31,691 bases of DNA, from positions 1 to 31,691 of the IMG/VR virus record IMGVR_UViG_3300042368_000426, one strand, 5' to 3'. A model generated the notes under the pieces. It saw only the letters and a list, made by a program, of their open reading frames with translations. It was not told the DNA's origin and searched no databases. Of the stretch, positions 1-31,691 are shown one piece after another. The DNA is from a virus. Numbering within the stretch: the first letter of the stretch is position 1; each line of letters begins with the position of its first letter. A program made the translations under genes and the position numbers.

Positions 1-56
1 AAAGTCTATTAATATTATTATCTTAGCACTTTCATATTGATTTTGGTTGGGAATTG

Positions 57-89
57 AAGCCTGTTGCTGTGAAGCATCGGGCTTTTTTT
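57..89 (+). terminator. Strong intrinsic terminator
   Basis: Bases 58-63 (AGCCTG) pair with 78-83 (CGGGCT, one G-T wobble). After a T/T mismatch, TGCT (65-68) pairs with AGCA (73-76) around the GNRA tetraloop GTGA. A run of seven T follows (83-89). This would end transcripts from genes lying to the left of the window. An ATG follows directly at 90 but opens only a 16-codon frame (90-140), which I do not call as a gene. Confidence 0.8.
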
Positions 90-194
90 ATGCCATTTAC
101 TCACCAAATAAAAAATATTTCAAAAATTATTACACGCTGAAACACTTGTAAAATAAAGGAAAATAAAAATAGTTGAAATTATTTTGAAAAAATA

Positions 195-225
195 TTTGCA
201 GAATTGTTTTTTTGTATTACATTTG
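195..225 (+). promoter_or_regulatory. Bacteroidota-type promoter
   Basis: TTTG at 195-198, a 19-base spacer, then TACATTTG at 218-225. This matches the Bacteroidota consensus of a TTTG -33 box and a TAnnTTTG -7 box at the canonical spacing. Transcription should begin near 230-233. It drives the early operon starting at 247 and shows that an in-frame TTG at 184, which lies upstream of the promoter, is not the start. Confidence 0.8.
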
Positions 226-246
226 CATTACCAAAACAACAACGAT

Positions 247-447
247 ATGAAAAACTCAATCCAATTATCAGACTTCAATTTTCAATTTACAGGCTACGGA
301 CATTATAAAGTAACCTACACAAGCCCAAAAACAGGCAAGGAATGGTCAAGAACTACGACTGATATTCAGTTGATAGATGCGACTAAAAACAGCGATAGAC
401 CGAAAATTAAGGACTTGAAAACTTTAAAATCATTTTGTAAAAACTAA
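247..447 (+). CDS. Small hypothetical early protein (66 aa)
   Basis: First gene of the early operon, about 15 bases downstream of the predicted transcription start. The frame is open upstream to a TTG at 184, but that lies before the promoter, so I choose the ATG at 247. The product is short and mostly polar, with a stretch resembling a compact beta domain (GYGHYKVTYTSPKTGKEW, near residues 17-34) and a basic C-terminus. No signal peptide or membrane segment is seen. I do not recognise the family. Position suggests an early phage protein acting on the host or on regulation. Confidence 0.7.
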   Translation: MKNSIQLSDFNFQFTGYGHYKVTYTSPKTGKEWSRTTTDIQLIDATKNSDRPKIKDLKTLKSFCKN

Positions 448-464
448 CCCAAACCAAACAGACA

Positions 465-602
465 ATGGAAAAACTAAACCACGATTACCAAATGGCTAAA
501 GAAGAAACTATAAAGTTTTGGAATAGCAACAAAGACTATCTTATTACGATAGCATTAACAGCCCTTTTTATATGGGCTTCAAGAAACGGATTTTTTAACT
601 AA
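465..602 (+). CDS. Tiny single-pass membrane protein (45 aa)
   Basis: A 45-codon frame starting ATG GAA AAA, preceded by an A-rich leader and following the previous stop by 17 bases. Residues 1-24 are charged and polar. Residues 25-37 (YLITIALTALFIW) form one hydrophobic segment, followed by a short SRNGFFN tail. It is probably a small inner-membrane protein. Function unknown; location in the early operon suggests a host-interaction accessory role, but nothing in the sequence proves that. Confidence 0.55.
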   Translation: MEKLNHDYQMAKEETIKFWNSNKDYLITIALTALFIWASRNGFFN

Positions 603-616
603 ACCAAAAAATAATA

Positions 617-796
617 ATGGTACTCAATCAAATTACATTTAGCTTGCTTAACAAATGGAAAAAGTTAAGCCACAAACAACAGACCGCTATTGCAAGGCAA
701 GTGGGCGTATCCGCAAACCGTATTAACGGATTTTTTATAAACCAAAACGACATGACCTTTACTAAGGTTGTTGAGTTAGAAAGATTATTAGCATGA
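617..796 (+). CDS. Small helix-turn-helix protein (59 aa)
   Basis: A 59-residue protein with a Cro/CI-like (XRE) helix-turn-helix: HKQQTAIARQVGVSANRINGF around residues 19-39 fits the helix 2 / turn / recognition helix pattern (QTAIARQVGVS then ANRINGFF). The C-terminal helix KVVELERLL is typical of minimal XRE domains. It probably binds DNA as a dimer and could be an early regulator. Its TGA overlaps the ATG of the next gene (ATGA), suggesting translational coupling. Whether it is a Cro-type repressor cannot be decided here because no operator set or partner repressor gene is visible. Confidence 0.6.
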   Translation: MVLNQITFSLLNKWKKLSHKQQTAIARQVGVSANRINGFFINQNDMTFTKVVELERLLA

Positions 797-954
797 CACA
801 CTACACTAAAAGAATATTGCGAGATTTAGGTCTATTGTTGCTTTTAACGGTTGTTTGCTATTCATTTATAGTTATAGCCCAACACTTAGAAAACAAGCCT
901 AAAACACAGCCTAAAGCTAATTTAACAACTATTTATAACCATAAAATCAAATAG
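793..954 (+). CDS. Small membrane-anchored protein (53 aa)
   Basis: Starts at an ATG that overlaps the previous stop by four bases (ATGA). A basic N-terminus (TKRILR) is followed by a hydrophobic segment at about residues 12-29 (LGLLLLLTVVCYSFIVIA), then a polar, Lys/Gln-rich tail. This reads as a signal anchor or an uncleaved signal peptide. Some Bacteroidota phages carry similar tiny anchors, but I do not recognise this one. Function unknown. Confidence 0.5.
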   Translation: MTHYTKRILRDLGLLLLLTVVCYSFIVIAQHLENKPKTQPKANLTTIYNHKIK

Positions 955-955
955 T

Positions 956-1243
956 ATGGAATTTAAAGGAACAAAAGTTAAGTGGGTAAAAGAGATTACA
1001 AAGAAAAATAAAATAACTGTAAAGATTGGAAATAGAGTTATTGAATTAGGAACTCTTTATGAAGATGATTGTAGAGTGGCAAGTTGTTGCAAATTGGAAG
1101 AAAATGCAAATGCTTTGCTAATTTCCAAAGCCCCCGAAATGCTTGAAATGTTGAAAAAAATACAGGCAGAAACAGATCCGCATGGAAATAGTAAAAGATG
1201 GAATGAAATCCAACAACTAATCAAAGAAGCAACCGAATTATAA
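956..1243 (+). CDS. Conserved phage hypothetical protein (95 aa)
   Basis: Begins one base after the previous stop. The C-terminal half carries NANALLISKAPEMLEMLKKI (about residues 50-69), a motif seen in many unrelated phage hypothetical proteins (N-A-x-L-I-x-x-A-P-E-M-L-x-x-L). The N-terminus, MEFKGTKVKWVKE, also fits that group. It looks soluble, with a beta-rich first half and a helical second half. Function of the family is unknown. The reverse-strand frame over this gene (1057-1557) is a shadow. Confidence 0.7.
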   Translation: MEFKGTKVKWVKEITKKNKITVKIGNRVIELGTLYEDDCRVASCCKLEENANALLISKAPEMLEMLKKIQAETDPHGNSKRWNEIQQLIKEATEL

Positions 1244-1263
1244 ACCCTTAAAAACAAATAAAA

Positions 1264-1599
1264 ATGAAAGCAACAATTAAAGTACCAATAACCATTACTA
1301 AAGAAGTAGAAGTAGTGTTGCCACAATTTAAAAAAGATGGTGATGAATATTATGCAATATATGGTGAAGATAGTTATGATAACATTTATTTTAGAATTTA
1401 TAAAAACAAAATTATCTGCTTTATGGCATTTACTGACCTTAACAATATTAGTAGAGGAGTAGAAATTACCAAAAAAGAATTTGTAAAAATATTTAATGAT
1501 TACAAAGAAACTATTAATATTCATGGCGTTTCTCCTTCCATTACCAATGATGAACAAGGCGAATACTACTTAACCGAAATAAACAACAGCCATGAGTAA
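1264..1599 (+). CDS. Hypothetical protein (111 aa)
   Basis: Preceded by the leader AAAAACAAATAAAA directly before the ATG, the A-rich start context typical of this phage. The start MKATIKVPITITKEVEVVLP suggests a beta-strand-rich domain with many acidic and aromatic residues. No membrane segment or Cys cluster is present. It overlaps the next gene by eight bases. I do not recognise it; it sits among small early proteins. Confidence 0.65.
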   Translation: MKATIKVPITITKEVEVVLPQFKKDGDEYYAIYGEDSYDNIYFRIYKNKIICFMAFTDLNNISRGVEITKKEFVKIFNDYKETINIHGVSPSITNDEQGEYYLTEINNSHE

Positions 1600-1834
1600 A
1601 AGCTATTTATCATCAATGGAATATGTAAGCGACTGCTGTGCTGTTCCACCTCGTAGCAATGGCGATAGTGATACTTCAGATATTGGTATTTGTCCAGAAT
1701 GTGGAGATCATTGCGAATATGTAGATATGTCTGAAGATGACACACAAGAATTGACAGACGACCAAAAGATGTATTATTACGAAATTGCAGAAAGAATTAA
1801 AAGATTATCTAACCAATCCAATTACAAATTATGA
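1592..1834 (+). CDS. Small zinc-ribbon protein (80 aa)
   Basis: Cysteines at about residues 15-16 (SDCCAVPP) and 34-41 (CPECGDHC) make a likely zinc ribbon; the core SDCC-x-PP...GICPECG-x-HCEY is a pattern I associate with small phage zinc-ribbon proteins. The tail is acidic and then helical (ELTDDQKMYYYEIAERIKRL). It overlaps the preceding gene by 8 bases and the following one by 4 (ATGA). Function unknown; a nucleic-acid or protein-binding accessory role is an inference. Confidence 0.65.
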   Translation: MSKSYLSSMEYVSDCCAVPPRSNGDSDTSDIGICPECGDHCEYVDMSEDDTQELTDDQKMYYYEIAERIKRLSNQSNYKL

Positions 1835-2376
1835 AAAACTTATTTAAAGCATTAGCAGCATTTCAGCAAGAAGTGCCTGTAATACACAAAGGCACAAGCG
1901 GTTACGGTTACACTTATGCAGATTTACCTGCAATATTTGAAGTCATTAATCCACTACTAAAAAAACATGGCTTAGGTTTTACGCAATTAATTTGCGGACA
2001 ATCGGTTAAAACTATTGTATTTCATGCTGAAAGTGGTGAACAGTTAGAGTGTAGCACCGAAATTCCACAAGGCGTACAACTTAAAGGCATGAACGATTTT
2101 CAAGTATTAGGCTCTGCTATTACTTACATACGTAGATATGCCCTTAGTGCAGCGTTAGGCTTAGTTACCGATAAGGACACCGATGCAGCAGGAGAGCAAG
2201 CACCTAAAGAAGATAAGCCTAAAGAAAATAAAGAAGATAAGCAATGGCTAAACATTGGCACACCTGCCTTTGAAAAAGCAAAAGAAGCCATTAAAGCAGG
2301 TACTCATACTGTTGCAGATGTTAGAAAGAAATATGCTATTTCAAAGAAAACAGAGGAGGCACTAAATGCAAACTAA
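1831..2376 (+). CDS. erf: Erf-type single-strand annealing recombinase
   Basis: A 181-residue protein matching the ERF superfamily: the SGYGYTYADLPAI stretch (residues 23-35), followed by VINPLLKKHGL, and the core GSAITYIRRYALSAALGL near residues 92-109, are family hallmarks. ERF proteins form rings on single-stranded DNA and anneal complementary strands during phage recombination and replication. The highly charged linker after residue 120 (Lys/Glu/Asp-rich) and small C-terminal helix domain are also usual. It starts in a 4-base overlap (ATGA) with the zinc-ribbon gene, and RusA and HNH nucleases lie downstream, so it belongs to a recombination module. Confidence 0.88.
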   Translation: MKNLFKALAAFQQEVPVIHKGTSGYGYTYADLPAIFEVINPLLKKHGLGFTQLICGQSVKTIVFHAESGEQLECSTEIPQGVQLKGMNDFQVLGSAITYIRRYALSAALGLVTDKDTDAAGEQAPKEDKPKENKEDKQWLNIGTPAFEKAKEAIKAGTHTVADVRKKYAISKKTEEALNAN

Positions 2377-2641
2377 TTGGGAAAATATTAATAGTAACTT
2401 GCCTGCTGGATATGACGAAAACGGACAGCGTGAAACGTGGGGACTATCCTCACGCTATAACTCAAAGATTGCAGCATGGGAAAAAGCAAACGAAGCGGAA
2501 TTAACTGAACTTGAAAACGCTGTTATTAAGGCAATGAAGTTCCCAGAACACGTTTACGATAGCGAATTTTGCAACCGATTTGAAGAACTTAAATCTAAGT
2601 TCCCGAAACAATATATTTACTTTGGTAAAAAACATTTTTAA
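2366..2641 (+). CDS. Hypothetical protein (91 aa)
   Basis: Overlaps the end of the Erf gene by 11 bases. Rich in Trp, Glu and Lys, with a probable long helix (KIAAWEKANEAELTELENAV, about residues 34-53). No catalytic motif or Cys pair. I do not recognise the family. Co-transcription and overlap with Erf suggest a recombination or replication accessory role, but this is only context. Confidence 0.6.
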   Translation: MQTNWENINSNLPAGYDENGQRETWGLSSRYNSKIAAWEKANEAELTELENAVIKAMKFPEHVYDSEFCNRFEELKSKFPKQYIYFGKKHF

Positions 2642-2642
2642 G

Positions 2643-3341
2643 ATGGACATACAATGCCAACATTGCGAAAGCTACTTAAACATTAGAGAAGTAGTTACAC
2701 GTTGTACTGAATGCAAAGAATTATTAAAAACAAAAACAAACAATATGAAAGCAACATTAGACAATTTTTTAGTAAAATGGGACGGAAACAACCCACTCTG
2801 GAAAGAGTTAATTGAGTGGTTGAATAAAGATACCAATAATAATTTATTTAGCGGGGACGTGGAAAGTAGATATTATGGGCGCATAGAAGGGGAAAGGAGA
2901 TGCCCTGAGTCATATAGGCTAATTGATGAATTAATAAATACACCAATTATCTCTTTAGAGGATTGGAAACAATTAATAAATAAAACAAACAATATGAACC
3001 CATTTAAAGAAAAAGACACCGTTTATCATTACAAATATGGTGAAGGTAAAGTAATAGAAGTTCAAAATGACACAGTATTAGTTCAATATGAAGACAAAAG
3101 CTATTGGCATTCAGAATTAACGCTACTTTCATTTGCTCCTTATAAACTCGAAGGGTTTACGCAAGAAAGACCGTTTACTCTAGAAGTGGGTGAGTATTAT
3201 TATTTTTGGGATGTTGAAACAATAATGAATGATGCCGTTGGATATGGCAGGCTAAAACAGATAAGCAATAACATTAACTTTCCTTACTTTTTTGGTACGA
3301 AGTATTTTCAATTTTGCTCAGATAAAAACCCTTTACTATGA
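2643..3341 (+). CDS. Three-part hypothetical protein with zinc ribbon
   Basis: The frame extends back to 2580, but the ATG at 2643 lies two bases after the previous stop and opens a clear zinc ribbon (C5-x2-C8 and C21-x2-C24), so I start there (232 aa). Residues 35-117 (starting MKATLDNFLVKWDGNNP) look like a stand-alone small phage protein. Residues 118-232 (starting MNPFKEKDTVYHYKYGEGKV) contain a Tudor- or CarD-like beta barrel pattern (YHYKYGEGKVIEV, VQYEDKSYW). Both internal Met codons are preceded by the same sequence, AAACAAACAAT, which resembles this phage's translation leaders. It may therefore be a fusion of three genes, or three overlapping products. Function unknown. Confidence 0.65.
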   Translation: MDIQCQHCESYLNIREVVTRCTECKELLKTKTNNMKATLDNFLVKWDGNNPLWKELIEWLNKDTNNNLFSGDVESRYYGRIEGERRCPESYRLIDELINTPIISLEDWKQLINKTNNMNPFKEKDTVYHYKYGEGKVIEVQNDTVLVQYEDKSYWHSELTLLSFAPYKLEGFTQERPFTLEVGEYYYFWDVETIMNDAVGYGRLKQISNNINFPYFFGTKYFQFCSDKNPLL

Positions 3342-3604
3342 CAGCGAAAATATTAAAAGAATTAGAAACGGCATTAGCTGAAACATGGGGCTTATCTTTA
3401 GACGTTCTTAAAGGCGCAAATAACGAACACTCTTACATAAGAGGGTGTATGTCTTATTGGCTATACAAAAACGGTTGCCATGTTTTAGAAATAGCTGAAT
3501 TATTTGATATTTCAAAGGGAACTGTTTATGATTATATTACTAAACACACAAAAGAATTACAACATCAAAAAAGTATTTTCTTTGATTTAAAAATAGAGCT
3601 ATAA
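3338..3604 (+). CDS. DnaA domain IV-like DNA-binding protein (88 aa)
   Basis: Residues 31-75 (HSYIRGCMSYWLYK... then HVLEIAELFDISKGTVYDYI) match the pattern of the DnaA C-terminal helix-turn-helix domain, where R-x-x-x-x-W/Y-L precedes EIG-x-x-F-x-x-x-x-x-T-V. There is no AAA+ domain, so it is not an initiator by itself. Stand-alone domain-IV proteins are common in phages and may bind origin or regulatory DNA. It overlaps the previous gene by four bases and its stop shares a base with the next ATG (TAATG). Confidence 0.65.
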   Translation: MTAKILKELETALAETWGLSLDVLKGANNEHSYIRGCMSYWLYKNGCHVLEIAELFDISKGTVYDYITKHTKELQHQKSIFFDLKIEL

Positions 3605-3636
3605 TGCCAAAGTGTAAAATCTGCAAAGAATTATGA
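3604..3636 (+). CDS. Ten-codon coupled micro-ORF MPKCKICKEL
   Basis: An ATG overlaps the DnaA-like gene's stop (TAATG), and ten codons later the TGA overlaps the RusA ATG (ATGA). The peptide MPKCKICKEL carries a CxxC pair and resembles the first residues of NinG-like zinc-binding recombination proteins of phages. It may be a vestigial 5' end kept only to couple translation of the flanking genes, or chance. No expression evidence is possible from sequence. Confidence 0.3.
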   Translation: MPKCKICKEL

Positions 3637-3971
3637 AGCATAAACTAAACATAAAGCCATTATCAGTTAACCAAGCATGGCAGGGCAAACGGTTTAAAAC
3701 ACCTTTATACAAAAAGTATGAGCAAGATTGCCTATTTATGTTGCCAAATTTAAAGTTAGGTTTACCGCCTTACCAAATAAACATTGAAGTAGCTTATAGC
3801 ACTATTGCAGCAGATTTAGACAACTGCATAAAGCCAATGATAGATATTTTACAAAAGAAGTATAACTTTGATGATAAGCACGTTTATAGGCTCGTGGTTG
3901 AAAAGAAAGTAGTAAAAAAGGGTAATGAGCACATAGTAATAGAAATAATCGGATATGAAGCCATACACTAA
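3633..3971 (+). CDS. rusA: RusA-family Holliday junction resolvase
   Basis: The 112-residue length and motifs fit RusA: PLSVNQAWQGKRFKT at residues 9-23, and the acidic catalytic region AADLDNCIKPMIDIL at 59-73 (D61, D63, D71) followed by NFDDKHV (78-84, D80/D81). RusA dimers cut Holliday junctions using metal held by such Asp residues. It lies between the DnaA-like gene and an HNH gene, with 4-base and 17-base overlaps, in the Erf recombination module, and likely resolves junctions and branched replication products before packaging. Confidence 0.9.
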   Translation: MKHKLNIKPLSVNQAWQGKRFKTPLYKKYEQDCLFMLPNLKLGLPPYQINIEVAYSTIAADLDNCIKPMIDILQKKYNFDDKHVYRLVVEKKVVKKGNEHIVIEIIGYEAIH

Positions 3972-4212
3972 AATATACTTAAATTATTTTGGTTACGATG
4001 TAAGCGATTTTATACCATGCGAAGTGTGCGAAAAAAAAGCAGTGGACATAAATCACATTGAAGCAAGAAGCAGAAGAAAAGACTTGGTAAATGATATTTC
4101 AAACCTAATGGCAATGTGTAGAAAGTGCCATATTGATTTTGGCGATAAAAAACAGCACAAAGAATTTTTACAAAACATTCATAACAAAAAGTTAAATGTT
4201 CAGCAGCCATAG
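3955..4212 (+). CDS. Small HNH endonuclease
   Basis: An 85-residue protein with a compact HNH (beta-beta-alpha metal) domain: C22-x2-C25, then DINHIEARS (D31, H34), N50 in ISNLMAMC, and C55-x2-C58-H59 in CRKCH. Both zinc Cys pairs and the H-N-H residues are present, so the nuclease could be active. Small phage HNH proteins assist terminase cleavage or recombination. This one is far from the terminase genes and follows RusA, so I favour a recombination or homing-type role. It overlaps the next gene by 17 bases. Confidence 0.8.
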   Translation: MKPYTKIYLNYFGYDVSDFIPCEVCEKKAVDINHIEARSRRKDLVNDISNLMAMCRKCHIDFGDKKQHKEFLQNIHNKKLNVQQP

Positions 4213-4420
4213 ACACTTAGACCGAAAAGAGGGCAACCCCATAAAGGGAAGTATAGTAACTTCTTTAAAAACAGGCAATAGGTTTAGAATAGTAAATATT
4301 GGATTTAACACAAAATTTGAAGTCATTAAATACTATTTTCAAACGGCATCTTCTAAAGATGGTAGGGTTCACGAATTTGATTTAAACGATTTTTGGGAAA
4401 CATTTACAACTATGAATTGA
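4196..4420 (+). CDS. Hypothetical protein (74 aa)
   Basis: Starts within the HNH gene and ends just before a structured leader. The central part, IKGSIVTSLKTGNRFRIVNI, reads as a small beta-barrel core; the rest is aromatic and charged. No Cys motif or membrane segment. I do not recognise the family. It is the last gene of the first early operon. Confidence 0.55.
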   Translation: MFSSHRHLDRKEGNPIKGSIVTSLKTGNRFRIVNIGFNTKFEVIKYYFQTASSKDGRVHEFDLNDFWETFTTMN

Positions 4421-4534
4421 AAATTATTTACTAATATTGCAAAAGGTTGTGCAGAGCCTATATCTAACCTTATTAGCCCTTATTTGTGAAAGAAGCCTGC
4501 ACGCTTCGAGTAGCGGTAGGGGCGTTTTAATTTT
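4421..4534 (+). promoter_or_regulatory. Structured leader with complementary hairpin loops
   Basis: Hairpin 1 pairs AAGGTT (4443-4448) with AACCTT (4466-4471). Hairpin 2 has an outer stem, GCCCTTAT (4476-4483) with GGTAGGGGC bases 4516-4523 (three G-T wobbles), and an inner stem, GAAGC (4492-4496) with GCTTC (4503-4507), whose loop is exactly CTGCAC (4497-4502). That loop is a perfect complement of GTGCAG (4449-4454) in the hairpin 1 loop, so a 6-bp kissing contact is possible. TTTTAATTTT follows the outer stem and abuts the ATG at 4535. A weak -7-like TAATATTG lies at 4432-4439. It looks like a terminator-type attenuator controlling the helicase-methylase gene. Confidence 0.55.
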
Positions 4535-6697
4535 ATGACATACGAACAATTTTTAGAAACAAAACAAAAGACACACACCGAAAGCGGATTTGAAGTGTCA
4601 GATGAAAAACTGAACGGCTATTTATTTCCGTTCCAAAAGTTTATTGTTAAACGAGCATTAAAAGCGGGTAAGTATGCAATATTTGCCGACTGCGGATTAG
4701 GCAAAACCTTAATGCAGCTTAGTTGGGCTGAAAAAGTTGCAAATCAAACCAATAAAAAAGTGCTTGTATTAGCCCCTTTAGTTGTAGTAGAACAAACCAA
4801 ACGTGAGGCAGTAAAGTTTGGTATTCCTATTGAATTTATTGATGCTGACAATTACGAGCAATTAAATAATATTGATGCGTATTCTTATGGTGGTGTTGTT
4901 TTAGATGAAAGTTCAATACTAAAAAACTTTGAGGGTGAAACTAAAAAACTTATATTAAAAAAGTTTAAATACACCCCTTATAAATTAGCTTGCACTGCTA
5001 CGCCATCACCCAACGACCCTATGGAATTAGGCAACCATAGCGAGTTTTTAGACGTAATGAGTCGTAATGAAATGCTTGCAATGTACTTTGTACATGATGG
5101 CGGGGAAACTGCAAAATGGCGGTTAAAAGGACACGCTACTAAATTGTTTTATCAGTTTATTGGAACATGGGCTATAATGCTTAATAAGCCTCAAGATATA
5201 GGTTTTGAAATGGTAGGATATGCTTTGCCTCAACTAAACTTAATTGAAAAGCAAATAGTAACTAACAAACGAGATAATGGCAGTTTATTTAATAATACAG
5301 CTATTTCTGCAACTAACTTTAACCAAGAGTTACGATTGACAAAAGAAGAAAGATTAAATGAGGTAGTAAGTATTGTAAAATCAAAACCAGATGAAAACTT
5401 TATTATTTGGATAAAGCAAAATGAAGAGGGCGAAATGCTTAGAAAACTATTGCCAGAAGCAGTTGAGGTAAAAGGTTCTGATACTAACGAATGGAAAAAA
5501 GAAAAGCTATTAGGATTTGCAAATAATGATTTTAAAATTTTAATAACCAAAACTAAAATTGCAAGTTTCGGAATGAATTTTCAGAATTGCCGTAACCAAA
5601 TATTTGCTTCCTTAGACTTTAGTTTTGAGGGATTATATCAAGCTATTAGGCGTTCATACCGTTTCGGTCAAAAAGAAGAAGTAAATATTTATCTAATAAC
5701 CACAGACACAATGGCGAACGTCATTGATTCAATTAACAAAAAACAAAAACAATTTGAAATTATGCAAGATGAAATGAGTAAAGCAATAAACGAAAATCTA
5801 AAAGGAAACTCTATGACAGTTTCTAATTTTGACACTGAAGAAGTTAATAATGAATGGTATAATATTAGGCGTGGCGACAGCGTTAAGCTAATTAAAAACA
5901 TACCAGATGAAAGCATTGGTTTAAGTGTTTTTAGCCCGCCATTTGCTGAACTATACACATATTCAAGTCATTTAGAGGATATGGGAAACTCTAAAGATTA
6001 TAAAGAGTTTTTAACTCAATTTGGTTTTTTAATAAAAGACCTCTACCGAGTAATGATGCAGGGCAGGAATGTTGCAGTTCATTGTATGGATTTGCCTATT
6101 CAAAAAGGTAAAGAGGGATTTATTGGTTTAAGAGATTTTAGTGGAATGATATTAAAAGCATTTGAAGAAGTTGGGTTTGTTTATGCAAGCCGTATAACCA
6201 TTTGGAAAGACCCAGTAGTAGAAATGCAACGCACTAAGGCATTAGGGTTGCTTCATAAACAAGTTAAAAAAGACAGCACAATGTCAAGGGTTGGCATTCC
6301 TGACTATGTAATGATTTTTAGAAAAGATGGCGAAAGAAATAACCCAGTAACAAATACTGAATTATCTGTTGACCTTTGGCAAAAATACGCTTCACCTGTA
6401 TGGATGGATATTGACTACGGAAATACTTTACAAGGTTATAGAAATGGACGTGAAGATAATGACGAAAAGCATATTTGCCCTTTACAATTAGATACTATTG
6501 CAAGGTTAATACATTTGTATTCAAACAAAAATGATACTGTATTTACTCCGTTTATGGGGATTGGAAGCGAAGTATTTCAAGCTGTTAAGATGGGTAGAAA
6601 AGGAATAGGATTTGAGTTAAAAGAAAGTTATTTTGATTTAGCTAAAAAGAATTTGCAATCGGTTATTCAGGAAAAAAAACAAGCTGAACTATTTTAA
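4535..6697 (+). CDS. SF2 helicase fused to DNA methyltransferase
   Basis: A 720-residue two-domain protein. Residues 1-400 are a SNF2/DEAD-type helicase: Walker A GLGKT (54-58), motif II DESS (124-127), motif III TATPSPND (154-161), and motif VI QAIRRSYRFGQ (369-379). Residues 440-715 are a methyltransferase: catalytic motif IV SPPF (467-470), SAM-binding FMGIGSE (673-679) and acidic FELKESYF (693-700). Motif IV precedes motif I, which is the beta-class order of N6-adenine and N4-cytosine enzymes. No nuclease motif is visible. It probably methylates phage DNA, perhaps moving along it, to evade host restriction; a replication role is possible. It is the only gene between two leaders. Confidence 0.88.
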   Translation: MTYEQFLETKQKTHTESGFEVSDEKLNGYLFPFQKFIVKRALKAGKYAIFADCGLGKTLMQLSWAEKVANQTNKKVLVLAPLVVVEQTKREAVKFGIPIEFIDADNYEQLNNIDAYSYGGVVLDESSILKNFEGETKKLILKKFKYTPYKLACTATPSPNDPMELGNHSEFLDVMSRNEMLAMYFVHDGGETAKWRLKGHATKLFYQFIGTWAIMLNKPQDIGFEMVGYALPQLNLIEKQIVTNKRDNGSLFNNTAISATNFNQELRLTKEERLNEVVSIVKSKPDENFIIWIKQNEEGEMLRKLLPEAVEVKGSDTNEWKKEKLLGFANNDFKILITKTKIASFGMNFQNCRNQIFASLDFSFEGLYQAIRRSYRFGQKEEVNIYLITTDTMANVIDSINKKQKQFEIMQDEMSKAINENLKGNSMTVSNFDTEEVNNEWYNIRRGDSVKLIKNIPDESIGLSVFSPPFAELYTYSSHLEDMGNSKDYKEFLTQFGFLIKDLYRVMMQGRNVAVHCMDLPIQKGKEGFIGLRDFSGMILKAFEEVGFVYASRITIWKDPVVEMQRTKALGLLHKQVKKDSTMSRVGIPDYVMIFRKDGERNNPVTNTELSVDLWQKYASPVWMDIDYGNTLQGYRNGREDNDEKHICPLQLDTIARLIHLYSNKNDTVFTPFMGIGSEVFQAVKMGRKGIGFELKESYFDLAKKNLQSVIQEKKQAELF

Positions 6698-6722
6698 TTT
6701 CCCAAAATAAACCGCTATAACT

Positions 6723-6747
6723 AAGCCTCCAGAAATGGGGGCTTTTT
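6723..6747 (+). terminator. Intrinsic terminator after helicase-methylase gene
   Basis: AAGCCTCC (6723-6730) pairs with GGGGGCTT (6737-6744) over eight base pairs (one T-G wobble) around the loop AGAAAT, followed by T residues to 6747. It lies 25 bases after the stop of the helicase-methyltransferase gene and separates it from the next transcription unit. Confidence 0.85.
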
Positions 6748-6953
6748 AATTTAAAATACTTTTGGACACATTGAAGCCTTTCTATATTCTCTATAAATTT
6801 ATTTTTATGTTTTCAGAAAAAATAAAAATGTTTAAAAAATTGAAAATAATACGTCCATAAGTCCTAACCTTAGAAAATATTACGTTTTATTCTGCCCTAA
6901 ATAAAAAAATAATAAAACCAATAAATATTTATGTAAATTCAAACATTTATTTT
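6748..6953 (+). other. A+T-rich gene-free spacer with 12-bp palindrome
   Basis: I find no credible gene here; the only ATG frames are under 20 codons. The stretch is extremely A+T-rich. A perfect 12-bp palindrome, ATAAATATTTAT, lies at 6921-6932, overlapping where the -33 region of the 6954 promoter should be, so it could be an operator. A close direct repeat of GTCC around ATAA occurs near 6854-6865. The spacer separates two replication-gene blocks and is a possible origin or control region, but nothing proves it. Confidence 0.4.
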
Positions 6954-6961
6954 TATCTTTG
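6954..6961 (+). promoter_or_regulatory. Promoter -7 element for primase operon
   Basis: TATCTTTG matches the Bacteroidota -7 consensus TAnnTTTG. A recognisable TTTA lies about 22 bases upstream (6928-6931), inside the 12-bp palindrome 6921-6932. The predicted start of transcription is near 6966, exactly where the first leader hairpin begins. It would drive the leader and the genes from 7139 onward. Confidence 0.65.
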
Positions 6962-6965
6962 TGCT

Positions 6966-7138
6966 ATTCAGTTAACGCCTGAATAATGATGCCTGCACTA
7001 TGGTCGGTTTGTCGCCAGAAGCAGGTACAATGAAAATTACAACATTTGCTTTAGAGGGGTTTATGTTGTTTAAATATTACTTAACTAATAGCCTTTTGAT
7101 TTCTGCCTCTAACAGTTATTAAAAGGCATTATTTTTTT
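6966..7138 (+). promoter_or_regulatory. Structured 5' leader with terminator abutting the start codon
   Basis: From the 5' end: ATTCAG (6966-6971) pairs with CTGAAT (6979-6984). GCCTGC (6991-6996) pairs with GCAGGT (7021-7026), with an inner TGG/CCA. ACAACAT (7039-7045) pairs with ATGTTGT (7063-7069). GCCTTTT (7091-7097) pairs with AAAAGGC (7121-7127), followed by ATTATTTTTTT and then the ATG at 7139. The loop of the third hairpin contains TTAGAGG (7051-7057), and the loop of the terminator contains CCTCTAA (7106-7112), a perfect 7-bp complement. This suggests a kissing-loop or antiterminator switch acting on transcription into the primase operon. Confidence 0.6.
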
Positions 7139-7405
7139 ATGCAAATAGTTTGTAAAAAATGCGGAACGGTTGACGATTATAGAACCGAAGTAAAAGCCAA
7201 TAATCATTGTGCTTACTGTAACTCCTGTGGTTCATTTATTAAAAACATTCCTGTTTCAAAGCCTAAAATGCACTTTGGAAAGTATACAGGTCAATATATT
7301 GATGAGATAACAGATAGGCAATATCTACAATGGGCATTTAATAACCTCGAAAAGTTAAATGCAAGAACCAGAGATGCTATTCAAAAACAATTAAACAGCC
7401 TATAA
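7139..7405 (+). CDS. Zinc-finger protein with DUF3820-like domain (88 aa)
   Basis: The N-terminal third carries a Cys cluster (C5-x2-C8, then C24-x2-C27-x2-C30) for one zinc ion. Residues 44-70 (MHFGKYTGQYIDEI...YLQWAF) match the DUF3820-like pattern F-G-K-Y-x-G-x-x-I-x-x-I-x-x-x-Y-L-x-W, found in phage and exonuclease-X-related proteins. The ATG lies directly after the leader's U-tract, and the stop overlaps the primase-helicase ATG (TAATG), so the two are coupled. A replication accessory role is likely from context; the molecular activity is unknown. Confidence 0.7.
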   Translation: MQIVCKKCGTVDDYRTEVKANNHCAYCNSCGSFIKNIPVSKPKMHFGKYTGQYIDEITDRQYLQWAFNNLEKLNARTRDAIQKQLNSL

Positions 7406-9762
7406 TGATAACATATTTTAAAAACATTAAGGCTACATCCACGCCTTTTTACAAGCCTATTCAAGTGGCTATTGATAGAATAAAATCAGGAGTTTCTGCT
7501 GAACTTATTAATAAAATTAGAACTGAAACAGATAAGGATAAACGAAATCAGTTAAAACAGAATTTACCAAGTATTTGTTTTTCTGGTAAATTTCAACAAC
7601 GTAATGATGATGGTTGCCTTGAACATTCAGGTTTTATTTGTTTAGACTTTGATAAGTACGAAAATAATGATTTTGAAGCGGATAGGAAAATGCTTTGTAA
7701 TGATAAGTTTACCTACATTCTTTTTACTTCACCAAGTGGCGATGGCTTAAAAGTTATAATAAAAATACCTGCTGAAAAAGAAAATCATCGTGCATATTTT
7801 AAAGCATTAAAAGAATATTACGATAATCCACATTTTGACGTTTCAAGTATAAACATTAGTAGGGTATGTTATGAAAGTTATGACCCTAATATTTACGTAA
7901 ATACTAATGCTGAAATATGGAAAGACAAAGTAGATATTGAGCCATTAGATAAGTCGGAAACTAAGCCAGTAATTATAATGAAATCATCTAATAAGATAAT
8001 TCAGAATTTGCAGGTTTGGTTTGATAAAAAATATTCAATGCAAGAGGGCAAACGCAATGCTTCATTATTTGCTTTTGCTAAGTCAATGAATGACTTTGGT
8101 GTAGATAAATTTGATTGCATTTCACATTTATTAAAATATGAGCAACAAGATTTTTCAGAACGTGAAATAAAGAGAATTATTGATAGTGCCTATTCTGATA
8201 TATCTAAATTTGGTACACGATACTTTGAAGATAACCAAACTAAAGAGTTTATAGAAGAACAAATAAAATCAGGTAAATCAAAAAAGAAAATAATACAAGA
8301 GTTATCTGATAACTATTCTGAAACAGAAATAGAAAATGCAATAGATGAACTTAAAACCAATGTTTCGGTTGCTGAATTTTGGCAATATGATGACAAAGGA
8401 AAAGTAAAGATTTCAAATATTAAGTTTAAACAATTTTTAGAACAAAACGGATTTAAAAAATTATATCCAGAAGGTAGTGAAAATTTTGTATTTATTAGAG
8501 TTCAAAATAACCTAATTGAAAATACAACGCCAGAACTTATTAAAGATTTTGTTTTAAATTATTTATACAATAAATCTGCACAGGCATATGAATACATGAG
8601 TAGTGCCACTAAGTATTTTAAAGAGGATTATTTGAATTTTCTTGAAACATCAAACATATCATTTTACGAAGATAATATTGATAGCGGTGTTCTTTATTTT
8701 AGGAATGTGGCAGTATTGATTAATAAAGACAATATTCAGCAAATAGACTATTTAAACTTAGATGGGTACTTATGGAAAAAACATATTATTGATAGAGATT
8801 TTGTTTTGTCAAATTTTGACAAGTCTGATTTTGTCAAGTTTATTGAATTGATTTCAGGTAATGATGAGCAGAAAATAAATAGCATGAAGTCAACTATTGG
8901 TTATTTATTGCATGGCTTTAAAACAAGTGCAAATAATAAAGCAGTAATTTTTAATGATGAAACAATAAGTGAAAACCCAAACGGAGGAAGTGGAAAAGGT
9001 ATAATTTGCAATGCTATTTCGCATATAAAAAGAGTATCAGTATTAGATGGTAAACAATTTAATTCTAACAAGCCATTTCCATATCAAACAGTTGGTGCAG
9101 ACACTCAAGTATTGGTTTTTGATGACGTAATGAAAAACTTTGAGTTTGAAAGTTTATTTAGTTTAGTTACCGAAGGCATTACACTTGAAAAGAAAAATAA
9201 AGATGCCGTTAAACTTCCTGTTAAGCGTTCACCTAAAATTATAATTACAACAAATTATACTATTGGAGGTGTTGGTGGTTCACATGAGCGTAGAAAATGG
9301 GAAGTTGAATTATCTTCTTATTTTAGCGCAAAGCACACGCCATTAGATGAATTTAATAGAATGATGTTTGATGATTGGAGTGAGAGGGATTGGCAAATGT
9401 TTGACAACTTTATGATTAATTGTTATCAATACTATTTATCAAATGGATTAGTTAAACATGAATTTCAAAACCTTGAAGTACGTAAATTTATTAAGGCAAC
9501 ATCATTTGAATTTTATGAATATAGTCAAGATAACAATTTGCCTTTAAATCAAAGAATTGATAAAAAAGTATTATTTAATAGTTTCTTAGATGAATATCAG
9601 GATTTTAAAAAGTGGCTTACTCAAAAGAAATTTAGCGCATGGCTTGAGGTATTTGGTAACTATCATAAATACAAAATATTTACAGGTAAAACAGGCGATA
9701 TGAGATGGATTGAATTTTCAACAGATAAACCAATAGAAGATGACACATTCAGCGATTTCTAA
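7405..9762 (+). CDS. Primase-helicase (BT4734/VirE-like N-terminus, SF3 helicase)
   Basis: A 785-residue replication protein. Residues 1-170 resemble the BT4734/VirE N-terminal primase-like domain of Bacteroidota elements: ICLDFDKY (78-85, D81 and D83 as likely metal ligands) and SPSGDGLKVIIK (109-120). Residues 195-270 form a helical PriCT-like linker (KRNASLFAFAKSM, REIKRIIDSAY). Residues 480-680 are an SF3/D5-type helicase: Walker A GGSGKG (527-532), Walker B VLVFDDV (569-575), sensor IIITTNY (612-618) and arginine-finger region HERRKWEVEL (627-636). The primase and helicase are thus in one chain, as in P4 alpha. It should prime and unwind at the phage origin and be the main replication enzyme. 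Confidence 0.85.
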   Translation: MITYFKNIKATSTPFYKPIQVAIDRIKSGVSAELINKIRTETDKDKRNQLKQNLPSICFSGKFQQRNDDGCLEHSGFICLDFDKYENNDFEADRKMLCNDKFTYILFTSPSGDGLKVIIKIPAEKENHRAYFKALKEYYDNPHFDVSSINISRVCYESYDPNIYVNTNAEIWKDKVDIEPLDKSETKPVIIMKSSNKIIQNLQVWFDKKYSMQEGKRNASLFAFAKSMNDFGVDKFDCISHLLKYEQQDFSEREIKRIIDSAYSDISKFGTRYFEDNQTKEFIEEQIKSGKSKKKIIQELSDNYSETEIENAIDELKTNVSVAEFWQYDDKGKVKISNIKFKQFLEQNGFKKLYPEGSENFVFIRVQNNLIENTTPELIKDFVLNYLYNKSAQAYEYMSSATKYFKEDYLNFLETSNISFYEDNIDSGVLYFRNVAVLINKDNIQQIDYLNLDGYLWKKHIIDRDFVLSNFDKSDFVKFIELISGNDEQKINSMKSTIGYLLHGFKTSANNKAVIFNDETISENPNGGSGKGIICNAISHIKRVSVLDGKQFNSNKPFPYQTVGADTQVLVFDDVMKNFEFESLFSLVTEGITLEKKNKDAVKLPVKRSPKIIITTNYTIGGVGGSHERRKWEVELSSYFSAKHTPLDEFNRMMFDDWSERDWQMFDNFMINCYQYYLSNGLVKHEFQNLEVRKFIKATSFEFYEYSQDNNLPLNQRIDKKVLFNSFLDEYQDFKKWLTQKKFSAWLEVFGNYHKYKIFTGKTGDMRWIEFSTDKPIEDDTFSDF

Positions 9763-10210
9763 ACTTGTAGAATTAAAGAAGCAACATTACCGAACTGAAT
9801 ATCCGAATATGCCAGAACATACACTGCCAACGCCAAAGTATTTAGATAAGACAGCTAACGGATTGACTAAATGCGTTATTGACTTTATTACTTTATCAGG
9901 AGGAATGGCAGAAAGAATATCCAATACAGGTCGATATGTAGATGGTAGGGTTAAATATATCGATGTATTAGGGCATACACGAGAATTTGGAAGCGGTAAA
10001 TGGATAAAAGGTAGCGGAACTTTAGGCACTGCCGACATTAGCGCAGTAGTTAATGGAAAGACTATAAAAATTGAAATAAAAATAGGCAAAGACAGGCAAA
10101 GCGAACATCAAAAAAAGTATCAAGAAATGATTGAACGTGCAGGCGGTGAGTATTGGATAGTGAAGAATTTTGAAGAATTTTATAATAGATTTTTAAACAT
10201 AAATAACTAA
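9740..10210 (+). CDS. VRR-NUC/PD-(D/E)xK nuclease
   Basis: The C-terminal half shows the PD-(D/E)xK core: GTADI (96-100, D99), IEIK (111-114, E112 and K114), and Q124 in SEHQKKYQEMIERAGG, ending in YWIVKNFEEFY. The spacing and the helix after the catalytic Lys match small VRR-NUC and Hjc-like nucleases. It likely cuts branched or flap DNA during replication. It overlaps the primase-helicase gene by 23 bases and probably works with it. Exact substrate cannot be told from sequence. Confidence 0.78.
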   Translation: MTHSAISKLVELKKQHYRTEYPNMPEHTLPTPKYLDKTANGLTKCVIDFITLSGGMAERISNTGRYVDGRVKYIDVLGHTREFGSGKWIKGSGTLGTADISAVVNGKTIKIEIKIGKDRQSEHQKKYQEMIERAGGEYWIVKNFEEFYNRFLNINN

Positions 10211-10219
10211 ATTTACAAC

Positions 10220-10462
10220 ATGGAAAAGAAGTACGTAGGCAACAGCCGTAACATTCAAGGCAAGTTTGGAGAAATCCAAAAGATTAGCTTCAGCCGAAAA
10301 GATTTAGAGGTATTACTCGATAACCTAAATGAAAAAGGCTATGTCAATTTAAACCGAGTTGCTAAAAAAGAAACAGATAAGTACGGCAATACTCATTACA
10401 TGGTAATTGACGAATGGAAGCCAGCAGCAACTACTAACGATGGGTTTAATATGCCGTTCTGA
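10220..10462 (+). CDS. Hypothetical replication-associated protein (80 aa)
   Basis: Nine bases after the nuclease stop. The body is charged (FSRKDLEVLLDNLNEKGYVNL, beta-alpha pattern) and the last residues are DGFNMPF. This resembles the acidic-Pro-Phe tip by which SSB proteins recruit partners, although the tip is less acidic and no clear OB fold can be asserted. Its stop shares one base with the next ATG. It is probably a small DNA-metabolism protein; the SSB comparison is a weak inference. Confidence 0.6.
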   Translation: MEKKYVGNSRNIQGKFGEIQKISFSRKDLEVLLDNLNEKGYVNLNRVAKKETDKYGNTHYMVIDEWKPAATTNDGFNMPF

Positions 10463-10632
10463 TGAAATACTTAATACCTATACTCTTATTTATTTCGTGT
10501 GCTAAACAACCATGTACTACTTCAGCTACCTGCAATGACGGCAGGTTAGAGTTTGGTGATAAATGCGAACTTTGTAAAGGTATAGGAATTAAGTATATTT
10601 ACGATTGTGAAGGTAAAATTATTAACTGTTAA
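10462..10632 (+). CDS. Small Cys-rich lipoprotein (56 aa)
   Basis: The ATG overlaps the previous stop (TGATG). MKYLIPILLFISC gives a basic n-region, hydrophobic core and a lipobox-like FISC with Cys at residue 13, so signal peptidase II processing is likely. The mature part has six further cysteines including C35-x2-C38 (KCELCKG), suggesting disulfides or a small zinc site. A phage lipoprotein in the envelope could act in superinfection exclusion or lysis, but this is only by analogy. Confidence 0.65.
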   Translation: MKYLIPILLFISCAKQPCTTSATCNDGRLEFGDKCELCKGIGIKYIYDCEGKIINC

Positions 10633-10641
10633 ATAAAACTT

Positions 10642-10989
10642 ATGATTACACTACACTATGCAATGTTAGGCACTTCAATTATTTTAGAATTAGAATTTGA
10701 AGCCATTTTACCTTTAGCTTACGATGTTTTAGAAAAAGTATCTAAAGGCAAACCTAAAGTATATTTGCTTTCATTTTATGATGAAGTAAATAAAAAAGAT
10801 TTAACATTTGTTTCAGAACATGGCGATTTTATAGCAGACATTTTAAGAAATACACATGCTTCATTTGATGCAAGTTTTGCAACAGACATATACGTTCAAG
10901 AATATGAAAGCTATGAAGAAGCCTATTTAGTTGCTCTTAATATGGCTGAAGTTAGCCCTTTGTGTTATACTGATAATTCTTTAAATTAG
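10642..10989 (+). CDS. Hypothetical protein (115 aa)
   Basis: Starts nine bases after the lipoprotein gene. Soluble, acidic, with mixed alpha/beta composition and a Glu/Tyr-rich stretch (VQEYESYEEAYLVAL, about residues 85-99). No motif that I recognise. It lies at the end of the replication block just before the small genes that lead into the packaging module. Confidence 0.6.
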   Translation: MITLHYAMLGTSIILELEFEAILPLAYDVLEKVSKGKPKVYLLSFYDEVNKKDLTFVSEHGDFIADILRNTHASFDASFATDIYVQEYESYEEAYLVALNMAEVSPLCYTDNSLN

Positions 10990-10991
10990 TA

Positions 10992-11108
10992 ATGAGAAAA
11001 GACACTAACCAAGTTAAGACAAAATTTGGCAAAAGAAGGGGTGGCAAAGCAAAGAAAAGATATTCGCCTAAGGATAAGCAAGTTAAAAAAAGCGTAGGAC
11101 AAGGATAA
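10992..11108 (+). CDS. Very basic 38-residue protein
   Basis: A 38-codon frame beginning ATG AGA AAA two bases after the preceding stop. The product is extremely Lys/Arg/Gly-rich (KFGKRRGGKAKKRYSPKDK around residues 11-29), so it should bind nucleic acid or be a charge-neutralising peptide. The opposite-strand frame here (10986-11243) is a shadow. I recall similar short basic proteins near terminase genes in Bacteroidota phages, but their function is unknown. Confidence 0.5.
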   Translation: MRKDTNQVKTKFGKRRGGKAKKRYSPKDKQVKKSVGQG

Positions 11109-11114
11109 AATAAT

Positions 11115-11122
11115 TATATTTG
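11115..11122 (+). promoter_or_regulatory. Candidate late promoter -7 element
   Basis: TATATTTG matches TAnnTTTG, 20 bases upstream of the holin-like gene ATG and just before the packaging genes. No TTTG -33 box is seen 19-21 bases upstream, which would fit a late promoter that needs an activator, or a chance match in A+T-rich DNA. Confidence 0.45.
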
Positions 11123-11142
11123 AATTACAAAAAACAAAAACA

Positions 11143-11304
11143 ATGGAAAAGACATTAGGAGTTATCAGACACGTACTTACATTTGTAGGCGGTATTTTAG
11201 TATCACAAGGATTATTAAGCGAAGGCTTGACATCAGAAATCATTGGCGGTGTACTAACTATCGCCGGAACTGTATGGAGTATTGTTGCTAAGTTTAAGAA
11301 CTAA
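11143..11304 (+). CDS. Pam3-gp28-like putative holin (53 aa)
   Basis: Short protein with a basic start (MEKTLGVIRH), hydrophobic segment LTFVGGILVSQGLL (about 12-25), a polar turn (SEGLTSE), a second segment IIGGVLTIAGTVWSIVA (33-49) and a basic tail KFKN. The I-R-H-x-L-T-x-x-G-G-x-L-V then G-x-x-x-T-x-x-G-x-x-W-S pattern fits the Pam3-gp28 family of putative phage holins. Holins open the inner membrane at lysis. No endolysin is recognised in the window. It has an A-rich leader and a -7 element just upstream, and its stop directly precedes the small terminase gene. Confidence 0.7.
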   Translation: MEKTLGVIRHVLTFVGGILVSQGLLSEGLTSEIIGGVLTIAGTVWSIVAKFKN

Positions 11305-11739
11305 TTGGAAATAGTGGGTAAAAACAAATACATAGAAACACCCGAAAAATTACTATCTCTTTGGGATGAGTATAAACAAAGCGTTGATAACGACTCAATA
11401 GAACAAGCTACGTCAAGAGGGGATGTAGTTAGTGTAAATGTTAAAAATCCACTATTAAGAAGCGGATTTGAAGCGTTTGTATTTAGAAAATATGGATTTA
11501 ATGTTTGTCAATATTTAGATAACCAAGATAATGCTTACACTGAATATCTTGGTGTCATTACGTGTATAAGGAAAGAATGGGAAACAGACCAAATATCTGG
11601 AACCATGACAGGTAGATACAAAGCACCTAATTTAACGGCAAGGTTAAACGGATTGGTAGATAAAAAAGAAATTGAGCAAAATACTAACATAAACGCTTCA
11701 AAGATTATTCTTAGTAACGGAACTGAAATAGAACTGTGA
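11305..11739 (+). CDS. terS: Terminase small subunit
   Basis: 144 residues in the gp3-like small terminase pattern: IETPEKLLSLWDEYK at the start, LRSGFEAFVFRKYG in the middle, then EYLGVITCIRKEWETDQISGTMTGRYKAP..LTARLNGL. This subunit recognises packaging sites and stimulates the large subunit. No ATG is available: a TTG at 11305 immediately follows the holin stop, and a GTG at 11314 is the alternative. Either would give a product within the family length. The stop overlaps the large terminase GTG start by four bases. Confidence 0.85.
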   Translation: MEIVGKNKYIETPEKLLSLWDEYKQSVDNDSIEQATSRGDVVSVNVKNPLLRSGFEAFVFRKYGFNVCQYLDNQDNAYTEYLGVITCIRKEWETDQISGTMTGRYKAPNLTARLNGLVDKKEIEQNTNINASKIILSNGTEIEL

Positions 11740-13037
11740 ACGTAGCATTAAACCAAAACCAAAAGCAGGAAATATTTTTTAACACAGCTATTGATGCTGC
11801 ATTAGGTAAAAACGAATATAGATACTTATTTTATGGTGGTGCTATTAGGGGAGGTAAGTCATTTGTTTGCGCAACTATATTTCTATTCTTTGCTAAAATG
11901 TTTAAAAATTCACGATGGCACATATTTAGGTCGGACTTTCCAGCATTGAGCGCAACTACTATACCTACATTTGAAAAAATAATACTTAACAGTCCACATT
12001 GGCGTTGGAATAGGGATAAATCAAACTACTACTTAGAAAATACAATATCTAAAGGAAAAATATTTTTTAGAGGTGAAAACATTACACATGACCCTGAGCT
12101 AAATGATTTGTTAGGTCTTGAAACAAACGGCATTTGGTTAGAGCAAATAGAAGAACTTAGCGAAAAACTGTTTGAAATAGGCTTATCAAGGTGCGGAAGT
12201 TGGTATATTGACAATATGCCTATGCCCTTAATACTTTCTACTTTTAACCCAACGCAAACATGGGTAAAGCAAAAGGTTTATGAGCCATTTAGAGTTAATG
12301 AACTAAAGCCACCTTACTATTTCTTACAAGCATTGCCAAGTGATAACGCATTTGTAACAAAAGAGCAATGGCAAGGGTGGGGAATGATGGCTGACCGATA
12401 CCAAAAACAGTTTATTGAGGGCGATTGGACTGATTTCGCTGATAAGAATAATTTGTGGGCGTTTGCCTTTGACAAATCAAAACACGTATCTAAACCCGAA
12501 ATAAAAAGAAACGAAATACTTTACTTATCATTTGACTTTAACAAGAACCCGATTACGTGTTCAGTTATTCAGTGGTACGATGAAACCGTTAAGGTATTAG
12601 AGTGTATTAAATTAGAAAATTCAGATATTTACGCTTTATGTGATTATATCTTAGTACACTACCCTCAAATGTTGTACATGGTAACAGGCGATGCAACAGG
12701 AAAGAACACCAGCGCACTTGTAAAAGATAACTTAAACTACTACATAGTCATAAGGCAAAAGTTAGGTGTATCAAATAATCAGCTAATGATACCAAGTGTC
12801 AACCCACGATTAGAAGATAACCAAGTATTAGTAAATTCAATATTGGCTAACTATAAGGTTGAAATACATGAGGAAAAGGCAAAGCACTTAATATTTGATT
12901 TAATGAACGTAAGAACAACACCAGAGGGGGGCATTGAGAAGTCTAATCGTCAAGATAAAGCACAACAGGCTGATGCTCTCGATACTTTTCGTTATTTTTG
13001 TAACACTTATTTGCAAAACTTTCTTAATTTTATATAA
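11736..13037 (+). CDS. terL: Terminase large subunit
   Basis: 433 residues with the packaging ATPase and nuclease. Walker A GGAIRGGKS (34-42), Walker B region GIWLEQIEE (132-140), coupling motif LSTFNP (167-172). The RNase H-like nuclease acidic sites are LSFDFNKNP (about 261-269), TGDATGKN (about 314-321) and DALDTFRYF near the C-terminus. It starts at GTG 11736, overlapping the small subunit by four bases, and ends one base into the next gene. It cuts concatemeric DNA and drives it into the prohead through the portal. Confidence 0.95.
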   Translation: MNVALNQNQKQEIFFNTAIDAALGKNEYRYLFYGGAIRGGKSFVCATIFLFFAKMFKNSRWHIFRSDFPALSATTIPTFEKIILNSPHWRWNRDKSNYYLENTISKGKIFFRGENITHDPELNDLLGLETNGIWLEQIEELSEKLFEIGLSRCGSWYIDNMPMPLILSTFNPTQTWVKQKVYEPFRVNELKPPYYFLQALPSDNAFVTKEQWQGWGMMADRYQKQFIEGDWTDFADKNNLWAFAFDKSKHVSKPEIKRNEILYLSFDFNKNPITCSVIQWYDETVKVLECIKLENSDIYALCDYILVHYPQMLYMVTGDATGKNTSALVKDNLNYYIVIRQKLGVSNNQLMIPSVNPRLEDNQVLVNSILANYKVEIHEEKAKHLIFDLMNVRTTPEGGIEKSNRQDKAQQADALDTFRYFCNTYLQNFLNFI

Positions 13038-13393
13038 TGGCAGCAATATTTGAAGATTGTTCGGTGTGTTTACAGCAGGAATTAAAATCATGTGCTGAAA
13101 GCTATACGATTGATTTAGGTTTAGAGTCTGAAACAACGTATAAGTTAAGAATTGAAGCAATAGACGATAACGTTTATGAGCAAGAAATTACCACCGATGA
13201 AGATGGTGTACTTGAATTTGAAAGTGTTGATTATCCAACAGGACTATTTAACCAATATGCGGGAACGTTTATATTGAAGATATTTGGTGAAAACGAATGT
13301 ATAGCCGAAACATTTTGTAATAATGAAAACGCATGCATAGCAGTAAGTTTTAGAGACAATGTATTGAAAACAGAAATTAAGTGCTGTGATTGA
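13037..13393 (+). CDS. Conserved hypothetical protein after terminase (118 aa)
   Basis: Starts in an ATG overlapping the terL stop by one base. Beta-strand-rich composition, with regularly placed Cys (FEDCSVCLQQELKSC at 6-20, ECIAETFCNNENAC near 90-103, and a final CCD). It reads like a small structural or decoration domain. I do not recognise the family; its place between terL and tail genes suggests a virion or assembly protein. Confidence 0.65.
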   Translation: MAAIFEDCSVCLQQELKSCAESYTIDLGLESETTYKLRIEAIDDNVYEQEITTDEDGVLEFESVDYPTGLFNQYAGTFILKIFGENECIAETFCNNENACIAVSFRDNVLKTEIKCCD

Positions 13394-13649
13394 AACAATA
13401 GTAGTAATTAGCCTATCAATATTTGGACTTCATTACGCAATGAATGGAGATGGTATGATATTAAGTATTATACCAGAATTATTATTTTGGTTGCCTGATT
13501 TTATTCGCAAACCTTTATTTGAATGTGTGGTGTGTATGGCTTCTTTTTGGAGTTTAGTATTTTGGTTTTTCTTAGATTTTAATTTAATTATAACGATATT
13601 AGCGGTAGCGGGTTTAAATTCACTCTTATTGTATTTTTATGACTTGTAA
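13386..13649 (+). CDS. Multi-pass membrane protein (87 aa)
   Basis: GTG start overlapping the previous gene by eight bases. Predicted membrane segments at about 4-20 (TIVVISLSIFGLHYAMN), 50-65 (MASFWSLVFWFFLDFN) and 67-85 (IITILAVAGLNSLLLYFY). The middle carries RKPLFECVVCMASFW with a CxxC, which I recall in small membrane proteins of Bacteroidota phages. Function unknown. A second holin or a membrane effector is possible, but this is a guess. It overlaps the following gene by 11 bases. Confidence 0.6.
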   Translation: MIETIVVISLSIFGLHYAMNGDGMILSIIPELLFWLPDFIRKPLFECVVCMASFWSLVFWFFLDFNLIITILAVAGLNSLLLYFYDL

Positions 13650-13845
13650 CAGCGAATTAGCATTAAATGGGTGGAATTGTACTAAGCCTTGTTCATGTAG
13701 TTGCAAGAACTGTTTAAACTACAAAAAGGGCAATTATACAATAAAGGTTAAAAAGACTACCTACGTTTTAAAAGAAGGTAGCAAAATACTTGCAAGCGGT
13801 AATGAGGTGGATATGGTAAACAAAGTAAACGAATTAGGCTTATGA
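13639..13845 (+). CDS. Small Cys-rich protein (68 aa)
   Basis: The N-terminal 27 residues hold six Cys (C3, C14, C18, C20, C22, C25: WNCTKPCSCSCKNC), which could bind zinc. The C-terminal part (YTIKVKKTTYVLKEGSKILASGNEVDMVNKVNELGL) reads as a small beta-alpha domain. Overlaps both neighbours (11 and 4 bases). Family not recognised. Confidence 0.6.
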   Translation: MTCNSELALNGWNCTKPCSCSCKNCLNYKKGNYTIKVKKTTYVLKEGSKILASGNEVDMVNKVNELGL

Positions 13846-14480
13846 AATGGTTTAAGAAACTATTTAAAAAAGACAAAATAGTAAAAGACGAACTACAACT
13901 TAAATTAGCGTTTACAGTTGGTGGGGTTGATTATTATGAGTTAGAAAATATCTTTAACCTACCTTATCAAAGGGCATTAGAAGCCATTGCTATATACGAA
14001 GAAAACAGAATGAAGATAACCTATGAGTATTTAAAGGCTCATACTAAGGCTATTGACAATATTTTCGCTTTACAGAAGTTTGGTCTAAAGGAGTTCGGTA
14101 AACTGAACCAGCTAAACGAGCAAATGAAAGAGCGTTTAGAGTTTGTAGTTGATACTGATTTAGTGTATAAGTTAGCATCAGTAGTTTACTTTACTAAAGA
14201 TGAAAACCCATATACATACGATGGTAAGGTAGCAATGGATAAGATTAAGGCATGGAAAGAAGCACAAGGTCTTAATGATTTTTTTTTGTCAAAGCCAATA
14301 ATCAACTTGTTGCCTTATTTAAGAGATTGCGATATGAATTTCCAAGTATATTCAGCGGTAACCAATCCCGCAACGGTGAAACATTTGGAAAATATCTTAT
14401 CGAACTTATCGGCAAATCAAAAAGAGATTTACACAGACAAACTGTTTCAATCATTTGTAAAGGAGATGCCACTAAAGTAG
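13842..14480 (+). CDS. Probable tail assembly chaperone (G-like, 212 aa)
   Basis: Mostly helical, acidic/basic protein directly upstream of the tape measure gene, the usual place of tail assembly chaperones. No catalytic motif. Residues 146-148 lie on a T9 run (14279-14287); the canonical -1 slippery heptamer T_TTT_TTT sits in the correct frame at 14279-14285. A -1 slip would swap the last 64 residues for a 100-residue extension ending inside the tape measure gene, like lambda gpG/gpGT. In the unshifted product, NDFFLSKPIINLLPYL continues naturally across the run, so both products may be made. The function call rests on position and the frameshift layout rather than on a recognised family. 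Confidence 0.6.
   Translation: MKWFKKLFKKDKIVKDELQLKLAFTVGGVDYYELENIFNLPYQRALEAIAIYEENRMKITYEYLKAHTKAIDNIFALQKFGLKEFGKLNQLNEQMKERLEFVVDTDLVYKLASVVYFTKDENPYTYDGKVAMDKIKAWKEAQGLNDFFLSKPIINLLPYLRDCDMNFQVYSAVTNPATVKHLENILSNLSANQKEIYTDKLFQSFVKEMPLK
14279..14285 (+). promoter_or_regulatory. Candidate -1 ribosomal frameshift site
   Basis: T_TTT_TTT read in the frame of the 13842 gene, within nine consecutive T (14279-14287); a second heptamer T_TTT_TTG follows at 14282-14288. The -1 frame has a TGA at 14276-14278, directly before the heptamer, and is then open to 14587. I see no convincing downstream pseudoknot. Transcriptional slippage on T9, or an assembly error in the homopolymer, are the alternatives. 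Confidence 0.55.
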
Positions 14481-14587
14481 ATTTAATAAAGAAGTGGAAT
14501 ACATTTGAGTATTTTCTCAATCTAAATGAGGAGATACTAAAACAAAAAAAGGAACTTTCAAAGCCTAAACAAAGTGGCAGAAAATAA
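14285..14587 (+). CDS. -1 frame extension (T-like) of the tail chaperone
   Basis: This is the part reached after a -1 slip at 14279-14285; the fusion would be about 248 residues (148 shared plus 100). The extension is Lys/Glu-rich with good codon use (RNGETFGKYLIELIGK near its residues 29-44, WNTFEYFLNLNEEILKQKKE later) and ends 14 bases into the tape measure gene. Without it, 14481-14573 would be non-coding in a region where every other junction overlaps. It could instead start independently at TTG 14327, but a 154-base overlap between separate genes would be unusual here. Confidence 0.55.
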   Translation, partial: FVKANNQLVALFKRLRYEFPSIFSGNQSRNGETFGKYLIELIGKSKRDLHRQTVSIICKGDATKVDLIKKWNTFEYFLNLNEEILKQKKELSKPKQSGRK

Positions 14588-16850
14588 AGTTATCTTAGAA
14601 TTTGTTGGCGATGTTTCAGGATTAAAACCAGCAATAGACACGCTTTCTCAGTTAGGCAATTTATCGGAAGAACAAGTAACGGCATTTAAGAAAGCCAATG
14701 AACAATTTGCCAAAGCAAGCCAACAGGCAAACAATACCGAAAAGTCTGTAAGTAAATTAGCAACATCATTTAAGCAAGTAAGCGGAGCAGTAGCAGGTAA
14801 AGCAATAGTTGAGCCGTTAAACCAAATGGCAAAGGCTACCGAAAACGCCACAGCTAAGACCGTTACGCTTAAAGGTCAATTAAGGCAATTAAAAGCAGAA
14901 TTAGCAGGCTTAGATGAGGGTAGTGTTGAATTTGAAAAGGTAGCACAAAGAGCAGCACAATTAGAAGACCAGATAGGTGATGTTAACGAAAGAGTAAGAG
15001 TATTAGCATCAGACACATTTAAGTTTGATGCAGCAGTAGATGCAGTAAGAGGCGTTACAGCAGCGTTTAGTGTGGCTCAAGGTGCAGCAGCATTATTTGG
15101 TAATGAAAGCGAAGATGTGCAGAAGGCATTATTAAAGGTTCAAGGTGCAACGGCATTATTAACAGGTGTTCAAGAAATAGCCAACCAAGTAACAGGTCAA
15201 GGTGCTGCAAAGTTGTTTATATTAAATGCAGCACAAAAGGCAAATGCAGTAGCAACCAATATTTCAGCAAGGGCGGTAGCGTTTTTCGGTCAAGCATCAG
15301 CAGCAGCATGGGCAACCGCTACATTAGGCTTATCTGTATTAATTACAGCCGTTATAGCTTTAGCCATGAACTTTGAGAAAGTAGGCAAAGCATTAGGATT
15401 TATAGACGAAGAAAATAATAAGCTAAATTCAACTTTACAGCAACAATTAGAAGTACAACGTAAGCTAAGATTAGAAAAGCAAAACAGAATTAAAGACTTA
15501 CAAGACCAGTTAGATTTAGAAGTTGAGTTATTAAAACTAAGCGGTGCAGACCCAAAGGCAATAAGAGAAAAGGAAATTAATAAACTTATTGCGGATAGGA
15601 ACTTAGTGTTAAATGAAATATTTACATTAGAGCAAAAGTTAGAAGCAATACGAAAATTATCTCCAGCCGATAAAGTAAGAGCGCAATCAGCTAAAGAGGA
15701 AGCACAATCTAAAATTATAACGTTAAGCAAAGAAGAACAAATATTAGAGGCTAAAATATTGGGACTACAAAGAACAAAAGACACAAATAAAGAAGTAGAA
15801 AAGTCTGGAGATGTTTTAAATAACTACATTAAACAGCTACAAACGTTTTATACCACTTTAACAGGTGCAGAGCCTACACAGGTTGAGAAAGTAGCTAAGC
15901 GTGCAGCAGAAATATACATATCTACTTTAAAAAGAGAATTAGAAAAGAGTAAACCTGATTTTGCTAAACAGTTAGGCGAATTATTATCAACAAAATTAGA
16001 TGTACCGCCAATTAAAATTGATATTGATTTACAAAAGGCTATTGAAAGACAAAAATATTTTAAAGAACAATTTGCACAAGATGTTATACAAGGCGTTACA
16101 ACAGCATTTGATGCAGCGTTTCAAATAGCAGCAACAAATAGACAATCACAATTTGAAGAAGAAAATCAGTTATTAGAACAAAGACGTGAACGTGAATTAG
16201 CTAATAAAAACCTAACCGAAAGCCAAAAGGCAGCGATTGATAAAAAGTATCAAAAAGAACAGGCAGCGTTAAGAGCGAAACAGTTTAGAGCGGAACAACA
16301 GGCATCATTAGCCCAAGCGATTATAAATGGTGCATTAGCAATAACAAGAGTAGCAACAACTACATCGCCAGTAACACCTTTAGGAACACCAAACCCTGCA
16401 TATTTTGCAGCATTAGCATTAACAGCCATATCAACAGCAGCACAAGTAGCCGTAATATCATCACAGAAAGCCCCTAAGTTCGCAAAAGGTGGTTGGATAG
16501 GTGGTAAGCCACACTCACAAGGTGGAACGCTTATAGAAGCTGAGAAAGACGAGTTTATGGTAAGGAAATCAGTAGCACGTCAAAACAAATCATTCTTAGA
16601 AGCATTCAATAAAACAGGCAACGTGCCAAAGGCATTAGATTTAGTTGGATTTATGCCATCAATTAAAGATAATGACCTGATAGTAATGGAAAACAAAACA
16701 AACATTGACTATTCTAAATTAGGTAGAGCAGTAGCAAGGGAAATGTCAAAACTTCCTCAAAGGGCATTAGAAGTAAATTATAGAGGATTGCTAACTTCAA
16801 TAAGCGGTCAACAGTCTTTAATAGAATGGCAAAAAAGAAAGTATAACTAA
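14574..16850 (+). CDS. Tail tape measure protein
   Basis: 758 residues starting at GTG 14574. N-terminal coiled-coil and tape-measure core (GQLRQLKAELAGLD at 101-114, FEKVAQRAAQLEDQIGDV at 120-137). A hydrophobic membrane-type segment lies at 244-266 (AAWATATLGLSVLITAVIALAMN). Long charged helices follow (280-400 and 515-580). The C-terminus has the Gly-rich GGWIGGKPHSQGGT followed by EKDEFMVRKS, common in phage tape measures. It sets tail length and helps DNA pass the membrane. At about 0.15 nm per residue, the usual rule, the tail would be roughly 110 nm. It is flanked by the chaperone pair and by the large tail protein at 16850, with overlaps on both sides. Confidence 0.9.
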   Translation: MAENKVILEFVGDVSGLKPAIDTLSQLGNLSEEQVTAFKKANEQFAKASQQANNTEKSVSKLATSFKQVSGAVAGKAIVEPLNQMAKATENATAKTVTLKGQLRQLKAELAGLDEGSVEFEKVAQRAAQLEDQIGDVNERVRVLASDTFKFDAAVDAVRGVTAAFSVAQGAAALFGNESEDVQKALLKVQGATALLTGVQEIANQVTGQGAAKLFILNAAQKANAVATNISARAVAFFGQASAAAWATATLGLSVLITAVIALAMNFEKVGKALGFIDEENNKLNSTLQQQLEVQRKLRLEKQNRIKDLQDQLDLEVELLKLSGADPKAIREKEINKLIADRNLVLNEIFTLEQKLEAIRKLSPADKVRAQSAKEEAQSKIITLSKEEQILEAKILGLQRTKDTNKEVEKSGDVLNNYIKQLQTFYTTLTGAEPTQVEKVAKRAAEIYISTLKRELEKSKPDFAKQLGELLSTKLDVPPIKIDIDLQKAIERQKYFKEQFAQDVIQGVTTAFDAAFQIAATNRQSQFEEENQLLEQRRERELANKNLTESQKAAIDKKYQKEQAALRAKQFRAEQQASLAQAIINGALAITRVATTTSPVTPLGTPNPAYFAALALTAISTAAQVAVISSQKAPKFAKGGWIGGKPHSQGGTLIEAEKDEFMVRKSVARQNKSFLEAFNKTGNVPKALDLVGFMPSIKDNDLIVMENKTNIDYSKLGRAVAREMSKLPQRALEVNYRGLLTSISGQQSLIEWQKRKYN

Positions 16851-19060
16851 TGTGGCAATTTAGCATAACATACAATTCAATAACAACGGTAATAGCGGAA
16901 CCTATTGGCTGGAATGAAACCGAAATAGTAATAAGACGAAACAAAGAGTTTCATGGTATCTTCTTTGAGTATTCATTAAATAAATTGCGTTATCATGGTA
17001 CAGCCTACACTATACTTAAAGATGCTTATGAAGCATTAGGAATAGATGCAGAAGCAGAACTATTGATTGAGTACAAATGTGATGATAGCGACACATTTGA
17101 GGAATTTTACACAGGAAAGTTTGCATTTAATCAAATAAAGATTGAAGAGGGCAGCGGTTGTTTTATTGAAATACCTATTGAGCAAATCGGTTGCGTAAAT
17201 ACTTTCTTAAATAGAAAAGACCAAAAGGTTAATCTTAATTCTAACTTAGACTTTAACGAAGATGCTTTGACAGCATATGCAGGTTTAAATGAAAGTTTAG
17301 CGTTCCCGCCTAAAGAAATATTGCTACAAACAGACTTTGAAAGGCCGATGGATTTAGATATAACTAAAACTAAACCAATAGGATTATCAAATTACATATT
17401 TACATTAGGCTTTGACAATGCTGTTTTAGATGAAATAGAAACCAGCTACAACGTTCCATTTGAAATAGATGGAGATGCTCAAGACTTAAAAGATAATGAG
17501 TTTGGCTTATTAGATATAACACCTATTTCATCAATTAGATGTTTAGGTACTGATTATAACTTTGACGTTAATTTACAAGGGGATTTTGTAGAGTTTTCAG
17601 CAGATGCCACACGAACATATACCGCTAATTTAGTGCTGTTAATATCAGACAGAAACGGTAATACTAAATTTTCAACAGTGTTGCAAAGTTTAGGCGGTTC
17701 TTTTAGTCAAGGCGTGGCAAATAACCAAACTATAAATGTAAACTACCAAACAACACAAGGATTAGATTTTGGCGATAGGGTTTATCTTTATTTGTTTGTG
17801 GCAATGAATTTTACAGCAACAGCAGGCGGTGGCTCAGGTTCGTTTAATGTTCAAACAGATTTTACAGATGGTTATTTTAAAGCAGATACACTGTCATTAT
17901 GTGAAAGTACTTCATCTAAAGTAGCTTACATAAACGAAGCACTAAGCAGAACGGTTGAAGCCATTACAAACGACTGTATAAGAGTTAAGAGCGATTATTA
18001 TGGCAGAACTAATAGTTTGCCTTATTCAAGTTCTATTGATGGTTGTGGTGGGCTTAGAGTAATTACAGATGGGTTAAATATCAGAAAGAAGTTGTTAAGT
18101 GATGGAACAGTACCACCTATTACAGTTTCGTTTGACGATATGATGAACGGATTGAACCCGATTGACAATATCGGTTATGGAATAGAAGATGACCCTAATA
18201 GGGCAGGATTTAAGCAATTAAGAGTTGAGCCATTTGATTACTTCTATGATAGTTCAACATCTATAACATTAAGAAAAGTACCAGCTATTGAAACCACAGT
18301 AGATGAAAGCCGTATTTATTCACAAATTAATATCGGATATGAAAAGTGGGAAAGTGAGGAGTTTAACGGCTTAGATGAAATAAACACTAATAGAACCTAC
18401 CGAACCGTACTTAATAGCGTAAAGAATACACTAACTAAAATCAGTAGTTTCATTACAAGTGGTTATGCTTTAGAGATAACACGAAGAAACGGAACGAACA
18501 GTAATGATTGGAGATTTGACAACGATATTTTCTTAGTTCAATTAAGACGTATAGGTATTGGCACGTTTGTCGAGTTCTTTAACACAGCACAATTATTATT
18601 TGCAAACCTATTAACACCAAATACAACTTATAATATTAGGCTTTCACCTATTCGTAATTTAATGAGGTGGTTTCCTATTATACAGTCAAGTTGGAGCAAG
18701 CAAGCAACTTCACCAATAGAATTAAAATACACCGATGGAACGGCAAACATTAAAGCAGAAACGCAAATATTAGTAAATGGCTGTACAGCTGAATTAAACA
18801 CGTTCTTATTATCGGAAAGCCGAAATATAAGTAAGAATGATTTGTTAGGAGTTATAGCAGACCCATTATGGGAGCCAGAACAAATTAAGTTTGAATTTCC
18901 ATTAAGCTACCAACAATTTAAAACATTAAGACAATTTCCATACAAAAAGATAAAAATTTTAGGTAATTTTGGAGATAGAAGTGGTTGGATTGAGCAAATC
19001 AATTACAAGCCAAATACAGGAATAGCTACATTTACATTATTAAAGCAATATGGCTCTTAG
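16850..19060 (+). CDS. Large tail protein (distal tail/tail tip, 736 aa)
   Basis: ATG overlaps the tape measure stop by one base. The first 130 residues (MWQFSITYNSITTVIAEPIGWNETEIVIRR...FEEFYTGKFAFNQI) look like the N-terminal domain of Bacteroidota phage tail-tip proteins. The rest is beta-rich with Asp/Asn turns, a Gly/Ser patch (AGGGSGSF), and a final domain near FGDRSGWIEQINYKPNTGIATF that resembles other tail-hub ends. Gene order (tape measure, then a large beta protein) is the classic place for distal tail or hub proteins. The precise hub/Dit role cannot be fixed by reading. Confidence 0.65.
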   Translation: MWQFSITYNSITTVIAEPIGWNETEIVIRRNKEFHGIFFEYSLNKLRYHGTAYTILKDAYEALGIDAEAELLIEYKCDDSDTFEEFYTGKFAFNQIKIEEGSGCFIEIPIEQIGCVNTFLNRKDQKVNLNSNLDFNEDALTAYAGLNESLAFPPKEILLQTDFERPMDLDITKTKPIGLSNYIFTLGFDNAVLDEIETSYNVPFEIDGDAQDLKDNEFGLLDITPISSIRCLGTDYNFDVNLQGDFVEFSADATRTYTANLVLLISDRNGNTKFSTVLQSLGGSFSQGVANNQTINVNYQTTQGLDFGDRVYLYLFVAMNFTATAGGGSGSFNVQTDFTDGYFKADTLSLCESTSSKVAYINEALSRTVEAITNDCIRVKSDYYGRTNSLPYSSSIDGCGGLRVITDGLNIRKKLLSDGTVPPITVSFDDMMNGLNPIDNIGYGIEDDPNRAGFKQLRVEPFDYFYDSSTSITLRKVPAIETTVDESRIYSQINIGYEKWESEEFNGLDEINTNRTYRTVLNSVKNTLTKISSFITSGYALEITRRNGTNSNDWRFDNDIFLVQLRRIGIGTFVEFFNTAQLLFANLLTPNTTYNIRLSPIRNLMRWFPIIQSSWSKQATSPIELKYTDGTANIKAETQILVNGCTAELNTFLLSESRNISKNDLLGVIADPLWEPEQIKFEFPLSYQQFKTLRQFPYKKIKILGNFGDRSGWIEQINYKPNTGIATFTLLKQYGS

Positions 19061-20090
19061 CGTATTTTCACCAACATATTCTTTTTTTACGTTCAACAAT
19101 GAACCTGAATGGAATTGTGTTGACGATGATTTAGAACCATTGCCGATACAGTCATTTGCGGATTTAAACTTTCAGTATTTTTGGGATAACGATACATTCA
19201 ATCCTTTAGTAGTTTATCAAAGGTTGTTTATTATACCATGCGATTGTGATAATTTAAAATTTGAACCACCAGCAAACGGACTTAACCAAGCGGAGTTTAG
19301 GTTTACAGGCAACACAACAACGCTTACCGATAATTACGATAACATCAGCGTTATAACAGGCTTTGCGGGTAACAATATTGACACCTATTATAATTTTGGT
19401 GAGTGCTTTAGATTTTGTTTAGTACAGGTTTTATATTACATAGCAGATAACACTATTGCAGAACAAACAACTATTGCATGTTCAAATCTGTTTACTTATA
19501 CCGATAGTGATTGCTATACTTCATTACTTACTTATCGTAACAATGAAGATAGTATGAGTTTTGACTACGAAACCTTTAACACGTTTACCAATAAGGTTAG
19601 GTTGCCTTTATATCTTACAAGACCTCAACTACCAAGTGAGAAAGAAGATTACCGCAAAAGCGATTTAACCTATCAAAATTTAAGCGAAGTTTTAAGAAAA
19701 GAATACATTTTAAAGACTGATTATTTAAGCGACTATACACACGAAAAAATTAAAATAGCACTTGCAAGCGATAGGCTAACTATTAATAACGAAAATGCAA
19801 GGGTTAATGATGATTTCTTATCAAGAACCGATTACACTATTGAATGGAATGAGGAAGTAGAATTAAAACAAGCACAAGCAACGTGTACATTAGTTTTAAG
19901 CGAAGCATTAGCATATCGTAATAGCAACTGCATAACAACAGGCAGTAATGAATGTGAAAATGTAGAAATAGTAAACGAAGAAAACGAAGTTATTGAAACA
20001 GTAGCACCTGGAGATACATACGAAGTCTTAGTAATAAGCGGAATAAGAGATACAGGCGCACCATACACCAATCAAATTATTAACCCATGA
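19050..20090 (+). CDS. Tail-associated structural protein (346 aa)
   Basis: Overlaps the previous gene by 11 bases. Aromatic- and Asn/Asp-rich beta protein with conserved-looking Cys (PEWNCVDDD, IIPCDCDN, GECFRFCLVQ). A middle region (RLPLYLTRPQLPSEKEDYRKSD) is followed by a helical stretch, and the C-terminus has one unit (VEIVNEENEVIETVAPGDTY, about residues 306-325) resembling the repeats of the appendage gene at 29683. Probably part of the tail tip or receptor-binding apparatus. No enzyme motif seen. Confidence 0.6.
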   Translation: MALSVFSPTYSFFTFNNEPEWNCVDDDLEPLPIQSFADLNFQYFWDNDTFNPLVVYQRLFIIPCDCDNLKFEPPANGLNQAEFRFTGNTTTLTDNYDNISVITGFAGNNIDTYYNFGECFRFCLVQVLYYIADNTIAEQTTIACSNLFTYTDSDCYTSLLTYRNNEDSMSFDYETFNTFTNKVRLPLYLTRPQLPSEKEDYRKSDLTYQNLSEVLRKEYILKTDYLSDYTHEKIKIALASDRLTINNENARVNDDFLSRTDYTIEWNEEVELKQAQATCTLVLSEALAYRNSNCITTGSNECENVEIVNEENEVIETVAPGDTYEVLVISGIRDTGAPYTNQIINP

Positions 20091-20569
20091 GTACATTCTT
20101 AGCATCTATACAGATATTAAAAAAGGCATACGCTGATTTAGTTGGCGAAATATTATTAGATGGGCAACCTGCTTATGATGAAACCAATGATATTTTAAGA
20201 ATTGGCGATGGCTCAACAACCTTTGTAGATTTGCCGATATTTAAAGTAGAAAGGTATAAAGTATTTACTGCCTTAGTAAGTCAAGCTGACACAAGCGCAC
20301 CAACAATGACGATTTTAGAAAATACATTAAGCGGAACACCTTTATTTACTTATGATGTAGTTGGTGAATATGAATTAACTTTAGCAGGTGAATTTGTAAA
20401 CAATAAAACGGCAATATTTACAAGTGTAATTATAAATAATCAATTAGCAAGAAGTTACACAGCAGTAAGAGTAAGTAATGATGTTATAGAGGTCAAAAGC
20501 TATAATAGTGGCACATTGGCAAATACCATGTTAAGTAATTCGTTATTAGAAATAAGAATATATGAGTAA
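20087..20569 (+). CDS. Tail fibre-like protein with Mtd_N-type domain
   Basis: 160 residues. Residues 17-49 (LVGEILLDGQPAYD... LRIGDGSTTFVDLP) match the trimerising beta-prism seen at the N-terminus of phage fibre proteins such as major tropism determinant (GE-x-L-x-x-G-x-PAYD...L-R-I-G-D-G). The remaining 110 residues are a beta-rich domain with no known signature, possibly a small receptor-binding head. It overlaps its neighbours by 4 and 8 bases. Confidence 0.65.
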   Translation: MSTFLASIQILKKAYADLVGEILLDGQPAYDETNDILRIGDGSTTFVDLPIFKVERYKVFTALVSQADTSAPTMTILENTLSGTPLFTYDVVGEYELTLAGEFVNNKTAIFTSVIINNQLARSYTAVRVSNDVIEVKSYNSGTLANTMLSNSLLEIRIYE

Positions 20570-21431
20570 AGGAGTATTAATATTAGCAATGGGACACCCT
20601 TATTATGGTGAAATGGCAGCCAACTTAGCCATGAGCCTTAAATTTGCTGATAAAGAAACTAAAATCTGTTTAGCATGGGAAGGCGATGCTAAAAACCATT
20701 TAACACCAGCTAAATTAAATTTGTTTGATGTTATAAAAGAAGTGCCACAAGAGTACATTTTGAAAGATGGTAAAAAGGCATATTTTAAGGCAAAGACTTA
20801 CATAAATAAACTAACGCCATTTGAAGAGACTATCTTCTTAGATGCTGATATGATATGGTTTGGTAAGCGTGGTGTAAATGTATTATTTGAGCAATTAAAA
20901 GACTTAGATTTTACTATACAAAACAGAGATTTTATAGACTTTGCAGAACCAATAGTAAACGAAAAGTATTCTATTTGGGCAAACGTGCAAGAAATAAAAG
21001 ATACTTATAAGTTTACTAAGGGCAAATACTACTCTTTACATTCTGAATTTATCTATTTTAAAAAGACCAAAGCAGTAGAAGCATATTTTAAAGACGTTCA
21101 AGAAATTTACGAAAACCCGAAAGTAAAGGCTACAGTATTTGCAGGTGATATAGCAGATGAATTAGCCTTTACAATCGCAATGTGCAAACACGAACTATAT
21201 CCGCATAAAACGCCGTTTTTGCCTATTTATTGGGCAAAAGCTGAAACAAGTATAAGCATCAATAAAGCAATAGAAAACTTCTTTGCTTATTCAATGGGCG
21301 GTAATGTAACTAACAGCACAATGACACAGAAATATGATGCAATGGCTAAGGCATACGCATATCGTTTAGGTTTGACAGCATGGAAGTTCAAACAAAAAAA
21401 TAGATGGCTACAAGAAAGACAGAAATTATAA
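20562..21431 (+). CDS. Glycosyltransferase, GT-A fold (GT8-like)
   Basis: 289 residues. The start (GVLILAMGHPYYGEMAANLAMSLK) and the metal-binding DxD motif in ETIFLDADMIWF (DAD at 94-96) fit nucleotide-sugar-dependent GT-A enzymes such as GT8. A later GDIADELAFTIAM region fits the acceptor side. It has no signal peptide or membrane segment. It lies inside the structural operon between a fibre-like gene and the portal gene, overlapping both by 8 and 1 bases, so it may glycosylate virion proteins or host surface sugars. Its acceptor is unknown. Confidence 0.72.
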   Translation: MSKGVLILAMGHPYYGEMAANLAMSLKFADKETKICLAWEGDAKNHLTPAKLNLFDVIKEVPQEYILKDGKKAYFKAKTYINKLTPFEETIFLDADMIWFGKRGVNVLFEQLKDLDFTIQNRDFIDFAEPIVNEKYSIWANVQEIKDTYKFTKGKYYSLHSEFIYFKKTKAVEAYFKDVQEIYENPKVKATVFAGDIADELAFTIAMCKHELYPHKTPFLPIYWAKAETSISINKAIENFFAYSMGGNVTNSTMTQKYDAMAKAYAYRLGLTAWKFKQKNRWLQERQKL

Positions 21432-23164
21432 TGGAACTAAGAGAGTATTTATTTGGCGAAAAAAAGCACCCAGCTTACAAAGAAACAGTTGAGTTGTACG
21501 ACAGTTTGCGTATTCATGCAGACGGTGAATATCCTGCAAAACTTATTGACGAACGTAGACCAAGCGAAAGTGATGTAATAAAGGCATATAGAAAGATTAT
21601 TTACGTACCTATAACCAAAGAAATATTCAACTCAATATTTCAGTCATTAGGCAAAATACGTAGGTCAACTGATTGGAATATTGATTACAAAGAAGCACCA
21701 GCACGAATACCAGAAGATGAAACACCTTACAGCTATTTTGAGAAATACTTTCCGCACTATTCGAGTTCTACTTATTGGCTGTTTTCAGTAGCTTTAAAGC
21801 AATATTTAATAGACCCAAATGCTGTTGTATTAGTAACACCAAAGAACACGCAAATACAAGCCAATGAGTATTTAAAGCCAATACCACAAATATTTAATTC
21901 ACCCCAAGTTTACGAATATGTAGAGGGTGAATATGCAGTTTTAAAAACATTTGAAAACGTTAAGCTATTAGTAGGCAAAAAAAAGACAGTAGATGCAGAT
22001 GTATTTATTTATGTAGATAAAGAGAAAGTACAGAAGTGGGTAAAGGGTGAGCGTACATTCACAATGACAGATGAGTATTTTCATAACTTAGGTGTATTGC
22101 CTTGTTTTAAATTAAAGGCAGTTACTAAAGATGTATTTGATAACTATTATGTTTATGAAAGTCGCATATCTTCAATAGTTCCAAGATTAGACGAAGCAGT
22201 AAGAGAGTATTCAGATTTACAAGCGGAAGTAGTACAACACGTACACAGCGAAAAGTGGACGATGGCTACATTAGACTGTCCTACTTGTGCAAACGAAATG
22301 GGAATATCAATCGGAAAAGTAAAAAGGGGAGATAAATTAGTTACCTGCCATGACTGTCATGGTACAGGAAAGATAGCTACCTCACCTTATAAAAACATCG
22401 TTGTAAGACCCGCAAAGGCTCCATTAGGAGAACAGCCTACACCAATACCACCAGCTGGATATATTCAAAAACAAGTTGAGATAGTAGGCATACAAGATAA
22501 GCGTATTGAAAAGCATTTGTATTCTGCTTTAGCTTCAATTAATATGCAGTTCTTAGCTAAAATACCAATGAATGAAAGCGGTATAGCTAAAGAAGTAGAT
22601 AGGGACGAACTTAATAATACCGTTTATAATATTGCAGAAGATTTAGTACAGATACTTGACAACCTACATAAATTGTGTGTTGAGTATAGATATAAATTAG
22701 TAGTGCCAAATGATAAAGAAAGAATGGATTTAGTTCCGTTTGTTTCCGTTCCAGAAAAATACGATTTACTTAGTTCAAACTATTTAATAGATGAAATTAC
22801 TAAAGCAAGAAGCGGAAAGATAAGTCCTTTGATTATAGCAGCCTTAGAAGCAGATTTTGCTACTAAGAAATTCTACTCAAATCCTGAACTACAAAAAGAA
22901 TTAGAATTAGTAATGACATTAGACCCGCTAATAGGATTGAGCGAAGATGAAAAGATGACACGGTTGGCTAATAAGGGCATAACCTATATTGATTACATTA
23001 TTAGTTCAAACATTGTTAAATTTATTCGTAGGGCATTGTTAGATGATAGCTATATTGATTTAGGTAAAGATGCTCAATATCAAATATTAGTAGGCTATGC
23101 AAAAGAAGTTGAACAGTCTTACAGTATAAATCCGATTGAGTTAAGTGATGAACAAGGTTCTTAA
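21431..23164 (+). CDS. Portal protein with internal Cys-rich insert
   Basis: I prefer the ATG at 21431, which shares a base with the preceding stop (TAATG); an in-frame ATG at 21404 would add nine residues. At 577 residues it is a typical size for a portal, with the family pattern of a mixed core (PITKEIFNSIFQSLGKIRR), a helical stem (RLDEAVREYSDLQAEV) and a C-terminal helical wing and crown. Inside the core lies CPTCANEMG...VTCHDCHGTGK (C283, C286, C306, C309), whose second half is a DnaJ-type CxxCxGxG. The portal forms the 12-mer vertex through which DNA enters; the minor head protein gene follows directly. Confidence 0.75.
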   Translation: MELREYLFGEKKHPAYKETVELYDSLRIHADGEYPAKLIDERRPSESDVIKAYRKIIYVPITKEIFNSIFQSLGKIRRSTDWNIDYKEAPARIPEDETPYSYFEKYFPHYSSSTYWLFSVALKQYLIDPNAVVLVTPKNTQIQANEYLKPIPQIFNSPQVYEYVEGEYAVLKTFENVKLLVGKKKTVDADVFIYVDKEKVQKWVKGERTFTMTDEYFHNLGVLPCFKLKAVTKDVFDNYYVYESRISSIVPRLDEAVREYSDLQAEVVQHVHSEKWTMATLDCPTCANEMGISIGKVKRGDKLVTCHDCHGTGKIATSPYKNIVVRPAKAPLGEQPTPIPPAGYIQKQVEIVGIQDKRIEKHLYSALASINMQFLAKIPMNESGIAKEVDRDELNNTVYNIAEDLVQILDNLHKLCVEYRYKLVVPNDKERMDLVPFVSVPEKYDLLSSNYLIDEITKARSGKISPLIIAALEADFATKKFYSNPELQKELELVMTLDPLIGLSEDEKMTRLANKGITYIDYIISSNIVKFIRRALLDDSYIDLGKDAQYQILVGYAKEVEQSYSINPIELSDEQGS

Positions 23165-24035
23165 AGAAATACAATCTACAATAGATAAATTCAACTCATC
23201 AATACCTGCCATACAGCAACAGGTATTTGATGAAATTGTAAACATTTCAAAAGACCTCGAAACCGATGGTAAAAATATTAAAACCAGCGTTAAAAACTTA
23301 AAGTTATTAGCACGAATTAAGACTAAGATTGAAAAGATTATTTACTCAAAGGAATATGAAGCACAATTAAAAGACTATCTAAAGGCTTACAACACCATTA
23401 CAACGCTTCAAAACGATTATTTTAAAGAAGTAGATAATAAGTTTAAGCCAACAGCATTAAGTGCAGAAATCAAAGCGCAAAGCGTACAAAGCACAATTGA
23501 AAGTTTAGGGAGAGCTGGAATAGCCAATAATGTAAGCCAAAGGATATTAGATAACATTAGAAACAATATCGTAAGCGGTGCAACCTTTACACAGTTCAAT
23601 AAGTCATTAAGAGAGTTGGTATTAGATACCGATAGCGGTCAAGGGCTGTTAGTTCGTTATACTAAACAGATTTCAACCGATGCTATCAATCAGTATTCAG
23701 CTAATTACACACAAGTAGCAGTATCTGATTTAGGATTAGAATGGTTTCAGTACACTGGCACGTTAATAGAAACATCACGTTGTTTTTGTGAGGCATTAGT
23801 TAAAAAAAGGTATGTACATAAATCAGAACTACCTAAGATTGTCAAAGGCGATTTTAAAGAGTTTAAAGAAGCCGATTGTGAACTAAACCAAAATACAGGG
23901 TTACCGCAAGGCATGGTAGCAGGCACAACAGCAAGTAACTTTCCTATTTATAGGGGCGGTTATAATTGTGGACACCAACTAATAGCAGTTAGTAAGGCAA
24001 GCGTTCCAAAAGATTTAGTCGCAAAATTTACATAA
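23148..24035 (+). CDS. Minor head / head morphogenesis protein
   Basis: Begins at ATG 23148 (an in-frame GTG lies just before it at 23145) and overlaps the portal end by 17 bases. The N-terminal 150 residues are helical. Residues 165-250 carry the Mu F-like / head-morphogenesis signature: VRYTKQISTDAINQYSANYT, then WFQYTGTLIETSRCFCEAL, and a C-terminal GGYNCGHQLIAV. This family joins the portal to the capsid and is found next to portals in many phages. Its last 21 bases overlap the minus-strand lipoprotein gene. Confidence 0.8.
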   Translation: MNKVLKEIQSTIDKFNSSIPAIQQQVFDEIVNISKDLETDGKNIKTSVKNLKLLARIKTKIEKIIYSKEYEAQLKDYLKAYNTITTLQNDYFKEVDNKFKPTALSAEIKAQSVQSTIESLGRAGIANNVSQRILDNIRNNIVSGATFTQFNKSLRELVLDTDSGQGLLVRYTKQISTDAINQYSANYTQVAVSDLGLEWFQYTGTLIETSRCFCEALVKKRYVHKSELPKIVKGDFKEFKEADCELNQNTGLPQGMVAGTTASNFPIYRGGYNCGHQLIAVSKASVPKDLVAKFT

Positions 24036-24200
24036 ATCTTGAGTAGCATTATCACGATAAAACTTAAATGCCCTGTCTTCATTTCTAAAGCATTTAATAC
24101 AACATCTATCTCCCATTTGGTCTGTTAATGTTACACAATAGTCTTTTTTACATGAAGCAAAAGACAATAACACGATTGATAATAAGATTAAGTTTTTCAT
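24015..24200 (-). CDS. Minus-strand lipoprotein (61 aa)
   Basis: MKNLILLSIVLLSFASC is a lipoprotein signal: basic n-region, Leu-rich core and a lipobox-like FASC with Cys at residue 17. The mature part holds further Cys (YC, CC, CIKC-x-R, LCKFC), so disulfides are likely. It is last in the minus-strand cassette, four bases after the glycosyltransferase, and its 3' end overlaps the minor head gene. Likely exported to the cell envelope; superinfection exclusion is a reasonable guess by analogy with other phage lipoproteins. Confidence 0.65.
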   Translation of the reverse strand: MKNLILLSIVLLSFASCKKDYCVTLTDQMGDRCCIKCFRNEDRAFKFYRDNATQDLCKFCD

Positions 24201-24203
24201 AAT

Positions 24204-24812
24204 TTATGGTTTTAAATGTTCATAATACATATCACGTTGCTCAATATCAGAATACCCTCCTAACTGCCACGCTAAGTTAGGGTAAAAACAATAAGCAGTT
24301 TGTTTATCACGTTGAAACCATTGATACAAATAAACATCTATAACGGTTTCTAACTTTTTGCATTCGTTTAAAAAAGGCTCTAATTGTTGCACGTTATCGT
24401 ATGCAACAGCGTGTGATGTGTAGCCCTCAATAACTTTATAATATGGCTGTGGCAACCATTCATGCCTTTCTCCTTTTACAGGGTCTTGTTTATGACCAAT
24501 ACCTAAGTATAAAATATCGTAATTAATATAATAGGAAATGTGAAACAAGTCATTAAAATTATCAGCAAACACAAAGTCATCTTCTAAAACTAAAACACGC
24601 TGAAACCCTCTTTGCCTTGCATCTTCTAAAACAGCAATGTGAGATAATGTACACGCCTGCCAACCTTTAATCATTTCAGTTGCACCAATAGCCTTAAACT
24701 TTTCAGCAGTAAAACCATGCTTTGCCATTTGTTGTTCGCAATGTTGCCAACGGTCTGTACGATGTTCTAAATTGATAATATAAATATTATCAAAGTATTC
24801 ATTTAGTTTCAT
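24204..24812 (-). CDS. Glycosyltransferase family 25 (LPS-type)
   Basis: 202 residues with the GT25 hallmarks: IINLEHRTDRW (12-22), CTLSHIAVLEDA (54-65) and RVLVLEDDF (72-80, acidic LEDD). The end, FYPNLAWQLGGYSDI, also fits. GT25 enzymes add sugars such as galactose to lipooligosaccharide. On a phage this may change host surface sugars or glycosylate the virion. The start overlaps the preceding small gene by 14 bases. Confidence 0.85.
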   Translation of the reverse strand: MKLNEYFDNIYIINLEHRTDRWQHCEQQMAKHGFTAEKFKAIGATEMIKGWQACTLSHIAVLEDARQRGFQRVLVLEDDFVFADNFNDLFHISYYINYDILYLGIGHKQDPVKGERHEWLPQPYYKVIEGYTSHAVAYDNVQQLEPFLNECKKLETVIDVYLYQWFQRDKQTAYCFYPNLAWQLGGYSDIEQRDMYYEHLKP

Positions 24813-24987
24813 CTTTAATTGATTTTCTAATTAACGAATATACAGCCTGCTGAATGCTATACTTGCCTTTTTTTTCAATCATCTTTTCTGTTTGATGCTT
24901 GATAATAATTTCTTGCACGTCATCAGGCACACAATGCAATCGTATTTGTTTACAGTCATTTTTAGTAATATCGGTAGCATCTATCAT
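24799..24987 (-). CDS. Small ribbon-helix-helix-like protein (62 aa)
   Basis: A short beta segment (QIRLHCVP at about 14-21) followed by two helices (DDVQEIIIKHQTEKMIEKKG; SIQQAVYSLIRKSIKD) gives a ribbon-helix-helix-like layout, as in small DNA-binding repressors and antitoxins. It overlaps the upstream gene by 26 bases. It could regulate the cassette promoter at 25329-25359, but no operator can be proved. Confidence in the fold is moderate. Confidence 0.5.
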   Translation of the reverse strand: MIDATDITKNDCKQIRLHCVPDDVQEIIIKHQTEKMIEKKGKYSIQQAVYSLIRKSIKDETK

Positions 24988-25312
24988 AAAAATATTCTTC
25001 TGTTAAAATGTTAGAATGTTCAGTAAAAATTATAGTAGTATAATATTTAGTTCTTTCAACAGACTTGATATGATTAGAATTAAACTTAAAACTATCATAG
25101 TCTATTTTGTTATTTTCTTTTGAAACAACATCGTTTGTAGTAATTATAAAATAATCATGTGAAAACACAAAACTCCTTATAAAGGAATTTTTAATTTTTA
25201 AAACACATTCGTAACCTAAAAGACGGCTAAAATAATATTTAGACCTATTTAAGTATTTATATGCTTGAATGTTTTTGTCTTTGTAAATTATTTCAATTTT
25301 TTCACTTGACAT
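24962..25312 (-). CDS. Hypothetical protein, first in minus-strand cassette (116 aa)
   Basis: The frame runs upstream to a TTG at 25339, but that codon lies next to the -7 box of the cassette promoter, so I start at the ATG whose first base is 25312. The product is aromatic, basic and beta-rich (IEIIYKDKNIQAYKYLN, SFVFSHDYFIITTND), with no Cys motif apart from a few scattered residues. I do not recognise it. Its place suggests an accessory or regulatory role in the cassette. Confidence 0.6.
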   Translation of the reverse strand: MSSEKIEIIYKDKNIQAYKYLNRSKYYFSRLLGYECVLKIKNSFIRSFVFSHDYFIITTNDVVSKENNKIDYDSFKFNSNHIKSVERTKYYTTIIFTEHSNILTEEYFYDRCYRYY

Positions 25313-25328
25313 ATTGTAACAATTTGCA

Positions 25329-25359
25329 CAAAGGTACAACGAATAAATTAAACCATAAA
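25329..25359 (-). promoter_or_regulatory. Minus-strand cassette promoter
   Basis: On the minus strand, TACCTTTG (plus 25336 to 25329) matches the -7 consensus, with TTTA (plus 25359 to 25356) 19 bases upstream as a near-match -33 box. Transcription would start a few bases before the ATG at 25312. This gives the reverse cassette its own promoter, back to back with the plus-strand element at 25380. Confidence 0.65.
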
Positions 25360-25379
25360 ATATTAGCCTATAAGCGTGT

Positions 25380-25387
25380 TAAATTTG
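25380..25387 (+). promoter_or_regulatory. Promoter -7 element before scaffold gene
   Basis: TAAATTTG matches TAnnTTTG, with no clear -33 TTTG. It lies 20 bases before the scaffold ATG at 25408 and about 40 bases from the divergent minus-strand promoter. It likely drives the head genes. Confidence 0.5.
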
Positions 25388-25407
25388 TACAAACAAAATC
25401 GGGTAAC

Positions 25408-26277
25408 ATGCCAAAACAATTCGGAACATTTATATCAGAACTTGCAAAGATTGCGGGCTATGATGAAACTAAATTAATTGATTTATTAAGTATCAACGCT
25501 CAAATTCCAGACGATTTAGTGAATGCAGTAAATGCAAGTCTAATGACAATGGAAACGGCAAAAAACAACATTGAATTAAAAAAGTATTTCCATGCACAAG
25601 CTTTAAACGGTGTTGATGCTGAATTGCGAAATGCTTTAAGTGAGTTAGAATTAGACGATGAAAACAGAACAGCTATTGACAGCGAAACTTCTACTTACAA
25701 GAAAGTATCAAAGTCTTTAAAGTTGGTTAAAGAGTTGCAAGAAAAGAAAGCACAAACCAACAACAAAGGCGAAAAAACAGAATTACAAAAAGAGATTGAC
25801 AGGCTTAACAATGAAATTAAAACAGTTAAGGCTCAATCAGAGGACAAAGAAAAAGAGTTTAACAGTAAACTTGACAGCACGTTAACCGAATACCAATTGA
25901 ATAGCATTTTAAGTTCTAAGAACTATGCTTTAGATGGTATGCCTAAAGATGTGTTGACATTAACAGCTAAGAACCTATTACAATCAGAATTAAGTGCTAA
26001 AGGTATTAAGATTGTAAGAGATAATGATAAACTAAAATTGGTACGTGTTGATGCTCCCGACTTGGACTATCGTGAGAACAATACACCAGTTCAATTAGGT
26101 GATTTCGTTGACAGTGTGTTAGCGAATAACAAACTACTTAAAGTAAGCGAGCCACAGGCTAATACCGTTGCACCACAAGCAACAACAATAACAGGACCTA
26201 AAGCGGATAATGCCTTTGCTGCTGCATTAGCAGATACAGCAAGAACATTAGAGGCAGCGGGCATTTCTAAATCTTAA
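25408..26277 (+). CDS. Capsid scaffolding protein
   Basis: I start at ATG 25408, just after a promoter-like element; the frame is open upstream to 25261, but that stretch spans both promoters and the minus-strand gene. The 289-residue product is highly charged with a long coiled coil (KVSKSLKLVKELQEKKAQ, then EKTELQKEIDRLNNEIK, about 110-160), then a compact middle domain (YQLNSILSSKNYALDGMPKDV) and an Ala-rich C-terminus. This is typical of phage scaffolds (gp20-like) that lie just before the major capsid gene, as here (6-base gap). Confidence 0.78.
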   Translation: MPKQFGTFISELAKIAGYDETKLIDLLSINAQIPDDLVNAVNASLMTMETAKNNIELKKYFHAQALNGVDAELRNALSELELDDENRTAIDSETSTYKKVSKSLKLVKELQEKKAQTNNKGEKTELQKEIDRLNNEIKTVKAQSEDKEKEFNSKLDSTLTEYQLNSILSSKNYALDGMPKDVLTLTAKNLLQSELSAKGIKIVRDNDKLKLVRVDAPDLDYRENNTPVQLGDFVDSVLANNKLLKVSEPQANTVAPQATTITGPKADNAFAAALADTARTLEAAGISKS

Positions 26278-26283
26278 AACAAA

Positions 26284-27396
26284 ATGGCAAACGGTTTCGC
26301 ACCAGCACTCTTAGCACATTTACAAACAGTAATGCAAGAGCAATATCCAGGAGCTAAAATTACTCCTAACGGATTTTTAAAAGCACTTATTCAAAACAAC
26401 CCTAATTTACAAATTGCATCGGTAAACGGTGAAAGTTTAGCAGGGGGCGGTATGAAGTTAAACACTTTAGGCGGTCAAATTCGTGAAGTAAGATTAAAAT
26501 ATTTACCACGTATTATTGAAAGCCAAGTTGAAGAAACTGACAACTGCGATAACGACCAAGTATTCCAATACAGAGAAATGACTTTAAGCACTCCAAAATT
26601 TGCTAAGTTTTCTTTCTATTTGGATTGGGCAACAGTTGAACAATATCAAGCAGATGCAGTTCGTTCAGCTACTATTGGCGCAACAGGTACTACTGTGCTA
26701 CAAGAGGTTTTAAATCAATTGTTACACTCTATTAACGGTATCGTTTCTAAAGTTGACAGCGACTTGTTAGGTCAAGTTACTTGGGGTGTAAACCAAACAA
26801 CAGGTTCTAACGCTGCTAAAACTATTAACTTCAACAAAGACAAAGATGTTTTAAATTTGTCTGATGGCATTAACGAGATTATGTATGATGCAATGGAAAA
26901 TGAAGTTATCGGAGACCCTTTGATTGTTGGTTCGGGATTATTCACTAAGTATCAAATCAAAGGCTTAGAAACTTCACCTTATCAGTATTACCACGACACC
27001 AAAACAGCAGGCGCATGGGGTGCAAACCAAATCGGTGTATTTGCTAAAGGTGCAGTTGGTTTAGTTGATATTGACCGTTACATTGCCTTCAAAAACATTG
27101 TAAAGTTTGGTAATTCAACATTTACTACTATCACTTTACCAGTTGAAACTACAACAGGCATTGCAACAACTATGACATTCAATTTGCAAATCAAAGAAAT
27201 TGATTGTCCTACTACGTTGTTTAATGGTTATGAAGAAATCACAACTGATAGAGGCTATCAAGTAATCATCACTAAGCGTTATGGTTTATTCCAACAGCCT
27301 ACTGATGCTTTACAAGCTGGTGATAGATTGGCAGGTAACAACGGAGCGTTACGTTATACAATAACTAACAACTGCGATAGCTGCCCTGCTGAATAA
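26284..27396 (+). CDS. Major capsid protein
   Basis: A 370-residue protein immediately after the scaffold. Features are consistent with an HK97-fold coat: N-terminal helical arm (ALLAHLQTVMQEQYPGAKI), P-domain-like LPRIIESQVEETDNC, long central region with FAKFSFYLDWATVEQYQADAVR, and a C-terminal A-domain ending YGLFQQPTDALQAGDRLAGNNG. Codons favour C-ending forms (AAC, TTC, ATC) more than neighbouring genes, as expected for a very highly expressed gene. A strong hairpin terminator follows. I assign it by order, size and codon bias; the family signature is not unambiguous by eye. Confidence 0.82.
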   Translation: MANGFAPALLAHLQTVMQEQYPGAKITPNGFLKALIQNNPNLQIASVNGESLAGGGMKLNTLGGQIREVRLKYLPRIIESQVEETDNCDNDQVFQYREMTLSTPKFAKFSFYLDWATVEQYQADAVRSATIGATGTTVLQEVLNQLLHSINGIVSKVDSDLLGQVTWGVNQTTGSNAAKTINFNKDKDVLNLSDGINEIMYDAMENEVIGDPLIVGSGLFTKYQIKGLETSPYQYYHDTKTAGAWGANQIGVFAKGAVGLVDIDRYIAFKNIVKFGNSTFTTITLPVETTTGIATTMTFNLQIKEIDCPTTLFNGYEEITTDRGYQVIITKRYGLFQQPTDALQAGDRLAGNNGALRYTITNNCDSCPAE

Positions 27397-27417
27397 TTTT
27401 ATTTATTAACTAAAATT

Positions 27418-27451
27418 GGGGCATGGTAGTAATATCATGCCCTTTCTTTTT
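27418..27451 (+). terminator. Strong intrinsic terminator after major capsid gene
   Basis: GGGGCATGGTA (27418-27428) pairs with TATCATGCCCT (27433-27443, two wobbles) around the GNRA loop GTAA, followed by TTTCTTTTT to 27451. The next gene's ATG is at 27456. It should limit transcription beyond the capsid gene and raise capsid mRNA relative to downstream genes. Confidence 0.85.
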
Positions 27452-27455
27452 AAGT

Positions 27456-28433
27456 ATGGAATGTTTGATTGATTACATAGGTTTAAGAGGTTGCGGAAGT
27501 TCCGAACCTGAAAGCGGTTTATTTATAAATGAATTGTATGGCGTTCAATTTGAAAGTATACAAAAGATAGCGGATAGCGAGCAAAAGACATTTCAAGGCG
27601 TATGGGACGATGTTCAAATACGTTCAATACATAAGCTATCAACATCGGTAACAAACAACTTTAGAAGCAAGTATCAAATAAAAAAGATAGCCGATACATT
27701 TAACTTAGGTAAAATTTTAGAAACCACTACCACAGCACAAGCAAATGAGTTAAGAGGGTTCTATATTGAAACCGAAAACAACTCAAATTTTACGAACATT
27801 TACGTACAAAGTTTAAACCTATATTTAGCAGCACCAGCGAACACAACTATTAAAATTTACGACACACAAACAGGAACGGAGTTATACACTAAATCCGTTA
27901 CAGGTGTAGCGGGGTGGAATGAAATAAAAGTAAACAAGACATTTAGAGCAGAAAATGTATTTATAGGCTATAACTCAACTACTATTACTTCAACTAACAT
28001 GAAGATTGATGAAATATTAAGAGGAACGTTTGAATGTTTCTGTAACGATTGGTTTGGTTGCGAAGCCAAAGTAAGAGGCGGTACTTTAGTAAGTCCGTTT
28101 AATGATGTTGAAGAACAAGATAATACTTTTGGGTTAAGCGGTGTATTTGGTGTTAGATGCTCTTATGATAACTTAGTTTGTGATAACAAAGATATTTTTA
28201 AAGTGGCTTTATGGTACTTGTTAGGGCATGAGTTAATGAACGAAAGAATATACACACCACGTTTAAATAAGTTTACAACCATTGACTTAGATAAGGCAAA
28301 GGCATTGAGAGATGAGTTTAAGAATGAGTACGAAAAAGAACTAAGCAATGCAATAGAGGGCATACACCTAAATACAAATGATTGTTGTTTAATTTGTGAT
28401 GCTCAAATAACGTACAAAGAAAGCAGAATGTGA
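27456..28433 (+). CDS. Conserved head/connector-type protein (325 aa)
   Basis: An in-frame GTG at 27423 sits inside the terminator hairpin, so I use ATG 27456. The start MECLIDYIGLRGCGSSEPESGLFINEL and the Cys-rich ends (FECFCNDWFGCEAKVR at about 203-218; NDCCLICD near the C-terminus) are a pattern I associate with Bacteroidota phage head or connector proteins of unknown function. A beta-sandwich-like centre (residues about 100-200) is followed by a helical C-terminus. Function not known; position suggests head completion or an adaptor. Confidence 0.62.
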   Translation: MECLIDYIGLRGCGSSEPESGLFINELYGVQFESIQKIADSEQKTFQGVWDDVQIRSIHKLSTSVTNNFRSKYQIKKIADTFNLGKILETTTTAQANELRGFYIETENNSNFTNIYVQSLNLYLAAPANTTIKIYDTQTGTELYTKSVTGVAGWNEIKVNKTFRAENVFIGYNSTTITSTNMKIDEILRGTFECFCNDWFGCEAKVRGGTLVSPFNDVEEQDNTFGLSGVFGVRCSYDNLVCDNKDIFKVALWYLLGHELMNERIYTPRLNKFTTIDLDKAKALRDEFKNEYEKELSNAIEGIHLNTNDCCLICDAQITYKESRM

Positions 28434-28993
28434 TAAGAGTAAACATAAATATTGACGAAGTAATAAAGCCAATAGTTGAAAAGCTAACCGAAATTCAACA
28501 AGGTGAGCTTGGAAATAATCTTTTGCGTGAAGTAGCTACTACACAGTTAGCTGAAATGAAAGTAAGAATATTTGAGCAAGGGAAAGATGAAAACGATAGT
28601 ACGATTGGCAATTATTCTACTAAGCCTATTTATGTAAACCCTAATAACTCACCTAAGAAGTTTACCACAGTAGGTAAAACAGGAAAGAGTAAGTTTAGCG
28701 ATGGCACGCCACATAAAACAAGATTTTTTGCACAAGGTTATAATGGTTTTAAATCAGAAATAGGGCGTAATAAAATTGGAACGGTAAACCTTTCATTGAG
28801 TAGAGATTTCCAAAACAAGATGACTATTATCGGAACGTCTAACGGTTGGGGCATTGGTTGGTTAGAAGATGAAAAATATAAAAGGGCTTTACACTTTCAA
28901 CAGAAATACAGAAAACAAATATTTTCACAAACCAAAGAAGAAAAAGAAATTACACAAAATGTAATTAATAACTATTTGAAAGAAAATATTTAG
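28430..28993 (+). CDS. Virion morphogenesis / tail completion protein
   Basis: GTG start overlapping the previous stop by four bases. The core FTTVGKTGKSKFSDGTPH, then KIGTVNLSLSRDFQNKMTII and GWGIGWLEDEKYKRALHFQQKY, fits phage virion-morphogenesis / tail-completion proteins (gpS- or gp10-like), which have a Gly-x-Gly-W-x-x-E-x-G and H-F-x-x-R-x-F/P ending. These act at the head-tail joint. It sits between a connector-type gene and a probable tail tube gene, as expected. Confidence 0.72.
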   Translation: MIRVNINIDEVIKPIVEKLTEIQQGELGNNLLREVATTQLAEMKVRIFEQGKDENDSTIGNYSTKPIYVNPNNSPKKFTTVGKTGKSKFSDGTPHKTRFFAQGYNGFKSEIGRNKIGTVNLSLSRDFQNKMTIIGTSNGWGIGWLEDEKYKRALHFQQKYRKQIFSQTKEEKEITQNVINNYLKENI

Positions 28994-29001
28994 TAATTTT
29001 G
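28994..29001 (+). promoter_or_regulatory. Promoter -7 element before tail tube gene
   Basis: TAATTTTG matches TAnnTTTG. It overlaps the end of the preceding gene's stop region, and transcription would start at about 29006-29010, at the first hairpin of the following leader. There is a TTTG at 28975-28978, but the spacing (15 bases) is too short for a canonical -33. Confidence 0.4.
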
Positions 29002-29098
29002 TAACAGTCCAAAGCGTTTAGTCCACGCTTTATTAGGTCGCAAGACAAATCAGGGCGAAAGCCAAAAAGCATTTTACAATTCTTAAAAAAACTGATTT
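29002..29098 (+). promoter_or_regulatory. Structured leader with three hairpins
   Basis: AAAGCGT (29011-29017) pairs perfectly with ACGCTTT (29025-29031) around a 7-base loop. GTC (29037-29039) and GAC (29044-29046) close the GNRA loop GCAA. GGC (29054-29056) and GCC (29061-29063) close the GNRA loop GAAA. The region then becomes A-rich up to the ATG at 29099. Three compact hairpins, two with GNRA loops, suggest a stabilising or regulatory 5' untranslated RNA for a highly expressed gene. Confidence 0.45.
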
Positions 29099-29641
29099 AT
29101 GTCTGTATATTATACAAACTGCGACCAGCTAATACCACAGCATTTTTGCTCACCATGTGAGGACTTGGAATTAGCTAAGATACGTTCAGTCGCTTTCATA
29201 AAAAAAGGGTTTCAATTTGTTGACCCTACCGACCCAAACGAATGGCAAGCGGGAATAACAAGCGGTGATATTATTATCATAGCTGATACTAATGGTAACT
29301 ACGATGGTGGTGCGCCTGTTGAGGGTGCAGGCTTTGGCGATAGCATTTCAAATTTTATCACTAAAGACCACGTATTATTATTTAGAGACCCGAACTATAA
29401 GGAAAACTGTGATTTCTACAATGCAATTCAAAGTTCACGCAACTACAAATTAGCATTTAGAACATCTACACAAACACATTTAGTAGAAGCACCTGTAACA
29501 ATCTTACCTAAGAACCCTGTTGCAGATGACGATAACGCTTATGTAGTTTGGGAAGTAGAAGTAAAATGGAGAACTAAAAACGCTCCATGTCCTTATGATA
29601 CTCCAGATGGTGTATTCGAGTGTTTCAATTTAAACCCTTAA
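29099..29641 (+). CDS. Probable major tail tube protein (180 aa)
   Basis: Size, beta-rich pattern and Cys placement (CDQLIPQHFCSPCEDLELAK at residues 8-27) fit a tail tube or other major virion protein. The codons resemble the major capsid gene, and the gene has its own promoter-like element, leader and a following terminator, all of which point to high expression. It lies after the tail completion gene. I assign tail tube by context. If this is right, it is separated from the tape measure by over 12 kb, which is unusual. A decoration protein is the alternative. Confidence 0.55.
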   Translation: MSVYYTNCDQLIPQHFCSPCEDLELAKIRSVAFIKKGFQFVDPTDPNEWQAGITSGDIIIIADTNGNYDGGAPVEGAGFGDSISNFITKDHVLLFRDPNYKENCDFYNAIQSSRNYKLAFRTSTQTHLVEAPVTILPKNPVADDDNAYVVWEVEVKWRTKNAPCPYDTPDGVFECFNLNP

Positions 29642-29646
29642 AACAA

Positions 29647-29682
29647 GTGCCACATCAATAAAAGGTGTGGCACAATTTATTT
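29647..29682 (+). terminator. Intrinsic terminator between tail genes
   Basis: GTGCCACA (29647-29654) pairs perfectly with TGTGGCAC (29666-29673) around an 11-base loop, followed by AATTTATTT directly before the ATG at 29683. The U-tract is interrupted, so termination may be partial. Confidence 0.7.
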
Positions 29683-31293
29683 ATGAATTTAGCAGGGATA
29701 ATAGATATACTTAATGTCAAAATAAATGAAGCGTTAAACTGTAAAGCAGATGGCGGAGTTGTTTATGGCATAGCAGAACAAACGGTAAGGAAAACAGATA
29801 ACGGACAGCAAGTATTTCCAACTGTTTATGATAATGATAATGATGGCAACGGTAAAGATGTTACAGTAGATGATAACTTTCCGTTTATAGTTTATCACAG
29901 ATTAATTAATAAATCTTATCAATACCCACAAATTAAATCATTTGGAAATCCAAAAGAATACGTACAAGAAACAAGCGAAATAACTACTTTAGTTTACGCT
30001 AAGCGTTCATATTTAAAGATTAATGCAGAACAGGTAGAAAGCATAATAAAGCTATCAGTACCTGCAACACTAAACACAAATCAGTTAAATGACTTGCAAT
30101 TAAAGTCATGTAACATTCTACATAGTAATTCCATATTAGACACACAAACAAACTTCAACAATGAGTATCGTGGCTTTGATACTTTTCTTTCGAGCGAAGA
30201 AATATTTATTAGTCTTAGGTTTACGATTGAAAGCGTATTTAAAAAAGACTGTTTAGATAAGTATTGCGAAGTAACACCAAAAGAGCCAAGTGTTTACTTG
30301 TTTGCTAATACCTATTGTGTAGATGGTAGCGGAACTATTGAAATAGGTTGGATAAGTTACAATACTGATTACGTTACAATAAGCGGTTTAGGTAAAAGAA
30401 AACCAATAGGCTTTGAAGAAATTAACATTACAGATACAACAATAATAACAATAACGGCAGGAACGGCAACAGATAGCATTACAATAGAAAATACTTGCAA
30501 TGGTTTATGTTTAGATGCAACAGCCGTATTAAAAGACACCGCAGGCAATATTTTATCAACTACCGATATACCAAGCGGAGATACTGAGGATATTATTGCA
30601 CCCGATGGAAATATTACTTTAAAGAAAAGCGATAACAGTAATTTAAGAACAGTAAGTGTAAGAAGCAATCAAAGTAAAAACGAAACAATATCGGATAGTA
30701 CAGCAGTAATTAAAGACACGGCTAACAATGCTTTAAAAACAGAAAATATCTTAGCTGAAACTAGCGAAAATATTACAATAAATAATACCTTAGTACAGTT
30801 AAGAGATAGTGCAAATAACAATATAGGTGGGGTTAATTCATACTTAGCCGAAAGCAGTAATAATCTCACCGCACCCGATGGCACTATTCAATTATTCAAT
30901 ACCGTACCAACGTTAATTCAAACAGAAACAGTAAGAAGTAACCAAACTAAATCCGCTACTATTGCTAATGTTAGTTGGACAGATAGCGATGGTAGTAGTG
31001 AAAGTACACCTTATGGCGGTTCAATAGTATGTACGCCACAGGTCAAGTCTTTGTTTTTAAAAGGAATATTTGCAGCAGGTAGCGATACCATGCAAACTAT
31101 AACTATTGATGCAGATAACGTAGGAACGTACACCACATTAACACAAGATGGAGCAAGCGGAACTATTAGTTATACGGTAAACGGAAGCCCTGCCACATTG
31201 CCTTTTACTTTAAGTGTTGGTAATACTTTAGTAGTGGTTAGAACATCTTTTGCAAGTGCAGGATTTTATAAAATAAGCGGAACGTATGTCTAA
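29683..31293 (+). CDS. Tail appendage protein with ~30-residue repeats (536 aa)
   Basis: An in-frame GTG at 29665 lies in the terminator stem, so I start at ATG 29683. Residues 1-200 form a structured N-terminal domain (MNLAGIIDILNVKINEAL...). Residues 208-270 look like an Ig-like beta domain. Residues 277-430 hold five repeats of about 30 residues on the theme V-x-L-K-D-T-A-x-N-x-L-x-T-x-x-V-x-x-x-x-S-E-x-I-x-A-P-D-G; VRSNQxK recurs at 326-332 and 417-423. The last 105 residues are a beta domain. Likely a tail fibre or surface appendage. Repeats could bind glycans or act as a spacer. A related single unit occurs in the gene at 19050. Confidence 0.72.
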   Translation: MNLAGIIDILNVKINEALNCKADGGVVYGIAEQTVRKTDNGQQVFPTVYDNDNDGNGKDVTVDDNFPFIVYHRLINKSYQYPQIKSFGNPKEYVQETSEITTLVYAKRSYLKINAEQVESIIKLSVPATLNTNQLNDLQLKSCNILHSNSILDTQTNFNNEYRGFDTFLSSEEIFISLRFTIESVFKKDCLDKYCEVTPKEPSVYLFANTYCVDGSGTIEIGWISYNTDYVTISGLGKRKPIGFEEINITDTTIITITAGTATDSITIENTCNGLCLDATAVLKDTAGNILSTTDIPSGDTEDIIAPDGNITLKKSDNSNLRTVSVRSNQSKNETISDSTAVIKDTANNALKTENILAETSENITINNTLVQLRDSANNNIGGVNSYLAESSNNLTAPDGTIQLFNTVPTLIQTETVRSNQTKSATIANVSWTDSDGSSESTPYGGSIVCTPQVKSLFLKGIFAAGSDTMQTITIDADNVGTYTTLTQDGASGTISYTVNGSPATLPFTLSVGNTLVVVRTSFASAGFYKISGTYV

Positions 31294-31691
31294 ACGCTTT
31301 ACATATTACGGTTCTACAGCATCAGCACAATTCATAATGGATTTAGTGCCTAATTCTTTTTTTGGTATTTCATTAAAAAGATTAAGAGCAGCGTATACAG
31401 GAAGTTGTATAAGAGTAAGGCGGTCAAATGATAATACACAACAAGACATAGGATTTAGTGGTAACAATTTAGACACTGCTGCTTTGCTTTCATTTGTAGG
31501 CATTCATAATGCGTTTATAGTTACGTGGTACGACCAAAGCGGTAACGGATTTAATGTTACCAATGCAACATCAGGACAACAACCACAAATAGTAAGTAGT
31601 GGTAGTTTGTTATTAGATGCTAGCGGAAACTTATCAGCAAGATATGATGGCACAAATGACCGATTACTTTCTTCTACATTTACTTTAAGGG
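31286..31691 (+). CDS. Fibre/adhesin with arabinofuranosidase-like domain (partial)
   Basis: Starts at ATG 31286, eight bases inside the previous gene, and runs off the window end (135 residues visible). The sequence ISLKRLRAAYTGSCIRVRR, QQDIGFSGNNLDTAALLSFV and TWYDQSGNGFNVTNAT is a recurrent pattern in Bacteroidota phage tail proteins; it resembles the AbfB catalytic-type fold (arabinofuranosidase B, ArabFuran-catal). It may recognise or cleave surface sugars of the host. The C-terminal part is outside the window, so activity cannot be assessed. Confidence 0.72.
   Translation, partial: MSKRFTYYGSTASAQFIMDLVPNSFFGISLKRLRAAYTGSCIRVRRSNDNTQQDIGFSGNNLDTAALLSFVGIHNAFIVTWYDQSGNGFNVTNATSGQQPQIVSSGSLLLDASGNLSARYDGTNDRLLSSTFTLR

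Follow-up and report, generated by a model that had tools for sequence, protein, structure and literature searches.

A kissing-hairpin leader RNA conserved by loop complementarity ahead of replication genes in Bacteroidota phages, with a candidate cis-regulatory role

We describe a leader element in which the apical loops of two successive hairpins are predicted to pair with one another, found in virus record IMGVR_UViG_3300042368_000426 (the window, meaning the whole stretch of 31,691 nt that was analysed) and in relatives collected through their proteins. Comparative data support a design consisting of two hairpins, a kissing helix of 6-8 bp, a terminator-like 3′ hairpin and a U-tract that leads up to the ATG of an early gene. 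Because the pairing letters vary between viruses yet still match, the element emerges as a real and widespread regulatory RNA. The conserved kissing pair is almost certainly a genuine structure, and the window leader very probably belongs to a phage-borne class of RNAs that act in cis. This class is apparently undescribed and widespread in Bacteroidota phages.

The leader that led us to this class lies at 6966-7138, with a putative transcription start near 6966 that fits the promoter-like box upstream of it (Table 1). A preliminary description of this DNA had placed two hairpins with complementary loops, a U-tract, the ATG at 7139 and a further hairpin at 6966-6984, and every coordinate was confirmed. 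In a first scan of the window's + strand, no kissing pair scored higher than hairpins A and B; the pair ranked second in an RNAfold-based scan of the same strand, where the copy at 4444-4523 came ahead. The score of the leader was reached by 1 of 4000 dinucleotide shuffles, and by none of 4000 when a T-tail was required; folding of 6966-7150 gave z = -2.4. The purpose-built look that the preliminary description had attributed to the whole 170-base leader held up, but the unit proved to be hairpins A and B (~93 nt): H1 and H2 (6966-7027) were absent from the other leaders compared, and H1 probably lies outside the core element, since other elements do without it. The primase operon assigned to this leader does contain a primase-like gene, at 7405, but its first gene encodes the Zn-ribbon/ExoX-C-like protein of 88 aa. 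A similarity search of known-phage DNA with the 7139 leader returned no match. Upstream, an ordinary terminator at 6725-6747 (GCCTCCAGAAATGGGGGC, with a T-run) closes the helicase-methylase unit, and ~200 nt of AT-rich DNA separates it from the promoter box at 6954.

The design occurs a second time in the window, at 4444-4534, ahead of the helicase-methylase gene, with a score reached by 0/4000 dinucleotide shuffles. Its hairpin B carries an AGUA/GAA internal loop that is sarcin-ricin-like with the strands swapped, and its comparison with known-phage DNA gave short AT-rich matches only. Together with its promoter, this element (window 4444-4535) is 100% identical to positions 2237-2290 of locus L144 in genome G007, where a different gene begins just past the start codon, as if genes had been swapped behind the leader. 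The heptamer CCTGCAC occurs both in H2 of the 7139 leader (6992-6998) and in the loop of hairpin B in the second element (4496-4502), which in principle would let each window leader engage the partner loop of the other; the coincidence may be due to chance. The sequence GAARCCTGCACGYTTC was considered as a family signature and rejected: the window-like copies, L049 and L010 were real, and the remaining matches were attributable to chance. Finally, positions 20-92 of the window contain a TATCTTAG box together with a terminator-like hairpin (AAGCC..GGGCTT), and TTTTTTT immediately ahead of an ATG; an exact loop complement was not seen there, and this region, at the edge of the contig, may be an element that has degenerated or been truncated.

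Table 1. Positions of leader parts and adjoining genes in the window, and of elements in other sequences.
Sequence	Feature	Positions	Strand	Remark
Window, 7139 leader	Promoter-like -7 box TATCTTTG (TAnnTTTG type, Bacteroidota -7 type)	6954-6961	+	Read from sequence
Window, 7139 leader	5′ hairpin H1, ATTCAG/CTGAAT, loop TTAACGC	6966-6984	+	Sequence and fold
Window, 7139 leader	Hairpin H2, TGCCTGC/GCAGGTA	6990-7027	+	Fold
Window, 7139 leader	Hairpin A	7039-7069	+	Arms 7039-7045/7063-7069; kissing word TTAGAGG 7051-7057
Window, 7139 leader	A/U-rich spacer, 16 nt	7070-7085	+	
Window, 7139 leader	Hairpin B, terminator-like	7086-7131	+	Arms 7091-7097/7121-7127
Window, 7139 leader	Kissing word CCTCTAA	7106-7112	+	Within CTG[..]CAG-closed loop of hairpin B
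Window, 7139 leader	U-tract ATTATTTTTTT	7128-7138	+	Runs into start codon ATG 7139
Window	88-aa Zn-ribbon/ExoX-like C-terminal protein	7139-7405	+	First gene after 7139 leader
Window	Primase-like protein (BT4734-like N domain, PriCT_1)	7405-9762	+	Start overlaps preceding stop
Window, second element	Promoter-like TAATATTG	4432-4439	+	
Window, second element	Hairpin A, AGGTT-GTGCAG-AGCCT	4444-4459	+	
Window, second element	Hairpin B, inner hairpin GAAGC-CTGCAC-GCTTC	4476-4523	+	GC-rich outer stem
Window, second element	U-rich tract GTTTTAATTTT	4524-4534	+	Ahead of ATG 4535
Window	720-aa SNF2-like helicase/N6_N4 methylase	4535-6697	+	Gene after second element
Flavobacterium phage FCV-1.01	Elements	35781-35877 and 40263-40357		
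Flavobacterium phage FCL-2	Element	37482-37588		
Flavobacterium phage 11b	Element	33634-33725		
Flavobacterium phage elemoF	Element	9215-9313	-	
L122	Leader with third internal-loop form	3202-3305		
L124	Leader with third internal-loop form	3900-4002		
L133	Leader with third internal-loop form	4420-4528		

Several comparisons indicate that the loop-loop contact is under selection. Orthologs of the Zn-ribbon gene, retrieved with a protein profile independent of the loops (41-59% amino acid identity), have five distinct leaders, and the element was present in 5/5 with five unrelated words: TTAGAGG in the window, AAGGCGAT in L003, GTCAGAG in L283/L284, GTAGGAG in L285 and GTGGAAG in L286. A subfamily search pattern that combined the 3′ stem of A and the spacer with the beginning of the outer stem of B, and excluded the loops, recovered 13 leader-type sequences, every one of which contained a perfect kiss; among unrelated matches to the pattern, even a weak kiss was seen in one only. 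When 12 sequences were aligned, standard pairs filled 97.1% of pair cells and slid controls dropped to 36-54%, while double-sided changes occurred in 35 cells versus 9.2 +/- 2.6 in shuffles (0/500), with compensatory changes at 5/7 pairs of the kissing helix; in one alignment row (L132) the kiss is out of register by a letter, a shift that reduces the score instead of inflating it. Among 127 terminator-like hairpins ahead of an ATG, chosen blind to their loops, 29 had a loop complement of at least 7 nt in the 80 nt upstream, where loops taken from other leaders would predict 3.1. The compensatory changes and orthologous leaders bear out the loop-loop contact proposed in the preliminary description, and the covariation anticipated across homologous leaders is present, leaving that claim unrefuted. 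A chance match of the two loops arises at 7 nt in 0.4% of shuffles restricted to them, which is not vanishing for a single case; for the class, chance is refuted by recurrence, ortholog leaders and covariation, and we consider its probability negligible.

Recurrence was quantified with an RNAfold-based scorer that combines the kissing helix, hairpin A and hairpin B with a T-tail count, the T-tail filter of this census biasing it toward terminators. Across 92 loci, nearly all of them relatives (792 kb, both strands), 33 matches with a T-tail scored -36 or lower versus 1 in block-shuffled sequence, and at -39 there were 22 versus 0. The window and 24 other phage contigs (731 kb) yielded 20 strong matches versus 1 when shuffled, and 16 versus 0 at -38; the phage-contig matches were nearly all intergenic and oriented in the sense of the next gene. 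Over all loci we count at least 51 distinct elements, almost all with different words. Host chromosomes as a source of elements were rejected, as 760 kb of Bacteroidota chromosome revealed no enrichment (0 real and 3 shuffled matches at -34 with a T-tail). No element was detected in Staphylococcus 80alpha, Polaribacter Leef_1, Flavobacterium 6H or the scanned part of crAss001, and Cellulophaga phi46:1 yielded none that was convincing; lambda and HK022 gave GC-rich, chance-like matches, so raw scores are not comparable across genomes of unlike composition. Rfam 15 had no family at gathering threshold in the window or 16 element-bearing loci, nor a convincing match at any element at relaxed thresholds. 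A covariance model of subfamily alpha picked up two other elements weakly and, in 296 Bacteroidota genomes, three marginal matches, none element-like. Family models miss this RNA because complementarity, rather than the letters themselves, is conserved.

The genes downstream of elements encode helicase-methylases, primases, replication-initiator-like proteins, HNH nucleases and the Zn-ribbon protein (several by resemblance only), and some helicase-methylase genes have no element in front. Many of these genes encode primases, helicases or replication-initiator-like proteins, which would fit a DNA-level element whose single-strand DNA hairpins serve replication or recombination nearby, and the identical G007 copy before a different gene likewise looks like a swapped module. 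Orientation, however, is fixed relative to promoter, U-tract and ATG, and contigs carry up to three copies with different words, leaving a DNA-level function very improbable.

Across the class, the order is hairpin A, an A/U-rich spacer (82% A+U; median 14 nt), terminator-like hairpin B, U-tract and ATG, mostly with a TAnnTTTG-like motif just 5′ of hairpin A, promoters being called by this motif. The kissing helix spans 7 bp in 29/51 elements and 6-8 bp in 48/51, and word-to-word distance is kept at 39-67 nt (median 44.5). Read from its base, hairpin B usually has a GC-rich outer stem, then an internal loop and then 3-6 bp of inner stem; the kissing word fills almost the whole apical loop. An AGUA/GAA internal loop, in either strand order, was found in 10/41 elements (2 of the 41 rows being blank) versus 0.6 expected, with a maximum of 4 in 2000 shuffles. 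Adjoining the inner stem of B, it resembles the sarcin-ricin (loop E, bulged-G) motif, but the element differs from that motif in that the loop is one recurrent part; other elements carry a 3x3 GGA/AAA loop, also recurrent by eye, or other loops. A third internal-loop form, for example ATAGGT..ACCTCCGC, occurs in the related leaders L122, L124 and L133. The end of hairpin B mostly lies 7-20 nt from the ATG, with a peak at 10-12, which leaves no space for a further promoter, and start regions are U-rich in elements versus A-rich in element-free leaders of the same gene. The element in L003 (3899-3989) combines very strong hairpins with a perfect kiss, has neither a U-tract (AAAACCATTACAATG) nor a clear promoter, and sits directly 3′ of a nuclease-like gene related to window 9740-10210.

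This plan has a described counterpart. The guanidine-IV riboswitch consists of two hairpins that form a loop-loop pseudoknot, and its 3′ member serves as a Rho-independent terminator, after which come U residues and the start codon, so the preliminary statement that no described class has this design was too strong (PMC9788692, PMC11611296). Both the pseudoknotted hairpin pair and the terminator with a U-run reaching the start codon are seen here, the latter by sequence features and except in L003. Guanidine-IV/Gd4v RNAs, however, show high sequence conservation at the pseudoknot and around it, and stand at transporter or acetyltransferase genes (PMC9788692, PMC11611296), whereas here the words vary freely — only a GU within the first three letters of the loop A word recurs, in 28/51 elements — the genes are phage replication genes, and no ligand is indicated. 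Because the conserved loop letters are absent, we do not claim membership; the Rfam copy used, which may lack that family, gave no match at the elements. Passages of one account describe putL and putR of phage HK022 as early leader RNAs of ~70 nt with two stem-loops that require no phage protein, share sequence and bind the β′ zinc-binding domain of polymerase, with putL just downstream of an early promoter (PMC9378689). The word kissing is absent from that account, and the second put hairpin is not described as a terminator in those passages (PMC9378689). A two-stem RNA next to an early phage promoter is found here as well, the promoter by motif only, and on those passages the likeness is confined to place and size. 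In ColE1 RNAI/RNAII and IncI repZ-type systems, kissing loops of 6-7 nt near replication genes exert control through antisense RNA; the loop-loop contact is alike, but here both loops lie within one leader. Searches of an open-access library turned up no described class; a description may exist in unpublished or subscription work, or among unnamed candidates of large structured-RNA screens such as PMC8040213.

We propose that the kiss opposes the terminator. The leader RNA would be transcribed from the promoter just upstream, and hairpin A, folded first, would capture the loop of B once polymerase passes the apex of B. The word-to-word linker, which includes the 5′ arm of B, would then be so tight that the base of B could not readily close, allowing polymerase to read through; were the kiss to fail or form slowly, B would close and transcription would end ahead of the ATG. 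The kiss would thereby act as a tertiary antiterminator that sets expression of replication genes, perhaps gating it via elongation rate or a host factor. On paper, both structures could coexist because kiss and terminator stem involve separate bases. The kiss is favoured as an antiterminator because the linker geometry resembles that of the guanidine-IV riboswitch, for which it is described that, as the stem of the terminator grows, the linker becomes shorter and kissing is counteracted, while kissing itself promotes read-through (PMC11611296, PMC9788692). In a simple coaxial model the spacer bridges the full A-kiss-B stack in only 20/44 elements, a rough estimate given that kissing helices bend and that the stems derive from RNAfold. 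On balance, we lean toward a kiss that raises transcription read-through. The preliminary description had allowed for a kiss or an alternative fold; the kiss pairing stood and the alternative-fold switch fell away, as complementarity to the 5′ arm of B was not above expectation (an upstream complement of at least 6 nt in 4/35 leaders versus 18.7% expected from cross pairs). Nor did a classical terminator/antiterminator switch hold up, as no upstream strand was seen to compete for that arm.

The absence of a U-tract in L003, which keeps its kiss, indicates that termination cannot be the whole story and that translation or stability may matter. Lying near position -11 relative to the AUG, hairpin B and the kiss might act primarily on ribosome access, as a protein operator or in 5′-end protection, with termination secondary. 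The tight spacing between B and the ATG would fit such a role, as would the L003 element, directly behind another gene and with no obvious promoter, and the AGUA/GAA enrichment, loops of this kind being typical sites of protein or tertiary contacts. Against this, start regions are U-rich like terminator tails and unlike the A-rich element-free leaders, and a shared phage protein was not found; we judge a primary effect on translation or mRNA stability to be quite unlikely. A kiss that locks A and B into a compact RNA of ~100 nt could alternatively strengthen termination or yield a stable small RNA, the gene being expressed by leak or from upstream transcripts. Stable small RNAs typically have a 5′ hairpin and a 3′ terminator, a layout that fits the element, and the promoter-like motif and terminator at its opposite ends would delimit a discrete RNA; in three elements (L142, L164 and L144 at 9767), the next ORF of at least 40 aa lies only at 209-368 nt. 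Nearly all elements nevertheless end close to a same-sense ATG, a placement for which an independent RNA gene would have no use, and the unconserved kissing words imply no constant target in trans, so this reading also appears unlikely.

Returning to the kiss as an antiterminator, no phage protein specific to element-bearing phages was found, which is consistent with an RNA acting with host machinery. We tentatively put forward, as a possibility, that the elements form a ligand-free switch class, so far in Bacteroidota phages only, in which drifting letters and a fixed 7-bp kiss would constitute a mechanical antiterminator of early replication genes that needs no phage protein.

Collectively, these results point to a candidate mode of RNA-level control of early genes in Bacteroidota phages, and because the sequenced Flavobacterium phages FCV-1.01, FCL-2, 11b and elemoF carry the element, it is testable now. 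A simple loop-complement scan is applicable to other phage groups. If the proposed mechanism is true, the class would be sequence-blind and invisible to consensus-based searches, and kissing-loop control of a terminator, known from guanidine-IV, would be a general device that operates without a conserved aptamer.
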